From the NCBI GenBank assembly GCA_025056175.1, contig JANWWK010000029.1, forward strand, positions 1-64,000: DNA of 64,000 bases, read 5' to 3'. Within the stretch, counting starts at the first letter, position 1, and each line of letters opens with the position of its first letter. Made by a program: the position numbers and the translations under genes. Source of the DNA: Anaerolineales bacterium. GTDB lineage: Bacteria > Chloroflexota > Anaerolineae > Anaerolineales > Villigracilaceae. Of the stretch, positions 1 to 64,000 are shown one piece after another. The notes beneath the pieces were generated by a model. The model saw nothing but the letters and a program-made list of their open reading frames with translations, had not been told where the DNA came from and did not search any database.

Positions 1-107
1 GGCGTGTACTTGCAGCCACACAAGTAACAGCGGTACCGTTGGCTTCCAGAGGGAAGCTTTCCAACTTTATGTTGCTTGACTTCACTTGCACATTTCGGAC
101 ATTTCAT
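1..107 (-). CDS. Partial IS1-type (InsA-like) zinc-finger protein, truncated by window edge
   Basis: Only the first 35 codons are present; the gene runs off the left edge. The N-terminus has two Cys pairs (CPKC at residues 3-6, then CYLCGC near residues 28-33) around a QRYRC stretch. This is the layout of the InsA/IS1 transposase zinc ribbon, which binds DNA. A TAAAAT box lies at 114-119 on the minus strand, six bases before the ATG at 107. The family call is from the zinc ribbon only, so a non-transposase zinc-ribbon protein remains possible. No terminal inverted repeat can be seen because the element end is unclear. Confidence 0.5.
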   Translation of the reverse strand, partial: MKCPKCASEVKQHKVGKLPSGSQRYRCYLCGCKYT

Positions 108-228
108 AACCCTATTTTACCCGCTTTTTAGACACTCCCCTCTGCGTTTTCTGTGCCTGAAAAGTCGCCCCAGGATAACGCTCTGGGTTACGGGTTAGCC
201 GCCTTTCAGCAGGGCGTGACGAAGCGGG

Positions 229-234
229 TATAAT
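229..234 (+). promoter_or_regulatory. TATAAT -10 box, probable leaderless promoter of the alpha/beta hydrolase gene
   Basis: A perfect TATAAT ends seven bases before the ATG at 242, and there is no Shine-Dalgarno sequence between them. Transcription would start at or within a base or two of the start codon. Confidence 0.6.
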
Positions 235-241
235 TTCAGTT

Positions 242-1069
242 ATGGATGATGCCGCAATCGCAATGCACGAATTTCAACTCACACTGGAAGACTGTGTTCT
301 TAACCTGGCCGAAGGCCCAAACAATGGGCCTTTGTTGTTGCTGTTGCACGGTTTCACCAACCGCTGGCAGGTGTTTCAGCCGATTTTGCCCGTTGTGCTT
401 CCAAAGTGGCACGTCGTCACCTTTGATTTTCGCGGACACGGACGTTCGGGACGTGCGCGGCGCTACTCGGCGGCTGGTTTTTATCAGGATGCTGTTGCCG
501 TGCTGGGGCATTTTGCGCCCGAACCAGTGGTTTTGCTGGGGCATTCCATGGGGGGGTCCATTGCTCTGCATCTGGCGCAGAACTTTCCTGAACGAGTGCG
601 GGCGGTGGTGACGGGCGATACCTCGCTTGACCTTGCCATGCACGTCGAAACCATGAACCAGCGCCGCAATGTCAAATTGTTCGGTTTGCGTCGGAAACTG
701 GCTGGGCGACCAGTGGAAGAATTGCTTCGACGCGGCTTGCCGTCTCTACAGGCACACGAACTCGCGCAGCTCGACCCGCACGTGATGGATTATCACGCCG
801 AAGGACGTGTGGGTGAATTTTTTGCGGATGTGCAAGATGTAGATTTTGACCGTATTCGTTGCCCTGTGTTGCTTACACAGGCCAGCCCCCAGCGTGGGGG
901 ATTGCTTCAGGACGCGGAAATTCCACCCGTGCTTGCCGCGCATCCCCACTTTCGCTTTCACCGCTTTGAGAGCGGTCACGATTTAGACATCGAACAAGGG
1001 CTGGATTCTCCGTTCTGGCAGGTATCGCTGGCGTTTTTAGAACCATTCTCACTCTATGCGGAGGACTGA
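242..1069 (+). CDS. Alpha/beta hydrolase fold protein
   Basis: A 275-residue soluble protein with the alpha/beta hydrolase landmarks: the HGF oxyanion segment near residues 36-38, the nucleophile elbow GHSMGG at about 100-105 (Ser102), and a C-terminal SGHD that supplies the catalytic His near 246. These enzymes hydrolyse esters, lactones or C-C bonds; the substrate cannot be read from the sequence. The stop codon overlaps the ATG of the following FAH-family gene (TGATG), so the two are translationally coupled, and a role in breakdown of an organic acid or aromatic intermediate is a reasonable inference. The ATG at 242 fits a leaderless start; an in-frame ATG at 263 is the alternative. Confidence 0.85.
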   Translation: MDDAAIAMHEFQLTLEDCVLNLAEGPNNGPLLLLLHGFTNRWQVFQPILPVVLPKWHVVTFDFRGHGRSGRARRYSAAGFYQDAVAVLGHFAPEPVVLLGHSMGGSIALHLAQNFPERVRAVVTGDTSLDLAMHVETMNQRRNVKLFGLRRKLAGRPVEELLRRGLPSLQAHELAQLDPHVMDYHAEGRVGEFFADVQDVDFDRIRCPVLLTQASPQRGGLLQDAEIPPVLAAHPHFRFHRFESGHDLDIEQGLDSPFWQVSLAFLEPFSLYAED

Positions 1070-1836
1070 TGCGTATCGTTCGTTATCAATACAGAAATGA
1101 AGCTCCTCGTTATGGCTGGGTGCTGGATGAACAGGTTGGCCCAATGGAAGGCAGCCCGTTTGGCGAGTATCGGCGCATGAAAGCGGAAATTCCGCTGGAG
1201 GAAGTGCGTCTTCTGGCGCCCTGCCAGCCCTCCAAAATCGTGTGTGTGGGGCGCAATTACGCTGAACATGCTCGCGAACACGAGGCCGAAGTGCCGAAAG
1301 TGCCGCTTATTTTTCTCAAGCCGCCCTCCAGCGTGATTGGCCCCGGCGAGACCATTCTCCTGCCGCCGCAATCCAGACAGGTGGAACATGAAGCCGAACT
1401 GGTGGTTGTGATTGGCAAACGAGGACGTCACATCACCCCCGAAACAGCGCGGGAGTATATTCTGGGCTATACCGTTGGCAATGATGTCACCGCCCGCGAT
1501 TTACAACGCTCCGATGGGCAGTGGACGCGCGCCAAAGGCTTCGATACCTTTTGTGCTTTTGGCCCCTGGATTGATACCGAATTTGACCCCTCCGATGCAC
1601 TGGTTACCTGCCGGGTGAGCGGACAGCCGCGTCAGATGGCCTCGACGCGCGATATGGTCTTTGATGTCAACACGCTGATTGCGTTCGTCTCTTCGGTGAT
1701 GACCCTGGAACCTGGCGACTTGCTGTTTACCGGCACACCGGCGGGGGTGGGCATTCTCAAGGATGGTGACGAGGTAGTGTGCGAAATCGAAGGTCTGGGC
1801 AGGCTGGTCAACCCGGTGCGAGCCGAAGTGAAATAA
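1069..1836 (+). CDS. Fumarylacetoacetate hydrolase (FAH) family protein
   Basis: A 255-residue protein of the FAH superfamily, whose members are metal-dependent hydrolases, decarboxylases or isomerases of acylpyruvates and related oxo-acids. Visible motifs are VGRNYAEH (about 60-67), the KPPS loop (84-87), the metal-ligand segment EHEAEL (Glu108 and Glu110), NDVTARD with Asp139, and GDLLFTGTPAGVG near the C-terminus. Length is normal for bacterial acylpyruvase-type members. The ATG overlaps the stop of the upstream alpha/beta hydrolase, which points to a two-gene unit acting on one pathway. The exact substrate is unknown. Confidence 0.88.
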   Translation: MRIVRYQYRNEAPRYGWVLDEQVGPMEGSPFGEYRRMKAEIPLEEVRLLAPCQPSKIVCVGRNYAEHAREHEAEVPKVPLIFLKPPSSVIGPGETILLPPQSRQVEHEAELVVVIGKRGRHITPETAREYILGYTVGNDVTARDLQRSDGQWTRAKGFDTFCAFGPWIDTEFDPSDALVTCRVSGQPRQMASTRDMVFDVNTLIAFVSSVMTLEPGDLLFTGTPAGVGILKDGDEVVCEIEGLGRLVNPVRAEVK

Positions 1837-1908
1837 CGGTGTGTTTGGGCGAGGCAATGCACAAACGACGGGTGGTAAAATATCCCGCATCCCGTTTCAG
1901 GAGGCCGT

Positions 1909-3096
1909 ATGCTTCGTTCCACCCCCTTTCATCCTCGCACTTCGGCGCTGAATCAAACCCAAAACTGGCGGCGCTGGGCTGGTTATGCGGTTGCCGGTTT
2001 GTATGAGATGACCCATGAGCGCGAATACTGGGCTATTCGCAACGCTGCCGCGCTGTTCGATGTCTCTCCTTTGATGAAATATGTCGTCGAAGGGCCGGAT
2101 GCCGTCCGCTTGCTTGACCGGGTTGTGACCCGTGATGTGCGTAAAATGACCATTGGTCAGGTCATTTACACTCCCTGGTGTGACGCGCACGGTAAGGTGT
2201 TGGACGATGGCACGATTGCGCGTTTGGGCGAGACGACCTTTCGCCTGACCGCCGCTGAACCCAATCTGCGCTGGCTGGAGATGAATGCGGTGGGGATGGA
2301 GGTTGCGATTACCGATGTGAGCGACAGCCTGGCGGCGTTGAGTTTGCAAGGGCCCAAAGCGCGGCTTATCCTGAATCGCTGCGCGCAAAAGCCCCTGGAT
2401 GACCTGAAGTATTTCCGTTTGATGGAAAACGTCATCGCCGATGTGCCGCTCACCATCTCACGCACCGGCTACACCGGCGACCTGGGCTATGAGCTGTGGA
2501 TGCCTGCCGATGCAGCCCTGCCGGTGTGGGATGCGCTCATCACCGCCGGAGCAGATTTTGGGTTGACGCCGGCAGGCATTCTTGCGCTGGATGTGGCGCG
2601 GGTAGAAGCCGGTTTGATTCTGCTGGATGCCGATTACACGCCCGCACACCATGCACTGATTGAATCGCAGAAATCTTCCCCTTTTGAGCTGGGATTGGGA
2701 TGGGCAGTGAACCTGGAAAAACCCTTCTTCAACGGAAAACAAGCCCTGATGGCCGAACATGCGCGTGGCCCGGCCTGGAAACTGGTAGGGCTGGAAGTGG
2801 ATTGGGTCGGGATGGAACGGCTCTACCAGCAAGCCGGCCTGCCGCCGCAGATTTCACCGTTTACGTTGCGTGCCAGTTTGCCGGTGCAGGTGGGTGGCGT
2901 GCAGGTCGGGTATGTTTCCTCCAGCACTTGGTCTCCGTTGCTCAAGAAATATATCGCCCTGGCGCATCTCCAGCGGCCTTATTTCCAGGTCGGCACGCAG
3001 GTTTTCCTGGAAATAACGGTGGAACATGCGCGCAGGTTTGCGCCGGCGCGGGTGGTAAAGTTGCCGTTTTACGAGCCGGTGTGGAAGAAACACTGA
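1909..3096 (+). CDS. GcvT-like aminomethyltransferase / folate-binding protein
   Basis: A 395-residue protein of the GcvT fold. It has the N-terminal folate-binding part (DVSPLMKYVVEGPDA near 50-64, KVLDDGTIARLG near 98-109) and the RTGYTGDLGYELW segment matching the GcvT signature. GcvT is the T-protein of the glycine cleavage system and transfers the methylene group to tetrahydrofolate. No gcvH or gcvP lies nearby, and divergence from classical GcvT means this may be a related demethylase-type enzyme instead. The ATG at 1909 is preceded by a strong AGGAGG. It converges with the NERD gene, with six bases between the stop codons. Confidence 0.72.
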   Translation: MLRSTPFHPRTSALNQTQNWRRWAGYAVAGLYEMTHEREYWAIRNAAALFDVSPLMKYVVEGPDAVRLLDRVVTRDVRKMTIGQVIYTPWCDAHGKVLDDGTIARLGETTFRLTAAEPNLRWLEMNAVGMEVAITDVSDSLAALSLQGPKARLILNRCAQKPLDDLKYFRLMENVIADVPLTISRTGYTGDLGYELWMPADAALPVWDALITAGADFGLTPAGILALDVARVEAGLILLDADYTPAHHALIESQKSSPFELGLGWAVNLEKPFFNGKQALMAEHARGPAWKLVGLEVDWVGMERLYQQAGLPPQISPFTLRASLPVQVGGVQVGYVSSSTWSPLLKKYIALAHLQRPYFQVGTQVFLEITVEHARRFAPARVVKLPFYEPVWKKH

Positions 3097-3102
3097 ACCG
3101 TC

Positions 3103-3861
3103 TTATTTGCTTTTCTGCTCCTGGCTTGCTTCACTGTTTTGCGCTTCAGCAACCTCGATGCTCTCTTTGGGAAGCACCGCCAGGATGCGCTGGAGTTCTG
3201 CCGTCGGGAGGGGGTTTTCTTTGGCGCGTTTTCGCAGGAAATCTTTCAGTTGGTCTAGCTTCAGCGTAGGATGTGGAGCGTTTTCGGCCTGTATTTCAGC
3301 ACGGGGGTCATAGAAAACCAGGGCAGCGTGCAATGGGGGCAGGTTTTCCCCAAAAACTTTTTTGAAGGCTGCGCGCAAGGCGTCCAAATCGGTTTCTACC
3401 TCCAGGTCGGGGCGGCCTAAACTCTCCTGGCCGAAGATTTTGAGATAACCCAACAGTAAGCCGCCACCTTTTTGACGCCAGCGGTTCTTCTCGTAGGTGA
3501 TGGTGCCGCGCTGATAGTATGGCTCGATGACCCAAATGCCCGCCGGACCCACCAGCAGGTGGTTGACGGGTGTCAGATAGTGGTACAGTGTGTAGTCTTT
3601 GGTCAATCCCTTCAGCGCGGCGGTGATGCGTTCATCTACGCGCGGACGGCGACCGAAACGGTTTCCGAAGTAGATGCCGATTTGCGAAAGGATAAACCCA
3701 AACAGGAGGGCACCAAAGGAGAGAAAAATGGCGTTGGGGTTGTTCTGCCACACAAAGGAGGCTATCATGCCGCCGAGCAAGATGAACAGAGCCGCCAGGC
3801 TGGTGTACTTGCCGATTTTTGTGTTTCGTTGAATCAGTTTTTCGTTGGTTAAAACTTTCAT
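3103..3861 (-). CDS. NERD-domain membrane protein
   Basis: A 252-residue protein with two N-terminal membrane helices (about residues 18-38 and 44-66). A cytoplasmic part follows in which NHLLVGPAGIWVIEPYYQRGTI resembles the nuclease-related domain (NERD) core. NERD proteins share the restriction-endonuclease-like fold and their roles are mostly unknown. The C-terminus is rich in Glu, Gln and Lys. The start ATG overlaps the stop of fabF by four bases (ATGA), so it is the third gene of a plsX-fabF-NERD operon. The functional link to lipid synthesis is unclear; co-transcription is the only evidence. Confidence 0.6.
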   Translation of the reverse strand: MKVLTNEKLIQRNTKIGKYTSLAALFILLGGMIASFVWQNNPNAIFLSFGALLFGFILSQIGIYFGNRFGRRPRVDERITAALKGLTKDYTLYHYLTPVNHLLVGPAGIWVIEPYYQRGTITYEKNRWRQKGGGLLLGYLKIFGQESLGRPDLEVETDLDALRAAFKKVFGENLPPLHAALVFYDPRAEIQAENAPHPTLKLDQLKDFLRKRAKENPLPTAELQRILAVLPKESIEVAEAQNSEASQEQKSK

Positions 3862-5108
3862 GGGTATCTCTTCATCACAATACAGGCATTTTGGCCGCCC
3901 AGACCAAACGAATTCGAGAGTGCAACGCGCACATTCGCCTTTCGCGCTGCGTTCGGGACATAATCCAGGTCGAGTTCGGGGTCGGGCGTGGTGTAGTTGA
4001 TGGTGGGCGGGAGGATGCCTTCGTAAAGGGTCATAGCGGTGGCGATGGCTTCGAGCGCCCCCGAAGCGCCCATGGCATGACCGAGCATGGATTTGACGGA
4101 ACTAACCGCCAGTTTGTAGGCATGTGCGCCAAAAACGGCTTTGATGGCGCGGGTTTCGGTCATGTCGTTGAGCGGGGTGGAGGTGCCGTGTGCGTTGATG
4201 TAGTCTACATCGGTTGGGGCCAGGCCGGCATCGGCAATTGCCCAGCGCATCGCGCGCGCCGGACCAGCGGCTTCGGGGTCGGGTTGCGCCATGTGAAAGC
4301 CATCAGAGGAGGAGGCCTGCCCGGCAACTTCGGCGTAGATGCGTGCGCCGCGTGCCAGAGCATGTTCGAGCGATTCCAGAATCAGAACCGCCGCGCCTTC
4401 AGAATAGACAAAGCCTTCGCGGTCTTTATCGAAGGGGCGCGAGGCGCGTTCGGGGTCATCGTTAAAGGAAGTGGGCAACGCGCGCATGGCGCAGAACCCA
4501 CCAATGGCGAAATCGGCAATCAGGCCCTCCGTGCCGCCTGCAATCACCAGGTCGGCGGCGCCGCGCCGAATCATCTCCAGTGCTTCGCCAACGGCCTGCG
4601 TGCCGGTGGCGCAAGCCGTTCCCACAGTGGTAGATGGCCCCAGCGCCTGAAAACCCTGTGAGACCAGGTAGGCGCTGATGTTGACCAGCGAGGTTGGCAC
4701 CACGAATGGGTTCAGGCGCTCGTATCCCTGCGTGCGCACGGTTTCGATGCCTTCGCTGGCGCGGTCCAGGCCGCCGATGGCCGTCCCAAAGGCTACCCCA
4801 CAACGTTCGGGGTTGGGCAAGGGAGTGGACAAGCCGGCATCTTCGATAGCAAGCTTTGCAGCGGCAAAGCCCATTTGCGCCGAACGTGGTACGCGGCGGG
4901 CTTCTTTTCGGTCCATGTAAAGAGTGGGGTCAAAATCTGGCACTTCACCGGCAATCTGGCAGGGGAATTTGCTGGCATCGAATTGCGTAATGCGGCGGAT
5001 GCCGGATTTTCCGGCTTTCAGGTTCTCCCAGTAGGTTTGCAAGCCGGTGCCGATGACGCTGACAACACCCATGCCAGTCACCACGACGCGGGGGCGGCGG
5101 TTGGTCAT
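3858..5108 (-). CDS. fabF: Beta-ketoacyl-ACP synthase II
   Basis: A 416-residue condensing enzyme of fatty-acid elongation, which adds malonyl-ACP-derived two-carbon units to acyl-ACP. The catalytic triad is visible: Cys166 in GTACATGT, His in NAHGTSTPLND, and the second His in LGHAMGASGALEAI. Length and start match FabF. It lies 33 bases downstream of plsX and overlaps the NERD gene by four bases, giving an operon for lipid precursor synthesis. A second FabF-type gene occurs at 51081-52328; that paralogue also has Cys166, so both appear active. Confidence 0.95.
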   Translation of the reverse strand: MTNRRPRVVVTGMGVVSVIGTGLQTYWENLKAGKSGIRRITQFDASKFPCQIAGEVPDFDPTLYMDRKEARRVPRSAQMGFAAAKLAIEDAGLSTPLPNPERCGVAFGTAIGGLDRASEGIETVRTQGYERLNPFVVPTSLVNISAYLVSQGFQALGPSTTVGTACATGTQAVGEALEMIRRGAADLVIAGGTEGLIADFAIGGFCAMRALPTSFNDDPERASRPFDKDREGFVYSEGAAVLILESLEHALARGARIYAEVAGQASSSDGFHMAQPDPEAAGPARAMRWAIADAGLAPTDVDYINAHGTSTPLNDMTETRAIKAVFGAHAYKLAVSSVKSMLGHAMGASGALEAIATAMTLYEGILPPTINYTTPDPELDLDYVPNAARKANVRVALSNSFGLGGQNACIVMKRYP

Positions 5109-5141
5109 TGAGAATTCGTCCTTCCTTTTATCGTTTTCGCT

Positions 5142-6158
5142 TCAATGGAGTAAGCGTTCGCGGATTCCGTCGCGCATGGATTGCAACACACCTGCCTCGA
5201 CGGCTTGTTTGGCAACGCGGATGGCGTTCTTGATGGCGATTTCATCGGAACGTCCATGTCCGATGAAAACCAGGCCGTTCACGCCCAGCAGAGGGGCGGC
5301 GCCCTCTTCCGAAGGGTCGAGCAGCTTTTTGATTTTCCCCAGCGCCGGTTTCACCAGCATTCCTCCCAGCATGGCAAGCGGCCCGCCGGTTTTGATGGCC
5401 TCGCGGATTTTATCCACAATCAACTTGGCAACGGCTTCGGCAGTTTTGAGCATGATGTTGCCCGCAAATCCGTCAATCACGGCTACATCTACCTTTCCGC
5501 CGATGACTTCTTTTCCTTCCACGTTGCCGATAAAATTCAGGCCAGAGTTCTTGAGCAAGGGCGTGGCTTTTTTAACGTTTTCGTTGCCTTTGCCTTCTTC
5601 TTCTCCATTAGAAATCAACCCCACTTTTGGGTTCTTAACTCCGCGCACTTTTTCGGCGTAGATGCTTCCCAGAATGGCAAATTGATACAGGTTTTCTGGC
5701 TTTACTTCCGGGTTGGCGCCAATATCCAGCACGACGCATGAGCCGGTGGCGGTAGGGAAGACCGGCGCGAGGGCGGGCAAATCGACCCCTTCGATGGTTC
5801 CCAGCCGGAAATAGGCAGTTGCCATGGCCGCGCCGGTATTGCCGGCGGTGACGAACGCATCGGCCTCGCCGTTCTTCACCAGGTCAATACCGACTGCCAT
5901 CGAATTTCTGGCATTTGGGCGGCGGGCCTTGAGCGCCAGTGCCATGCCTTTGTCTTCCATCGTCAGCATTTCGGGTGCGTGAACGACCCGAATGGGCAAA
6001 TTACCGGGCTGCTGCGCTTCTAAAACAGGTTTGATTCTGGCTTCATCCCCCACCAGGATGATTTCCACGCCGTATTCGCGTGCGGCCAGCACCGCGCCGA
6101 CCACATCGGGGGTGGGGTAGTTGTCGCTTCCCATAGCGTCGAGAACGATTCGGGTCAT
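5142..6158 (-). CDS. plsX: Phosphate acyltransferase PlsX
   Basis: A 338-residue enzyme that makes acyl-phosphate from acyl-ACP and phosphate, the donor for PlsY in phosphatidic acid synthesis. Family features are the N-terminal LDAMGSDNYP, FVTAGNTGAAMA, VLDIGANPEVKPENL, and the VIDGFAGNIMLKTAEA segment. The open frame extends 45 codons further upstream, but the ATG at 6158 has an AAGGAG eight bases before it and gives the canonical N-terminus. A TATATT box near 6233-6238 could be its -10. It heads the plsX-fabF-NERD unit; the partner PlsY is encoded separately at 30148-30729. Confidence 0.96.
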   Translation of the reverse strand: MTRIVLDAMGSDNYPTPDVVGAVLAAREYGVEIILVGDEARIKPVLEAQQPGNLPIRVVHAPEMLTMEDKGMALALKARRPNARNSMAVGIDLVKNGEADAFVTAGNTGAAMATAYFRLGTIEGVDLPALAPVFPTATGSCVVLDIGANPEVKPENLYQFAILGSIYAEKVRGVKNPKVGLISNGEEEGKGNENVKKATPLLKNSGLNFIGNVEGKEVIGGKVDVAVIDGFAGNIMLKTAEAVAKLIVDKIREAIKTGGPLAMLGGMLVKPALGKIKKLLDPSEEGAAPLLGVNGLVFIGHGRSDEIAIKNAIRVAKQAVEAGVLQSMRDGIRERLLH

Positions 6159-6371
6159 GATATGGTGTCTCCTTGCGTGATGAACTGTCGAGATGTCCGA
6201 CGAAGAGCGCGCCTGGTGCAAATGATGCCTGAATATAGCATTTCCGCTCCGGTTTGCCAAGTTCTGGACAGCAAGTCCAATACCCGCGCCCAAGATTACG
6301 TTCTGAGGAACGCGTTGCGGACTCCTTGAATTGGTTTTGAGCGCTGCCCTCTTTTGCGCGATGTCGTCGGT
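6159..6371. other. Intergenic region between the methyltransferase stop and the plsX start
   Basis: About 210 bases without a convincing gene. It holds the probable plsX promoter (TATATT near 6233-6238, minus strand). No clear terminator for plsX's upstream neighbour or other structure was seen. Confidence 0.4.
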
Positions 6372-7154
6372 TTAGTCCTGCGTGTGGCCGAGGCGCACTT
6401 TACTGAGATGAGGCACAGGCTGTTTTTCTATCACCCAAACGTGCGAAAGGCCGAACCAGCGCAGGGGGGTGCGTTCCAGAAATTGTAGAATGGCGCGCAA
6501 CAGTTTTCCCAAAACGCCAAAACGTGCAATCAGGTTGTCGTACGCGCCAAAAATAATCGTGCGTTCAATAAAGCGCACCGGCAGCGAGTCGAATAGTGCG
6601 GCCAGGTCTCCGAAGGCATAAACACGTACGTGCGGCGCCAGCCGGTTGCGCAACAGGCGTGGTAGATAGTTGACCAGCGGGATGTTGCCAAAGCGATAGC
6701 GGCCTCGCCAGTAGATGCCATGCGTCTCGAACGGGTAGCCGATGTTGGGGACGAAAATCACCGCCCGGCCTCCTGGTTTCAGCACGCGCACCATCTCCCG
6801 AACAGCCTGGCGGTCGTCAGCCACGTGTTCTAACACTTCATGGCTGAGAATCAGGTCAAAGGACGAATCGGGGTAGGGGAGCGCTTCCCCCGCGGCGTTC
6901 AAGATGTTTGCGTTGCGCTGTCCGGCTTCACGGGCGCGCTCGAAGTCATATTCCAGTCCAAAGACCCTGCCCCCAAATTGCGCCAGTTTTTCGACGTACA
7001 TACCGACTCCGCAGCCGTTTTCCAATACCCGGCCTTTCAGACGCTCTCCCGCAGCACGTTGTATCATTGCCAGGCGGCGCGCCTGTCCCGCGCGCCAAAC
7101 ATAAGAGGGTTCACCGCGCAGGGCGGCTTTTTCCAGGTTGCGTTGTTCGCTCAT
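6372..7154 (-). CDS. Class I SAM-dependent methyltransferase
   Basis: A 260-residue protein with the Rossmann methyltransferase motifs: motif I VLENGCGVGMYVEKL (SAM binding), an acidic LEYD at the end of strand 2, SFDLILSHEVLEHVADD (motif IV region), and VLKPGGRAVIFVPN. This is the Methyltransf_11 type, which often methylates small molecules, quinones or glycans. The basic C-terminal third with hydrophobic stretches may sit on the membrane. The ATG at 7154 was chosen because the upstream extension lacks support and TATAAT (7162-7167, minus strand) ends seven bases before it. It is divergent from dnaN. The substrate is unknown. Confidence 0.85.
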   Translation of the reverse strand: MSEQRNLEKAALRGEPSYVWRAGQARRLAMIQRAAGERLKGRVLENGCGVGMYVEKLAQFGGRVFGLEYDFERAREAGQRNANILNAAGEALPYPDSSFDLILSHEVLEHVADDRQAVREMVRVLKPGGRAVIFVPNIGYPFETHGIYWRGRYRFGNIPLVNYLPRLLRNRLAPHVRVYAFGDLAALFDSLPVRFIERTIIFGAYDNLIARFGVLGKLLRAILQFLERTPLRWFGLSHVWVIEKQPVPHLSKVRLGHTQD

Positions 7155-7161
7155 GAGCAGT

Positions 7162-7167
7162 ATTATA
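7162..7167 (-). promoter_or_regulatory. TATAAT -10 box, probable leaderless promoter of the methyltransferase gene
   Basis: TATAAT on the minus strand ends seven bases before the ATG at 7154. No Shine-Dalgarno sequence is present. Confidence 0.6.
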
Positions 7168-7181
7168 ACGACAAGATGATG

Positions 7182-7187
7182 TAAAAT
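7182..7187 (+). promoter_or_regulatory. Probable -10 box of dnaN
   Basis: TAAAAT lies 39 bases before the dnaN ATG. It leaves room for a leader with the AGGAGAGG Shine-Dalgarno sequence seen just before the start. It is divergent from the methyltransferase promoter about 15 bases away. Confidence 0.4.
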
Positions 7188-7226
7188 AGGGTATTCCCAC
7201 GCAATTTTACGCAGGAGAGGACGCCG

Positions 7227-8360
7227 ATGAAAGTCACTGTACTTCAAGAGAACCTGGCACGCGGCTTGAGCATCGTTTCGCGTGCTGTATCGCCTCGCAG
7301 TACCCTGCCCGTGCTGGCAAATGTGTTGATTGCCACGGACGAAGGCCGTTTACGCCTTTCGGCCACCAACCTGGAGATGGGCATCACTTGCTGGATTGGG
7401 GCCAAAATCGAAGAAGAAGGCTCGACCACGGTGCCGGCGCGTACCTTTGCTGACCTCGTCAGCACTTTGCCCGATGCCCAGGTGAGCCTGACGCTTGACC
7501 CACGCACGCAAACGCTCAACGTCCGTTCTGGCTCTTCGACCAACGATATCAAAGGAATTGATGCGCAGGAATTTCCTCCCCTGCCCGTGCCGGATTTCGA
7601 CCAGGCCATCCAGATAAATGTGGCCGATTTCAAAGAAATGGTGCATCAGGTGGCGTTTGCGGCCTCCACCGATGAAGCCCGCCCGGTGTTGATGGGCGTG
7701 CTGGTGAAAGTGGACGGTGAGACCATCACCATGGCTGCTGCCGATGGTTTCCGTCTCTCGGTGCGGACGGCGACCCTTTCCAGCCCGGCGGCACGTCCGG
7801 TCAGTGCCATCATTCCGGCGCGGGCGCTTTCCGAACTGGCGCGCATTGCCTCTGATGGCGACCACCCCATTCAAATGGTACTTCCTAAAGGGCGCGGTCA
7901 GGTTGTCTTTCGCGTAAAGGATGCGGAACTGGTCTCTCAGTTGATTGATGGCACGTTCCCCGACTATGAGCAGATTATCCCCCGCTCGTACAAATCGCGC
8001 ACCCTCGTCTCTACCGCATCTCTGCTTAAGGCGTGCAAGCAGGCTGAAATTTTTGCGCGTGAAGGCTCCAATGCGGTTCGCATGAACATTCGCGGCAGCG
8101 GTGACCTTCAGCCAGGCGAAGTAGAAATCTCGGCACACAGCGAGGAAACTGGCTCAAACGAAACAATTGTTGACGCAACGGTGGATGGCGTTCCGCTCCT
8201 GATTGCTTTCAACGTCAAATTCCTGCGCGAGGTGCTGGAAGTTATTAAAACTCCGCACGTTGCTCTTGAAACCACTGCTCCTAACGCTCCGGGTGTGATT
8301 AAGCCGGTGGGAGAAGATAACTTCTTACACGTCATTATGCCGATGCACCTCAGTCAGTAA
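7227..8360 (+). CDS. dnaN: DNA polymerase III sliding clamp (beta subunit)
   Basis: A 377-residue ring-forming clamp that tethers DNA polymerase III to DNA. The N-terminus (MKVTVLQENLARGLSIVSRA), the RSTLPVLANVLI and LSATNLEMGI segments, and the C-terminal VIMPMHLSQ (matching the family's VMPMR end) are diagnostic, and length is normal. Start is supported by AGGAGAGG. It is not next to dnaA, recF or gyrB here, so it is detached from the usual origin cluster. A strong terminator follows at 8392-8418. Confidence 0.97.
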   Translation: MKVTVLQENLARGLSIVSRAVSPRSTLPVLANVLIATDEGRLRLSATNLEMGITCWIGAKIEEEGSTTVPARTFADLVSTLPDAQVSLTLDPRTQTLNVRSGSSTNDIKGIDAQEFPPLPVPDFDQAIQINVADFKEMVHQVAFAASTDEARPVLMGVLVKVDGETITMAAADGFRLSVRTATLSSPAARPVSAIIPARALSELARIASDGDHPIQMVLPKGRGQVVFRVKDAELVSQLIDGTFPDYEQIIPRSYKSRTLVSTASLLKACKQAEIFAREGSNAVRMNIRGSGDLQPGEVEISAHSEETGSNETIVDATVDGVPLLIAFNVKFLREVLEVIKTPHVALETTAPNAPGVIKPVGEDNFLHVIMPMHLSQ

Positions 8361-8391
8361 TCAGCGTTCCGTCATCAGCCATTCAGTCAGT

Positions 8392-8418
8392 GCGCCGGAT
8401 TTTTGTCCGGCGCTTTTT
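8392..8418 (+). terminator. Rho-independent terminator of dnaN
   Basis: An 8-bp perfect stem (GCGCCGGA with TCCGGCGC), a six-base T-rich loop and a run of five T lie 31 bases after the dnaN stop. Confidence 0.85.
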
Positions 8419-8452
8419 GTTGCGGGGGTTTTGATATAGAATAAAGCAACTC

Positions 8453-8480
8453 TCACTGTTCACTATTCACTGATTACTGA
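8453..8480 (+). repeat. Tandem heptamer repeat directly before the PEP-binding protein gene
   Basis: Four consecutive seven-base units, TCACTGT, TCACTAT, TCACTGA and TTACTGA, end one base before the ATG at 8482. The inverted sequence CAGTAATCAG occurs at the dnaN stop about 100 bases upstream. A TATAGAAT-like -10 lies just before the repeat. Confidence 0.6.
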
Positions 8481-8481
8481 G

Positions 8482-10803
8482 ATGACCCTCCCCAGCCCCT
8501 CCACTGACCGTATTCTCAACATTTATCTGACTTTGACCCAGTATCCGATTTTGGCGTCACGTATTCGCGCCCGCATGCGAGAAATGCTCCTGGCGCGCGG
8601 TATCATCCATGCCGAAGAATTCGAGGCCGAAGTGCGGAAGAAGGCCATCGAGTCCCAGATTCGGGAGGGTCTGCACGACCCCTACAGCGAAGAACCATTT
8701 GACCTGTGGGAATTGCGCCTGGAACGGGTGCGCGATGCGCTGACCGACTTCTATTTTGCTTATAACCTGCTCTACGAAGATTTCGAGTCCCTCGTGCGCC
8801 AGACGGTGGGAGAGCGCGGCGAAGTTCCGAACATGATTTACTTTAACCCGGAACTGGCTCCGCAGGATATGCTCTTTGAGCAGGCCGAACTGATTGAACG
8901 CCTTCCGCCCGAAAAGCGCAAAATGCTCGATGCCCGCCTGCAAGAAATCAAAGTTGTTCTCATCCGTACAATGATTAGCGACCAGTTGGGGTACATCAAA
9001 ATTGCCCGCAAATGGTTCACGATTGACGATTTGAACGAAATCCGCAAGCGCAAAATTGGATATGGAAAAATTGGTGGCAAATCGGCGGGCATGTTATTGG
9101 CCTACCGCATCTTGCGGGAAACGGCTTCGCCTGCTTTGCGTGCTGCTTTACGCATTCCGGTTTCCTATTTTCTGGCGTCGGATGTGTTCTATTCCTTCAT
9201 GGCGGCCAACGGCCTGGTACATTGGTCGGACCAGAAATACAAACCCGAAGCGCAAATGCGGGCAGAGTATCCGATTATTCAGCAAGAGTTTCGACAGGGG
9301 CGTTTTCCTGAAGAGATTGCCGAACGTCTGCGCGCCATCATCCGCGAAGCCGATGGCCGCCCGCTGATTGTGCGCTCTTCCAGCCTGCTGGAAGACAACT
9401 TCGGTACGTCCTTTGCCGGTAAGTACGAGAGCTTCTTCTGTCCTAACCAGGGGACGGAAAAGGAAAACCTGCGCGACCTGACCCGTGCTATCACGCAGGT
9501 TTATGCCAGCGGTCTGAATCCGAACGCGCTGCTCTACCGGCATCACAAAGGTTTAGTGGATTACGACGAACGGCTGGCGGTTCTCATCCAGTTTGTCGAA
9601 GGCGAGCGGATGGGCAAATACTTCCTGCCACAAGGTGCTGGAGTGGGGTTCAGCCGCAACCTGTACCGATGGTCGCCGCAGATTCGGCGCGAAGATGGCT
9701 TCCTCCGCCTGGTGTGGGGGCTGGGCACCCGTGCCGTTGAAGCGGTTGCCAACGACCATCCCCGCCTGGTTGCGCTCAGTCATCCCCTGCTGCACCCGGC
9801 CTCTTCTGTCGAACTCATCAGCCGTTACTCCCAAAAATTTGTGGATGTCCTCGACCTGGAAGCAAATGCCCTGCGTACCGTTCCGCTTCAGGATATTCTT
9901 GACCCGCGTTACCCGGCTCTGCGTTACATTGCGCAAATTGACGAGGGCGGTTACCTTTCCACCATCCGCACCAGCACAGTAGATACCCGCTACGTGGTGG
10001 TAACGTTTGACGAAATGTTGCGCCGTACCCCCTTCGCACCGCTTATGCGTGAAATGCTCAAATTACTGGAAACCCATTACCAGGCGCCGGTAGATACCGA
10101 ATTTACTGTGCGTGTTCCAGACCCTTACAGTGTGCAACCTGGTATCGAAATTACCCTGTTGCAGTGCCGCCCGCAAAGCCACATCTCTCCAGAAGACCGC
10201 ACGCAAATCCCAGAAGACCTGCCGGAGAGCGAAATTGTGTTCTCCACCCGCCGCATGGTGCCGCATGGAGTCATCCAGGGCATTCGCTACGTCCTGTTCG
10301 TGACCCCAGAAGGCTACTTTCACCTGCCCTCTGCCGCCGACCGCGTCCGCCTGGAGCGCGCGATTGGACAATTGAATCTGGCGCTTAAGGACCGTAATTT
10401 CATCTGCGTTGGGCCTGGCCGATGGGGAACTTCGACTCCTGATTTGGGCGTACATGTCGCTTACGGCGATATTTACAACACCCGCGCGTTGGTCGAACTC
10501 TCTGGGCGGGAAATTGGCACTTCCCCTGAACCCTCTTTTGGCACACACTTCTTTCAGGATTTGATGGAAGCACACATTTATCCGCTGGCAATTTATACCG
10601 ATGACGCAGATGTCATCTTTAACCGTGAATTTTTCTACACCACACCCAACCGATTGGCGGATTGGTACCCTAACCCGGATGAAACTCTTGTCAATACCTT
10701 GCGCCTGATAGATGTCCAGGATTATCGTCCCGGCGCTTTGCTCGAAATCATCATGGATGATGAGGAAGGCCGGGCTGTGGGGTATCTCAAAAAGAATGTG
10801 TGA
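8482..10803 (+). CDS. PEP-synthase-like protein (PEP/pyruvate-binding, ATP-grasp domain)
   Basis: A 773-residue protein. An all-alpha N-terminal part of about 180 residues is followed by the pyruvate phosphate dikinase ATP-binding domain: GYGKIGGKSAGMLLAYRIL near 193-211, RPLIVRSSSLLEDNFGTSFAGKYESFF near 293-320, and CRPQSH. A conserved-looking C-terminal part follows (GPGRWGTSTPDLGV). The catalytic-His swivelling domain (TSHAA-type motif) and the PEP-binding barrel of full PEP synthase are absent, so phosphotransfer to pyruvate is not expected. Known relatives are uncharacterised. The ATG directly follows a heptamer repeat, and no good Shine-Dalgarno sequence is seen. Confidence 0.75.
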   Translation: MTLPSPSTDRILNIYLTLTQYPILASRIRARMREMLLARGIIHAEEFEAEVRKKAIESQIREGLHDPYSEEPFDLWELRLERVRDALTDFYFAYNLLYEDFESLVRQTVGERGEVPNMIYFNPELAPQDMLFEQAELIERLPPEKRKMLDARLQEIKVVLIRTMISDQLGYIKIARKWFTIDDLNEIRKRKIGYGKIGGKSAGMLLAYRILRETASPALRAALRIPVSYFLASDVFYSFMAANGLVHWSDQKYKPEAQMRAEYPIIQQEFRQGRFPEEIAERLRAIIREADGRPLIVRSSSLLEDNFGTSFAGKYESFFCPNQGTEKENLRDLTRAITQVYASGLNPNALLYRHHKGLVDYDERLAVLIQFVEGERMGKYFLPQGAGVGFSRNLYRWSPQIRREDGFLRLVWGLGTRAVEAVANDHPRLVALSHPLLHPASSVELISRYSQKFVDVLDLEANALRTVPLQDILDPRYPALRYIAQIDEGGYLSTIRTSTVDTRYVVVTFDEMLRRTPFAPLMREMLKLLETHYQAPVDTEFTVRVPDPYSVQPGIEITLLQCRPQSHISPEDRTQIPEDLPESEIVFSTRRMVPHGVIQGIRYVLFVTPEGYFHLPSAADRVRLERAIGQLNLALKDRNFICVGPGRWGTSTPDLGVHVAYGDIYNTRALVELSGREIGTSPEPSFGTHFFQDLMEAHIYPLAIYTDDADVIFNREFFYTTPNRLADWYPNPDETLVNTLRLIDVQDYRPGALLEIIMDDEEGRAVGYLKKNV

Positions 10804-10919
10804 TGTTTTGTGTTTTTCTCTTCCCCTTTTCCAGCAAAGGATGATATGATTTGGATGCGGTTGCCCCAGGCCGGGTATTGTTCTGTGCTTCAATCCGGGC
10901 GGAAAAGGCAAATAAATTT

Positions 10920-12329
10920 ATGTGGCAGTTGGTGGTGACATCGCCCGACAAAGAACCAAAACTGGTTGAGTTGCGCGCCGGAAAATTGAGCATTGGTCGT
11001 GCATCCAATAACGACGTGGTGATCGAGGATGTTTCTGCGTCGCGCAATCATGCTGAAATTTTTCTGGACGCCGCCACCAACACTGTGACCCTGACCGATT
11101 TGGGCAGCACCAACGGCACCTACGTCAACCGCCAGCGTGTCGCGGGGGCCTGTCAACTTCACCCAGACGATTTGATTCGAATCGGAACGGTGGTGATTCA
11201 AGTAGTTCATCAAACCGGAAAAATCCAGCGCGCTTCGAGCGTTGCCGGAACACATCACTTTACCCGAGAACTGCTACTGGAATCGGTCGAAGAGCACTCA
11301 CTTGTGGCTTCTGAAGTCGCGCAAAAGTTGAACACTATCCTCGATATCCGAACCGCTATTCAAGAAGTGACTCACATGCTCAAGCGTGCCATGGGGATAG
11401 ATACTTGCGAAATTCTGCTTCGAAACGATTTGCACCTGCTGGAGACTTCAGAGCTGACCGACCCGCTGGCCAAAAAAGCCCTGAGAAACAAAACTGCCGA
11501 AGTGGCTCCGACCAGCATGTTTGTTCCCATCGTCATCAATGATGGGGTGGTGGGGTTAATCATCATGCGCAAATCGCAGCCTGGCACAATGCCTTTTGAC
11601 CGGCGCGATTTGCAATTGGCTGTGGCTATCAGTCACCAGGTGGCGCTGACAGTTCAACGGATGGATTTGCTTGAAAAAGTGCGCCAGGAAGAACAAATGC
11701 GGCGCTTGCTCTTGCGTTTTGTTTCGCCTGCCGAAGCCGAGTACATGCTCAAATCGTACCTGGCGACGGGATACCTGCCACCCTTGAGCGAACAAAAAGT
11801 GACCGTGTTGTTTGCCGATATTGCCGACTCGACCCGCCTGGCTGAAGTTTTGGGTGCCCGTCCGTTTGCGTCCATTCTCAACAACTTTTATCAAGCGGCC
11901 TCCGAAGTGATCTTTCGATACCATGGCATGATTAAATACCTGGGCGATGGGGTGTTGGGGATATTCACCGAGCGGTCAGGTGAGCGCTGCTCCGAAGAAA
12001 AAGGCGTGCTGGCCGGGCGAGAACTGTTGCAGGCGCTTAACCGCACTGGCTCACTTGACCACCGAACGCGTCTGGTATTTGGTGTTTCCATCAACACTGG
12101 CAAGGCAATGGTGGGTTATGTTGGGAGCAAAGAACGAGTCGAGTTCACGGCGCTGGGGGATGTGGTGAACGTGGCTTATCGGATGCAGGAATATGCCCGT
12201 CCGTTCAAAATCATCGTCGGACCCGCGACGGTGGCGGCGATTGCGGACAAATACCAGTTTACCCGGGTGGGCGGAGTGACTTTGCGCGGGCGCGAAGGGC
12301 CAATTCAGGTTTACGAAGTAATGGCATAA
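10920..12329 (+). CDS. FHA - GAF - class III adenylate/guanylate cyclase
   Basis: A 469-residue signalling protein. Residues about 1-100 form an FHA phosphothreonine-binding domain (SIGRASNNDVVIEDVSASRNHAEI, LGSTNGTYVN). About 125-265 resembles a GAF domain, and about 295-469 is a class III cyclase catalytic domain with the metal-binding Asp residues in LFADIADSTRL and KYLGDGVLGIF plus ALGDVVNVAYRMQ. It should make cAMP or cGMP; substrate choice cannot be fixed by eye. The frame is open from a TTG at 10851, but ATG 10920 begins exactly at the FHA domain. TATGAT at 10845-10850 is a likely -10. Confidence 0.87.
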   Translation: MWQLVVTSPDKEPKLVELRAGKLSIGRASNNDVVIEDVSASRNHAEIFLDAATNTVTLTDLGSTNGTYVNRQRVAGACQLHPDDLIRIGTVVIQVVHQTGKIQRASSVAGTHHFTRELLLESVEEHSLVASEVAQKLNTILDIRTAIQEVTHMLKRAMGIDTCEILLRNDLHLLETSELTDPLAKKALRNKTAEVAPTSMFVPIVINDGVVGLIIMRKSQPGTMPFDRRDLQLAVAISHQVALTVQRMDLLEKVRQEEQMRRLLLRFVSPAEAEYMLKSYLATGYLPPLSEQKVTVLFADIADSTRLAEVLGARPFASILNNFYQAASEVIFRYHGMIKYLGDGVLGIFTERSGERCSEEKGVLAGRELLQALNRTGSLDHRTRLVFGVSINTGKAMVGYVGSKERVEFTALGDVVNVAYRMQEYARPFKIIVGPATVAAIADKYQFTRVGGVTLRGREGPIQVYEVMA

Positions 12330-12383
12330 CTGCCGAACTGTTTGAATGTGACAAATTGAGCCGGATTCACAGAAAAATGTCAT

Positions 12384-12413
12384 TTGACAGCCTCCCCCCA
12401 CACCAAGTATAAG
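12384..12413 (+). promoter_or_regulatory. Sigma70-type promoter of the ferredoxin gene
   Basis: A perfect -35 TTGACA at 12384-12389 and TATAAG at 12408-12413 are separated by 18 bases, 37 bases before the ferredoxin ATG. Confidence 0.75.
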
Positions 12414-12450
12414 AACATCAGCGTTCATCATTACTCAAGGAGAAAAACCT

Positions 12451-12636
12451 ATGGCAATGAAAATTCAAGATGATTGCATTGCGTGCGGCGCCTGCCTGCC
12501 GGAATGCCCCACCAACTCCATCAGCGAAGGCGATATTTACGTGATTGACGCCGCCACCTGTGTGGAATGCGTTGGTCACTACGATGCGCCCCAGTGCGTG
12601 GCCGTCTGCCCGGTAGATTGCATCGTCAAGGCATAA
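12451..12636 (+). CDS. 2[4Fe-4S] ferredoxin
   Basis: A 61-residue electron carrier with two cluster-binding motifs: CIACGACLPECP (residues 9-20) and CVECVGHYDAPQCVAVCP, in which the extra residues between the second and third Cys are typical of the Alvin/YfhL-type ferredoxins. It has a strong AAGGAG ribosome site and a consensus promoter, consistent with high expression. It stands alone; its redox partners cannot be told from context. Confidence 0.93.
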   Translation: MAMKIQDDCIACGACLPECPTNSISEGDIYVIDAATCVECVGHYDAPQCVAVCPVDCIVKA

Positions 12637-12670
12637 TCGCACGACCCTACTCGTTTACTGGAAATATCGT

Positions 12671-12676
12671 TATAAT
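12671..12676 (+). promoter_or_regulatory. -10 box of the riboswitch-controlled transcript
   Basis: TATAAT lies about 20 bases before the first conserved nucleotides of the FMN aptamer. No clear -35 hexamer was found. Confidence 0.55.
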
Positions 12677-12696
12677 CTAGACAACTGAATACTTAA

Positions 12697-12835
12697 CCTT
12701 CGGGGCAGGGTGACGCTTACTTCAGTGAGCGAATTCCCGATCGGTGGTAAAGCCCACGAGCATCTTCGATGCACGATTCGGTGACGCCGCAAAGGCGAAT
12801 TCCGAGGCCGACGGTACAGTCCGGATAGAAGAAGG
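12697..12835 (+). promoter_or_regulatory. FMN riboswitch aptamer (RFN element)
   Basis: The conserved RFN blocks occur in order: CTTCGGGGCAGGGTG at the 5' side, TTCCCGATCGGTGGTA, AGCCCACGAGC, GATTCGGTG, TTCCGAGGCCGACGGT, and AGTCCGGATAGAAGAAGG at the 3' side. The closing helix P1 pairs CCTTC (12697-12701) with GAAGG (12831-12835). This RNA binds flavin mononucleotide. Two terminator hairpins lie between it and the ABC transporter genes, so flavin should switch transcription off. Confidence 0.95.
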
Positions 12836-12872
12836 AAACCCTTGTGAAAAAGGGTTTGGTTTGCCATGCATG

Positions 12873-12898
12873 CCCCGAAAACGCTTGCGTTTTCGGGG
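12873..12898 (+). terminator. First hairpin of the riboswitch expression platform
   Basis: An 11-bp perfect stem (CCCCGAAAACG with CGTTTTCGGGG) and a four-base loop are followed by a T/G-rich tract. A smaller 8-bp hairpin at 12836-12857 precedes it. Confidence 0.65.
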
Positions 12899-12923
12899 TT
12901 TGGTGTTTGGCGAGCTGTGTTTG

Positions 12924-12962
12924 CGCCCCGATGGTTCGACCAACGGGGCGTTTTGTTTTTTT
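12924..12962 (+). terminator. Second, strong terminator hairpin before ribX
   Basis: A 7-bp GC stem (CGCCCCG with CGGGGCG) is extended by an inner TGGT/ACCA helix. A run TTTTGTTTTTTT follows, ending 20 bases before the permease ATG. Confidence 0.8.
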
Positions 12963-12982
12963 GCCCCGAAAGAGAGTGAAGG

Positions 12983-13783
12983 ATGAATCTAAATCTTGTG
13001 CGTCATTTCGAGGGAATTCCCAACCCCAAAACGACAAAACTGCCGTTTCTGCTTCCGCTTTTGCTGGCGGCGCTGTTTGTGGCTGGCTGGGAGTTGACTG
13101 TGCGCCTGACCGATTTACCGGCTTTCATCTTGCCTTCTCCGGCATTGGTGGCCGCGCGCTTCCTGCGCGCACTGGCCGACGGCACGCTGTTGTATCACGC
13201 TGCCGTTACCTTTGTGCAGGTGGTGTCTGGGCTGTTTGCCGGCGTCTTGAGCGCGCTGCTGCTGGGATATGCAATTGCCAAAAGCCGCCTGTTCGAGCGG
13301 TTGGTCTCGCCCTTCCTGGTTGCCAGTCAGGCCATTCCGATTGTTGCGATTGCGCCGCTGCTGGTCATCTGGTTTGGGCCGGGCATGTTCTCGAAGGTTT
13401 TGATTGGCGCGTTGATTGTGTTCTTCCCTGTGCTGGTCAATACGGTGGTAGGACTGCGCGCCGTGCCGCGTTCGCTCTACGAACTCATGCGCTCTCTGCG
13501 CGCCAGCCGCTGGCAGATTTTGCGCCTGCTGGAAATCCCTGCCGCCATGCCGGTCTTTTTGGGCGGCTTGCGGATTGGCGCTACGCTCTCGGTTATCGGC
13601 TCGGTGGTGGGTGAGCTGGTGGGCGCGGACCGGGGGCTGGGCTTTCTCATCAACGTTGGGCGTGGACAGTATGACACGGCGCTGGTCTTCGTTGCCGTTT
13701 TTACGTTGATTGCGCTGGCGCTGGCGTTATACGGAGTGGTGCTTTTGCTCGAAAGCCGATTGCTGGCGTGGCAGAGGCAGTGA
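12983..13783 (+). CDS. ribX: ABC transporter permease, probable riboflavin importer RibX
   Basis: A 266-residue inner-membrane permease of the BPD_transp_1 (SsuC/ThiX/TauC) type, with about six helices and the EAA-like loop ELMRSLRASRWQILRLLEIPAAMP near 170-193, which contacts the ATPase. It is the first gene after an FMN riboswitch. A NMT1/THI5-type lipoprotein and an ATPase follow, which matches the RibXY riboflavin transporters described for Chloroflexi. The substrate is inferred from the riboswitch and is not read from the protein. The start is supported by GTGAAGG directly before the ATG, though spacing is short. Confidence 0.82.
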   Translation: MNLNLVRHFEGIPNPKTTKLPFLLPLLLAALFVAGWELTVRLTDLPAFILPSPALVAARFLRALADGTLLYHAAVTFVQVVSGLFAGVLSALLLGYAIAKSRLFERLVSPFLVASQAIPIVAIAPLLVIWFGPGMFSKVLIGALIVFFPVLVNTVVGLRAVPRSLYELMRSLRASRWQILRLLEIPAAMPVFLGGLRIGATLSVIGSVVGELVGADRGLGFLINVGRGQYDTALVFVAVFTLIALALALYGVVLLLESRLLAWQRQ

Positions 13784-13828
13784 GCAGTGAAAACGGTTTG
13801 TAATTTTCAAATCTACACAGGAGAAGAT

Positions 13829-14818
13829 ATGTTCGTAAATAGAAAAATCGTTATCTGGATGCTCGTTTGGGCAATGGCCTTAAGTGCTTGCGCTTCGGCA
13901 ACCGGCGTGGGCGCAGGGGTTTCGTCGCCGACTTCGATTAAACTACCGATGGGATATATTCCGAATGTACAGTATGCCCCTTTTTATGTGGCGGTCGAGA
14001 AAGGTTATTTTGCCGCCGAGGGCATTCAACTGGAGTTCGATTACTCCTTTGAGACCGATGGCGTGGCGCTGGTTGGCGCAAACAAACTGCCGTTTTCGCT
14101 CGTTTCTGGCGAGCAGGTGCTGCTGGCGCGCGCGCAAGGGTTGCCAGTGGTGTATGTGCTGGGCTGGTATCAGAAATACCCGATTTCGGTCGTTTCGCAT
14201 CAGGACGAGAAGATTGTGACGCCTGCCGATTTGCGCGGAAAGCGCATTGGTCTGCCCGGGCTGTTTGGCGCAAATTACGTCGGCCTGCGGGCGTTGTTGT
14301 ATTCCGCCGGGCTGAAAGAGAGCGATGTGGCGCTCGATTCGATTGGCTTCAACCAGGTGGAAGCGTTGGCTGCGCGGCAGCAACAGGCGGTGGTCGGCTA
14401 CACGGCCAATGAGCCGATTGTCTTGCGCGCGCAAGGCTATGCTCTTAACGAAATCCGCGTAGCGGATTATGTGCAGCTGGCCTCTAACGGGATTTTGACC
14501 AATGAAACCGTGCTGAAGGAGAACCCCGACCTGGTGCGCGCCTTCAACCGCGCCTTTTTGCGCGGACTGGAAGATACCCTCGCTAATCCAGACGAAGCCT
14601 ACGAAATCTGCAAGAAATTTGTGGAAAACCTGGCACAGGCCGATGAAGCAGTACAAAAACAGGTGTTGGCGGCTTCTATCGAGATGTGGAAAGCGCCCCG
14701 CCTGGGTTATTCGGACCCGGCAGCATGGGAAAACATGCAGACAGTTTTGCTGGAGATGGGCATGTACCCCTCGCCGGTTGACCTTTCTAAAGCCTTCAGC
14801 AACGACTATTTGCCCTGA
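13829..14818 (+). CDS. ribY: NMT1/THI5-like substrate-binding lipoprotein, probable riboflavin-binding RibY
   Basis: A 329-residue secreted binding protein. It has a signal peptide with lipobox LSAC (Cys21), so it is anchored to the outer face of the membrane. The domain is of the NMT1/THI5 type: LPMGYIPNVQYAPFYVAVEKGYF, LRGKRIGLPG, and VVGYTANEPIVL. Related proteins bind pyrimidine or thiamine precursors, but the FMN riboswitch upstream argues for riboflavin. ATG 13829 with AGGAGA before it is better than the upstream in-frame start at 13787, because it yields a proper signal peptide. The gene lies 45 bases after ribX. Confidence 0.82.
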   Translation: MFVNRKIVIWMLVWAMALSACASATGVGAGVSSPTSIKLPMGYIPNVQYAPFYVAVEKGYFAAEGIQLEFDYSFETDGVALVGANKLPFSLVSGEQVLLARAQGLPVVYVLGWYQKYPISVVSHQDEKIVTPADLRGKRIGLPGLFGANYVGLRALLYSAGLKESDVALDSIGFNQVEALAARQQQAVVGYTANEPIVLRAQGYALNEIRVADYVQLASNGILTNETVLKENPDLVRAFNRAFLRGLEDTLANPDEAYEICKKFVENLAQADEAVQKQVLAASIEMWKAPRLGYSDPAAWENMQTVLLEMGMYPSPVDLSKAFSNDYLP

Positions 14819-14820
14819 CC

Positions 14821-15591
14821 ATGACCCGCAAAACTCCCCCGCCGGTCGTTTCGGTTCACCATTTGAGCGTTTTGTTTGCTGATGGAGGCGCATCTTCCCC
14901 CGAAGAGGGCTTTCACGCGCTGGGGCCGGTGACTTTTTCGGTGTACCCGCGTGAATTCGTGTGCGTGCTGGGGCCTTCCGGCAGCGGCAAAAGCACCCTG
15001 TTGCGCGCGCTGGCCGGGCTGTTGTCGCCCACCAAAGGCGAAATCTCGTTCGCTGGCGGCGAGCGTCCGCGCATTGGGTTCGTCTTTCAGCAGGCCAACC
15101 TGATGCCCTGGCGTTCGGTTCTGGCAAACATCACACTGCCTCTGGAAATCGAAAACGTTCCGGCGGGGGCAGCCCGCTTGCGGGCGTTGGAGTTGGTGGA
15201 GCTGGTTGGCTTGCAGGGCTTCGAGAACAGCCTGCCGCGCGACCTTTCGGGCGGCATGGCGCAGCGCGTGGCGCTGGCGCGCGCTCTGGCGCACGACCCG
15301 GAGATTCTGCTTCTCGATGAGCCGTTCGGTTCGCTTGATGCCCTGACTCGTGAACGGATGTGGAGCGAGCTTTCGCGCATCTGGCAGGCGCGCCAGAAAA
15401 CCGTCATCATGGTCACGCATTCGATTAGCGAAGCCCTCTTTCTGGCCGACCGTGTGCTGGTGCTGACTGCCCGCCCTGGCCGGGTGAAGCTGGATTTGAC
15501 GGTGGATTTGCCCCGTCCGCGCGAGGAAGAGATGCGCTATACCCTGCATTTTGGCCGCCTGGCGCGCCGGTTGAAGGAGGCCATTGAGTAA
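14821..15591 (+). CDS. ABC transporter ATP-binding protein of the riboflavin importer
   Basis: A 256-residue ATPase with Walker A GPSGSGKST, Q-loop FQQANLMPWRS, signature LSGGMAQRVALARAL and Walker B ILLLDEPFGSLDA. It resembles SsuB/TauB/ThiZ-type subunits. The ATG lies two bases after the ribY stop, so it belongs to the same riboswitch-controlled operon and should energise RibX. A dedicated ATPase next to RibXY is worth noting, because RibXY loci do not always carry one. Confidence 0.9.
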   Translation: MTRKTPPPVVSVHHLSVLFADGGASSPEEGFHALGPVTFSVYPREFVCVLGPSGSGKSTLLRALAGLLSPTKGEISFAGGERPRIGFVFQQANLMPWRSVLANITLPLEIENVPAGAARLRALELVELVGLQGFENSLPRDLSGGMAQRVALARALAHDPEILLLDEPFGSLDALTRERMWSELSRIWQARQKTVIMVTHSISEALFLADRVLVLTARPGRVKLDLTVDLPRPREEEMRYTLHFGRLARRLKEAIE

Positions 15592-15688
15592 GTTTTCTCT
15601 CCACCTGCTGTTTGCGTGTGTTTCCGTGTGTTCCGCGTACCGGTTTTCACAGGAAACCCGAAAATAGAACTTTTGGTACAATCGCGGT

Positions 15689-17242
15689 GTGTCTCAAACA
15701 TCTTTTCCGCGTAATCAGTTTGCTGTTTTGGTTTTGGGGTTCGCGCTCCTGAGCGGGGCGGTGGCGCGTTTCTTCCCCACCTGGATGGCTGGCTTCCCCA
15801 TCAACGATGGCGGAATGTTTGCCGTGATGGTGGAGGATTTGGGGGCGAGCGGCTATGCCCTGCCCGTCTTTACATCGTATAACCTGGACAGCCTGCCGTA
15901 TGCCTACCCGCCGCTGGGGTTTTACCTGGGACGGATTCTGTCCGACCTGACCGGCTGGAATTCTGTCGAAGTGGCGCGCTGGCTGCCTGCCTTTTTCTCC
16001 TCGCTGGCGGTGGGGGCATTCTACCTGCTGGCCGTTCGCCTGTTGCCCTCCCGTCTGCACGCGGCGCTGGCGACGCTGTTCTTTGCGCTCACGCCGCGCG
16101 CGTTCTCGTGGTTCGTGGAAGGCGGTGGCATCACCCGTAGCCCGGCGCAGGTGTTTATGCTCTTGACCTTTGCCAGCGTAGTGGAACTGTACCGGCGCGG
16201 CAGGCGGCGCGATGTGCTGTGGAGCGGGCTGTGGGGCGCGCTGGCGGTGCTTTCGCACCCGGAAGCCGCTGTTCATGCTGCGTTTTCCTGTTTCCTGCTG
16301 TGGGTCATGTTGGGACGCACGCGGCAATCGTTCCTGCATTCGGTGGGCGTGGCCGCGCTGGTGGCGCTTCTCTCCGCCCCCTGGTGGGTGACGGTTTTGA
16401 TGCGGCATGGTCTGGAGACCATGCTGGCTGCTGCCGCTACCGGTCAGAAGTGGCTGGCGCTTCTGCATCTGGTCTTTTTTTCCTTCACCGAAGAGCCGTA
16501 TGCCACGCTGACAGCCGTCCTGGGGCTGATTGGCCTGGCGCGACAGGTGAGCCGCCGCGAGTGGCTGCTGCCGCTCTGGCTGATTCTGCCGTTTGTGGTG
16601 GAGGGCCGCAGCGCGCATTTACCCGCTGTGATTCCGCTTTCGATGCTGGCCGCGCTTGCCGTGCTGGATGTGGTCTTTGCCGCCCTGCGCTCTGCTCCGG
16701 CTGCTGATACGGTGACGCCCCTCGAGCGGGGGATGTTCTTCTACCTGTTTCTGTATCTCCTGTTCTCTTCCCTTGTGTTTGGGGCGCAGATTTCGAGCGC
16801 GCGCGTGTACGAGGGCGACCAGGCCGCGATGAACTGGGTGCAGGTCAACACCCCTGCCGAGGCGCGCTTCCTGGTGCTGACCGGTTCGCTTTCGGTGTCG
16901 TATGACCCGGTGCCAGAGTGGTTCCCGGCGCTGACCAAACGCCACAGCGTGTACACCGTTCAGGGGCTGGAATGGGTGGCAGGCGAGCGTTTTTCGGTTG
17001 CGGTGCGGCAGGCTGCCAAAGCGCAGGAGTGTCTCGCGGTCAGCGCGGCGTGCGTCTGGCAGTCCATCCAAAACGAAGAAGTGGATCACATCTATCTCTC
17101 ACGCTCGCTGCGCACGGAACACTTCGAACCGCTCGACCCGCCGCGTACTTTCCCGTATGTCGAAGCGGGCTTGCGGCAAGACGAGCGGCTGAAGTTGGTG
17201 TATGAAAGCGAGGCCGCGCTGATTTTTGCCGTGCAGCGCTAA
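15689..17242 (+). CDS. Polytopic membrane protein, GT39/ArnT-like
   Basis: A 517-residue protein with about ten membrane helices in the first 370 residues and a soluble C-terminal part. The first extracytoplasmic loop holds FPINDGGMFAVMVEDL, an acidic segment placed like the catalytic Asp of GT39/GT83 (PMT/ArnT-type) enzymes that move sugars from polyprenyl phosphates. The exact family is not certain. The start is GTG 15689, with TACAAT at 15677-15682 six bases before it and no Shine-Dalgarno sequence. It converges with the GT2 gene with one base between stop codons. Confidence 0.65.
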   Translation: MSQTSFPRNQFAVLVLGFALLSGAVARFFPTWMAGFPINDGGMFAVMVEDLGASGYALPVFTSYNLDSLPYAYPPLGFYLGRILSDLTGWNSVEVARWLPAFFSSLAVGAFYLLAVRLLPSRLHAALATLFFALTPRAFSWFVEGGGITRSPAQVFMLLTFASVVELYRRGRRRDVLWSGLWGALAVLSHPEAAVHAAFSCFLLWVMLGRTRQSFLHSVGVAALVALLSAPWWVTVLMRHGLETMLAAAATGQKWLALLHLVFFSFTEEPYATLTAVLGLIGLARQVSRREWLLPLWLILPFVVEGRSAHLPAVIPLSMLAALAVLDVVFAALRSAPAADTVTPLERGMFFYLFLYLLFSSLVFGAQISSARVYEGDQAAMNWVQVNTPAEARFLVLTGSLSVSYDPVPEWFPALTKRHSVYTVQGLEWVAGERFSVAVRQAAKAQECLAVSAACVWQSIQNEEVDHIYLSRSLRTEHFEPLDPPRTFPYVEAGLRQDERLKLVYESEAALIFAVQR

Positions 17243-17243
17243 A

Positions 17244-17984
17244 TCATTCCCTGGGGAGAAACTGCCGGAAGCGGATGCCGCCGTTTCGGAACATCGAATA
17301 CTTCCACAAGACCCATAAAATGCCGAAGCCGTATTTCACGCTGCGTCTGAAGTTGATGGAGGAGGCTTCTGGGAAGTAGCGCGTGACGATTGGCACTTCT
17401 AAAAAGGTCAGGTTGTTTGCCATCCCCTGTGCGATGATTTCGGTGTCGAAAACGAAATCATCGCTGTTTTCTTCCAGCCGCACCGTTTCGAGGTATTTGC
17501 GCGTGTAGGCCCGAAAACCCGAATGAATTTCTGTCAGGTAGCGGCGGAAGATGATGTTTGCCAGCGCAGTGAGCAACACGTTGGCGATGTATTTCCAAAA
17601 GGGCATGCCTCCTTCTAATGGGCGGCCTCCCAGCATTCGTGAGCCAAAAACGGCGTCTGCTTCGCCGTTGAGCAACGGTGTGACCATGCGGGGGATGACG
17701 GTTGCATCGTACTGGTGGTCGGGGTGGAGCATGACGACAATATCCGCGCCCATTTTGAGCGCTTCGCGGTAACAGGTTTTCTGGTTGCCGCCGTAACCGC
17801 GATTTTTTTCGTGGCGGAATACAATCAGCCCGGCCTGTTTTGCCAGTTCAACGGTGTTGTCGGTCGAAGCATCGTCAACCAGGATGATGTGTTTTCGATA
17901 TTCGGGCGGAATTTCATCCAGGGTGCGTTGCAGGGTTTTTGCTGCGTTATAGGCGGGTAAGACGATGACCACTTTTTTCTCCAT
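17244..17984 (-). CDS. Family 2 glycosyltransferase (DPM1-like)
   Basis: A 246-residue GT-A enzyme with VVIVLPAYNAAKTL at the N-terminus, ILVDDASTDNT (nucleotide-sugar binding) and MLHPDHQYD (the DXD-type metal site), followed by FGSRMLGG. It resembles dolichol/undecaprenyl-phosphate mannosyl- or glucosyltransferases, which would charge the lipid-linked sugar used by the neighbouring polytopic transferases. The ATG directly follows the stop of the upstream gene (TAAATG), and its GGAGGA lies in that gene's last codons, so they are coupled. The final residues are basic and may be membrane-associated. Confidence 0.88.
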   Translation of the reverse strand: MEKKVVIVLPAYNAAKTLQRTLDEIPPEYRKHIILVDDASTDNTVELAKQAGLIVFRHEKNRGYGGNQKTCYREALKMGADIVVMLHPDHQYDATVIPRMVTPLLNGEADAVFGSRMLGGRPLEGGMPFWKYIANVLLTALANIIFRRYLTEIHSGFRAYTRKYLETVRLEENSDDFVFDTEIIAQGMANNLTFLEVPIVTRYFPEASSINFRRSVKYGFGILWVLWKYSMFRNGGIRFRQFLPRE

Positions 17985-19445
17985 TTATTCTCCTCCGCGT
18001 CTCAAAATAACCGCAGTGCCATCCCGATAGATTTCCTGCCAGCCCTCTTTTGCCAGGGCGCGTGCCAGCGGCCAATCGGCATTGACCAGTGCCCAGCGTA
18101 CATTGTATTCGTCCAGGATGTTCTGCCAGCCAGGCGCAAGGGTGATGACTTTCTCATACTTGCGAATGAAGGCTTCGCCATACACATCGCCCTGGCTGTC
18201 AATGAACACTTTTTTCTCCGGCAAGTAGAAGCTCAGGTAACCGCCCCAATCGAAGGGATTGAACATTTCTCCCTCCTGTGGGTTCTCTTTCAGCCATTGC
18301 ACCGCCTGGACCGGGAAAAAGGCTGGCGAGAATCGCTCCGCTTCCCGCAGTGGAGAGAACATCAGCAGCAAAATGCCCAACAGAACGGTGAAAATCGGCC
18401 AGAGAATTCCCTTTGTGGAACTTTCGACTTTCTCGAACAGGGCCTCGTACTGTTTGATGAGCGGAAGCACCAGGCTGCCTGTCAACGTGGGCGCCAGGAG
18501 AAAAGGCGCTATCACCCCGTAGAAGTGGATGTTGCGGGCGGAGGTCAGGGTCATTGCGGTGAACCCGGCCAGGGCGATAGCGGCTCCGGTCTGAAGTTTC
18601 TCGCGTTTTATCGCCAGAAGAAAGATGGAAAGGCTCAAAAAGGCCAGCAATATCAGGAATTTTGGCTCGGCAAAGTTGGGCGGTACGGTTTCGTCGGTGC
18701 GCGCCATCAGATACTCGTTGCCCAGCCAGCCAGTGACGGTTCCCCACGCCCGCACGCTGACAGGATTCAGCAGTGTGACCAGCGCCGAGAGCGCGGCGGC
18801 GATTGTCAGGCGCTTGCCGGTTTCCAGGGGTGTTTTTTCGCGCTCAAACAGGAAATCCCAAACCCAACCGGCCAGGTATGCGCCGGTTATCAGAAAGCCG
18901 GCCAGGTATTCGCCGTGAATGTTATTCCATAGCAGCATGAGCGCCGGAAAATACCACCAGGATACCCGTTCCCCACGGGATAGTTTATCGGTCAGAACCA
19001 GCCACAGCGCAAAGAGTAACATCGTAAAAATGTGCGGTCGGACAATCCAATGCAGCGATGTCAGCACTGCTCCGTAGCCTGCCAGCAGGAACACAGGTAA
19101 CCTGACCTTTGCGCGGGCAACACTGTGGACGTAGATAATCGTAAACGTCGCCGCGAGTGCTGTTGCGGAGAGAAGCACCATTCCCCGCTCATCGAACAGC
19201 AGATAAGCCAGGTAAAACAAGACGCCCGAAAGCCATTTGTGTGGCGCAAACGGCGCGCCCGGCACGGTGTGCGAGAAAATATCGTTGACCGGCGGCAGGT
19301 TACCTTGCAGCACATACCGGCCAATTGCCATGTGCCGCGGCAGGTCGCCATCCATGTTCAACATGCGTGGGCCGAGCAGCAGGGCGGCTAAAAACACAGC
19401 TAGGAAAAGGATGTCTTGGAATCGCGGGAAAATATCGTTTTTCAT
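17985..19445 (-). CDS. Polytopic membrane protein, probable lipid-linked-sugar glycosyltransferase
   Basis: A 486-residue protein with 10-12 predicted membrane helices. Loop 1 carries MDGDLPRHMAIGRYVL, an acidic motif placed like that of GT-C fold glycosyltransferases. A soluble extracytoplasmic part of about 110 residues follows the last helix (WLKENPQEGEMFNPFDWGGYL). The gene is coupled to the DPM1-like GT2 gene downstream, which may supply its donor. The precise substrate is unknown. No clear Shine-Dalgarno sequence is visible before the ATG. Confidence 0.65.
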   Translation of the reverse strand: MKNDIFPRFQDILFLAVFLAALLLGPRMLNMDGDLPRHMAIGRYVLQGNLPPVNDIFSHTVPGAPFAPHKWLSGVLFYLAYLLFDERGMVLLSATALAATFTIIYVHSVARAKVRLPVFLLAGYGAVLTSLHWIVRPHIFTMLLFALWLVLTDKLSRGERVSWWYFPALMLLWNNIHGEYLAGFLITGAYLAGWVWDFLFEREKTPLETGKRLTIAAALSALVTLLNPVSVRAWGTVTGWLGNEYLMARTDETVPPNFAEPKFLILLAFLSLSIFLLAIKREKLQTGAAIALAGFTAMTLTSARNIHFYGVIAPFLLAPTLTGSLVLPLIKQYEALFEKVESSTKGILWPIFTVLLGILLLMFSPLREAERFSPAFFPVQAVQWLKENPQEGEMFNPFDWGGYLSFYLPEKKVFIDSQGDVYGEAFIRKYEKVITLAPGWQNILDEYNVRWALVNADWPLARALAKEGWQEIYRDGTAVILRRGGE

Positions 19446-19494
19446 AAGCGGTATTTTTGCTAAGTTGTGCTTGTGGCCTGGCGCTGGTTAAGGT

Positions 19495-21111
19495 TTATTC
19501 ATAGATGAAGATAACATCTGGCGAGAACTCATTCAAGGTCTTGAAGCCGGTTTTGCGCAAAAGGTCGAAGAGACCATCCAGATTGTCCTCTGTTGAAAAG
19601 ACAATCGTCGTTATGTTGTATTTGTCCCTCATTTGTTTGAATTCTTCTTCGTTGAGAGTTGTTAGGTGATGCGGTTTTACGGCTACTACTTTCATGTAGG
19701 GGAATCTCGACCAAATCAACACCCCCTGATTGGTGTGCGTTAAGACGGATTCCCCCGGTTTGACTGTTTCGCTAATTCGCTCATAAATTTGCTTGTTATA
19801 TGGTTTTGCATGGGAATAGACCGTTTTTTGTTCCTGAATAATGTCCGGCGCCAGCCGAATCGCAAACAAACAAATGGCAAGAACCATGCTTGTTTTGATT
19901 GCGCGCAAGGGTAGCGGCGAAGGCGCGTTTGGAGTTGGCGTGATTGAAGAGACAAACGCTATAACCATCATCGAAAATGGCGCCAGCCAGTAGCGGGTTT
20001 GCGCGGGTTCTCCAAGTTGAAAGGCGAAAAATATTGCGTAAACTCCAGTTGCCGTAAGCGTGTATAACAGGAAAAGATTGACCGTTTTGCGATTTTTTTC
20101 CAAGAGCCATAGAGCGAGGCTGAATACAAGGAGCGCGAAGGTGTAAATCTGGTCAATCAAAAACCAGAGCAGGTTTGTTAAGCCGGGTTTCAATATGGCG
20201 CTCCACCCAACTGTTTGTGCTATATCCAGGTAACCTGGAACTTTTTTATCGTGCATAATGAACAAAAAATGTTCTCCATCTTGGATGCCGGGGAGCAGGC
20301 GCGCATTGAGCGCGGTACGCGCCGCCGTTGCCAGTGGGGTGCCCAGGTCATGAAGATTCCATGCTATTTTAATGCCGTAAACCAGCAGGAGGATTGACAC
20401 ATATAAAATCAATTTGGAAAGTATCGCGCGAGGGGTTTTCTCTATTGAGGAGAATAGGATGTAAATAACAACCAGTAAAAACCCAATGATTCCCCATACC
20501 AGGTTGATGTCTTTTGCCAGGAAGGCCATCCCGAACATCATCGCCGATATCGCTATATTTTTTGAAGTCGGCGAGGGGGACATCAGAGCCAGGATTCCAA
20601 GCAGCGCAAAGGCTGCCCCTGGCACATCGTCCATGTATGCGCCGGACAAGATTTCAACGCTCCACTTGTTAAACACCAATATGGCTATCGTTAGAGCCAG
20701 TCCACAAATGGCAAGGTGGCCTGGCCCGGAAGCGGTATAGCGATTGATTGCGCTGTATATTCTGCCTGCTGCGGATAACCAAAGAAGAGTCCAGAGCAGG
20801 TGTGGGAGCCGTGTGACCAATTCATTCCCATGAGATACCTGGGCGAAATATCGCTGGATGACCAAAGACAGGCTGCGATGCCAATCTTCAGGCCGAACGA
20901 TATCGGACACTTCAAAATACCAGTGTAGGTATGATGTTTCTAGTAAAATTCCAGGACGGGCGGTTGTGCTACGCAAAATTACCCCTTTATTGTACAGATT
21001 GTCTGTCAAGTGATTGGGATGTATCAAGGTATGCTTGATAACGTAACCTAAAATGATGACCAAGATTACGGTCATTAAGATTTTACATATTATGCGTAGA
21101 CTTGGTTTCAT
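19495..21111 (-). CDS. Polytopic membrane protein, GT39-like, AT-rich
   Basis: A 538-residue protein with about ten membrane helices and a C-terminal soluble part of about 100 residues. The loop after helix 1 (ILLETSYLHWYFEVSDIVRPEDWH) and the overall plan suggest a GT-C fold transferase, but key residues are not clear. The gene is visibly richer in A+T than its neighbours, lacks a Shine-Dalgarno sequence and ends with an aromatic tail (SPDVIFIYE). This composition suggests a recent transfer or a fast-evolving surface-glycan gene. Confidence 0.55.
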   Translation of the reverse strand: MKPSLRIICKILMTVILVIILGYVIKHTLIHPNHLTDNLYNKGVILRSTTARPGILLETSYLHWYFEVSDIVRPEDWHRSLSLVIQRYFAQVSHGNELVTRLPHLLWTLLWLSAAGRIYSAINRYTASGPGHLAICGLALTIAILVFNKWSVEILSGAYMDDVPGAAFALLGILALMSPSPTSKNIAISAMMFGMAFLAKDINLVWGIIGFLLVVIYILFSSIEKTPRAILSKLILYVSILLLVYGIKIAWNLHDLGTPLATAARTALNARLLPGIQDGEHFLFIMHDKKVPGYLDIAQTVGWSAILKPGLTNLLWFLIDQIYTFALLVFSLALWLLEKNRKTVNLFLLYTLTATGVYAIFFAFQLGEPAQTRYWLAPFSMMVIAFVSSITPTPNAPSPLPLRAIKTSMVLAICLFAIRLAPDIIQEQKTVYSHAKPYNKQIYERISETVKPGESVLTHTNQGVLIWSRFPYMKVVAVKPHHLTTLNEEEFKQMRDKYNITTIVFSTEDNLDGLFDLLRKTGFKTLNEFSPDVIFIYE

Positions 21112-21136
21112 TGTGTTTTTTTCGCTTTTTCAGACA

Positions 21137-22348
21137 TTAAATCTTGTATCTGGTGTTTCGATAGCGTCGTACCGCCGCATCAATTTCGTCTCGAATCCAG
21201 TCTGGAGAAGAGACGAACAACAGGTAGAGCAGGGCGGCAAATAGCAGCCAGTTGGCGAGTTCATCCAGCCCGAAAGCAAGATGAACCGGCAGAATGGGTA
21301 CAAGAACCATCCCCCAGCAGGAAGCGAGCAACAGGCCGAGCGTCCAGCGGGCGGCGGAACGCAAAGAAGGTTGGGTTTTAGCCCAGTCTACCAGTTGGGG
21401 AATGACGCAGAGCAGAAAGATGAGGCGGTAATTAAACGAATTTCCCTGAATGAAGGAGCCGATGTAAATCAAACTGCCGATGCGAAAAGCATCCAGGAAG
21501 CGGCTGGTGGTTTCGGGCAGTCTGTTGGCGTGCCGGCTGCTCAGGAAGAGTGCCGCTATCATCAGCCCATACAGTAACAGGTAGAGCGGCAGGTTGGTCA
21601 CAGCCGTCCAGTCGCGCGAATTGGTCAGCTCGTACACACGGAAGGCAATCACTCCGGCGCCGTAACTTTCCAGCGCGCCTTTGGGGGCGTGGCCTAAAAT
21701 CCAGAGCGTGTCTTGCCAGGTCAGGACGATGTAAAGCAGAAAAATTCCTGTGCCGAGCGCCAGTTTTCGCAGGAATTCTTTTCGTTCGTATTTGAGCAGG
21801 TATCCGAGCGCAAGAATGGGGAATATCTTGAGGAAGGCAGCCAGTTCAATGAGCGTCAGCGCGCCCCAGAACGAGCGTGGTTCAAGCGCAAGAGCAGCTG
21901 CCAGCAGGATAAAAATGACCATCTCCACGTTGGCAAATTTGTAACACATCAGCGCCGCTGGTGAAAATAGCACCAGTGAGAGCAGCAGAGCGGTGGTTTT
22001 GTCGTAGCCTTTTATGCTTAAAACCGAAATGCCAAACGAGCCAATCAGGAGGTAAGCGGCGATTTCGGTGTGCGTTTCTGACAGCCCGAACCAGCCCAGC
22101 GCCAGCCACAGGCGGGGATAGACCACCGGGCGGTGATATGGGTCGCGTGGATTTTCATAGAGCGGGTCGAATCCCAATCGCGCGGCATCGAACCCGGAGA
22201 GAAGCCCCCGCAGGTCAATGAACGAGGGATGGTGCGTGGGAATGTTCAGAGCCTGCCACACAGCGTTTTCGCCAAAGAGGAGTGCTGCGGTGTAGAACAT
22301 CACCAGAACGCCGGCGCTTAACGCGATGAGGAGTTTTCTGCCGTTCAT
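21137..22348 (-). CDS. Polytopic membrane protein, GT87/DUF2029-like mannosyltransferase
   Basis: A 403-residue protein with about ten membrane helices. The segment LSGFDAARLGFDPLYENPRDPYHRPVVYPRLWLALGWFGL matches the GT87 (DUF2029) loop, in which an Asp and the Tyr-Pro motif are conserved. Members are polyprenyl-phosphate-mannose-dependent mannosyltransferases. It starts with GGAGAAG before the ATG and heads a minus-strand run of four surface-glycan genes. The substrate is inferred from family resemblance only. Confidence 0.72.
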   Translation of the reverse strand: MNGRKLLIALSAGVLVMFYTAALLFGENAVWQALNIPTHHPSFIDLRGLLSGFDAARLGFDPLYENPRDPYHRPVVYPRLWLALGWFGLSETHTEIAAYLLIGSFGISVLSIKGYDKTTALLLSLVLFSPAALMCYKFANVEMVIFILLAAALALEPRSFWGALTLIELAAFLKIFPILALGYLLKYERKEFLRKLALGTGIFLLYIVLTWQDTLWILGHAPKGALESYGAGVIAFRVYELTNSRDWTAVTNLPLYLLLYGLMIAALFLSSRHANRLPETTSRFLDAFRIGSLIYIGSFIQGNSFNYRLIFLLCVIPQLVDWAKTQPSLRSAARWTLGLLLASCWGMVLVPILPVHLAFGLDELANWLLFAALLYLLFVSSPDWIRDEIDAAVRRYRNTRYKI

Positions 22349-22430
22349 GTAATCTTCTCCGGGCGGGGCTGGTTGTACAACCTGGTGCGGTCATGGGAAA
22401 TGCTTGCCCAACGCTTGTGTCATTTTAACA

Positions 22431-22460
22431 AAAAATCCCAACCACAAAGTTGGGATTTTT
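22431..22460 (-). terminator. Bidirectional terminator after the sigma factor gene
   Basis: A 12-bp stem (AAAAATCCCAAC with GTTGGGATTTTT) and six-base loop lie 19 bases after the sigma factor stop. It can act on both strands. Confidence 0.85.
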
Positions 22461-22479
22461 GTTCTCAGGGCAGGGAAGG

Positions 22480-23685
22480 TTACTCGCCCAGGTAATCGCG
22501 CAATTTTCGGCGCACCGACGGGTGACGTAGCCGGCTCAGGGCCTGGGCCTCGATTTGACGCACGCGCTCGCGGGTGACGCCCATTTTGCGGCCTACCTCT
22601 TCGAGGGTGTAAGCCTGGCCGTCGAGCAGTCCGTAGCGCAGTTGCAAAATGCGAACTTCGCGCGGCGGCAGGGTGTTCAACACTTCGCCCAGATGTTCGC
22701 GCAGAAGGTTGTAGGTGGCGGTATCATCGGGCGGAGCGGCTTCGTCGTCTTCGATGAAATCTCCCAGCACCGAATCTTCTTCGTCGTCGGTGGGCGTTTC
22801 AAGCGAGAGCGGACGGCGCGCGACCTGAATCATGTTTTCGACCTTCTTGGGCGGCACTTCAAGCGCATCAGCCAGCTCTTCGACGGACGGGTCGCGTCCC
22901 AGGCGTTGGGTAAGCTGGTGCTGAACCCGCAAGAGTTTGTTGATTTGGTCGCCCATGTGGACGGGAACGCGGATTGTGCGACCCTGGTCGGCAATGGCGC
23001 GGGTGACGGCCTGCCGAATCCACCACGTGGCGTAGGTGGAGAATTTGTGTCCGCGCCGGTAGTCGAATTTCTTGGTAGCGCGAATCAGACCGATATTTCC
23101 TTCTTGAATCAAATCCAGGAACGGCACGCCGCGCCCCATATACTTTTTGGCAACGGAGATGACCAGGCGGCTGTTGGCCGTGATGAGGTGTTCGCGCGCA
23201 GCCCAGCCATCTTCGATGAGGGCGCGCAGTTCCTGGCGGCGGCGCGGGCTGACGTTGCCTTTGGCAAGTTCCTCGCGTGCAATGCGTCCATTTTCGATGC
23301 GCTGAGCCAGCTGCACTTCCTCTTCTGCCGTCAGCAGAGGCACGCGGCTGACCTCTTTGAGATACAGGCCGATGGTGTCATCAGTGTCAATGTTGGCAAG
23401 GTAATCATCCAGGTCGAGGTCCGGTTCGGCTTCGGCGGGGACTTCGGCGGCTACCAGTTCTTCTTCTGCCGTATCGGAGAGCGCAGTATCTTCAATGAAG
23501 GGAATGCCTGCGCTCAGGAGCGCCGCAAAGGCCTCTTCCAGTTGCTCGACATCCTGCTCGGCTTCGGGGAAGAAGTGCAGAATGTCATCAATCGTGACGT
23601 AAGACTTTTGCCGCCCCAGTTCAATGAGGCGGGCAATCGGGGAGTATTCTTCTTCCTCTTCGACAATCAGCAGAGGGTCATCCAT
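22480..23685 (-). CDS. rpoD: Housekeeping RNA polymerase sigma factor (RpoD/SigA)
   Basis: A 401-residue sigma70-family factor. It has an N-terminal region-1.1-like part ([13 protein letters not shown]), region 1.2 ([22 protein letters not shown]), region 2 with [24 protein letters not shown] and [12 protein letters not shown], region 3, and region 4 with [20 protein letters not shown] (-35 recognition helix). The acidic patch EEEEEY lies at residues 9-14. The order and completeness of regions fit a primary sigma factor rather than a stress sigma. AAGGAA precedes the ATG, and a terminator follows. Confidence 0.93.
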
Positions 23686-23885
23686 TTGGTTCTATTCCTT
23701 CTACGTAAAATCAAAATCAGGATACTCTTTTTCCAGGCAGATTGCAATACCTGAAACGTTTCGATAATGGTCAAATTCGCAAGGCAGACCTGTGGCTTTC
23801 ACGCTTTGGCGGTGGTCTCAGACTGTCTAAAACCTGCGGTACGGGGGTGGTTTTTGCAGGTTGAAGCCTGCACGAGGAGGCTTCG
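23686..23885. other. Intergenic region upstream of the sigma factor gene
   Basis: 200 bases with the sigma factor leader and promoter on the minus strand. It also holds a short palindromic stretch near 23855-23872 (GCAGGTTGAAGCCTGC) sharing TGAAGCCTGC with a sequence at 45475-45484. No gene was seen. Confidence 0.4.
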
Positions 23886-24482
23886 TCACGGCGTGGGTGT
23901 CGCTTGTGGCGTAGAGTCAGGTGTGGGGGTTGCCGTTTGCAAGAAGGGCGGTTCGCCAGCCAGCTTCAGGAGAGAGTCGATGTTATAAGCAGCCGTAACG
24001 ACCAGGTTGCCGTCTGCAGTGCGGATGTAGTAGCCGCTTTGGGTAACCGTTTTTGCGCCCACATGAAAATCTACTTTACTGCCGTCACTCATGGTGACGG
24101 AGACGCGATAAGCGGGCGGCTCCAGGCCGATTTGAGACAAGGGCGGCGCCGGTTCGATTTTGCTGAGAATTCGCAAGGCGGTCAGCCCGGTGGCGGCCAA
24201 ATCCACGCTGTTGGGGTCGGCCGGGCCGTTCTTTTCGGGGGTGGTCAACAGCCAGATGCCGCTGGTTTTATCTAACGTGATGGGGCTGCCTTGTGCTGGT
24301 TCGATGACGATGCGCGTGGGCTGCCCTTTTTCCGGTGCGATGATGTAGCCCAAATCGGCTTTCGTGGCAGTTGGCGTGGGCTGAAGGACACGCTCGATGA
24401 CGTTTTCGGGCTGCTGCATGTACCAGTACAAGGCAGCGACAACCACCAGCAAGAGCAACATCACAACGGTCGAACGGCGCAT
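23886..24482 (-). CDS. DUF4340-type membrane-anchored protein
   Basis: A 198-residue protein with one N-terminal membrane helix (about residues 6-24). An extracytoplasmic domain follows with IWLLTTPEKNGPADPNSVDLAATGLTAL and YYIRTADGNLVVTAAYNIDSLLKL, typical of DUF4340, and a Pro/Thr-rich tail. DUF4340 proteins are commonly encoded beside GldG-like proteins, as here. GGAGGGG precedes the ATG, which lies one base after the GldG-like stop. The role is unknown; it may be an accessory of the ABC export system. Confidence 0.75.
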   Translation of the reverse strand: MRRSTVVMLLLLVVVAALYWYMQQPENVIERVLQPTPTATKADLGYIIAPEKGQPTRIVIEPAQGSPITLDKTSGIWLLTTPEKNGPADPNSVDLAATGLTALRILSKIEPAPPLSQIGLEPPAYRVSVTMSDGSKVDFHVGAKTVTQSGYYIRTADGNLVVTAAYNIDSLLKLAGEPPFLQTATPTPDSTPQATPTP

Positions 24483-24483
24483 A

Positions 24484-26061
24484 TCAGCCCCTCCGGCGGC
24501 GCGAGAACCAGGACCACACACCGCCGCCAATCACCACAAGTGGCAGGACGCAAATCGAGGTCAACACAAAACCGATGAAGCCAAGCGTGCCAGGAGCGCG
24601 GAACGTGCGCGGCGCGGGAGATTTGGGGGTCAGGCTGATGAGGTTTTCTTGTTCGGCAGCCCAATCCACAGCGTTGATGAAAATATCGCCGTTTCCACGC
24701 ACGTACAAGGCATCGGCAGCAAACTCGGAGTCGCCAAACACTACCAGCCGTCCTTTGCTGGTCGTATTTTCGGCTGCGGCAGCCAGTGTGAGCGGACCGG
24801 GCATATCCTCCGCTTCTTGATTCACCTGGTTCTGGTCAATCGAGGCAAAATTGGTTTCGCCCCATGCGTTGGCGTTGGTGATGACCAGACGGGTAAGGGT
24901 CACGCCCGGGGTTTCGGTGTTTAGCGTGAGCGAGCGTGCGGTTGGATAGAACGAATAGAATCCGGCCATCCGCTGCGTGATGGGGTGATTGGGATAGGCA
25001 TTAATATCCGAAACGGCAAATGAAGCCGGGTTTGCATTCCGGTCTATCACGAAGTTATTGTCAAAGGTGATACCCCATTTTGCCAGCACGTCGGCCAGGG
25101 GGTCGGGGTTGTTTTCAAAGCGGCTGAGCGGTTGGGGTTCGTACATCACAATTACCGCACCGCCGTTGTTCAGATAGGCTTCCAGCGCCTGAGCTTCTGG
25201 CTCCGTCAGCGGTCTTTGGGGTCCACTCACCACCACTGCTTGCGCATCTTCTGGCACTTTGCCTTCGGCGCGCAAATCCAGCGTCTTAACGGTGTAGTTC
25301 TTCTTTCGCAGAGTGGCAACGGCCTGTGTATAAGCGATGTCCGAAGGCTCTTCGATGGAGTTTTCACCATGCCCGATGGTGAAATAGATGACGCGCGTCT
25401 CCGGGTTTATCAGGCGCAGCAAAGCAGCATCGAGTTCCTGTTCCGATGCGAAGGTGACCGGTTCTTTGCGCTCGCCCATCTTCAGGATAATTGTTCCATC
25501 CCGCTCGATTCCATCTTCCTGTGCTGCTATCGGGTTGAATTCGGGGTCAACGAACTCGTAGGTGAACTTCTGATTGGAGTTTTGGGCGAAGCGGTCCAGC
25601 AGTTTGCGTGCTTCATCGCTGGATGTGCGGGTTGTGTAATATGCGCGGGCAAAGACCGGCTCTGGCAGGGATTTGAGAATTTCGAGCGTTTCCGGCGCCA
25701 GGCTGTTGCTTTTGTCTTCGGTCAGGTCCCAGGTTTGTTTGTTCTGATAGGCCAGGGCGTTGACGAAGATAAGAATGCCGACAAACGCCAGCAGGGTGAT
25801 GAGCGAGTTGCTGCCGTATTGTGCCTGGCGTCCGACCAGGAAGCGGCGCGTGCTTTCGGGGTCGAGGATGGCCGTCAGGGCCAGACCGAGAATGATGGAC
25901 AGGCCGGAAATCAACAGGCCGTTTTGAAGAAGGTCGGGGTCAACGGTTGCTGTTCCTGCAATCGTCAGGCCGCGCACAACCAGGAAGCCGATGAAGGTCA
26001 ACAGGGCTAGCAGAGAAAGCAGCAGCCCCAAAAAGGCAAAGCGACGCGGGTCGGTTTTCAT
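24484..26061 (-). CDS. GldG-like ABC-associated membrane protein
   Basis: A 525-residue protein. It has two or three N-terminal membrane helices, an extracytoplasmic region of about 370 residues of the ABC_transp_aux/GldG type (TFEYVDPEFNP-like segment, TIGHGENSIEEPSDIAYTQAVATLRKKNYTV, GGAVIVMYEP), and a C-terminal helix followed by SRRRRG. In Bacteroidetes GldG works with GldA and GldF in gliding; here only a general envelope role can be inferred. ATG 26061 overlaps the permease stop by four bases and has GGAGG at proper distance, which is better than GTG 26067. Confidence 0.82.
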   Translation of the reverse strand: MKTDPRRFAFLGLLLSLLALLTFIGFLVVRGLTIAGTATVDPDLLQNGLLISGLSIILGLALTAILDPESTRRFLVGRQAQYGSNSLITLLAFVGILIFVNALAYQNKQTWDLTEDKSNSLAPETLEILKSLPEPVFARAYYTTRTSSDEARKLLDRFAQNSNQKFTYEFVDPEFNPIAAQEDGIERDGTIILKMGERKEPVTFASEQELDAALLRLINPETRVIYFTIGHGENSIEEPSDIAYTQAVATLRKKNYTVKTLDLRAEGKVPEDAQAVVVSGPQRPLTEPEAQALEAYLNNGGAVIVMYEPQPLSRFENNPDPLADVLAKWGITFDNNFVIDRNANPASFAVSDINAYPNHPITQRMAGFYSFYPTARSLTLNTETPGVTLTRLVITNANAWGETNFASIDQNQVNQEAEDMPGPLTLAAAAENTTSKGRLVVFGDSEFAADALYVRGNGDIFINAVDWAAEQENLISLTPKSPAPRTFRAPGTLGFIGFVLTSICVLPLVVIGGGVWSWFSRRRRG

Positions 26062-26804
26062 CGCCACCTCCGCATTTCGACAGCAGTGGTGCCGATGGCA
26101 AGACCCAGACCGGTCAGACTCAACAGGTAAACGATGTTGGAGATGTTGACACTGCCGGTGGCGAAGTTATCCTGAATGTGGCTGCCCACGCTGAGGTAGC
26201 GGAAGATTTCACCACCGGTGGGCAAAATGAACGCCGGCAGGCCGATGAACCACCACAGGAACAGAAGCGCCAGCAGGGTGACGAAGGCTGCTGCAAATTG
26301 ATTGTTGAAGAGCGCTGAGATGCCGACTCCCAGGGCCAGGAAGGCCGCTGCCATCAAGACCAATCCCAGATAGCCGGAAAGCATCAGCACCTGGTCAATT
26401 CCGGGGGTTACCATCTGGTTGAGCATAAAGGGGAAGACCAGCGTGATGGCGATGAGAAGCAGGACGAACAGGAATGCGCCCAGCCATTTTCCGACCACGA
26501 GCTCGTAATCGCGTACTGGGGCGGTGAGCAGCAGTTCCATTGTCCCCATGCGGACTTCGTCGGCTACCAGACGCATGGTCAGAAACGGCAGGGAGAAGAC
26601 CAGCAAGGTGGCGAGCAAACCGCCGGTGACCTGCCAGGCATCGGGAGTGTCCATCATGAAGCCGCTGGAAGAGGACAGGTACACCATGTAGGCGACGAAG
26701 TAGCCGCCCAGAAATATCAGAATGAAAAACGCAATTGCGTAGGCAATAGAGCTGTTGAAATAGTTGCTGAACTCTCTTTTGGCTATTGTCCAGATATTCT
26801 GCAT
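26058..26804 (-). CDS. ABC-2 type permease (GldF-like)
   Basis: A 248-residue membrane protein with six helices. The N-terminus IWTIAKREFSNYFNSSIAYAIAFFIL is typical of ABC-2 exporters of the GldF/NosY type. It sits between its ATPase (three bases upstream) and the GldG-like protein (four-base overlap), so the three genes form one exporter-like complex. The substrate is unknown. Confidence 0.87.
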   Translation of the reverse strand: MQNIWTIAKREFSNYFNSSIAYAIAFFILIFLGGYFVAYMVYLSSSSGFMMDTPDAWQVTGGLLATLLVFSLPFLTMRLVADEVRMGTMELLLTAPVRDYELVVGKWLGAFLFVLLLIAITLVFPFMLNQMVTPGIDQVLMLSGYLGLVLMAAAFLALGVGISALFNNQFAAAFVTLLALLFLWWFIGLPAFILPTGGEIFRYLSVGSHIQDNFATGSVNISNIVYLLSLTGLGLAIGTTAVEMRRWR

Positions 26805-26807
26805 AAT

Positions 26808-27761
26808 TTACTCCTCGTTGACCGGAACGGTTTCCGCCGGTACGGGAATATCGTCACGGGTCAGTTGCAGGAAGATTTCTTCGAGGCTAAGGTTGATTGA
26901 GCGCATTTCCAGCAAGTCGTATTTGGCTTCAACGACCAGACGGGCGACTTCGGGGCGCAGGTCTTGCCCGGGTGCAAATTGAAACTCGATGAGGCCCTCG
27001 CCTTGCGACTGGACGTTTTGTATGCCTTTCATTTGAGCGATTTTCTCGGCCAGGTCCTGGGTTTCACCCCGCACGCGCACCTGTACTCGCTCTGCGCCAG
27101 TCAGCCGTGCTTGCAGGTTTTCGGGCGTATCTTCAGCAACGATTTTGCCTTTATTAATGATGAGAATGCGGTCACAAAGTTGCTGCGCTTCCGAAAGGAT
27201 GTGCGTTGAAAGCATGACCGTGCGCTCTTTACCGACTTCGCGGATGATGTTGCGGACTTCGATGATTTGGGCCGGGTCGAGGCCGATGGTGGGTTCATCG
27301 AGAATCAGCACTTCCGGGCGGTGAAGCAGGGCTTGCGCCAGTCCGACTCGCTGCCGCATCCCTTTGGAGAGGTTGCCGATGTAGCCTTCCGCACGGTCGA
27401 GCAGACGCACCATTTCAAGCGTTTCTTCCACACGCTCTTCGGCGTTTGGCAAGTGGCGCAGGTCGGCCATGAATTTCAGGTAGTCGAACACGGTCATATC
27501 GGTGTAGAGCGGCACGGTTTCGGGCAGATAGCCGACCCGTTTTCGCACTTCCAGCGATTCTTTGACGACATCGTATCCCGCAATGCTCGCCTCCCCGCTG
27601 GAGGGCGGCATGTAGCCGGTCAGGATGCGCATGGTGGTCGTCTTGCCGGCCCCGTTGGGGCCCAAAAAGCCAAGAATTTCGCCCTGGCGGGCCTCGAAGG
27701 TCAGATTGTCAATTGCTTTACGCAGTCCGTAGGTTTTGGTCAGTTCGTTGACTCGAATCAT
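26808..27761 (-). CDS. ABC transporter ATP-binding protein (GldA-like)
   Basis: A 317-residue ATPase with Walker A GPNGAGKTTT, signature LSKGMRQRVGLAQAL, Walker B VLILDEPTIGLDP, and a C-terminal domain of about 90 residues ending in LSLEEIFLQLTRDD, as in GldA and CcmA/NatA types. It is the first gene of the GldA-GldF-GldG-DUF4340 operon and is divergent from ruvB, with about 200 bases between starts. Confidence 0.92.
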   Translation of the reverse strand: MIRVNELTKTYGLRKAIDNLTFEARQGEILGFLGPNGAGKTTTMRILTGYMPPSSGEASIAGYDVVKESLEVRKRVGYLPETVPLYTDMTVFDYLKFMADLRHLPNAEERVEETLEMVRLLDRAEGYIGNLSKGMRQRVGLAQALLHRPEVLILDEPTIGLDPAQIIEVRNIIREVGKERTVMLSTHILSEAQQLCDRILIINKGKIVAEDTPENLQARLTGAERVQVRVRGETQDLAEKIAQMKGIQNVQSQGEGLIEFQFAPGQDLRPEVARLVVEAKYDLLEMRSINLSLEEIFLQLTRDDIPVPAETVPVNEE

Positions 27762-27969
27762 GCAATCTCCCAGGGATTGGAAATTGACGAAACAAAAGGC
27801 ACAGCAGCACAGGGCAGCGGTGCCGAAAACCCGCGTGAATTGCAGGGAAAAAGGGTGAACCGGTTTTTACTATACAACAACCTGTTACAGAAAGTCAAGC
27901 ACCTTTCAGAACTCTAATGAAATGCTAATACTCGGACCGGATGCGGGCTGGTCACAGTATAATCACAGC
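27762..27969. other. Divergent intergenic region between the GldA-like gene and ruvB
   Basis: 208 bases with the ruvB -10 box (27958-27963) at its right end. An open frame reaches back to 27922, but a leaderless start at 27970 fits better. Nothing else was recognised. Confidence 0.45.
27958..27963 (+). promoter_or_regulatory. TATAAT -10 box, probable leaderless promoter of ruvB
   Basis: TATAAT ends six bases before the ATG at 27970, with no Shine-Dalgarno sequence. This also settles the start codon choice. Confidence 0.65.
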
Positions 27970-28998
27970 ATGACCGAAACCAGAAACCGCCCTGTAACCC
28001 CCGAAGCCAGGCCCGAAGACCGCGCCGACCACGCCCTGCGCCCGCAAAAATTGACTGACCTGATTGGTCAGGAGCAGGTGAAGGAAAACCTGGCAATTTT
28101 GATTGCGGCGGCACGGCAACGCGGCGAGGCGCTTGACCATGTGTTGTTTTATGGCCCGCCCGGGTTGGGAAAGACCACCCTGGCGCATGTGCTGGCAAAT
28201 GAGATGGGTGTGAACATCAAAATCACGTCTGGCCCAGCCATCGAACGTGCCGGTGACCTGGCGGCCATTCTCACGAACCTGCGGGCTGGGGATGTGCTTT
28301 TCATTGACGAAATTCATCGGCTGGGACGCGCGGTAGAAGAGGTGTTATACCCGGCCATGGAAGATTTTGCGCTGGATATTGTCATTGGTAAAGGGCCGTC
28401 GGCGCGCTCGATTCGGCTCAAACTGCCCCGTTTTACCGTCATTGGCGCAACCACCCGTCTGGCCTTGGTCACTGCGCCGTTGCGGGCGCGCTTTGGGGCG
28501 GTGTATCGGCTCGATTATTACGACCAACCGGCAATGGAAGCCATTGTCCGACGCGCTGCGGCGATGCTGAAGGTAGAGACCGAAGCAGAAGGTGTGACGG
28601 AGATTGCCCGCCGCGCGCGCGGTACGCCCCGCATTGCCTTGCGTCTCCTGCGTCGGGCGCGCGATTATGCTCAGGTGCGCGGCGAAGGCCGAATCACGCG
28701 AGAGATGGCTGCGCAGGCGCTCGACCTGATGCAGGTAGACCCGCTTGGTCTGGATGATGTAGACCGGCGCGTTCTCAAAGCCATCATCGAAAAATATGGC
28801 GGTGGCCCGGTGGGTCTCAACACAATTGCTGCGGCTATCAGTGAGGAGGCAGATACGATTATGGACGTGGTCGAACCGTATCTGTTGCAGTTGGGTTTTC
28901 TCGACCGCACGCCACAGGGACGTGTTGCCACAAAATTAGCGTATAGTCATCTAGGCGCGGCTTATCCCGAAGAGGGTGATCAACCGCGCTTGTTGTGA
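27970..28998 (+). CDS. ruvB: Holliday junction branch migration helicase RuvB
   Basis: A 342-residue AAA+ motor that drives branch migration with RuvA. It has Walker [13 protein letters not shown], Walker B FIDEIHRL, sensor 1 GATTRL, the arginine-finger segment APLRARFG, and the C-terminal winged helix ending in [12 protein letters not shown]. The ATG at 27970 starts the canonical [18 protein letters not shown]-terminus; the 16 extra codons upstream would encode part of the promoter. ruvA and ruvC are not adjacent. Confidence 0.97.
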
Positions 28999-29023
28999 AA
29001 TTTGCTCTGCCGAGGTTGGAACG

Positions 29024-29251
29024 ATGGAATCGCTGGGTCGTTTCTTGATGCTTGCCGGTATTCTGCTCTTTCTCGCTGGGGGTGTGCTGTTTCTGGTTGG
29101 GAAATTTGGCTTGCCCTTGGGCCGTCTGCCGGGCGATATTCGCATTGAAGGCCCGAACGGTTCGTTCTATTTTCCGCTGGCGACTTCTCTGTTGCTTTCG
29201 GTACTTTTGACCGTGCTGCTGAATGTTTTGCTGCGTTTGTTCAAAAAATAA
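29024..29251 (+). CDS. DUF2905 small membrane protein
   Basis: A 75-residue protein with two membrane helices (about 7-27 and 48-70) around the motif GRLPGDIRIEGPNGSFYFPLATS, which defines DUF2905. Function is unknown. The frame is open from GTG 28976 inside ruvB, but ATG 29024 with GAGG upstream gives the family's usual length. It lies 25 bases after ruvB, and the two are often neighbours in bacteria. Confidence 0.88.
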   Translation: MESLGRFLMLAGILLFLAGGVLFLVGKFGLPLGRLPGDIRIEGPNGSFYFPLATSLLLSVLLTVLLNVLLRLFKK

Positions 29252-29288
29252 GCGGAAGGGCAGCCTCGCACGGGTTCGATAGGTTCTG

Positions 29289-30134
<846 letters not shown>

Positions 30135-30147
30135 GCGATAGGCATGT

Positions 30148-30729
30148 ATGTTGACCGACATCCTTTTTTTCTTGTTCGCGTTTTTGCTCGGCGCGTTGCC
30201 GTTTTCGGTTTGGATGGCGCAACTGGCAGGAAAAGACCCACGCGCCGTGGGTGACCATAACCCCGGCGCCACCAATGCGTTGAAGGCAGGCGGCAAATGG
30301 GTGGGGCTGGCGGCGCTGATGCTCGATGTCTCAAAAGCGGCAGCCCCCGTGGGATTGGCCTATCAGGTTTTCGGTCTTCGCGGCCCGGCGATGGCGGCGA
30401 TTGCGCTTGCACCCATGCTCGGACACGCTTACTCGCCATTTCTACGTTTTCGGGGCGGCAAGGCACTGGCAACAGCGCTCGGTGTATGGATTGGCTTGAC
30501 CTGGTGGGATGTGCCGCTGGTGGCGCTGGCAGGGATTACGTTCTGGTATTGGCTGCTCAAGCGCTCTGGCTGGGCAGTTCTGCTCACCCTGACGGGGATG
30601 GGCGCGTATTTGTTTTTCTTTCGCCCAGAGCCGCTTTTTTGGGGTGTTTGGGGCTTGCAGGTGGTTTTGTTGTTGTGGAAGCACCGGATGGATTTCGCCA
30701 TTCGTCGGGTGACATCCTCTTCTTTATAG
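30148..30729 (+). CDS. plsY: Acyl-phosphate:glycerol-3-phosphate acyltransferase PlsY
   Basis: A 193-residue polytopic membrane enzyme that acylates glycerol-3-phosphate using PlsX-made acyl phosphate. The three family motifs are present: GALPFSVWMAQ (motif 1 region), VGDHNPGATNALKAGGK (motif 2) and HAYSPFLRFRGGKALATALG (motif 3). It lies inside a carotenoid cluster rather than beside plsX (5142-6158). Start is ATG 30148, 13 bases after cruF. Confidence 0.94.
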   Translation: MLTDILFFLFAFLLGALPFSVWMAQLAGKDPRAVGDHNPGATNALKAGGKWVGLAALMLDVSKAAAPVGLAYQVFGLRGPAMAAIALAPMLGHAYSPFLRFRGGKALATALGVWIGLTWWDVPLVALAGITFWYWLLKRSGWAVLLTLTGMGAYLFFFRPEPLFWGVWGLQVVLLLWKHRMDFAIRRVTSSSL

Positions 30730-30741
30730 TCAACTCAGTAT

Positions 30742-31869
30742 ATGCCTGTCTTTTTGGCTCTTTCTCTTGCTCCTCTTTTGCTTTTCGCGCTGATTGCCAT
30801 TTTGAACGCGCTGACCTTTCCACGCCTGCGTGCGGCGGAGAGGCGGCTGGATACTCTGCCGCTGGTCAGCGTGCTTGTGCCAATCCGAAATGAGGCCGGA
30901 GTGATTGGGGAGACGCTGCGTTCTCTCCTGGCACAAACGTATCCAAATTTCGAGGTTCTCGTCCTGGATGACCAATCTACGGACGGTTGTGCCGATGAAG
31001 CCCGTGCAGCGGGCGGCGGCGACCCACGCCTGCGCGTTCTTTCTGGTAAGGCCTTACCGACTGGTTGGACGGGGAAGGTGTGGGCCTGTCATCAGTTATC
31101 CGAACAGGCTGCGGGAGATTTTTTGCTTTTTACCGATGCCGATGTGCGCTGGCAGCCGGATGCGCTCATGGCGCTGGTGAGCGAAGCCCAACGCACGCAG
31201 GCTGACCTGTTGACGGTATGGCCAACCCAAATCACCGTCACGTGGAGCGAGCGGCTGGTGGTGCCGTTGATGGCGTTTTCTATTCTGGCATATTTGCCGG
31301 TACTGGCAGTTCATCATCTCTCCTGGCCGGTGTTTTCTGCGGCGATGGGGCAGTGTCTCTTGTTTCGACGCAATGCGTATCAGCAGGTGGGTGGTCATGC
31401 CTCCATCTCTGACCGGGTTCTCGATGACATGGCTTTTGCGTATACTATCAAGCGCCACCGTTTGCGTTTGCGCATGGCCGATGGAAATGGTTTGATTCAA
31501 ACCCGCATGTACCGGAACTGGCAACAGGTGCGCGATGGCTTCGGCAAGAATATCCTGGCCGGACATGGCAACAGTGTTTTTTTTCTGCTCCTTTCAACTG
31601 TTTTTCACTGGTGGTTATTTATTGTCCCCTGGGGAGGACTGGCGGTTTCCCTGTTTAGTCGCCAGCTCAAACAAACGATAGAGTACGTTTTGTGGGTTGC
31701 TCTTGCACTGCTCACCCGTGCGCTGACCGCTGCTGTTTCACGTCAGCGCCTTCGAGATGCGCTGCTCTTGCCCGTTTCGGTGTTTTCGATGACGCTGATT
31801 GTGTTTCGCGCTCTGGATTGGCACTTTCGCGGCGGCCCGGAGTGGAAGAGCAGACGGCTAAGCAGGTAA
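30742..31869 (+). CDS. Family 2 glycosyltransferase, probable carotenoid glycosyltransferase (CruG/CrtQ-like)
   Basis: A 375-residue membrane enzyme. One N-terminal helix is followed by a GT2 domain (VSVLVPIRNEAGVIGETLRSLLAQ, VLDDQSTDG, FTDADVRW as the DXD site, and the QXXRW-like region near RNWQQVRDGF). Three or more C-terminal helices complete it. This architecture matches CrtQ and CruG. Placed between cruF and a CrtI-type desaturase, it would glycosylate the hydroxylated carotenoid. A TATAGT box ends 11 bases before the ATG, giving a near-leaderless start. Confidence 0.75.
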   Translation: MPVFLALSLAPLLLFALIAILNALTFPRLRAAERRLDTLPLVSVLVPIRNEAGVIGETLRSLLAQTYPNFEVLVLDDQSTDGCADEARAAGGGDPRLRVLSGKALPTGWTGKVWACHQLSEQAAGDFLLFTDADVRWQPDALMALVSEAQRTQADLLTVWPTQITVTWSERLVVPLMAFSILAYLPVLAVHHLSWPVFSAAMGQCLLFRRNAYQQVGGHASISDRVLDDMAFAYTIKRHRLRLRMADGNGLIQTRMYRNWQQVRDGFGKNILAGHGNSVFFLLLSTVFHWWLFIVPWGGLAVSLFSRQLKQTIEYVLWVALALLTRALTAAVSRQRLRDALLLPVSVFSMTLIVFRALDWHFRGGPEWKSRRLSR

Positions 31870-31917
31870 AGATGATAAGGTAATGAAGCAGAGAATTACA
31901 CTACTGGATATGCAATC

Positions 31918-33399
31918 ATGAAACCCCCTGTTTACGTTCTCGGTGCTGGTATTGGCGGGCTGTCAGCCGCAATTCATCTGGCAGCACGCGGCTATGACGT
32001 GACAGTGCTGGAGCAGAATTCCACTGTCGGCGGAAAGATGTCGGAATTTCGCGCCGATGGCTTTCGTTGGGATACCGGCCCGTCTGTGATTACGATGCGC
32101 GGGGTGTTCGAGGCGTTGTTTCGTGCGGCAGGGCGGCACCTTGATGATTACCTGACGCTCTTGCCGGTAGAGCCGTTGACGCGTTATTTTTGGCCGGATG
32201 GCACGCGTTTCGACCTTTCCCGCCGTCTGCCGGAGGTGGCCGCACAAATTGCGGCGCTCGAACCGCGCGATGTCGAGGGCTATCTTCTCTTTCTGGCGGA
32301 GGCTGCTCGCTGGCATCGCATTACTGCGCCGGTATTTACGTATGGCCCGCCGCCTTCGCTGGCGAGTCTCAAGCAGGTCACTCTGCGCGATGCGTTGCGC
32401 GTGGATGTTGTTTCGACGTTGCAGCAACACATCGAACGGCGGGTTCGACATCCGTATTTACGGCAATTGCTTGGACGGTTTGCAACGTATGTCGGTGCTT
32501 CGCCTTATCTCGCGCCGGCCACGCTGGCAGTGATTGCACATGTGGAGTTGACCGAGGGGGTGTGGTATCCGCAAGGCGGCATTTATGAGATTGCCCGGGC
32601 GTATGAGCGGCTGGCACTGGAGCTGGGCGTACAAATCCGTCTCAATGCACGCGTGCGTGAAATTTGTCTGCATGGCGAGCAGGTTTCAGCGTTGATTTTG
32701 GAGAACGGGGAGGTACTTCCGGCACATACCGTTCTCTCGAATTTCGATGTTGTGACCACGTATGGGCTGATTCAAACGGAACGCGCCCGGCAGCGGCTGG
32801 CTTCGCTGATGAAGCGCGAGGTTTCCTGCTCTGGGATGGTTCTCTTGCTGGGGGTGGAAGGGAACTTTCCTGAATTGGCGCATCACAATATCTTCTTTTC
32901 TTCTGATTATCGCCGTGAATTTGCACAAATTTTTGAGCAAAAGGTGTTGCCCGATGACCCGACCCTGTATTTGTGCATTACGTCTAAGACCGACCCTGCC
33001 CATGCACCACCTGGTTGTGAAAACTGGTTTGTGATGGCCAACGCTCCCGCGCTTGGCCTGGATGCCTCTGCGGGATGGAAGGAGGAGAACCGGCAGGTGA
33101 TAGACTGGATGCTCGACCGGCTGGCGGCCATCGGCCTGGAAGTGCGTGATAAGATTCGTGTTCAGCGCCTGCTCACGCCCTTTGATATTCAAAAAACGAC
33201 CGGCGCCTGGCGGGGGGCGTTGTATGGAGTATCGTTCAATGACCGTTTTGCGCCGTTTCGGCGTCCGGGCAATCGCTCTGAATTTAAGGGCTTGTATTTT
33301 GCGGGCGGAACAACGCATCCTGGCGGGGGCGTGCCGCTGGTAACGCTTTCGGGCAAATTGGCGGCGGAATGGATTATGCGTGATTCAGTTCCCAAATGA
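31918..33399 (+). CDS. CrtI/CrtD-type carotenoid desaturase
   Basis: A 493-residue FAD enzyme. The N-terminal dinucleotide fold is VLGAGIGGLSAAIHLAARGYDVTVLEQN, followed by KMSEFRADGFRWDTGPSVITM and, at the C-terminus, GLYFAGGTTHPGGGVPLVTLSGKLAAEWI; both flanks are diagnostic for phytoene desaturase relatives. Whether it acts on phytoene, makes the 3',4' double bond (CrtD) or oxidises the end group cannot be decided by eye; association with cruF favours CrtD. The 3' end overlaps the convergent coaX gene by 26 bases. Confidence 0.86.
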   Translation: MKPPVYVLGAGIGGLSAAIHLAARGYDVTVLEQNSTVGGKMSEFRADGFRWDTGPSVITMRGVFEALFRAAGRHLDDYLTLLPVEPLTRYFWPDGTRFDLSRRLPEVAAQIAALEPRDVEGYLLFLAEAARWHRITAPVFTYGPPPSLASLKQVTLRDALRVDVVSTLQQHIERRVRHPYLRQLLGRFATYVGASPYLAPATLAVIAHVELTEGVWYPQGGIYEIARAYERLALELGVQIRLNARVREICLHGEQVSALILENGEVLPAHTVLSNFDVVTTYGLIQTERARQRLASLMKREVSCSGMVLLLGVEGNFPELAHHNIFFSSDYRREFAQIFEQKVLPDDPTLYLCITSKTDPAHAPPGCENWFVMANAPALGLDASAGWKEENRQVIDWMLDRLAAIGLEVRDKIRVQRLLTPFDIQKTTGAWRGALYGVSFNDRFAPFRRPGNRSEFKGLYFAGGTTHPGGGVPLVTLSGKLAAEWIMRDSVPK

Positions 33400-34141
33400 T
33401 ACGCAGGCCATCCAGAGTCAGCCATGGGGCGATGTGCTGGATGACGGCGGTTTCTTGGGCGATGAGTTCTGCCAGGCCGCCGGTGGCGATGACTTTCATT
33501 TGCGGGCCGAGTTCGGCGCGGAAACGTTCAACCATCCCCTCGACCATGCTGACATACCCAAAGAGTAGACCCGACTGCATGGCATGAATGGTGTTGCGTC
33601 CGATGACGCTGGGTGGACGCTGCAGTTCAATGCGCGGCAGCTTGGCGGCGCGCGTGAACAGTGCTTCGGCCGCAAGATTGACGCCGGCTGTGATAGCCCC
33701 GCCTAAGTAATCGCCTTCTCTGGTCAGAGCGTTGAAGGTGGTGGCCGTGCCGAAATCTATGATGCAGGCCGGGCCGCCAAAGTGGTGCAGCGCCGCCACC
33801 GCATCGGCTACGCGGTCGGCCCCTACAGCGCGTGGGTCGTCGTAGCGGATACGGATACCGGTTTTGATGCCGGCGTCCACGATGAGCGGGTCGCGTTGCA
33901 GGTACTCCCGGCAGGCGTGTGCAATGCGCCCGGTGAGATTCGGGACGACGGAGGCCAGGACAATTCCAGTCAGGGCGGTGGGGGCATGTCCGGCATGGGT
34001 GAGCAACCCAAGCAGCTGCAGGCCGTATTCGTCAGGCATACGTGCAGAATCGGTGGCGAGCCGCCAGTGCCAGGCCAGAGTCTGACCTTCGTACAGGCCA
34101 ATGGTCAGGTTTGTGTTGCCGAGGTCGAGGGCGAGGAGCAT
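33374..34141 (-). CDS. coaX: Type III pantothenate kinase
   Basis: A 255-residue enzyme of the first step of CoA synthesis. It is of the ASKHA fold: LALDLGNTNLTIGLYEG (phosphate 1), PRAVGADRVADAVAA (pantothenate-binding GADR), IIDFGTATTFNALTREG (phosphate 2) and LGGAITAGVNLAAEAL. Length is normal for the family. GGAGAACA precedes the ATG. Its last codons overlap the end of the carotenoid desaturase gene on the other strand. Confidence 0.96.
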   Translation of the reverse strand: MLLALDLGNTNLTIGLYEGQTLAWHWRLATDSARMPDEYGLQLLGLLTHAGHAPTALTGIVLASVVPNLTGRIAHACREYLQRDPLIVDAGIKTGIRIRYDDPRAVGADRVADAVAALHHFGGPACIIDFGTATTFNALTREGDYLGGAITAGVNLAAEALFTRAAKLPRIELQRPPSVIGRNTIHAMQSGLLFGYVSMVEGMVERFRAELGPQMKVIATGGLAELIAQETAVIQHIAPWLTLDGLRIIWELNHA

Positions 34142-34246
34142 GGTTCGTTGTTCTCCAACTCTGATGCATTGAGGAAAAAGATTATAACCGCTGTTTTTCT
34201 CTCTCGTGGCGCAGAGTCACAGGCTTCTCCTGCTGTAAGAGACAAC

Positions 34247-34273
34247 AAAAGAGCCGGGTGGGCCGGCTCTTTT
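34247..34273 (-). terminator. Bidirectional terminator after phoU
   Basis: An 11-bp perfect stem (AAAAGAGCCGG with CCGGCTCTTTT) and five-base loop lie 13 bases beyond the phoU stop, closing the phosphate operon. Confidence 0.88.
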
Positions 34274-34286
34274 TCTCGCTGGAAAG

Positions 34287-34976
34287 TTATTTCTCTGTTT
34301 TTTCTATCTCGTCGTAGGTGGAACGGGTTTCTTTATATTCTCCCGTTACGGCAAAGACGGCGCGTTCACAGATGTTGGTCACCCGGTCAGCCAGGCGCTC
34401 CAGGTTATGGGCAGCCCACAGCAGCCAGTTGGCACGCTCGATGGTGCGGGCATCGGCCATGACGTAGGTCATCAGTTCGCGGTACACCTGCTCATAGAGC
34501 ATATCTACTTCGTCGTCTTCTTCGGGGATGGCGCGAGCAGTCTCTACATCGCCGTTGACGAAGGCTGTCAGCGCGCGGTGGAGCATGTCGGTACCTTTTT
34601 GCGCCATGCGGGGAATGTCAATCAACGGTTTGAGCAGGGGTTGTTCTCCCATGCGGATGTTGATGACAGCGATGCCTTTGGCGTAATCGCCCATGCGCTC
34701 CAGTTCGCTGATGACTTCGAGAATGGAAGCAATCATGCGCAAATCGCGCGCCATGGGCTGTTGGGTGGCAATCAGAATCATCACTTTGTTTTCCAGCTCG
34801 AAGCGCTTTTCGTTGATTTTCTTATCGGCGGCGATGATTTGCTCTGACCAGCGCATATCACGCTTTTTGAGCGCTTCGACGGCGTCGAGCGTGGCCTGTT
34901 CGACCATACTGCCCAGCAACAGGATTTCATCTTTGAGTTGCTGGATTTCCTGTTCAAACGTTTTGCGAATTGCCAT
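34287..34976 (-). CDS. phoU: Phosphate regulatory protein PhoU
   Basis: A 229-residue all-helical protein with two PhoU repeats. The motifs LLLGSMVEQATLDAVEALKKRD and ELERMGDYAKGIA (first repeat), and WAAHNLERLADRVTNICERAVFAVTGE (second repeat), bind metal and link PstB to the PhoR kinase. It is the last gene of the pst operon, after an ArsC-like gene, and is followed by a strong terminator. A TACAAT box just upstream could give extra internal transcription. Confidence 0.95.
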   Translation of the reverse strand: MAIRKTFEQEIQQLKDEILLLGSMVEQATLDAVEALKKRDMRWSEQIIAADKKINEKRFELENKVMILIATQQPMARDLRMIASILEVISELERMGDYAKGIAVINIRMGEQPLLKPLIDIPRMAQKGTDMLHRALTAFVNGDVETARAIPEEDDEVDMLYEQVYRELMTYVMADARTIERANWLLWAAHNLERLADRVTNICERAVFAVTGEYKETRSTYDEIEKTEK

Positions 34977-35009
34977 AGGAGCCTTCTTTCCTGTTTTGGA
35001 GAGATTGTA

Positions 35010-35462
35010 TCAGATTTTCAGGTCGGCAGGCTGAATTCCTTGCTCCAGCAGCCAGGAACGGATTTTCTCGGCCATCGCATCACGGATTTGGCGCGTCTGC
35101 GCGAGAATTTCCTCTTCAGAACCGCTCAGCGCGGCAGGGTCATCAAACGGCCAGAACATGTGCTTGCCCATGCTCAGGAAGATGCGCGGGCATTTTTCTT
35201 CTGCGCCTCCGCAGACGGTGACGGTATAAGCGAAGTTGAACTTACCCAGGTATTCGTTGACGCTTTTCGAGTATTGACCTTCCATATTCAGGCCGATTTC
35301 GGCCATGACCCGGCGCACGACCGGCAAGATTTCGCCTTTTGGCTCCAGGCCGGCGCTATACACATCAAAATGCTCGCCCGCATACGCACGCAGAAATGCT
35401 TCGCCCATCTGGCTGCGGGCCGAATTGCCGGTGCAAAGGAAGAGGAATTTGGGTTTGCTCAT
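35010..35462 (-). CDS. ArsC-like arsenate reductase / low-molecular-weight phosphatase family protein
   Basis: A 150-residue protein with the phosphatase loop CTGNSARS (Cys10) near the N-terminus, the family helix that follows, SAGLEPKGEILP, and the C-terminal FDDPA loop carrying the general acid Asp. A second Cys pair (TVTVCGGAEEKCP) matches the resolving cysteines of thioredoxin-linked arsenate reductases. It lies two bases after pstB and before phoU, so phosphate starvation should co-induce it. That makes sense, because Pst can import arsenate under those conditions. Confidence 0.85.
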   Translation of the reverse strand: MSKPKFLFLCTGNSARSQMGEAFLRAYAGEHFDVYSAGLEPKGEILPVVRRVMAEIGLNMEGQYSKSVNEYLGKFNFAYTVTVCGGAEEKCPRIFLSMGKHMFWPFDDPAALSGSEEEILAQTRQIRDAMAEKIRSWLLEQGIQPADLKI

Positions 35463-35464
35463 GA

Positions 35465-36247
35465 TTAGCCGAACCTTCCGGTGACGTAGTCTTCCGTCCG
35501 TTTGTCTTTGGGACGGGTGAAGATGATTTCGGTCTTATCGTATTCGATGACCGTGCCGGAACGGGTATCTTCGTAGAGCATCATCATGGCCGTATAATCC
35601 GAAACACGTGCGGCCTGTTGCATGTTGTGGGTGACGATGATGATGGTGTAGTTTTTCTTGAGTTCCTGCATCAGCTCTTCGATGCGCAGGGTGGAAATGG
35701 GGTCGAGCGCGGAAGCAGGTTCGTCCATAAGGATGATTTCCGGCTGGACAGCAATGGCGCGCGCAATGCACAGGCGTTGCTGTTGACCGCCAGAGAGGGC
35801 ATAAGCGCTTTGTTTGAGTTTGTCTTTCACTTCGTCCCACAGGGCGGCGCCGCGCAGAGATTGCTCCACCAGGTCATCCATATTTCCTTTGTAGCCGTTG
35901 ATACGTGCGCCCCAGGCAATGTTTTCATAAATGGACTTGGGAAAAGGATTGGGTTTTTGAAAGACCATGCCGATTTTGCGGCGCACTTCCACCGGGTCAA
36001 TTTCTTTGCCGTACAGGTTGGTGCCGTGCAGCAGGATTTCGCCTTTGACGTGGCTGGAAGGGACAAAATCGTTCATGCGGTTGAAGGCGCGTAACAGAGT
36101 GCTTTTTCCGCATCCCGAAGGGCCGATGATGGCGGTAATGCGCTGTTTTTCGATTTGCAGGTTGACATTTTTGACGGCTTCAAAATTGCCGTAGAAGATG
36201 CTGAGGTTGCGGGTTTCGATGGCGTATTGAGAATTTTCAGGCAACAT
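35465..36247 (-). CDS. pstB: Phosphate ABC transporter ATP-binding protein PstB
   Basis: A 260-residue ATPase with Walker [20 protein letters not shown], the Q-loop [19 protein letters not shown], signature [14 protein letters not shown] and Walker [13 protein letters not shown]. The NRMND and [11 protein letters not shown] segments are specific for PstB. It is fourth of the pstSCAB set and directly precedes the ArsC-like gene. Confidence 0.97.
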
Positions 36248-36268
36248 AGGGTTTTCCTCGTCTCACGG

Positions 36269-37504
36269 CTACCAGCGTCGCTGGAAGCGGTTGCGGAGAA
36301 TGATGGCCGTTGCGTTGAGCATGAGCAGAATACCCGCCAGAACCAGAATCCCCGCCGCGGCAATGGCGTGAAACTCACCTTGCGCACGCGAAGTCCATTG
36401 ATAAATCTGGATGGGCAGGGCGGTGAATTTGGTAAACGGGCTGTTGGGGTCGAATGTGATGAAGGTTGACGCGCCTACGATGATGAGCGGGGCGGTTTCG
36501 CCGATAGCGCGTGACATCGCCAGGATGCTGCCGGTGAGAATGCCGGGCAATGCCGCAGGTAGAACGTGGTGCCACACCATCTGCCAACGGGTAGCGCCTA
36601 CGCCGTAGGCCGCCTGTCGGATGGAGTCTGGAACGGCTTTAATGGCTTCTTGCGCGTTGATGATGACCAGCGGCAGGACGAGAATCCCCATCGTCAGCCC
36701 GGCGGAAAGCACGGTGCGGCCGTTCGAGTCGGTTACGCCGAACATGGCACCACTGGTCAGCGGCTCAAAGGTACGGACGAAAATTGCCAGGCCCAGCATG
36801 CCGTACACAATCGAAGGCACGCCTGCCAGGTTGTTAATGTTGGTTTGGATGATGCGCGCTACGATGTTGGTTTTGCTGGCGTATTCTTGCAAGTATACGG
36901 CAGCGCCTACGCCGGTGGGCATAGAAACCAGCATGGCAATTGCGACAATCCACAGCGACCCAAAAATGGCCGTGCGCACGCCGGCGAATTCGGCGCGACT
37001 CGATTGCGGCGTGACCAGGAATCTGGGGGTCAACCAGGCGCGGAATTCCAGTTTCGCATCGGGGTAGAGTTCCTTGACTTCCGCTTCGATGCCTGCCCGG
37101 TCGGTGAGAGAGCGCCACAGGGTGTAGGTTTGCCGGGTTTTGATTTGGAGAATTCGCTCAACCACCAGGTTGAATAATTCATCACGGGAGCGGGTTTCCA
37201 TTGGTTTTTCGTTGTTCAGTTTGTTGTACGCTCCACGTGAGAGGTTGCTTTGTAAAATGGCAAGCAGTTCTTCTTGCGTCAGTTCTTCCAGCGGTTTTTC
37301 GGAAAGCTGGGCAGGGTCTTTTTTGTATTCGTAAGCCACATACCCAAAGGCATCATCAATCACGCTCAAAAAGAGCGCCGAGAGCGAGATAATCGCAATC
37401 AACAGGGCGGAAAAGAATACCATTTCCCACACCCAGGCTTTGCGATACCGCCAGGCGATGAAGCGTTCCAGGTCGTTTTGTTCAGGGTAAGAGAAGCGGG
37501 CCAT
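36269..37504 (-). CDS. pstA: Phosphate ABC transporter permease PstA with an enlarged first loop
   Basis: A 411-residue permease, about 110 residues longer than the usual PstA. Helix 1 lies at about 27-50. An inserted soluble region at about 55-165 (KPLEELTQEELLAILQSN, RSRDELFNLVVERILQ) precedes the five helices of the permease domain. The coupling loop PDSIRQAAYGVGATRWQMVWHHVLPAALPGI is present. The insert would face the outside and could contact PstS. The gene starts 11 bases after pstC. Confidence 0.93.
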   Translation of the reverse strand: MARFSYPEQNDLERFIAWRYRKAWVWEMVFFSALLIAIISLSALFLSVIDDAFGYVAYEYKKDPAQLSEKPLEELTQEELLAILQSNLSRGAYNKLNNEKPMETRSRDELFNLVVERILQIKTRQTYTLWRSLTDRAGIEAEVKELYPDAKLEFRAWLTPRFLVTPQSSRAEFAGVRTAIFGSLWIVAIAMLVSMPTGVGAAVYLQEYASKTNIVARIIQTNINNLAGVPSIVYGMLGLAIFVRTFEPLTSGAMFGVTDSNGRTVLSAGLTMGILVLPLVIINAQEAIKAVPDSIRQAAYGVGATRWQMVWHHVLPAALPGILTGSILAMSRAIGETAPLIIVGASTFITFDPNSPFTKFTALPIQIYQWTSRAQGEFHAIAAAGILVLAGILLMLNATAIILRNRFQRRW

Positions 37505-37514
37505 GGCGTTTCCT

Positions 37515-38477
37515 TTACTCGTATTGCTCGCGGAATTTGGCGATAATCCATTGGCTGATGAGGTTCAGGATGAGGGTGATGAGGAAGAGCATGAGCGCAA
37601 TGGCAAACAGGCTGGTGTAGTCGAGCGTGCCATAGGGCAGGTCTCCGCCGCTGATTCGGGCGATGTGACCGGTCATTGTTTCGGCGGAATCCAGAGGGTT
37701 GAAGGTAAACTTCGGTCCGGCGCCCGATGCAATGGCTACAATCATCGTTTCCCCAACCGCGCGGGCAATCCCCACGATAACCGCAGCGCCGATACCGGAA
37801 AAGGCCGCTGGTACGAGAACTTGCGTGCTGACCTCCAGCCTGGTGGCACCCATTGCGTATGCCCCTTCGCGCAGAGAATTGGGGACGGCACTGAGCGCAT
37901 CTTCGCTCATCGAAGAAATCAACGGCAAAATCATGATGCCCATCACCAGACCGGCAGAGAGCATGTTATAGACGCCGAGTTTGTCTGTGCCGATGAGGCT
38001 GCGCAGCAGGGGCGAGACGAACAACAGAGCAAAGTAGCCATAAACAACGGTGGGGATGCCGGCCAATGTTTCCAGGACTGGCTTCAGGATGGCACGGGCG
38101 CGTGGGTTGGCATATTCGCTCAGGTAGATGGCTGCGCTCAATCCCAGCGGCAGGGCAACCGAAATCGCAATTGCGCTGGTGGTGAGCGTTGCGCTGACCA
38201 ATGCCCAAATGCCGAATTGTTCTGCTTGCGGTTGCCAGGAAGTGGTCAGGAAGAATTCCTGCAAACTCACTTCCGGGTCGGCAAAGAACAGGAGTGCCTG
38301 GTCGCCCAGTACGAAAGTGATGGCGAGCGTGATGAAGATGGTCAAAATTCCTACGATGAAAAGAGAACTTTCGACCATCACCTCGCCAGGTCGCAATTTT
38401 CGCTTGAGTTGTGCTGCCCAACTTTCTTGTTGCAGAGAAGTAGAAAGGTCAAGGTCGGAAGAGATTGGCGTTGTCAT
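37515..38477 (-). CDS. pstC: Phosphate ABC transporter permease PstC
   Basis: A 320-residue permease with six helices. The coupling loop VPNSLREGAYAMGATRLEVSTQVLVPAAFSGI and the GDQALLFFADPEVSLQEFFLTTSW segment after helix 1 are typical of PstC. The frame is open from TTG 38498, but ATG 38477 with GAAAGA upstream is preferred. It is separated from pstS by a strongly structured RNA segment of about 110 bases. Confidence 0.94.
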   Translation of the reverse strand: MTTPISSDLDLSTSLQQESWAAQLKRKLRPGEVMVESSLFIVGILTIFITLAITFVLGDQALLFFADPEVSLQEFFLTTSWQPQAEQFGIWALVSATLTTSAIAISVALPLGLSAAIYLSEYANPRARAILKPVLETLAGIPTVVYGYFALLFVSPLLRSLIGTDKLGVYNMLSAGLVMGIMILPLISSMSEDALSAVPNSLREGAYAMGATRLEVSTQVLVPAAFSGIGAAVIVGIARAVGETMIVAIASGAGPKFTFNPLDSAETMTGHIARISGGDLPYGTLDYTSLFAIALMLFLITLILNLISQWIIAKFREQYE

Positions 38478-38503
38478 AAGATGCAATCTTTCAAACAAGA
38501 GCG

Positions 38504-38611
38504 CAAAATACTTTCTTCTTTCCCCATTTCAATAAAAGAAGAAAGTATTTTGCTCAGCGAGCAAGGTTTGGGCTGGCCCTCCTGCAGAAGGGCCAGCCCG
38601 CTGAAATGGGG
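38504..38611 (-). promoter_or_regulatory. Structured RNA between pstS and pstC (two hairpins with a loop-to-flank pairing)
   Basis: Plus-strand coordinates: an 18-bp perfect stem pairs 38504-38521 with 38535-38552. Its 13-base loop contains CCCCATTTCA (38522-38531), the exact complement of TGAAATGGGG at 38602-38611. Between them lies an 11-bp perfect GC-rich hairpin (38570-38580 with 38589-38599). The loop pairing would close a pseudoknot or kissing structure. There is no U-run after either hairpin, so it looks like a processing or stability element rather than a simple terminator. Confidence 0.7.
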
Positions 38612-38619
38612 GAGAGTGT

Positions 38620-39726
38620 TTACGGATTCAGCATGGCGGAGAGCCAGGCGCCCCAGGAGGTGTAGATGGCTTTCTTGGGGGCGGGGAAGTAACCGACGTC
38701 TTTGATGTTGTCATCCAGGTTTTGCAGGTAGAAGGCGATGAAAGCGGCAACCTGCGGTTTTTGCTGCATGATTTTGGCATCGGAGTAGATGAAGAGCGGA
38801 CGTGCGAGCGGATAGGTGCCGTTATCTACGTTGGCCTGGGTGGGTTCAACGTCGTTGATTTTGACGGCTTTGAGTTTGCCCTGTTCTTCGGCGAAGTAAG
38901 CATAGCCGAAGTAACCGATGGCGTACTTGTCGCCTTCGACGCCCTTGACGAGGACGTTGTCATCTTCGGAGAATTGTGCGCCTTCGAGGGCGAGCAGGGC
39001 GCTCTTGGCGGCTTTGGTGTCGTCTTTGCCTTCGGGGGTCTTGAACTGCTTGGCAACGACGGCTTCGATGAAGTAGTCGAAGGTGCCGGAGTCAGCGCCG
39101 GGGGAGTAGACCTTGATGGTTTCGGCGGGGAAGGCGGGGTCTACTTCGTTCCACTTCTTGACCTGACCGGAGAAGATTTTGCCGAGTTGGTCAATGGTGA
39201 GGGTGGTGAGGAAGTCGTTATCCTGCGAGACGACGACGGCCAGGGCATCGGTGCCAACGCGGAATTCAAGCGGGTTGCGGCCAATGGCTTTGCAGTTTTC
39301 GGCTTCTTCTTTCTTGATGGCGCGCGAAGCGTTGGAGATGTCGGTTTCGCCGGTCTTGCAGAAGCGCTCAAAGCCAGCGCCGGTGCCGATGCTATCCACG
39401 GTGATGTTGCCGGTGTAGCCTTCCTGCTGGAAGAGTTCGGCCATGCGCTCAGAGAGCGGGAAGACGGTCGAAGAACCAGCGGTGATGATGTCACCCGTCA
39501 CTTCATCGGGCTGCGGGATGACCGGCAGAACGATGGGGAGGATGACTTCGGTCGGCGTGGGCGCCGGAGTAGCGGTCGCTTCCGGCGCTTTGGTTGGCTC
39601 GGGGGCCTTGGTGTTGGTGGCCGCGGGCGCAGCGGGGGCGGCGGTGGGCGTCGCCTGGCCGCAGGCCGCCAGAATCATGCTGGCGGCAATGAGCGCGGCA
39701 AAAAGGGTGAACAGTTTGTTGCGCAT
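38620..39726 (-). CDS. pstS: Phosphate-binding lipoprotein PstS
   Basis: A 368-residue phosphate-binding protein of the ABC importer. The signal peptide ends in lipobox LAAC (Cys19). A Pro/Ala/Thr-rich linker of about 45 residues precedes the PBP-like domain with DIITAGSSTVFPLSERMAELF (phosphate loop), ISNASRAIKKEE and YSPGADSGTFDYF. ATG 39726 with AGGAGA upstream is chosen over the longer frame because it gives the signal peptide. An 11-bp-periodic PhoP-like box lies 69-107 bases upstream. Confidence 0.96.
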   Translation of the reverse strand: MRNKLFTLFAALIAASMILAACGQATPTAAPAAPAATNTKAPEPTKAPEATATPAPTPTEVILPIVLPVIPQPDEVTGDIITAGSSTVFPLSERMAELFQQEGYTGNITVDSIGTGAGFERFCKTGETDISNASRAIKKEEAENCKAIGRNPLEFRVGTDALAVVVSQDNDFLTTLTIDQLGKIFSGQVKKWNEVDPAFPAETIKVYSPGADSGTFDYFIEAVVAKQFKTPEGKDDTKAAKSALLALEGAQFSEDDNVLVKGVEGDKYAIGYFGYAYFAEEQGKLKAVKINDVEPTQANVDNGTYPLARPLFIYSDAKIMQQKPQVAAFIAFYLQNLDDNIKDVGYFPAPKKAIYTSWGAWLSAMLNP

Positions 39727-39794
39727 TGTTTCTTTTCTCCTCATAGATGATATAGAGATGTAATTTACCTCCGGGTGAGATTTTCTCACTCGCC

Positions 39795-39833
39795 CGTTAA
39801 GGACAATGAAAAGTTTGTTTAACGTCTCGTTAA
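39795..39833 (-). promoter_or_regulatory. PhoP/PhoB-like box upstream of pstS
   Basis: Reading the minus strand, hexamers TTAACG, TTAAAC, TTTCAT and TTAACG follow each other with exact 11-bp spacing. This is the pattern of the Gram-positive PhoP box (TTAACA-like direct repeats). A GAAAAT that could serve as -10 follows nine bases later. The phoB-phoR pair is encoded 1-3 kb upstream. Confidence 0.72.
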
Positions 39834-39840
39834 GAAGCGT

Positions 39841-39933
39841 TTATTTCTGGCTGCGCGCGCGGCGGTGTTGAATGGCGTCAATTGCCACAACGGCCATAAA
39901 CAGGATGGTCGAGACAATCAATGTGAGTTGCAT
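39841..39933 (-). CDS. Small single-helix membrane protein (30 residues)
   Basis: A 30-codon ORF with ATG at 39933 preceded by a very strong GAGGGAGGAAACC ribosome site and ending in TAA. The protein has a hydrophobic stretch at about residues 3-20 (LTLIVSTILFMAVVAID) followed by a basic tail (HRRARSQK), so it should insert in the membrane with the C-terminus inside. It lies 12 bases after the PHP gene and eight bases before the PhoP-like box of pstS. No family is recognised. The ribosome site and codon-perfect helix make a real gene likely, but conservation is untested. Confidence 0.6.
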   Translation of the reverse strand: MQLTLIVSTILFMAVVAIDAIQHRRARSQK

Positions 39934-39945
39934 GGTTTCCTCCCT

Positions 39946-40656
39946 CTAGGATTGCATGGCAGGAACAAGACGTGCAGGCACGCTCAAGAGATAATTCCAC
40001 ACCCAGTTTGTTGCCACGTGGGCGAAACTCCAGGCTGGCTGATGTCGTGGAAGTGTGGTTCCCTCGCGCAGCGCGCGCTCAAAATCGGCGGCAGTGTTGC
40101 CGGGAAATTCGGTAGCGCCCAGTCCGATGGCTTCCAGCGCGTGCGCGTCACTGCTGGCGGTGCGTGCAATTCCAGTTCGGACGGCTAATACTTCAGCGAA
40201 CATGCGGCTTTCGCGGTCAATCGCCGTAGCGTTATAGGTTTCGATGCCCAGCAGAATTTTGCCGGCTTCAGGATGTCGTGCGGCGGTGCGAATCGAGTAG
40301 AAATTCAGGCTTTTCATTCCCATCCCGCTCGCCATTGGGTGCGGCGCAATGGCATAACCGCCCTGTTCGCCAATCCGTAACAGGGTTTCGATGAGCGAGA
40401 GCCCGGCAGGGATGAGTTTGTGTACGTTCAGGGCCAGTAAATCCCCTTCGGCGGTTGAGATTTCGATACCGGGAATCACTTCTAAACCATATTGGGGTGC
40501 GATTTGCTCGGCAAGAAGCGCGCCGCGGATTTCGTCGTGGTCGGTGATGGCGATGACATCTAATCCGACTTGACGCGCGCGTTTCAGCACGGCTCGGACG
40601 GTGGCTGTGCCGTCATAACTGTAGATGGTGTGCATGTGTAAGTCGGCAAGTCCCAT
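39946..40656 (-). CDS. PHP-domain phosphoesterase
   Basis: A 236-residue metal-dependent phosphoesterase of the PHP family. It has the first metal motif DLHMHTIYSYDG (residues 5-16), AITDHDEIRG (His/Asp), GIEIST, the IAPHP motif and SSDAHALEAIG near the C-terminus. PHP enzymes hydrolyse phosphate esters, including nucleoside phosphates. It lies between phoR and pstS behind its own PhoP-like box, so it is probably a phosphate-starvation phosphatase. The substrate is unknown. Confidence 0.85.
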   Translation of the reverse strand: MGLADLHMHTIYSYDGTATVRAVLKRARQVGLDVIAITDHDEIRGALLAEQIAPQYGLEVIPGIEISTAEGDLLALNVHKLIPAGLSLIETLLRIGEQGGYAIAPHPMASGMGMKSLNFYSIRTAARHPEAGKILLGIETYNATAIDRESRMFAEVLAVRTGIARTASSDAHALEAIGLGATEFPGNTAADFERALREGTTLPRHQPAWSFAHVATNWVWNYLLSVPARLVPAMQS

Positions 40657-40724
40657 GTTCTTCTCTCTCGAAAGTAAAAACGGCTGGTTGCGCGCGAAAC
40701 GCGCAGGCTCTAAACCTGCTGTAG

Positions 40725-40730
40725 AGTGTA
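40725..40730 (-). promoter_or_regulatory. Probable -10 box of the PHP gene
   Basis: TACACT on the minus strand follows the last hexamer of the PhoP-like box by nine bases, the arrangement expected when the box replaces the -35 element. Confidence 0.55.
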
Positions 40731-40739
40731 GCCTTAAAC

Positions 40740-40778
40740 GTTTAACGCCCCTGCAACGGGGCGTTAACAGTCAGTAAA
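40740..40778 (-). promoter_or_regulatory. PhoP/PhoB-like box upstream of the PHP gene
   Basis: On the minus strand the hexamers TTTACT, TTAACG, TTGCAG and TTAAAC recur with exact 11-bp spacing; the third is the weakest. The same segment can also fold as a 10-bp hairpin (TTAACGCCCC with GGGGCGTTAA), which lacks a U-run. Confidence 0.65.
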
Positions 40779-40816
40779 CGGATGTGGAAAAGGGGAAATG
40801 GAGGCTGAGCGGGGAA

Positions 40817-42058
40817 CTAAAATACCGGAATTGTAAAGTAAAACGTTGAGCCTTTTTCCAGCTCGCTCTCGACCCAAATTTTGCCCCCGTGTGCTTCGAC
40901 AATATGCCGGGCAATCGAAAGCCCTAAGCCGGTGCCGCCCCCTTTGGTACGTGCGCGGTCGGCTTTGTAGAATCGCTCGAAAATACGCGGCAGGTCGTCG
41001 GGGTGAATGCCGACGCCCGTGTCGCTGACATCGAAACGCAGGTATTTGCCATCCAACCGCGCATAAAGCCGAATTTGACCGCCAGGAGGAGTGAACTTGA
41101 TGGCATTGTGAATCAGATTGACCAACACCTGTTCCAACCGCGCAAAATCGGCAGGGATGGTGGGCAGGTTGGAGGCGGTTTCGACGGTGAGTTCCAGGCC
41201 GGCGCGCTCGGCCTGGGTTCTCATGCGGTCGGCGGCAGAGCAAAGCAGTTGTGATGGGGAGACGGGTTGGATTTGTAATGGCACCTGACCTGATTCAATG
41301 CGCGTGAGTTCAAGAAGCTCGGAGGCCATTTGCGTCAGGGCATCCACTTCGGTCTGGATGCGTGCCAGGAAGCGGCGGGCGGCAGGAGGGTCTTCCAGCG
41401 CACCGTCCGTCAGGGTCTCGACGAGTGCTTTGAGCGAGGCCAGGGGGGTACGCAGCTCATGTGAGACGTTCGAGATGAAATCACGTCGCACAGTTTCCAG
41501 GCGGCGCAGCCGGGTCAGGTCTTGCACCATGAGCAGGGAGCTGCCGGTGACGGGGTCGGGGATGGCGGTGAGTTGCAGGAAGCGCCGGCTGTTGGGTAGT
41601 TCGAGCGATTCGCTCTGTGGTTCTCCCCTTCGGCGGGCTTTGCGCCAGATTTCGACCAGTTGATGATGCCGCAGGGCGGCGATGACCGAGCGCCCTACCA
41701 GGTTTTCGCCAAACAATTTTTCGGCGCCAGGATTGGACATCTGAATGGTGCCTTCCTCATCCACAATCAAGACACCGTCAGTGATTTGGTCTAAAATCGC
41801 TGCCAGGCGCGCGGTTTCGGTTTGAAGGTTCTCCAGTCGGCTTTCATAACGTTCCATGAGCGTTTGAACCGCACTGGAGAGCGTTTCGATGTGTTGGGTA
41901 TCGGCGCTTAATTCGGCAGAGGGACGTTGACTTTCGGAAACACGGCGCAGGGCGCGGGCGTAGGAATCTATCTTGCGGCGCAGGGAAACGTATCGCCAGA
42001 GCATCCAGAGCAGGGCAAGCGCTAAAATGGAAATCAGCAGCCAGTGGAGGGGAGGCAT
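40817..42058 (-). CDS. phoR: Phosphate-responsive sensor histidine kinase PhoR
   Basis: A 413-residue kinase. It has one N-terminal membrane helix (about 5-23), a linker coiled coil, a PAS domain (about 83-185, [23 protein letters not shown]), HisKA with the phospho-acceptor His200 in [15 protein letters not shown], and a HATPase domain with [29 protein letters not shown] and [18 protein letters not shown]. No periplasmic sensor domain is present, as in other PhoR kinases. It follows phoB by 30 bases and precedes the PHP-pst genes, which supports the name. Confidence 0.9.
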
Positions 42059-42088
42059 GTCGTCACCCTGCGGCGTAAACCAGGCGCG

Positions 42089-42802
42089 CTAGCCTTCAAA
42101 GCGATAGCCGCCACCGCGGACGGTGACGATACGGGCCGGGTTGGCCGGGTCGGCTTCGATTTTCTGTCTTAACCAGCGCACGTGGACATCTACCGTGCGG
42201 CTATCGCCGATGTAATCCCATCCCCAAACCCGTTCCAGGATGAATTCGCGTGAGAGCATCTGCCCGCGATGTTCTGCAAAGAAGAGCAGCAGCTCATATT
42301 CCTGCGGTTTGAGGGGAATGACGGCGTCATCGAGTGTCACTTCGCGCCGGGTGCGGTTGATGGCCAGGTTGCCGAAGATGAGCGTATCCTGGGCGGGAGC
42401 GCTGGTTTTGAGTTTGTCGAGCTCTTCGCGCACAACTTGCGTGCGGCGCAGTTGGGCTTTGATGCGCGCCAGCAGTTCGCGCATTGAGAAGGGTTTGGTC
42501 AGGTAGTCGTCAGCACCGATTTCCAGGCCAACCACGCGGTCAATTTCTTCGTCACGGGCGGTGAGCATCAGGATGGGGCTGGTGAACGATTCTCGCCGCA
42601 AGGTTTTGCAGACTTCGATGCCATCCAGGGCAGGGAGCATGATGTCGAGAACAATCAGGTCTGGCTTGAGCCGCCGCGCAGTTTCCAGCGCAGAGCGGCC
42701 ATCGCCGGCAGTTTCGACCCGGTAGCCTTGTTTTTCCAGGTTGTAGGCCAGCGTTTCTTGCAGCGTGGGTTCGTCTTCGACGACCAGGATGAGTTCGGGC
42801 AT
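42089..42802 (-). CDS. phoB: OmpR-family response regulator PhoB/PhoP
   Basis: A 237-residue regulator. The receiver has the acidic pocket VVEDEP, the phosphorylated Asp53 in [11 protein letters not shown], and the conserved Lys in [11 protein letters not shown]. The C-terminal winged helix has LTPQEYELL-like [12 protein letters not shown] and [24 protein letters not shown] 42802 is favoured over 42808 because of spacing from AGGGAG. It should bind the 11-bp direct repeats at pstS, the PHP gene and its own promoter. Confidence 0.93.
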
Positions 42803-42853
42803 AGGCATCTCCCTGTTTCTTCAGCCGCAATATACCACAAGAATTTTTTTGGG

Positions 42854-42870
42854 AGTTAAGGGATTGTTAA
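42854..42870 (-). promoter_or_regulatory. PhoP-like half box upstream of phoB
   Basis: On the minus strand TTAACA and TTAACT are spaced by exactly 11 bp, about 50 bases before the phoB start. TATATT follows 19 bases later as a possible -10. Two units only, so this is weaker than the other two boxes; autoregulation is the inference. Confidence 0.5.
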
Positions 42871-42887
42871 AAGCAGAAGATAAAATG

Positions 42888-42918
42888 CAAAACGGATGGT
42901 CGCTCACCATCCGTTTTG
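42888..42918 (-). terminator. Bidirectional terminator after the nicotinate phosphoribosyltransferase gene
   Basis: A 13-bp perfect stem (CAAAACGGATGGT with its complement) and five-base loop lie 16 bases beyond the stop at 42934. It separates the NAD-salvage operon from phoB. Confidence 0.8.
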
Positions 42919-42933
42919 TCTGGCTGATTCTTT

Positions 42934-44280
42934 TTACCACACCCGTTCCAGGTTGGGGTTATCGAGCGGTTTGCGCCCGACTTTGGCCATATCTACCCAT
43001 TGGCCATGAACTTTTACACGCACCACATCCGCAGTGAAATCGGTAACGGTGTGGCCGTTGTTGTTGAACAGGTGCGAACCGACGGCGTAAATATCGGCTG
43101 GAACGCCCAGTTTCTCGAATTTGCGAATTTTTTCGGGGTTGAATCCGCCGGAGACGACAATTTTGACGCTGCGGCAGTAATTGCGGGCGCGCTCCTGCCA
43201 GTGGGGGGGCAGGCTCCAGCGTTCCCAGGCCGAATCCAATGCCTGGCGGACGTTGAACACCAGGCGGGGTGTGACGCCCAAATCCAATGCCGGGTCGCCG
43301 AGTGGTGGAACGGATTGGTCGCGCAGGCTGCCACTCGTATCGAGCCGAACACCGTATAGTTTGTATTTGGCTGCTTCTGTTTCGTTGCCGGCATCTATCC
43401 ATGCGCGATAGCGGTCAAACAGGGCATCCAGCACCAGGAGCGAATCGCGCACGCAGTCGTTGTTGAAATCCACCAGAGCAATACGGGGAATGGACGGCGG
43501 CAAAACGCGCGAAAAGGCTAGCATCGCTTCAGCGGTATCACCCAAAAACGAGGCGATGGCCGCGTGTGCTACGGTGCCGCCGCCTGCGCCGCCCCACCAG
43601 TCGCCCTGTGCATCAGTAGAGACAAACGGACCCAGAGTCTGCGCGAAATCATGATTGAAGCGTTGAACAGCGATGTTGTAGGCGTAACCATCGGCGGCCT
43701 GCACTTCGTGTAAGTCGAAACGCGCCGGAAAGAAAAGCACCGGTTTGCCGCCCGCGGCGCTGAGTGTCTCATAGACATTCGTGGCTACGCGGCTGGCGCG
43801 GGTGAGGATGCCCAGCGTGGGCGTTTCCAGCAGGGCAAAATCACGGTAGCGTCCACGCACTTTGAGAACTGGCTGAACGCGCAGCGGGTTGCCGTCCGAA
43901 GTGACGGTTGTGCCATCATGCACAGCCCACACTTCCAGTTTGTCGGAAGTATCTACGAATTTGCCGTTTTCATCGAAGTAGCCGGTGCAGTGACGCAGCA
44001 TGGCGAGGGCTTTATCTACACCGACTACAACGGTCGTTCCGACCCGGCGGGTGAACCATTGCATTTCGACTTCGATGTCACCGACGGCAATGTTTTCGGG
44101 CGAAATGCCCCGCGGCAGGTTGTGATGTTTGCCGCTATAGAGGTAGCCTTCAGCGGCCAGCGTGTTGAGCATCGCGTTGATGTTGGTAAAGTATTTGTCA
44201 GAATACCAGCCCCGCCGCATGCGCTCAATATCGAGCTTGAAGGTTTCGTTGGTAAGACGTTTTCCGTCAAAGATGGACAT
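42934..44280 (-). CDS. pncB: Nicotinate phosphoribosyltransferase
   Basis: A 448-residue enzyme that makes nicotinate mononucleotide from nicotinate and PRPP in NAD salvage. The N-terminus has RGWYSDKYFTNINAML, as in the family; GVRLDTSGSLRDQS and KIVVSGGFNPEKIRKFEKLGVPADIYAVGSHLF carry the phosphoribosyl-binding residues. Its ATG overlaps the stop of the upstream nicotinamidase-like gene (CTAATG), so the two steps are coupled. A nicotinamide-using (NadV) role is less likely given the amidase partner. Confidence 0.9.
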   Translation of the reverse strand: MSIFDGKRLTNETFKLDIERMRRGWYSDKYFTNINAMLNTLAAEGYLYSGKHHNLPRGISPENIAVGDIEVEMQWFTRRVGTTVVVGVDKALAMLRHCTGYFDENGKFVDTSDKLEVWAVHDGTTVTSDGNPLRVQPVLKVRGRYRDFALLETPTLGILTRASRVATNVYETLSAAGGKPVLFFPARFDLHEVQAADGYAYNIAVQRFNHDFAQTLGPFVSTDAQGDWWGGAGGGTVAHAAIASFLGDTAEAMLAFSRVLPPSIPRIALVDFNNDCVRDSLLVLDALFDRYRAWIDAGNETEAAKYKLYGVRLDTSGSLRDQSVPPLGDPALDLGVTPRLVFNVRQALDSAWERWSLPPHWQERARNYCRSVKIVVSGGFNPEKIRKFEKLGVPADIYAVGSHLFNNNGHTVTDFTADVVRVKVHGQWVDMAKVGRKPLDNPNLERVW

Positions 44281-45281
44281 TAGAGTGCCTCGCTCGAACG
44301 AACAATGTGCATTCCGGCCTGAGCAAAACGGTCGAAAGCCGCGTTTGCCGCTTCGGTGTGGTCCACCACGCCCGGTACCACCACTGGCGAGGTGCAGTCT
44401 TCCAGGAGATAGACTTTTTGTGCCAGCGCCGGGTCGGTGGCGCGGATGTCTTCCAGTAAATCGGCCACTGTCCAGGCAACGCAGTGACTTTTGGCCTGAC
44501 CGGCGATGTAAAGACGGTCAAACGTTTGCAGTTGTTCAATGAATTTGGGATTTCGCACGCCGAGCGGTTCGTACATGGGGCCGGTCAGGACTTCGGGGCC
44601 GATGACCGAGTAGTTCTCAGTGAACGGTTTCTCGCCTTTCAACTCGAAATCGGGTTGGTCGAGCCGCACCAGCGCGTGGAAGAAAATCGCTTCTTCGATG
44701 ACGGGTACGAGCGCATGACCGATTCCACCGAGCATGGCATGATACGGCCAGATGGTCAGGGCGTATTTGCCTTTGGCTTCGAGCGTGCGGGTGTAGTGCA
44801 GGACCATTTCCTGCCCATACTCTGGCGAAATTCCAAATTGTGTGGCCAGTGCCGGGTTGAAGCGCCACTGTCCGGCTTCCAGGTCGGCGGTGTGAATATC
44901 GGTGTAAGCTGCCGGGTGGTTACCTTCGGCATCCACGAAGAACACCGGGTGAAAAATTTGCTGAGCGCGGTGGGTGTCCATCGTGGCTGAAATGTGTGTG
45001 ATGCGCCCCAGGTTGCGGTAGATGAATTCGGCCAGGCGGCGGTTGTCATCTACAGCCCCGTTGCCGTTGCGCCCGCCCACGTACAACTCGAAGCCAGGAA
45101 TGCAAAAGGTGTTTTGCACGTCAATCAATAAGAGCCAGATTTTTTGTTGGTCCTGGCTGGCAGGTTGGATTTGGTGTTCGCGGCGGAAAGCCGCTGCCAG
45201 CGCGGCCAGGCCGCCGTAATCTACGCGATAAACGCTTCCAGCGCGGGTAGGGTCGTAAAAGTTGGGGAGGGGAAAGGTCAT
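44280..45281 (-). CDS. pncA: Nicotinamidase-like isochorismatase-family hydrolase (long form)
   Basis: A 333-residue protein of the cysteine hydrolase family with Asp54 in [10 protein letters not shown], Asp102/His104 in [15 protein letters not shown] matching the WPxHC metal site, and the nucleophile Cys267 in [10 protein letters not shown]. Ordinary PncA is about 180-210 residues; here there is about 45 extra at the N-terminus and an insert at about 110-220. It should convert nicotinamide to nicotinate for the coupled phosphoribosyltransferase. The assignment rests on this pairing; other amides are possible. Confidence 0.8.
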
Positions 45282-45299
45282 GGCATTTTCTCCTTGAAT

Positions 45300-45318
45300 T
45301 AGTGTAAAAAATACACTA
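45300..45318 (-). promoter_or_regulatory. 19-bp palindrome upstream of the NAD-salvage operon
   Basis: Perfect inverted repeat TAGTGTA - five A - TACACTA, 19 bases before the pncA-like ATG and just upstream of its AAGGAG. It has the form of a dimeric repressor operator. A Nudix-type NAD regulator (NrtR) is a candidate binder by context only. Confidence 0.65.
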
Positions 45319-45455
45319 TCTTTGGCGGGAAATTGAAAGCGGACAAAGCCGCTTTCAATAACTGGATTTTAACTTGCCTGCTCCTGCTGTCAAGGTTTGT
45401 GGTAACAAAACCTTTGGGCGGTCAATCACAGGTGCAAGCGTGCGTGGGGCCGCCT
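45319..45455. other. Intergenic region between the NAD-salvage operon and the pullulanase stop
   Basis: About 140 bases that should contain the NAD-salvage promoter on the minus strand. A palindrome CCGCC-TTCA-GGCGG (45450-45463) begins at its right end. No gene was seen. Confidence 0.35.
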
Positions 45456-45484
45456 TCAGGCGGTACTCACAGACTGAAGCCTGC
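45450..45484. repeat. Palindromic repeat-like sequence overlapping the end of the pullulanase gene
   Basis: CCGCCTTCAGGCGG (45450-45463) and, 11 bases on, TGAAGCCTGC (45475-45484), which also occurs at 23862-23871. The pullulanase stop codon (45456-45458) lies in the palindrome loop, so the last residues of the protein are encoded by this element. Confidence 0.45.
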
Positions 45485-48400
45485 GGCGCAGGTAGAACCC
45501 CAGGGCGCCGAGCGCAGCCAGTGCTGCCGCTGCGCCTGCAATCCAGCCAGTCATTGCGCCAGGAACGGATACCGGGTTCGCTGCGCCGCGTATGACGAAG
45601 ACGGCGGTGGTGCGTCCGGGAACCGTGAATTTGCCGCTGGAAGTATCAAAATCGGAGCGTTTGACCACCTCGTCTATAGACGCGGCCTGAATCGGGTGCA
45701 GTTCAAACTTCTTGCCGACGAATTCCGGGTGAGCAAAGGCCACGCTCTGCGGTGCAGCGTTGAACAAAACCACGATTTCATCGTACGTTGGGTCAAAATT
45801 GTCGGTGTCCGTCAGGCGCATGACAATCAGACCAGGGGTTTGGGTGGGACCTGTGTTCAGGAACGAGACCGATTTCTGGATGGCCTGTGCATCTGGCAGG
45901 CGGAAGAGCCGCGAACTGCGCCGGATTTTTAAGAACTCGCGGAAGACCTGATGTGCAAAGAGAATATCGCTTTTGCTGGCCCGTAAGTTGGGGTTTGCCA
46001 GCAACGGGCGGAAGAGGTCCCAACGTTCGCGGCCTTCGCCGGGCAATCCAACGCCCCAGTTGTTGGTGTTGTAGGTCCAGTCCAGGCGGTTGAACCAGTC
46101 ACCGGAGTTGTAGGAGTTGCGGTCGAGCGATTTGGAGCGCAAGATGTCATCGCCGGCGTGGAAGAAGGCCGTCCCCTGACTGAAGGCGACCAGACTGAGA
46201 GCCAGGTTGTTCATCCGAACGCGTTCAGAGAGCGGCACGTCTTCTGCTGCTTTGACCTGGATGATGTCCCAGAGCGTTTCGTTATCGTGTGCGGCGACAT
46301 ACACGACATTCTCGCGCGGGTTGAGCGTGTAACCTGCTGCCGAGCCGTTGTATAGCACCAGCCGGGCGGGCACTTTATCGCCATTGCCGCGCACGATTTC
46401 ATACTCTCGCAAGCCGCCGGCCAGCGTAATGCGAATCCAGTCAGTATAGTCGAACAGTTTCCACTTCTGGGCATCGGCATCGCGCCGCTCGGAGGCATTG
46501 GGCTGGAAATACAGCCCGGTGACGAAGCCCTGTTCACGGATGTCACCAAAGGGATTGCCGCCGCGTGCGGCATCGCGCAGGCGGTCGTTGAACGCGCCAA
46601 TGCCTGTGCCGCCAATGTTTTGCTGGGTGGCGTTAACGCCGCGGGCGTTTCCGGCCACTTCGCCAAAATCCCAGCCTTCGCCGTAGATGTAAATTTCTTT
46701 GCCGTTTACTCCGTCTTTCTGCAGGGTGAGGGCGTCGAGCGCGGCGCGCACGGCCTTCATGTCCTCCAGCATGTGGTGTCCCATCAAGTCAAAGCGGAAG
46801 CCATCCACTTTGTAAGCGCGCGCCCACGTGACCACAGAATCCACCATCAATTTTCGCATCATGTTGTGTTCGGTGGCGGTGTTGGCGCAACAGGTGGAGT
46901 TGGTGACGCGGCCTTCGCCATCCAGGCGGTGATAGTAGCCCGGCACCACCTTATCCAGCACCGATTTTTCTTCCTGTCCGCTGGCGTTGGTGTGGTTGTA
47001 TACCACGTCCATCACCACACGAAGACCGTTTTCGTTGAGCGCTTTCACCATTTCGCGGAACTCGATGATGCGCGGTGTGCCTTGCGGGTCGGTAGCGTAA
47101 CTTCCTTCTGGGACGGTGTAATGGAACGGGTCGTAGCCCCAGTTGAAGCCGTCTTCACCGCTGATGGCGCTCACGGCCAGCAGTTGCTGGTCGCTATCTG
47201 GCGGGAAGGTCGCCAGCAAGGCTTCATCGACCGTCTTCCAGGTTGATTTATCTTCATCCACGCTGGCGATGTCGAACGTGGGCAACAGATGAATGTGCGT
47301 CAACCCGGCTTCAGCCAGCGCGCGCAAATGCTTCATGCCGTTGGAATCGCGCACGGTGAAGGCTTTATACGTTCCGCGCCATTCGGTAGGCACGCTTTCA
47401 TCGTACACGCTGAAATCGCGGATGTGCAGTTCGTAGACGACTACATCATCGAATGGCGGTTTCTTCAACGAATTCCAGCCGGCGGGCTGAAGGGCGGGGT
47501 CATCCAGGTTGACGATTTGGCTGCGTTTGGAATTGGTCGAAAGGCTCAACGAATACGGGTCAGTGACCAGGTTTTTGACAATTTTGGATTCGGAGGGAAC
47601 GTAGACTTCGACTTCGTAGAGATAGAATTTCCCGACCCAATCCGGTTCACCGCGAACGCTCCACACGCCGGATTGTGCATCCCATTTCATCGGCAGTTTT
47701 CTGGCTGAAGCACTGACGGCATCGTCGAACAGATGCAGGGTTACCGAAACGGCAGTGGGCGCCCAAACGCGCAGAGTCGGCGTCTGTCCCTCCAGGGTCA
47801 CTCCCAAAGGGCCGTCGTAAGTGTAGAGGTCATCCAGCACGCCGGGTAATTGCACGCCAGTCACATCCACGACTTTGCCGTTTTCATCGCGCACCAGGAC
47901 GGCAATTTCGCTCTTGAGGGCCTCCGGCACTTTGTCCAGGTCGTTTTCAGAAAGTTTGAGCGTGGTGAACGAAGCCAGGTGAGGGAATTTTTTCTTGATT
48001 TCGGCCTGTGCGCCGGTGGGGGTGTAGGTCAGTGGAATTTCTATGCCGCCTTCCAGCCCGCTGGCTGTGAGCTCCAGCGAAGCATCGGGGGAGTAGAACA
48101 GGGAATACTGATATTTGGGTGAGCCGACCGTGTTCCACAGAATGGTATCGCGGCGCACCCAGTGCGCTTTTTGTTTGGAAAGGCTGCCGCGCGGCGCGCC
48201 TTCGGTGCTGATGATGAACTCTTTTTTCACGTTGTCATATCCAAAGTAGATTTCGTCGCCATCGGCTTTGACGGTAAATTGTCTTGTGTCGCTGATGGTG
48301 TCTTGTGGATTTTCGTTGCGCGTCAGCGTAACGGAATAAGTTCCGGCCTTCAAACTGCGTGTGGCAAAAGTGAACAGCTCGTCGCCATCGGGGTCTTGCA

Positions 48401-48896
48401 GCCAGGAGCGCAGACATCCGGCGTCGTTGTCTTTCGCGCATCCTAATTGTGACTGGAAATCACCCACTGCAACGATTACAGGTTGGTTGAAGTTTTCGGT
48501 AATCCAGTGTGTTTTGTGGTCATAATAGAACTTGACCAGGGTCGGTTTTTCGACAACGAGTGGAATATCTGGCCCGTTGCGGGTGGCGTTTTTGCCGTAG
48601 TTTTCGGCCCAGCTGCCGTTGAGCGCTACTTTGTAACGCGGACCACGCTTATCGTCATCGTTGTTCGGCTCGATAACAAATTCTCCCTGCCATACATCAT
48701 CTTCGGAATCGTAGGTCAGCAAAGTCTTTTCGCAATCCGGCTGCCATTCGCCAGGGCATCCCAGCTCGTCTTGATGCGTGCCGGGAATGCCTACCCGGTC
48801 GGGCGGGGGCGTATCTTCAGCGCGGACAGGGGAAAGGGGCAGAAATAAGCCTGCTAACAGCAGGAATATCAGGAAGAGATAGAAACGGGAGAACAT
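45456..48896 (-). CDS. Secreted, membrane-anchored pullulanase (GH13)
   Basis: A 1146-residue enzyme that cleaves alpha-1,6 bonds in pullulan and branched alpha-glucans outside the cell. A signal peptide (about 1-26) is followed by beta-rich N-terminal modules with two Cys-containing, repeat-like parts (ELGCPGEWQPDCEKTLLTYD and QLGCAKDNDAGCLRSWLQD), a CBM48-like domain near 385-480, and the GH13 barrel. Catalytic segments are DGFRFDLMGHH (nucleophile Asp), YGEGWDFGE (acid Glu) and AAHDNETLWD. A C-terminal membrane helix and RRR stop-transfer (about 1117-1140) anchor it. The final residues overlap a repeat-like element. Confidence 0.92.
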   Translation of the reverse strand: MFSRFYLFLIFLLLAGLFLPLSPVRAEDTPPPDRVGIPGTHQDELGCPGEWQPDCEKTLLTYDSEDDVWQGEFVIEPNNDDDKRGPRYKVALNGSWAENYGKNATRNGPDIPLVVEKPTLVKFYYDHKTHWITENFNQPVIVAVGDFQSQLGCAKDNDAGCLRSWLQDPDGDELFTFATRSLKAGTYSVTLTRNENPQDTISDTRQFTVKADGDEIYFGYDNVKKEFIISTEGAPRGSLSKQKAHWVRRDTILWNTVGSPKYQYSLFYSPDASLELTASGLEGGIEIPLTYTPTGAQAEIKKKFPHLASFTTLKLSENDLDKVPEALKSEIAVLVRDENGKVVDVTGVQLPGVLDDLYTYDGPLGVTLEGQTPTLRVWAPTAVSVTLHLFDDAVSASARKLPMKWDAQSGVWSVRGEPDWVGKFYLYEVEVYVPSESKIVKNLVTDPYSLSLSTNSKRSQIVNLDDPALQPAGWNSLKKPPFDDVVVYELHIRDFSVYDESVPTEWRGTYKAFTVRDSNGMKHLRALAEAGLTHIHLLPTFDIASVDEDKSTWKTVDEALLATFPPDSDQQLLAVSAISGEDGFNWGYDPFHYTVPEGSYATDPQGTPRIIEFREMVKALNENGLRVVMDVVYNHTNASGQEEKSVLDKVVPGYYHRLDGEGRVTNSTCCANTATEHNMMRKLMVDSVVTWARAYKVDGFRFDLMGHHMLEDMKAVRAALDALTLQKDGVNGKEIYIYGEGWDFGEVAGNARGVNATQQNIGGTGIGAFNDRLRDAARGGNPFGDIREQGFVTGLYFQPNASERRDADAQKWKLFDYTDWIRITLAGGLREYEIVRGNGDKVPARLVLYNGSAAGYTLNPRENVVYVAAHDNETLWDIIQVKAAEDVPLSERVRMNNLALSLVAFSQGTAFFHAGDDILRSKSLDRNSYNSGDWFNRLDWTYNTNNWGVGLPGEGRERWDLFRPLLANPNLRASKSDILFAHQVFREFLKIRRSSRLFRLPDAQAIQKSVSFLNTGPTQTPGLIVMRLTDTDNFDPTYDEIVVLFNAAPQSVAFAHPEFVGKKFELHPIQAASIDEVVKRSDFDTSSGKFTVPGRTTAVFVIRGAANPVSVPGAMTGWIAGAAAALAALGALGFYLRRRLQSVSTA

Positions 48897-48986
48897 CCAG
48901 GCCTCCTGTGAGGTAATTATTACGTTTCCGTCACCCCGCCCCCTCTCTCAACGGGATGCGGATGCGCGTATAAGTTTTATCACACT

Positions 48987-49763
48987 TTACTCAAATTCGA
49001 GCTCAAATTCCTCTCCCTCTTCCCAATCCTCGGTGCGTTCGATGTAAATTTCTCCAAACAGGGCTTCCTGGCGCGCTGCCACGCGATAGCGTTTGACCAG
49101 CTCCAGCAAGGCCAGGAAGGTGACGACCACTTCCAGGCGAGAGCGGCTGTCTTCAACCAGTTCCTGAAAGCGCGCCTGACGTTGCTGGTTGAGCCGTGCG
49201 GCGATATGGGTAATTTTTTGTCGGATGGTCACTTTGGGGGGCGCAATGACCGTGCCGAGCGATTGTTTTTCTTTTTCCCGCCGCAGCGAACTCTCGGCGG
49301 CTTCGAGCAAGTCGGCCAGGGTCAGGCCGCTCAAGTCCAGACGGCCTTCGATTTTGGGTGGAGGTGCCAGCCGCAGATAGGTACGTAAACCTTGTACTTC
49401 GCGTTGTTCCAGCCAGGCGGCAGCTTCTTTAAATTTCTTGTACAGTCGTAGCTGGCGCGCCAGGTTTTCCGCAGGGTCTTCTTCACCTGCTTCGCGGACA
49501 GGCGGGCGTGGAAGCAGGGCTTCCGATTTGATTTGAATTAATCTGGCCGCGATGACCAGAAAGGCGGAAATTTCCTCCGCGCGGGCTTCCTGCATCTGGC
49601 GGATGTGCTGAAGGTACTGGTCTGTGACCATCGCCAGTGAGAGTGCGGTGATGTCCAGTTCAGCGCGTTCGATTAACTGCAACAGCAGGTCGAGAGGCCC
49701 TTCATACACGGGCGTTTGCACCAGGTATTTTCCGGTTTGGTGGCTGGCGATGTTTAAGTCCAT
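48987..49763 (-). CDS. scpA: Segregation and condensation protein A
   Basis: A 258-residue kleisin that bridges the SMC heads. It has VQTPVYEGPLDLLLQLIERAELDITALSLAMVTDQYL at the N-terminus, an acidic middle region, and the C-terminal VVVTFLALLELVKRYRVAARQEALFGEI helix-winged segment. ATG 49763 follows TATAAT (49773-49778, minus strand) by nine bases, and the longer frame upstream is promoter sequence. It is divergent from moaC with 38 bases between the starts. scpB is not seen in the window. Confidence 0.94.
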   Translation of the reverse strand: MDLNIASHQTGKYLVQTPVYEGPLDLLLQLIERAELDITALSLAMVTDQYLQHIRQMQEARAEEISAFLVIAARLIQIKSEALLPRPPVREAGEEDPAENLARQLRLYKKFKEAAAWLEQREVQGLRTYLRLAPPPKIEGRLDLSGLTLADLLEAAESSLRREKEKQSLGTVIAPPKVTIRQKITHIAARLNQQRQARFQELVEDSRSRLEVVVTFLALLELVKRYRVAARQEALFGEIYIERTEDWEEGEEFELEFE

Positions 49764-49772
49764 AGGCCAGTG

Positions 49773-49795
49773 ATTATAGCCCAGTTTGTTATAAT
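49773..49795. promoter_or_regulatory. Back-to-back -10 boxes of scpA and moaC
   Basis: TATAAT on the minus strand at 49773-49778 (nine bases before scpA) and TATAAT on the plus strand at 49790-49795 (six bases before moaC). Each promoter's -35 region must lie over the other's start region. Neither gene has a Shine-Dalgarno sequence. Confidence 0.65.
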
Positions 49796-49801
49796 TCAAC
49801 T

Positions 49802-50269
49802 ATGACACCATCTCAATTGACTCATCTTGATGAAACCGGACGCGCTCACATGGTGGATGTGGGCGCAAAGGCTGATACCGAACGGCTGGCCGTCGCCAAA
49901 GGCGAAGTGGTGATGAAGCCGGAAACACTCGCTCTGCTCCGTGCCGGGCAACTCAAGAAAGGCGATGTGTTGACCGTTGCCCAAATTGCTGGTATTCAGG
50001 CTGCCAAACGCACCGCGGAACTGATTCCGCTTTGCCATCCACTTCCGCTTACGCATGTTGACCTGGATTTTGACCTGGATGATGCCCTGCCCGGTGTGCG
50101 AATTACTGCTACCGCAAAAACTATCGGTAAAACGGGCGTAGAAATGGAAGCCCTGACTGCCGTCTCATTGGCGGCACTGACAGTGTACGACATGGCAAAA
50201 GCCGTCGAGAAGACGATGGTTATCCAGAACATTCGGCTGGTCGAAAAACGCGGCGGAAAGAGCGGATAA
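49802..50269 (+). CDS. moaC: Cyclic pyranopterin monophosphate synthase MoaC
   Basis: A 155-residue enzyme of molybdenum cofactor synthesis that works with MoaA to make cyclic pyranopterin phosphate. It has [42 protein letters not shown] (active-site His) and [27 protein letters not shown] (active-site Lys). Leaderless start. It opens a moaC-moaD-moaE unit; moaA is not in the window. Confidence 0.97.
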
Positions 50270-50287
50270 GCGGAGAAACAGATAGAT

Positions 50288-50539
50288 ATGAACCCGGTCA
50301 AAGTTCTCTTTTTTGCCACCCTGCGCCACCAGGCGGGGGTTCGCAGCACAGAAATTGAAATACCAGAAGGCATAACGGTTCGCCAACTCAAGGAACGGCT
50401 GGTTGAGCGTTTTCCCGGCCTGGATTGGCAGGTGATGGACCATTGCCTGGCTTCGGTCAACCAGGAGTACTGCGCCGACGAAGACATCATCCCTCCTGGC
50501 GCAGAAGTGGCCTTTTTCCCTCCGGTTTCGGGAGGCTAA
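50288..50539 (+). CDS. moaD: Molybdopterin synthase small subunit MoaD
   Basis: An 83-residue ubiquitin-fold sulfur carrier ending in Gly-Gly (FPPVSGG), the site that is thiocarboxylated. It has the [13 protein letters not shown]-terminus and [24 protein letters not shown] end typical of the family. It lies 18 bases after moaC and six before moaE. Confidence 0.95.
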
Positions 50540-50544
50540 TCTAC

Positions 50545-51003
50545 ATGTCGTTCCCCGAAATTTTCGCTATCACCGAAGACGAACTTGACCTGAATGCGCT
50601 GCTGGCGGCGATTACGCTCGATTCGACTGGTGCGGCGGCCATTTTTACCGGCATGGTGCGCGGTGTTACGGTGCGTAACCATCCTCATGAAACCACGTAT
50701 CTGGAATATGAAGCCTATCAACCGATGGCAGAAGCCAAAATGAAACAGGTGGCCGAGGAAATTCGCGCTCGCTGGCCGAGCATCGAGGGGATTGCGATTG
50801 TGCAGCGCGTTGGGCGGCTGTATCCCCGCACGCCAACCGTGCTGATTGCCTGCACTGCCGCGCACCGCGATACCGGCGTTTTCGAGGCAGCGCGTTATGG
50901 CATTGACCGTCTCAAAGAAATTGTGCCAGTGTGGAAAAAAGAAGTTGGCCCACAGGGCGAAGAGTGGGTAGAAGGCGATTATCATCCCCGTCCTGGGGAA
51001 TGA
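50545..51003 (+). CDS. moaE: Molybdopterin synthase large subunit MoaE
   Basis: A 152-residue catalytic subunit that adds two sulfurs to precursor Z using MoaD. The segments GAAAIFTGMVRGVTV, LEYEAYQPMAEAKM, RVGRLYP and VPVWKKEV (catalytic Lys pair) are present. ATG 50545 with GGGAGG upstream is used; the longer open frame overlaps moaD in another frame and lacks support. Confidence 0.95.
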   Translation: MSFPEIFAITEDELDLNALLAAITLDSTGAAAIFTGMVRGVTVRNHPHETTYLEYEAYQPMAEAKMKQVAEEIRARWPSIEGIAIVQRVGRLYPRTPTVLIACTAAHRDTGVFEAARYGIDRLKEIVPVWKKEVGPQGEEWVEGDYHPRPGE

Positions 51004-51080
51004 CTCGCCCTGAGACCGTGACGGACTTGCCCCCTGCGGGTTATTATTTACGCTTGACAACCGTAAAACAGGAGGCCCTC

Positions 51081-52328
51081 ATGGAAAAAGTCGTTATTAC
51101 CGGCATGGGGACGGTTAACCCGATTGGCTTGAACTTGCACGAAACCTGGCAAAACGCTATCAACGGCGTCTCTGGTGTTGGACCTATCACTTTGTTCGAT
51201 ACAGAAAATTGGAAAACCGAATGGCTGGTCAAAATTGCTTGTGAAGTCAAAAATTTTGACCCGGCCCGCTATATGGATGCCAAAGAAGCGCGCCGCCGTG
51301 ACCGCTTTGAGCAGTTTGCTGTTGCTGCCGCCAACGAAGCCCTGAAGCAATCCGGCCTTCAGGTCACTGAAGCCAACGCCGGACGAATTGGGGTGGTCAT
51401 TTCCTCGGCAATTGGCGGCATGAAGTCCATACAAGATGCTATTTTTACGCTCAAAGACGAAGGCGCGCGCAAAGTCAGCCCTTTTCTGATTCCAATGCTG
51501 ATGCCCAACGGCGCTTCGGGAATTGTCGCCATCGAACACGGCATCAAGGGGCCGTGTTTTTCGGTCGCTTCGGCCTGTGCTTCTGGCGCGGATGGGATTG
51601 GCACGGCCTGGATGATGCTGCGGACAGGGATGGTAGATGTCGTTTTGGCTGGCGCTGCCGAAGCCACCATTTGCGCGACAGGTATCGGCGCGTTTGACCG
51701 TATCGGCGCGATGAGCCGCCGAAATGACGATTATTCCATGACGCCTCAGCCTTTCGATAAAAACCGCGATGGGCTGGTGATGGGGGAGGGCGCAGCGGTG
51801 CTGGTGCTGGAAACCGAGCGGCATGCGCGCGCACGCGGCGCTGAAATTCTGGCCGAACTGGCTGGCTATGGCGCCACAGCAGACGCCTTTCACGTGACCG
51901 CACCCGATGAAAACGGCGCGGGCGGCGCGGCAGCCATTCGTCTGGCGCTGGCGGCGGCACGTGCCAACCCTGAAGAAGTTGGTTACATCAACGCGCATGG
52001 CACGGCCACGCCGCTCAACGATGTGGCCGAAACCCGCGCCATCAAAGCTGCGTTTGGCGAGCGGGCTTACAAAATTCCCATTTCCTCGACCAAATCTATG
52101 ACCGGTCACATGATGGGTGCGACCGGCGCGTTGGAAGCCATTTTCTGCGTACAGGCTGTGCGTGAGGGCATTCTACCTCCCACCATTCATTACCAGACCC
52201 CCGACCCGGAATGTGACCTGGATTACATCCCCAACGTGGCCCGCGAAGCTGCAATCGAGATGGCAATCAGCAACGCGTTTGGCTTTGGCGGCCACAATGC
52301 CGTGCTGACAATAAGAAAGTATCGGTGA
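51081..52328 (+). CDS. fabF: Beta-ketoacyl-ACP synthase II (second FabF)
   Basis: A 415-residue condensing enzyme with Cys166 in SVASACASGADG, His in NAHGTATPLND and His in MTGHMMGATGALEAI, so the Cys-His-His triad is complete. A strong AGGAGG lies before ATG 51081; the open frame upstream is moaE overlap. It differs clearly from the FabF at 3858-5108, so the two may elongate different chain lengths or serve branched or hydroxylated lipids. It lies 77 bases after moaE and probably has its own promoter. Confidence 0.92.
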   Translation: MEKVVITGMGTVNPIGLNLHETWQNAINGVSGVGPITLFDTENWKTEWLVKIACEVKNFDPARYMDAKEARRRDRFEQFAVAAANEALKQSGLQVTEANAGRIGVVISSAIGGMKSIQDAIFTLKDEGARKVSPFLIPMLMPNGASGIVAIEHGIKGPCFSVASACASGADGIGTAWMMLRTGMVDVVLAGAAEATICATGIGAFDRIGAMSRRNDDYSMTPQPFDKNRDGLVMGEGAAVLVLETERHARARGAEILAELAGYGATADAFHVTAPDENGAGGAAAIRLALAAARANPEEVGYINAHGTATPLNDVAETRAIKAAFGERAYKIPISSTKSMTGHMMGATGALEAIFCVQAVREGILPPTIHYQTPDPECDLDYIPNVAREAAIEMAISNAFGFGGHNAVLTIRKYR

Positions 52329-52358
52329 GTTCCCGGCCTGGTTGGGCAGCTTGTTGTC

Positions 52359-53381
52359 CTATTCTGCGCGCAACGGTGAAAACCCCCGCCCAAAGATGCT
52401 CTTAACCGGCGCGATGATAACGAAGGCGTTGGGGTCGAGTTCGGCCACGATGGCTTTGAGTTGGGCAAATTCGGTTATAGTGAGCGCCACCATCAAGACC
52501 GCGCGTTCCTGTCCGGTATAGGCGCCTTTGCCGGGCAGGGTGGTCACGCCCCGCCGCATATCGCTCAGAATGCGCTGACAAATGTTCTCAGCCTGTTCGG
52601 TGATGATGAACGCCAGGTTTTGCTCGCGCCGCGCCGAAGGGCGAAACCAGGCCGGGCCGCTGCGCGGACGGGTCGTGCTTTCGGAAACCTTCTCTGCGCC
52701 GTAGCGCGGCAACACTTCGCCAGGCGCTTGCTGTAATGGTGCTGTCACAACGGCAATCAGGCCCATTGTCAGGAAGAAGGCAGCAACCAGTGCGGTTGTC
52801 CATTCGCCGGGGATGTGGCCGAGTGCAGCGCGCGCGAGCGCTTCATGATAGTCTTCTACCGGGGTAGGCAGGAACCACAAATTGCCCAGCCACGCCAGGC
52901 CAACGATGGCATAAATCCACAGGTAGTTGCGGCGCAGGCGGCGGCCAAAGGCTTCCCACTGCGAAATGGGAAAGTGCGGGGTGAGCAGGTTTTCGGCCAG
53001 CGATTCGGCCCAATCGGCAGCGGGGTGAAAGGGTGGCACAAGCATCGCGGCAAAAAAATCGGTCTCCATCAGGCGGATGCGTGAAGCCCACAGTTCGTAG
53101 TAGCGGTAACGCCGTGTTTCCATGATGAGAAAGATGGTCACCAGCAGCAGATTGAGCAGGATGACGGGATGCCCGCCGCTTTGGGTAAAGGCAAACGAAA
53201 TGGCCGCGCCGGTGGTGACGACCGCCCAGTTGGTGGTGGTATCCAGCCGCTGTCGCCAGACGTTGGCGCGCTGCACTTCGGCGCGGAAGAAATGCACCAT
53301 TGCGGTTGTAAATTCGCTGGCTTTCAGCTGGTAGCCGCGAAAGGTCCAGACCGGTTCGTTGGAGGGTAGAGGGGTGGTCAT
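52359..53381 (-). CDS. DUF2270 - DUF2179 fusion membrane protein
   Basis: A 340-residue protein. Residues about 15-215 match DUF2270: four membrane helices with TNWAVVTTGAAISFAFTQ and METRRYRYYELWASRIRLMETDFFAAM. Residues about 268-335 form a DUF2179 domain (RRGVTTLPGKGAYTGQERAVLMVALTITEFAQLKAIVAELDPNAFVIIAPVKSIFGRGF), the small-ligand-binding-like domain usually found at the C-terminus of YitT proteins. Function is unknown; the fusion suggests a membrane protein gated by a soluble domain. Confidence 0.8.
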   Translation of the reverse strand: MTTPLPSNEPVWTFRGYQLKASEFTTAMVHFFRAEVQRANVWRQRLDTTTNWAVVTTGAAISFAFTQSGGHPVILLNLLLVTIFLIMETRRYRYYELWASRIRLMETDFFAAMLVPPFHPAADWAESLAENLLTPHFPISQWEAFGRRLRRNYLWIYAIVGLAWLGNLWFLPTPVEDYHEALARAALGHIPGEWTTALVAAFFLTMGLIAVVTAPLQQAPGEVLPRYGAEKVSESTTRPRSGPAWFRPSARREQNLAFIITEQAENICQRILSDMRRGVTTLPGKGAYTGQERAVLMVALTITEFAQLKAIVAELDPNAFVIIAPVKSIFGRGFSPLRAE

Positions 53382-53399
53382 TGGCGCGTTGACTTTTGA

Positions 53400-54179
53400 C
53401 TAATCTTGCCAGGCAACGTGTAACGCATGCAGGAATAAATTGTTGATTTCCGTCATCGGCGGTTTATTGGCAGGGGCGCTGACAGCTGTTTCTAACCTTG
53501 CCAATTCGCTTTCGATAAATTCACTGATAAGGGGAATGCGCGGCCCTTCACTCAACTCGTTTCCCTGCCGTTTTTGCTCGATGAGGTTATCAATCGCTTC
53601 CCGCAACGCCGGGTCGGTTACCAGTCGGTCCAGGAGGATGCTAAACGCAGTGGGAGCAACGCCATATCCACGCTCGATCCACAGGATTGCCAGGAGCGGA
53701 CGCAAGACGTAAAAATATTTTTTTGTCCAGACGCGTTCGCCGCGCAGGTAGTCTCTGTAATTGCCCCGCGCCATATGCAAGTAATGATAAATGCAACCCA
53801 GCGGAGAGTAGTATTTCTCGGCTAGTTGACGCATGTGGGAGACGATGTCGGTTGTTTCCCGATAAATGATGGGGGAACCAAGCCATTCCAATAGAGGCGG
53901 ATTCGATTTGCGGAACAGGCGCAGGGCTTTGCGTAAATCCCAGCCGCTGACGTCGAAGCCTTCCGGTGAGAGCGGACGTTCGATGACATCCCGCTTCTCT
54001 TCGACAGAGAGGTACCATTCAACAGGATGAATGTATAAAAAGCGCACGTCGTAGTCGCTATCAGCAGAGGGGAAGCCCCAGGCGCGGCTTCCACTTTCGC
54101 ACGCGTAGAAAATTTTCACTTTTTCTTCGGCTTCAATTTTTGACAGTGCGCTCTGAATGCTCTCGAAAGGTGCGGTCAT
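53400..54179 (-). CDS. RlaP/YcgL-like nucleotidyltransferase
   Basis: A 259-residue protein with the nucleotidyltransferase signature CESGSRAWGFPSADSDYDVRFLYIHP (GS helix and catalytic DxD), LLEWLGSPIIY and the helical C-terminal part typical of PF10127 (RlaP, a DNA polymerase beta-like family linked to RNA repair; B. subtilis YcgL). Its substrate is unknown. Neighbours are a decayed Fic gene and the DUF2270 gene. No RNA ligase or RtcB is seen nearby. Confidence 0.8.
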   Translation of the reverse strand: MTAPFESIQSALSKIEAEEKVKIFYACESGSRAWGFPSADSDYDVRFLYIHPVEWYLSVEEKRDVIERPLSPEGFDVSGWDLRKALRLFRKSNPPLLEWLGSPIIYRETTDIVSHMRQLAEKYYSPLGCIYHYLHMARGNYRDYLRGERVWTKKYFYVLRPLLAILWIERGYGVAPTAFSILLDRLVTDPALREAIDNLIEQKRQGNELSEGPRIPLISEFIESELARLETAVSAPANKPPMTEINNLFLHALHVAWQD

Positions 54180-54232
54180 CGGCGTTTCTCCACAGACTCT
54201 TCATACGCTCGAACGGCGCGGCGGGTGGTATA

Positions 54233-54681
54233 TCAGGTTTTGCCGCGTTTCATCGCTTCAATTCGTCCCAGCCGTGCCAGCAGACTGAGATATTCCTGGC
54301 TGTAAGGCGTGCCTTGCGCGGCTTCGCGCAGGGGAAGCCAAATCTCGCTGTCAGGAAGGGGCGTGGGATGATGCGCTTCTGCGGCCAAGTCTATTGGATG
54401 CAGGTGGATATTTTTGGTCAGCCATGCACTCCAGGCGTCCATTGCCTGCGGCATCAGCCAGGCTTCAGATGGCAGATGGGAAGTGCCTGCAATCTGTACC
54501 TGTTCCTGACGGTATTTCCCGCCCCAGTCGTCATCAATCTGGCTCAAGACTAGTTGGTGAATCTTGCACACATGAAAAGAGCTGATTGGTTCTTCGCGTT
54601 GCTGAACCAGCCATTCGACATATGTTGTTTCTTGGTTTTCAGGCGTTCCAACAGGCGGGGTTCAAGCAAAGAGTTGGTCAT
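54233..54681 (-). pseudogene. Decayed Fic-domain protein gene
   Basis: The intact part (54233-54571) encodes the Fic pre-core region (EEPISSFHVCKIHQLVLSQI, QVQIAGTSHLPSEAWL, HPIDLAAEAHH) and the usual C-terminal HTH (PLREAAQGTPYSQEYLSLLARLGRI). The catalytic HPFxDGNGR motif that should follow AEAHH is deleted. Upstream, the ATG at 54681 starts an N-terminal piece (MTNSLLEPRLLERLKTKKQ) that is out of frame with the rest; a frameshift and loss of the N-terminal helices between them are inferred. The gene cannot make an active AMP-transferase. Confidence 0.7.
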
Positions 54682-54685
54682 ATCG

Positions 54686-54720
54686 GTATCGGATATTTTT
54701 ATACATTATACATCCGATAC
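54686..54720 (-). promoter_or_regulatory. Inverted repeat flanking a -10 box before the Fic pseudogene
   Basis: Nine-base arms GTATCGGAT (54686-54694) and ATCCGATAC (54712-54720) are separated by 17 bases that hold TATAAT on the minus strand (54705-54710). The right arm overlaps the last codons of the upstream gene. It has the form of a repressor operator over a promoter. Confidence 0.5.
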
Positions 54721-55302
54721 ATTAGACTCGTTCCCAGGATTGCGATTCGTCTGATACTCCCCGCCTAATTCCTTCATTCCTAACAGAGCAAGCAACACGT
54801 CTGGCGGAAGGTCGGGCGGAGGCAGTTCTACGTGGTAGAGTTGGGCATTTTCGGCGCGCTCGCGCAGCGAATGCCAGAGCATCTGCCGCTCCTGGCCATC
54901 TATCACCAGGTCTTTGAGCGTTTTGGCGCGCAACAGGGATTCGCCGGTGGTGTAAAAGAAGGTGATGCGCCGCCACGCTTCGGCCCTCACCGGGTTTTTG
55001 AGCCGTTCGAGCGGTCCCAATTGGATTTTGAAGTATTCTTCACGGGCGCGGGGATGGTCAGGTTCATCGCGCAACAGTTCAGCGCGTGTGGTGAGTTCAT
55101 GTCCCCGCACTTCGGCAATATATTGAATTTGTCCACCCTGTTCTCCGAAACTACCTGGTTGGTAAAAGGCCAGATAATCTACGGCAATGACCTTGGGGGC
55201 TGATTTGAAAGGGATGCGGTACCAGCCCAGGATACGCGCCAGTTCCAAATCGCGCGGGGTGGGGAGCAGGCATACCAGGACGAGCGATGTGGATGTGAGC
55301 AT
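54706..55302 (-). CDS. Conserved-looking protein of unknown function (198 residues)
   Basis: A 198-residue soluble protein with no recognised domain. Distinct segments are GWYRIPFKSAPKVIAVDYLAFYQPGSFGEQGGQIQYIAEVRGHELTTR and YFKIQLGPLERLKNPVRAEAWRRITFFYTTGESLLRAKTLKDL, which look compact and conserved. AAGGAG precedes the ATG at 55302. It is the last gene of the Ycf46-like operon, 11 bases after the FlgD/Ig-like gene, and its last codons overlap an inverted repeat. No function is assigned. Confidence 0.6.
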   Translation of the reverse strand: MLTSTSLVLVCLLPTPRDLELARILGWYRIPFKSAPKVIAVDYLAFYQPGSFGEQGGQIQYIAEVRGHELTTRAELLRDEPDHPRAREEYFKIQLGPLERLKNPVRAEAWRRITFFYTTGESLLRAKTLKDLVIDGQERQMLWHSLRERAENAQLYHVELPPPDLPPDVLLALLGMKELGGEYQTNRNPGNESNVSDV

Positions 55303-55313
55303 GGAAGCTCCTT

Positions 55314-57020
55314 TTATCGCCGCCAGTCGCTCCCTACCGTTTGCCTTGTTCCGACCGGTTGGGCGCTTCCGCTGACCCCTTTTCGTTCGATTTGTAGCGG
55401 AACGGAGCAGGTCACTTGCAGAGGCGGGCTGCCAGCTTCGGCGCGGATGGTGTATGTGCCGGGCGGCAGCAGTCGCGCCTGGTCATCCAGGCCGTTCCAG
55501 GGGATGATATGCCGCCGTCCCATTTTGCGGCGCTGCCGCAGGAGCGTGACGCGCGGGTGGCCCTGCTCATCCAGCACTTCCAGCGTCACGCGCGCGGTCT
55601 GACTCAAATCCAGGTAGATTTCCAGGATGTTGTTTTCGGTGGGCAGGCCGGGCGCAAAGGTGGACTGGTTGACCGAGAGCGCCAGCTCCACGTGGTTGCG
55701 TCGCCAGTACAGAAAGCCCAGCACCAGCAGCGTCAGCACAAGGGCTGGAATGACTAACCAGGGCGCCTGGCTGAAGTTTGCTCCCACCTGATTCCAGTTC
55801 GTTTCGCGCCCCAAATTCGGGTTGTAGGAGATACTGCGCGTCACACGGCTGGTGTTCCCGGCCTGGTCAATGGCCTGAATTTCGATAACGTTTTGTCCTT
55901 CCAACAGCGGCAGGGCGACCTGAAAATCGCCCAACATCCCCACAGTGACCTGCTGACCGTTGACCGATACCCGGCTGCCCGGCTCCACTTTGCCAACCAG
56001 TTGCAGGGTAGAGGTGGTGAGAATGGCGCCGTCTTCGATGTTCAACTGGATGGCGGTAGGGCCGGTTTTGAAATAGACCGTGCGGTTCAGACTGGTGATG
56101 TTGCCCAGTTCGTCTTTCGCCTCGATGTGTAACAGATTGGCTCCCGCATTGAGCAGAACCTGGTGTTTGAAGAAGCCATCTTCGGTGGTCTGTACTTTTT
56201 GCTGGTTAATCGTCACTTCGCCTCTGGGCGTGACGCGCCCCTGCACTTCGACGACCTGCTGATTGGTCCACTCATTTTCGGTAGGGCGCAACAGGGTGAT
56301 TTCCGGTCCGCGCGTGGAGAGCAGAATTTCCCGGCGCATTTCAGTGGTATTGCCGGCCTCATCAATCACCCGAAGGGTCACCAGGTTGGGGCCTTCTTGC
56401 AGGCGCAGGGGGAGGGAAAAACGCCCATCGGAGGCGATGACGCTGTGCATTGTGCCGTTCCACCACAGGACGGCCCCCGGCTCGCTTACCCCTTCCAGAA
56501 GGAGTTCGGCGGAATTGACCCGCATCTGCTCGCCAGAATTGAGGATTTGCACGCTGGGCGGGGTGGTGTCTATCTGGGCATTCAGGGTGCGGCTTTCGCT
56601 GCGAAGGACGGATTTGGCTGTAATTTGAATGCGATACGCGCCATCGGGCAGCACCGCGCCGTTCTGGTCGCGTCCATCCCATGTCAGGAAGTGTTTGCCA
56701 GGTGTCTGGTTGTTCTGGTTTTCCAGGACTCGCACCCGCGCAGTCTCCGAGAAGACCTCCACGGTGAGATTGGCGCTGTTTTGCAGGTCGTAGGTCAGGT
56801 CGAAGATGTCAAAACTGCCGTCGTTGTTGGGTGAGAACAGGGCGCGTGAGGCAAAAACCTGTAACCCCGGCGCGCGCAGCCAGTCGCCAAAGAACACGGT
56901 GAGCAGAAGCAGGAGCGCCAGGCCAATGCTCCCAGCCGTGACCAGGACACCCGGCGTGGCGTACACTTGCCGGGGGCGCGAAATTTGTGAACGTTGCGGG
57001 CGGAGGCGTTGTGATTGCAC
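55314..57020 (-). CDS. Membrane protein with FlgD/Ig-like repeats
   Basis: A 568-residue protein. A membrane helix at about 27-48 is followed by extracytoplasmic beta-rich modules: one FlgD-like Ig domain (SPNNDGSFDIFDLTYDLQNSANLTVEVFS, WDGRDQNGAVLPDGAYRI) and three bacterial Ig-like repeats, each ending in a VIDEAGN/AKDELGN/AIDQAGN motif. A second helix lies at about 425-450, and a cytoplasmic part again shows an FlgD-like fold (WNGLDDQARLLPPGTYTI). It begins with GTG, eight bases after the upstream stop. It is probably a surface-exposed structural or sensing protein. Confidence 0.72.
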   Translation of the reverse strand: MQSQRLRPQRSQISRPRQVYATPGVLVTAGSIGLALLLLLTVFFGDWLRAPGLQVFASRALFSPNNDGSFDIFDLTYDLQNSANLTVEVFSETARVRVLENQNNQTPGKHFLTWDGRDQNGAVLPDGAYRIQITAKSVLRSESRTLNAQIDTTPPSVQILNSGEQMRVNSAELLLEGVSEPGAVLWWNGTMHSVIASDGRFSLPLRLQEGPNLVTLRVIDEAGNTTEMRREILLSTRGPEITLLRPTENEWTNQQVVEVQGRVTPRGEVTINQQKVQTTEDGFFKHQVLLNAGANLLHIEAKDELGNITSLNRTVYFKTGPTAIQLNIEDGAILTTSTLQLVGKVEPGSRVSVNGQQVTVGMLGDFQVALPLLEGQNVIEIQAIDQAGNTSRVTRSISYNPNLGRETNWNQVGANFSQAPWLVIPALVLTLLVLGFLYWRRNHVELALSVNQSTFAPGLPTENNILEIYLDLSQTARVTLEVLDEQGHPRVTLLRQRRKMGRRHIIPWNGLDDQARLLPPGTYTIRAEAGSPPLQVTCSVPLQIERKGVSGSAQPVGTRQTVGSDWRR

Positions 57021-57028
57021 GGTCGGTC

Positions 57029-58081
57029 TCAGTCGAGTTCAATCATGATGAGAGAGTCTTCATCCTTTTCGGTCTGGTTGCGCGCCGGAGGGGACGATGC
57101 GGCACCAGCAGGGACGGACGGCGCAGTGGGGGGCATTGGTTCGCTCCCGGTCGGTCTGACGGGGGCATGGGAAAGTACAGAAGCGCTTATCGGAGGATTC
57201 CAGGGGTACTCGATGAAGAAAACGAGCGACTCGGCCAGAGAAGCGATGACGAGGGTGACCAGGGCGTTCGGCAGCAGGTTATCGAGCAGGGTTTCGGTGG
57301 GGTCTGCCGTGCCAATCCACCAGGAGAGCAGGAATTGCAGGCTGCCGAGCAGGAAGACGCCCAGGGTGAGAAGGGCAATGGTCGAACCGGGCCGACGATA
57401 TTGTACCCGGTCCTCGAGCGTCAGGCGGCCTATCAGCCAGCCGGTGAAGGCCCAAATGCTGATTTGTAAAAGATGGTATAGCGCGGTGGTGGAGTCGGCT
57501 GTCAGAGGTGCGAGGAGGACTTCCAGCACCTGCCAGGAAGTCAGACCCTCGAAGCGCAGCAGGGTGGGCGTCAGGTCAGGGTACAGCCCGGAGAGGGTCA
57601 GCCAGTCGGGTGACAGGCCGAGCAATCCAAATAGAATTTTACCCCAAAGCGCGCCAAACAACCCTGCCAAAAGCCCGGCGCGCGCCCCCCACCATAGCCC
57701 GCCGACGAGCGGCACGAGCCAGGCCAGATAGCCTCCATTGAGGAAGGGTGTGCCAAGCACCAGCAACACCAGCCCCAGGTTGGGGATAAACCAGTGCTGG
57801 CCCAGCAGGGCAACGGCAAGCACCAGTACGGCCAGGTAAATGGAAATATCGCCCAGCGGATAGAGCGCTGCAGCCAGCGCGGCGAAGTAGCCTGCTACCG
57901 GCCAGAAGAGCAACGCCAGGAACACGCCTGCCAGCAGAACGGTATCCCAATAGACGGGATAGACCGGGCGCGCGCCGAACAGTTGCGCCAGCAGCGCGGT
58001 GAAGCCTGCGGCGATGAGCAGGCGCTCCAGCCAGGCAAGGTGGCGGCGCAGGAAAGCGTGGAACGAATACAAGGCGTTCAT
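57029..58081 (-). CDS. Polytopic membrane protein with acidic cytoplasmic tail
   Basis: A 350-residue protein with about nine membrane helices, of no recognised family. After the last helix (NALVTLVIASLAESLVFFIE) comes a Pro/Ala/Ser-rich linker and a short acidic end (EKDEDSLIMIELD). ATG 58081 overlaps the stop of the Ycf46-like gene by four bases (ATGA); the upstream open frame is shadow. The tail could dock the upstream AAA ATPase or another partner. Function is unknown. Confidence 0.7.
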   Translation of the reverse strand: MNALYSFHAFLRRHLAWLERLLIAAGFTALLAQLFGARPVYPVYWDTVLLAGVFLALLFWPVAGYFAALAAALYPLGDISIYLAVLVLAVALLGQHWFIPNLGLVLLVLGTPFLNGGYLAWLVPLVGGLWWGARAGLLAGLFGALWGKILFGLLGLSPDWLTLSGLYPDLTPTLLRFEGLTSWQVLEVLLAPLTADSTTALYHLLQISIWAFTGWLIGRLTLEDRVQYRRPGSTIALLTLGVFLLGSLQFLLSWWIGTADPTETLLDNLLPNALVTLVIASLAESLVFFIEYPWNPPISASVLSHAPVRPTGSEPMPPTAPSVPAGAASSPPARNQTEKDEDSLIMIELD

Positions 58082-59649
58082 AATTCGAGGCGTCTCAATC
58101 CCTCTCCGGCTTCCAGCGCAGGCGCGGGAGAGGAGGCCGGGCGGGCGTGGGTGCGCGCCCATTGCCGCAAGGCCTTAATTTGGGCTTCCATTGTGCGCGA
58201 GAGCGGCACGGTGTGGCGCAGGGCTTCTACCAGGTCAGTTTGGGTCAGGTCGCGCCCGGCCTCGAAGGCATCGTAGAGCGCCGAAATCACGGCATTTTCG
58301 ATTTCCGCGCCGGAGAAGTTCTCGCTCAACCGCGCCAGTTGACCCAGGTCAAAGGCATGCGGGTCTCTGCCGCGCCGCTGGATGTGAATGGAGAAGATTT
58401 CCATGCGCTCGCTGAGCGAAGGCAGGTCAATGAAGAAAATTTCGTCGAAACGGCCTTTCCGCAGGGCTTCGGGCGGCAGAATGCTGATGTCGTTGGCCGT
58501 GGCGACCACAAACACCGGCGCGGTTTTCTCCTGCATCCAGGTCAGAAAACTGCCGAAGACGCGCGCGGTTGTTCCGGCATCGGAGACGTGCGAACTGGCA
58601 ACCCCAGCCAGGCCTTTTTCCAGCTCGTCCAGCCACAGCAGGCACGGCGAGACGGATTCGGCCAGCCGCAGGGCGGCGCGCATGTTCTGCTCCGAAGAGC
58701 CGACCAGTTCGCTAAACAGGCGTCCCAAATCCAGCCGCAGGAGCGGCAGACGCCACTGGCTGGCGATGGCTTTGGCGACCAGGCTTTTGCCCGCGCCCTG
58801 CACGCCCAGCAGGAGCAGCCCTTTGGGTTCGGGCAGGCCAAAGGCACGGGCGCGTTCGCTGAAGGCCAGCGCGCGCTTGTTCAGCCAGTCTTTGAGCAGG
58901 GCCATGCCGCCCACTGAGGTCATCGTTTCGGAAGTCTCGAAGTATTCCAGAATATGCGAGCGGCGGATGATTTGCTTTTTTTCGGCGATGATGACGCTCA
59001 CGTCGAGGCTGCGGTTCATTACCAGCGATTTGGCGAAGACGTTTTCGGCCTCGCTGCACGTCAACCCCTGGGCGGCGGCCAACACCTGCTCGCGCATGGC
59101 CGGGGTCAGGTCGAGTTTTACTCCGCCGATTTCGCGCGCCGAGCGCAGGACGCGCTCCAGAGATTGCTCCAGTTCTTCGCGCTCTGGTTGAGAGTAATCC
59201 AGCACGATGATGTCTTTTTCCATCTCCGGCGGGAAGATGAGCAAGGGCGAGAGCAGGATGACCGTTTTGCGGCTTTCTTTCAGATGGTTGACCATGTCGC
59301 GCATGCGGCGCGTGACGATGGGCTGTTCCTGGATGGGGCGGCGGTCATCCCAATAGGGGTGAAAATCTTTGAGCAGGAAGATGGCCGATTCCTGCGAAGC
59401 GGTGATGACATCCAGCGCGTTGAGCGGTGGGCAGGTCTCCGGGTCGGGGCGTTGCGGGGTGTAATCGTCCAGCGGGCGCAGGCCGTCGGTGATAGACCAG
59501 CCGTACAGTTTCTTGCGTAAACTGCCTGCCACGCGGCGCAATAATTGCTCGATGCGCCGCTCTTCCCACGCGACCAGATAGAGCAAAGGGTAGCGGGCGC
59601 GAATCAACGTGCTGAGTTCCTGTTCACGGGGGGTCACGGTTGCGGCCAT
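58078..59649 (-). CDS. Ycf46-like AAA ATPase
   Basis: A 523-residue ATPase. The N-terminal ~230 residues ([30 protein letters not shown]) match the Ycf46 family of cyanobacteria and plastids. The AAA module has Walker [15 protein letters not shown], the pore region, Walker [14 protein letters not shown], sensor [30 protein letters not shown] and the C-terminal helical lid. Its role in cyanobacteria is linked to carbon uptake but remains obscure. It heads the operon; the start has GATAAT/TAATAT 6-8 bases upstream and no Shine-Dalgarno sequence. Confidence 0.85.
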
Positions 59650-59816
59650 GATTCGATATTATCGCATATTTGTTTCGTTTTGCTGACCGTTTTTTGTCAG
59701 AGCGCTGCACAGCAGTTCACTAACAATTTTGTAAGGATGCAGGCCCTGGCGAGAGAGAAGCAAAAAAGAGGGGCTTTCCCTCTTTTTTGTATCCTCGCTA
59801 CCTGCTATAGGTGTGC
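59650..59816. other. Intergenic region between the Ycf46-like gene and the small basic protein gene
   Basis: Holds the leaderless promoter of the ATPase gene (minus strand, near 59656-59663) and the terminator at 59761-59789. No other gene was seen. Confidence 0.45.
59761..59789 (-). terminator. Terminator after the small basic protein gene
   Basis: A 12-bp stem (CAAAAAAGAGGG with CCCTCTTTTTTG) and five-base loop, with T-runs on both strands, lie 27 bases beyond the stop at 59817. Confidence 0.85.
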
Positions 59817-59990
59817 TTACTTGCTGGCTGGCAACTCCACGTAAAAACTAATCCGCTTGAGTTTGGCAGCAATGCGTTCTTTTTCGGCCTTGCTGGTGGC
59901 GGCCAGGTATTTTGCTTTTAACTTGGCAACTTTTGCTTTGCGGTGGCGGCGGCGATGAATTTCGCGCTTGCGTTCAATCGTAAAACCCAT
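59817..59990 (-). CDS. Small basic protein, DUF6800-like
   Basis: A 57-residue protein with about one third Arg and Lys. The N-terminus IERKREIHRRRHRKAKVAKLKAKYLAA is of the DUF6800 type, and the chain is probably helical. A very strong AAAGGAGG lies before ATG 59990; the longer frame upstream is not needed. A strong ribosome site, own terminator and extreme basicity suggest an abundant nucleic-acid- or ribosome-binding protein, but the function is unknown. Confidence 0.75.
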   Translation of the reverse strand: MGFTIERKREIHRRRHRKAKVAKLKAKYLAATSKAEKERIAAKLKRISFYVELPASK

Positions 59991-60168
59991 AGAAACAACC
60001 TCCTTTGTTGAGTAAAAATTCGATGCGCGAAAGTATACCAGAGAAAATCGAGACCTGACCGGATAGTTCCTGACAGCCCGAAGGGATAAAATTGGATTTG
60101 CAAACACAGGACGGCAGCCGGCTTTCCGGTTGGACTTTCAGTATACATCACATGTCAAGGAGAATTCG

Positions 60169-61326
60169 ATGCGACCCGTTGCCATCCTTGGGATTGGACA
60201 AACTCAGGTAGATGAACATTGGGAGAAATCGCTGCGAGAAATTGGCGGTGAGGCGATTTTTGCAGCGATGAACGATGCTGGCCTGGAAAAGGCTGATGCG
60301 CTGTACGTGGGTAACATGCTTTCGCCCCTGGTGAATGGACAAAACCAGCTTGGCACCTTTTTTTCGGATTGGGCTGGGCTGTGGCATAAAGAAGCGGTCA
60401 AGGTCGAGGCTGCCTGTGGTTCGGGCGCGGCGGCTTTCCGTGCAGCGTTGATGGCGGTTGCTTCTGGCGAGGTGGAAGTGGCAATTGCCCTGGGTGTGGA
60501 GAAGATGACCGATAAATCGGGGCGTGATGTGACGGCGGCGCTGGCAACTGCTGCTGATGCCGATTATGAGGTGGAGCAGGGCGTCTCCTTTGTGGGCTTG
60601 AACGCGCTCATCATGCGCCGGTATATGTACGAATATGGCTGGAAACATGCCGATTTTGCGCCGTTTTCTATCAACGCGCATGCGAACGCGGTTCACAACC
60701 CTTATGCACGTCTGCGCGAATCAATTACGCTCGAACAGTTTGAAAAATCGGCGATGGTGGCGACCCCCATCAACTTGCTGGATGCTTCGCCGATAGGCGA
60801 TGGCGCCGCTGCGGCGGTTCTCGTCCCAGCCGAAAAGGTGAACGCCCTGCCGGGGCGTCCGCGCGTACTGGTGACGGGTTCGGCTTCGGCCACCGATACC
60901 ATTGCCGTTCACAGCCGCCGTGACCCTTTGTTCCTCTCGGCGGCGTATCAATCGGCCAGGCGTGCTTATCAGATGGCTGGCGTTGGTGCAGATGAGATAG
61001 ATGTTTTTGAACTTCATGACGCTTTTTCGATTATGTCGGCGCTTTCGCTGGAGGCCTGTGGCTTTGCCGAACGCGGACAAGGGCCACGTCTGGGCCTGGA
61101 AGACCAGATTCGGGTTGGAGGACGTATTCCTGTCTGCACGCGTGGCGGGTTAAAAGCGCGCGGCCACCCCGTTGGGGCAACCGGCATGTACCAGATTGTC
61201 GAAGTCGTTCAGCAATTGCGCGGCGAATGTGGCCCCACCCAGGTAGATGGCGCCAGAATCGGTATGGCACAGAACATCGGTGGCAGTGGGGCAACGATTT
61301 TGACGCACATTCTGGCAGTTGGTTGA
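60169..61326 (+). CDS. Thiolase-family acyltransferase (archaeal/SCP2 type)
   Basis: A 385-residue thiolase-fold enzyme. It has the nucleophile Cys in VEAACGSGAAAFRAAL, ELHDAFS (catalytic His), GGLKARGHPVGATGM and the end MAQNIGGSGATILTHIL, in which the usual second catalytic Cys (CxG) is absent, as in archaeal-type acetoacetyl-CoA thiolases. Those work with a DUF35 zinc/OB protein and HMG-CoA synthase; neither gene is seen here. ATG 60169 with AAGGAG upstream gives the proper N-terminus (MRPVAILGIGQT). Confidence 0.85.
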   Translation: MRPVAILGIGQTQVDEHWEKSLREIGGEAIFAAMNDAGLEKADALYVGNMLSPLVNGQNQLGTFFSDWAGLWHKEAVKVEAACGSGAAAFRAALMAVASGEVEVAIALGVEKMTDKSGRDVTAALATAADADYEVEQGVSFVGLNALIMRRYMYEYGWKHADFAPFSINAHANAVHNPYARLRESITLEQFEKSAMVATPINLLDASPIGDGAAAAVLVPAEKVNALPGRPRVLVTGSASATDTIAVHSRRDPLFLSAAYQSARRAYQMAGVGADEIDVFELHDAFSIMSALSLEACGFAERGQGPRLGLEDQIRVGGRIPVCTRGGLKARGHPVGATGMYQIVEVVQQLRGECGPTQVDGARIGMAQNIGGSGATILTHILAVG

Positions 61327-61333
61327 AAAAGGG

Positions 61334-61362
61334 TTGAACTTCCGGCGTTCTTGTCCTATACT
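61334..61362 (+). promoter_or_regulatory. Sigma70-type promoter of the PilZ gene
   Basis: -35 TTGAAC (61334-61339) and -10 TATACT (61357-61362) with a 17-base spacer, 32 bases before the ATG. Confidence 0.75.
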
Positions 61363-61394
61363 AAAAAATGTAACTTGCCAGAAAGGACAAGGCT

Positions 61395-61751
61395 ATGACC
61401 GAGCGCCGAACGACTCCCCGCCGTGCGTTTGCATATTACATGCGCGTTGTGGACGATGAGACCGGACAACTAATCGGCCATCTGGCTGACATCAGTCCGC
61501 GCGGTTTTAAGCTCGACTGTTCTCACCCACTACCGTTGGACAAAGATTTTCGCCTGCGTATGGATTTGACTGCCGACGTGTCCGACAAGCCATTTATCAC
61601 GTTTATGGCGCGCAGCAAATGGAGCAGTCCCGACCCTACCGACCCTTTCGTACATAACGTGGGCTTTGAGATTATCAACATCTCGATGATAGACGGTAAA
61701 ATTTTTCAAAACGTGGTCGAAAAATACGGTTCCCCTGAACCACGCTGGTAA
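61395..61751 (+). CDS. PilZ-domain protein
   Basis: A 118-residue single-domain protein of the PilZ type. The N-terminal ERRTTPRRAFAYYMRVVD carries the RxxxR-like cyclic-di-GMP motif, and LADISPRGFKLDC matches the DxSxxG motif (here D-I-S-P-R-G). It should bind cyclic-di-GMP and act as a receptor or adaptor. Partners are not evident. It has a good ribosome site (AGGACAAGG), its own promoter and terminator, so it is a stand-alone gene. Confidence 0.85.
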   Translation: MTERRTTPRRAFAYYMRVVDDETGQLIGHLADISPRGFKLDCSHPLPLDKDFRLRMDLTADVSDKPFITFMARSKWSSPDPTDPFVHNVGFEIINISMIDGKIFQNVVEKYGSPEPRW

Positions 61752-61769
61752 GCGAAAGTCTTTCCCGCG

Positions 61770-61797
61770 AACCCGGAAGATTACTTCCGGGTTTTTT
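61770..61797 (+). terminator. Terminator of the PilZ gene
   Basis: A 10-bp stem (AACCCGGAAG with CTTCCGGGTT), four-base loop and T-run 18 bases after the stop codon. Confidence 0.87.
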
Positions 61798-61831
61798 CTT
61801 AAGAGCGGTCTCTGGTTCTTATAGAATCGGA

Positions 61832-61837
61832 TAAAAT
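61832..61837 (+). promoter_or_regulatory. TAAAAT -10 box, probable leaderless promoter of the acyltransferase gene
   Basis: TAAAAT ends seven bases before the ATG at 61845 with no Shine-Dalgarno sequence; TAGAAT lies ten bases further upstream. Confidence 0.5.
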
Positions 61838-61844
61838 TTGACCT

Positions 61845-62552
61845 ATGCAAAAGATACTGCGCTTTCTCATTCGTCTTGTTTTGCGCCTGATTGCGCGGGT
61901 AGAAATTCACGGCATCGAACACCTGCCAGCACAGGGAGGCTTCATCCTGGCGGCCAACCACCTGGGGCGGCTCGATTCGGCTATTCTCTACTATGCCATC
62001 GAGCGCGAAGATGTGATTATGCCGGTGGCCGAAAAGTATAAACATCACTGGCTCTTTGGCTGGCTGGTGCCCGCGTCAGGGGGCTTCTTCATCAATCGCT
62101 TTGATGCGGATTTGGCTGCCATCCGTGAAATTTTGCGACGCATGAAGCAAGGCGGTATTTTCGTGATTGCGCCCGAAGGGACGCGCTCCAAAACCGAGGC
62201 GCTTCAAAAGGCACACAGCGGCGTGGCGTTTTTTGCCGTCAAAACCGGCGCACCAGTGGTGCCGGTTGCCCTGACCGGCACCGAAGACCGCCTGGTGGTG
62301 GAAAATCTCAAACATTTTCGCCGCTCTCATATCGTTGTGCGCGCTGCCAAACCGATTCAGGTTCGTCTGGATGAGTCTCTGGGGCGCGAGGCTGCGCTCG
62401 AGGCTGCTACCGATGACATCATGTGTCGCATTGCGGCAATGTTGCCGGAGAAGTATCGCGGTGTGTATGCCAATCACCCCCGCCTGGAGCGAATTCTGAA
62501 ATCGGAAGCCACCACTTTGCATCCCCACCCCAAAGCGGCGGAGGCCGCCTGA
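61845..62552 (+). CDS. PlsC-like 1-acyl-glycerol-3-phosphate acyltransferase (first copy)
   Basis: A 235-residue membrane-associated acyltransferase with the HX4D catalytic motif in ANHLGRLDS, the EGTRS motif (IAPEGTRSKTEAL) and VPVALTGTED. It would acylate lysophosphatidic acid or a related acceptor. The stop overlaps the ATG of a second PlsC-like gene by one base, so they are coupled. Both share the C-terminal sequence ATDDIMCRIAA.LPE.YRGVYA, which marks them as a tandem duplication. Confidence 0.88.
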   Translation: MQKILRFLIRLVLRLIARVEIHGIEHLPAQGGFILAANHLGRLDSAILYYAIEREDVIMPVAEKYKHHWLFGWLVPASGGFFINRFDADLAAIREILRRMKQGGIFVIAPEGTRSKTEALQKAHSGVAFFAVKTGAPVVPVALTGTEDRLVVENLKHFRRSHIVVRAAKPIQVRLDESLGREAALEAATDDIMCRIAAMLPEKYRGVYANHPRLERILKSEATTLHPHPKAAEAA

Positions 62553-63241
62553 TGCGACAGATTTTGAAGTGGTTGATTCGCGCGGTTTTTCGCCTGGTTG
62601 CCGATGTGCAGGTCACCGGGCGAGAAAACGTTCCAGAGCGCGGTGCGTTCGTTTTGGTCACCAATCACATCGGGCTGGTGGACATCGTCATGTTCCACTA
62701 CGTCTTCGACCGTTTCGATATGTTCATCCCGGTTGGCGAAAAGTGGGAGAAGAATCCCTTCATCCGTTTCCTGGGGCGGCATCTGAACTTTTTGTTCGTA
62801 GACCGTTTCAATCCAGACTTGAAAGCCCTGCGCAAGATGATTACGCTGATGGAAGCCGGCAACGCGATGGTGATTGCTCCCGAAGGCACGCGTTCTCGCA
62901 CAGGTGCGCTCATTGAAGGCAAGCCCGGTGCGGCCTATCTGGCGGCGCGGTCGGGGTTTCCGGTCGTGCCGGTGGCCATTACGGGAACAGAAGACCGTGT
63001 CATTCTCGGTAATTTGAAACGATTTCGTAAATCCAGAATCACGCTGACGGGAGGGCAACCCTTCACTCTTCCACCTTTGCCGCGCGAGAACCGCGACCAG
63101 GCGCTGCAAGCAGCCACCGATGAAATCATGTGCCGTATTGCCGCGCTTTTGCCGGAGCGGTATCGTGGTGTGTACGCCGAACATCCCCGCTTGAAGGAAC
63201 TGCTATCATGCCTTCCTGGGAGCGCAAACTCGTTTTCGTAA
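62552..63241 (+). CDS. PlsC-like 1-acyl-glycerol-3-phosphate acyltransferase (second copy)
   Basis: A 229-residue paralogue of the preceding gene with HX4D in TNHIGLVDIV and EGTRS in IAPEGTRSRTGAL. ATG 62552 overlaps the upstream stop (TGATG). The two copies differ most in the acceptor-binding region, so they may use different acyl or backbone substrates. Its last 34 bases overlap the start of an SDR gene. Confidence 0.88.
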   Translation: MRQILKWLIRAVFRLVADVQVTGRENVPERGAFVLVTNHIGLVDIVMFHYVFDRFDMFIPVGEKWEKNPFIRFLGRHLNFLFVDRFNPDLKALRKMITLMEAGNAMVIAPEGTRSRTGALIEGKPGAAYLAARSGFPVVPVAITGTEDRVILGNLKRFRKSRITLTGGQPFTLPPLPRENRDQALQAATDEIMCRIAALLPERYRGVYAEHPRLKELLSCLPGSANSFS

Positions 63242-64000
63242 CTGGTGGTTCAAGCGGAATCGGTCTGGAGATAGCGCGCCTTGCTGCTGCACAAGGGGCC
63301 GATGTGTGGTTGTTGGCGCGCCGTCCCGATGTGCTGGAAATGGCGCTGGAACAGGTACGGGCGTCATCCCTGCGTTCGGAGCAACGTTTTGGTTGCCTGA
63401 GCGTAGATTTAGGCCACGCCGAAGAATCTCTCCCTTCTCTTACGCGGCTGATTACTGAGGTGGGCGTTCCCGATGTGCTGGTAAATGCAGCGGGGGCGGC
63501 GCACCCTGGCTATGTCGAGCAGCTTGACCCTGCTATCTTCCGCTGGATGATGGATGCAAATTATTTTTCGACCGTTCATGCGGTCAAATCTGTGCTGCCA
63601 GGCATGATAGCGCGCGGCAGCGGCCATATCATTAACATCTCTTCTGCTGCGGGGTTCTTGGGCGTGTTCGGTTACACAGCGTATGGTGCGTCGAAGTTTG
63701 CCGTAGCAGGGTTTTCGGAGGCTCTGCGCGCTGAAATGAAACGCTATGGCATCCGTGTTTCGATCGCATATCCCGCCGATACCCGCACCCCCCAGCTGGA
63801 CTACGAAAATCGCTTTAAGCCGCCAGAAACGAAAGCCATTTCCGGCACATCTGCCCCGCAGGAAGCTGCCGATGTGGCACGTGCTATTGTCCACCAGGCA
63901 CAGGCCGGACACTATGCCATTTTTACCTCCTTTGAGATGCGGTTGGTGTATCTTCTTAACAAAATGTTGCCCCAAACATGGGTTTTTGTGCTTCTGGACG
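63208..64000 (+). CDS. SDR-family protein, 3-ketosphinganine reductase-like, truncated by window edge
   Basis: 264 codons are present. It has the dinucleotide motif TGGSSGIG, NAAG, the catalytic Ser in NISSAAG and YGASK (Tyr and Lys). The C-terminal segment YPADTRTPQLDYENRFKPPETKAISG resembles the YPPDTDTP...EENKTKP.ETRLIS region of eukaryotic 3-ketodihydrosphingosine reductase (KDSR). ATG 63208 has GAAGGA upstream and overlaps the second PlsC-like gene by 34 bases. A role in long-chain-base or other ketone reduction is inferred; a general ketoreductase is the alternative. The 3' end lies beyond the window. Confidence 0.75.
   Translation, partial: MPSWERKLVFVTGGSSGIGLEIARLAAAQGADVWLLARRPDVLEMALEQVRASSLRSEQRFGCLSVDLGHAEESLPSLTRLITEVGVPDVLVNAAGAAHPGYVEQLDPAIFRWMMDANYFSTVHAVKSVLPGMIARGSGHIINISSAAGFLGVFGYTAYGASKFAVAGFSEALRAEMKRYGIRVSIAYPADTRTPQLDYENRFKPPETKAISGTSAPQEAADVARAIVHQAQAGHYAIFTSFEMRLVYLLNKMLPQTWVFVLLD

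Follow-up and report, generated by a model that had tools for sequence, protein, structure and literature searches.

The 64,000-nucleotide stretch of DNA analysed here (the window) carries a pst operon whose genes lie on the minus strand in the order pstS, pstC, pstA and pstB, so that the transcript reads as the plus strand's reverse complement. The first gene, pstS (38620-39726), encodes a phosphate-binding lipoprotein (PF12849); its start at 39726 was placed by eye from an AGGAG ahead of it, and the open reading frame from 39741 was used in the computations. It is followed by two permease genes, pstC (37515-38480) and pstA (36269-37504; both PF00528), and by the ATPase gene pstB (35465-36247; PF00005). 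Upstream of the pst genes, domain searches gave a response regulator gene and a histidine kinase gene, which by their position are PhoB- and PhoR-like. Three further genes stand in a row 3' of pstB (33374-35462, minus strand), which from their sequence we take to be arsenate-reductase/low-mass phosphatase-like, phoU-like and coaX-like. Upstream of pstS, at 39795-39835 on the minus strand, there are repeated TTAAC-like words that resemble PhoP/PhoB boxes. RNase III and PNPase are both encoded in the genome.

The pstS stop and the pstC start are separated by 139 nt, and all features described in this gap are on the minus strand. The 5' strand of a long-range (pseudoknot) helix, CCCCATTTCA (= CCCCAUUUCA; 38602-38611), starts 8 nt past the pstS stop. 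Two nucleotides after this strand begins a GC hairpin (38570-38599), a perfect 11-bp stem (arms 38570-38580 and 38589-38599) with the loop UCUGCAGG. A variable linker of 16 nt (38554-38569) separates it from an AT-rich hairpin, a perfect 19-bp stem (38503-38553; arms 38503-38521 and 38535-38553) that ends 22 nt before the pstC start. The 13-nt loop of the AT hairpin (38522-38534) reads UAUUGAAAUGGGG, contains TGAAATGGGG and holds the second strand of the long-range helix, UGAAAUGGGG (38522-38531), which is complementary to 38602-38611 over all 10 nt, with 70 nt lying between the two strands. An earlier note on this DNA had described a 13-nt loop with an exact 10-nt complement about 70 nt away and a perfect 11-bp hairpin in between, and both were borne out when the sequence was checked by script. 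The stem carrying this loop is perfect, as the note had it, but re-derivation of the coordinates gave 19 bp instead of 18 bp.

The structure of the gap exceeds chance. On the operon strand the gap folded with -61.5 kcal/mol (z -6.9), and none of 200 shuffles was as good. When the 69 nt upstream were shuffled, keeping dinucleotides and the loop, a loop complement of at least 10 nt arose in 3 of 20,000 shuffles. The window was also scanned by script for perfect stems of at least 12 bp closing a loop of 8-20 nt that has a complement of at least 9 nt within 150 nt; this hairpin alone was returned. The gap matched no Rfam 15 family at the gathering cut-off, the sub-threshold matches (E up to 1) being RF02445 (27.2 of 50 bits) and RF04343 (23.9 of 55.8 bits). 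Over the whole window only an FMN riboswitch (RF00050; 12692-12840, plus strand) was found at cut-off, scoring 73 bits, above its gathering score. A REP- or MITE-like dispersed repeat was rejected, as the element is single-copy and, apart from itself and its own inverted arms, its matches in the own genome had E values of 3.45 or worse.

Distribution of the layout among relatives

The pstS-pstC gaps of relatives were collected, giving 95 gaps, 92 of them distinct and the window locus included. Left out were L020, L034 and L036 (stretch without pstS), L046 (no gap), L039 and L212 (duplicates) and L233 and L234 (pstC beyond the stretch). The layout is present in the pstS-pstC gap of four genomes, G000 (the window), G003 (L011), G022 (L010) and G117 (L190), corresponding to 4 of 152 family genomes and three genera. 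In L010 and L011 it was recognised on reading the gaps; a covariance model built from the window and L011 found L010 again and revealed L190, likewise in a pstS-pstC gap. Across the four carriers, the 5' knot strand lies 8-10 nt past the pstS stop and the loop strand 38-45 nt from the pstC start. Their GC-hairpin loop UCUGCAGG (38581-38588) is the same in the window, L010, L011 and L190; this word is self-complementary and could serve loop-loop contacts between two mRNAs. CTGCAG occurs in one of 91 non-carrier gaps, elsewhere in that gap.

A model built from all four carriers returned only these four at E < 1e-25 among the 152 family genomes, together with weak matches in 14 other genomes (E 4.5e-5 to 0.1). 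On a 400-genome sample of the order it returned the same four and five weak matches. Both model searches ran with Infernal's stricter filters, which may lose weak relatives. The weak matches in G069 and G127 are plain hairpins in pst gaps, and an AT hairpin with a complementary loop was absent from the other 91 gaps examined. A script applied to 72 gaps found an exact complement of at least 9 nt between upstream and downstream parts only in L190, L010 and L185, and 14 of 3,600 shuffles reached 9 nt; the script chose the AT hairpin as the main one in the window and L011 and missed both, which were paired in a separate comparison. L185 was rejected as an instance of the same architecture, its complementary strands forming the helix that closes a nested fold. 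At 49 places in 39 of 152 family genomes the exact 13-mer TGAAATGGGGAAA is present (reversed control, 9 genomes), and among the 30 of these 49 places examined, CCCATTTC lies within 150 nt before it only at three pst-gap places. In a sample of 396 class genomes, which gave no row for G003, G022 and G117, the two-strand pattern matched the own genome and one whose fetched stretch lacks pstS and pstC; the control pattern also matched one genome. Searched against Rfam, L010, L011, L190 and L014 gave a single match, below cut-off and outside the gap. A mobile repeat with inverted ends was rejected as well, given the single copy, the fixed pst place in all four carriers and the GC-type hairpins found there in most relatives.

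In a tree of 76 PstC proteins, the carriers fall within a supported clade of 15 (98/86), alongside 11 non-carriers. The window and L010 are sisters, L190 is placed among genomes without the element, and the distribution requires at least two changes. Such scatter implies that the element is either old in the clade and repeatedly lost, or exchanged. Close relatives without it exist, with PstC up to 89% identical to that of a carrier, and 13 of 95 gaps are shorter than 45 nt, too short to hold it; hence the element is dispensable. L014, which is placed near L011, still shows where the second hairpin begins; its loop region has TCTGAAACGG, and the upstream strand has been lost. Both pairing sides look decayed in this single, loosely aligned case. 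TCTGAAACGG is also found, again as a single case, in the gap of L012. A sequence similar to the 3' half of the L011 hairpin, TGAAATGGGGAAAAGAAGAAAGCGTTT, occurs in L122 (G026, contig 11), where the fetched stretch lacks pstS and pstC, and is possibly a relic or due to chance. Two tandem copies of pstS, or parts of two, precede pstC in L010, L014, L016, L040 and L209.

Conservation and pair changes in the three helices

Four-fold degenerate sites of pstC are 28, 35, 35, 38, 45 and 45% identical between the carriers, which was taken as near saturation. The four carriers were aligned so as to fit the two hairpins. Standard pairs filled 95.6% of the 160 pair cells of this alignment and 11 pairs had double changes, while slid partners were 40-62% paired. 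Four of five pairing measures were reached by none of 500 shuffles and the fifth, the number of pair types, by 81, with the caveat that related sequences without structure can also beat such shuffles. In the GC hairpin three pairs were changed on both sides and none was broken. In the AT hairpin eight pairs were changed on both sides, with 90.8% of cells paired. The pairing strands had 18 invariant columns out of 20; the GC stem had 16 out of 22, the AT stem 13 out of 38 and the linker 4 out of 23. By this alignment, the sequence of the AT stem drifts while its pairing stays. G-U and A-C combinations stood at 5 to 2 in the four carriers, too small a count to carry weight.

The long-range helix comprises ten pairs, G-U allowed, in all four carriers, with CCCATTTCA in the 5' strand and TGAAATGGG in the loop strand the same in each; in the window, the invariant CCCAUUUCA lies 9 nt past the pstS stop. 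Nine pairs are invariant, and the sole varying pair, at one end, is C-G, U-G, U-G and U-A. Counted against the commonest pair, U-G, the helix has no double changes; the window and L190 differ on both sides (C-G versus U-A). The varying end pair favours the long-range helix in a supportive manner, short of proof. As far as the aligned sequences go, the evidence for this third helix is mostly conserved complementarity and not covariation. The earlier note had asked for covariation in all three helices: compensatory changes were indeed found in both hairpins, whereas nine of ten long-range pairs never vary. Its proposal of a pseudoknotted RNA element is supported in that all three helices are kept in four genomes. 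The RNA of the gap probably folds into a knotted shape that is kept in at least four genomes.

Since nine of the ten long-range pairs are invariant, constraint by a protein or another RNA fits about as well. A serious, if unlikely, alternative is that the two copies of TGAAATGGG are inverted sites, bound as DNA or as single-stranded RNA by a regulatory protein or by a small RNA, and that their pairing is a by-product. Near-invariance of both strands while pairs elsewhere drift would agree with this, as would the related TCTGAAACGG in the L012 and L014 gaps, where no partner strand is visible; however, one copy always lies in a hairpin loop with the stem rebuilt around it, and the change on both sides of the end pair between the window and L190, like the apparent degradation of both sides in the loosely aligned L014, also counts against it. 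The half-sites would be 70-78 nt apart, which is an unusual spacing. Furthermore, the window contains no other exact TGAAATGGGG, and the 204 nt upstream of pstS contain neither TGAAATGG nor CCATTTCA.

Hairpins after pstS in the wider family

Gaps of 45-420 nt could be scored (80 of 95; 13 were shorter and 2 longer), and 78 of these 80 contain a strong hairpin, at a median of 20 nt past the stop. For the window and L011, the script used for the 95 gaps takes the AT hairpin as the main one. Over the 78 hairpins, the operon strand had 60 G-U against 27 A-C (p 0.0005), a bias to be expected where this strand pairs as RNA. The GC hairpin of the window is followed by AAACCUUG, which is no U tract, and no consecutive U run follows either hairpin. 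The tail of the AT hairpin, GCUCUUGUUUG, passes as T-rich only under a loose rule that asks for 5 or more T in 8, and is not common to the three homologues; by the same rule such a tail follows 22 of 78 main hairpins of relatives. A terminator scan gave one weak 6-bp site within the gap (38564-38550, minus strand). A Rho-independent terminator was rejected because the GC hairpin has no directly following U run, in agreement with the earlier note, which had held that this is not an ordinary terminator. The gap shares two marks of a malEF-type protective hairpin, a stable intercistronic hairpin 3' of pstS and the lack of a U tract. TGCTGTA is found soon after the GC hairpin in 16 of 95 gaps (for example L152, L178 and L211) and TATAAT in 7 of 95, L011 included; in other lineages these words may belong to a pstC promoter within the operon or signal processing of the RNA.

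With a strong hairpin near universal in the scorable gaps, and a second hairpin with complementary loop absent from the other 91 gaps examined, the GC hairpin alone might matter, the AT hairpin and its complementary loop being passive or relict and simply inherited. We consider this distinctly unlikely. Inheritance alone can hardly account for the 18 invariant columns and the 11 pairs changed on both sides, because four-fold sites between the carriers are only 28-45% identical.

Putative function and comparison with known systems

We propose, with a probability of roughly one half, that the gap encodes a structured intercistronic RNA of pstSCAB in which a clade-specific knot hardens the 3' boundary of pstS and tunes pstCAB. 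The knot would most likely be a lineage-specific addition to an ordinary hairpin that gives an excess of PstS over the membrane pump. Binding proteins are needed in excess of their membrane partners, and intercistronic RNA structure often supplies this. The GC hairpin after the pstS stop would be the ordinary part, marking the 3' boundary of the stable pstS message: after cleavage downstream, 3'-to-5' exonucleases would halt at it, yielding more PstS than PstC, PstA and PstB. One clade of Anaerolineales has a second hairpin between this boundary and pstC, and its loop is predicted to pair with the strand before the GC hairpin. By joining both ends of the gap, the knot could present a stronger block to exonucleases and to run-through by ribosomes or polymerase, and RNase III, for example, might process the RNA within the long AU-rich stem. 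The analysis establishes how the helices are conserved, where they lie and in which lineage they occur; that the knot forms, acts on decay or read-through and sets the ratio of PstS to PstCAB is what we infer. Protection of the pstS mRNA by the gap structure is plausible by analogy with described operons (PMC2605767, PMC5927463).

The order of synthesis bears on how such a knot might close. The loop strand would be made ahead of the 3' arm of its own hairpin, and consequently the long-range helix should form first, the arm then closing the pseudoknot. In best folds of the growing transcript, the long-range helix was present in all four carriers when the loop strand had just been made; 11 nt later it was still present in three of four, L010 losing it after 5 nt. 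In all four, the best knot-free fold at full length had both hairpins but lacked the long-range helix. Taken separately, the window energies are about -14.8 kcal/mol for the long-range duplex, -23.7 kcal/mol for the AT hairpin and -27.8 kcal/mol for the GC hairpin. By rough geometry, a helix of 9-10 bp within a loop of 10-13 nt is tight; a crude A-form estimate calls for a connector of about 10 angstrom beyond the closing pair, which 1-3 nt could supply.

The invariant 5' knot strand lies 8-10 nt past the pstS stop in all four carriers, a position inside the footprint of a terminating ribosome. This led us to consider a translation-gated latch, in which terminating ribosomes on pstS control the knot and thereby the output of pstCAB, a possibility we regard as a long shot. 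Ribosomes finishing PstS would cover the strand and prevent the knot, and polymerase or ribosomes would continue to pstC; without such ribosomes the knot would close, and pstCAB would be shut off or the mRNA cut. If true, the operon would sense the synthesis of PstS and set the output of the transporter through an RNA knot between genes. Control of this type was not found described for any pst operon in the literature searched.

An attenuator or riboswitch-like device, in which a ligand or protein decides whether the long-range helix or the AT hairpin forms and so controls pstCAB, is very improbable: the two folds do compete, and the long-range helix is favoured at first by the order in which the strands are made, but there is no U-tract terminator, no sequestered start site was seen, with the loop strand 38-45 nt from the pstC start, and no Rfam family was found at cut-off. 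Least credible is an internal pstCAB promoter with the loop TTGAAA as -35 and TATTTT, 16 bp on, as -10, to which a scan match (38532-38505, minus strand) and the TATAAT words of the seven gaps, that of L011 among them, might point, since the match is weak (9/12), L190 has GTGAAA, losing the TTG, with no good -10 at that spacing by eye, and the 5' copy and the stem are left unexplained.

The earlier note knew of no described element with this layout; none was found at cut-off in Rfam 15 or in the literature among the matches listed, although the simpler part, a strong hairpin that follows pstS, is widespread and has been described. A search of open-licence literature listed no paper on a pst pseudoknot among the matches shown, and the available sections of PMC2704228, PMC10319736, PMC12096830 and PMC2864571 mention none. 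A scan table in the portion seen of PMC2704228 includes the Pelagibacter pstC-pstS gap, with no motif named for that gap. On the best reading, what would be new here is the proposed pseudoknot elaboration, whereas the strong hairpin 3' of pstS is generic and known in other bacteria. Should a conserved pseudoknot fill such a role, or add control to it, this kind of RNA device would gain a new form, in a phylum that has been little studied; the four natural variants offer material for comparing mRNA protection by a knot and by a hairpin.

In architecture, the nearest class is that of H-type pseudoknots with an inserted hairpin, which have two interleaved helices and a hairpin inside one loop. 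The predicted element shares both features. It differs in that its second stem is very long (19 bp), in that there is no connector 3' of the loop strand, and in having no Rfam family at cut-off.

In function, the available part of PMC5927463 treats programmed differential decay as a general pattern in E. coli operons, with 26 of 34 stabilised 5' genes ending just past a hairpin without a U tract. The structured 5' ends of the papA type named there are similar in that a hairpin ahead of a downstream gene could protect the 5' end of that gene; here, in contrast, the downstream gene is expected to be less expressed. In malE-malF, too, the gene for the binding protein comes first and is followed by a 3'-boundary hairpin without a U tract (PMC5927463); the present gap differs in its added second hairpin and predicted long-range helix. 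The same gap, with a strong hairpin after pstS, is described for E. coli, B. subtilis and S. lividans in the sections consulted of PMC2605767. According to these, the palindromes between pstS and pstC of E. coli and B. subtilis can stabilise the pstS RNA, and in S. lividans, where the pstS transcript exceeds the downstream one, the strong stem-loop is a possible terminator; such excess of pstS transcript is credited to stabilisation or partial termination. As described in those sections, the known pst gaps contain hairpins only, whereas in the four carriers a loop is predicted to pair with the strand upstream.
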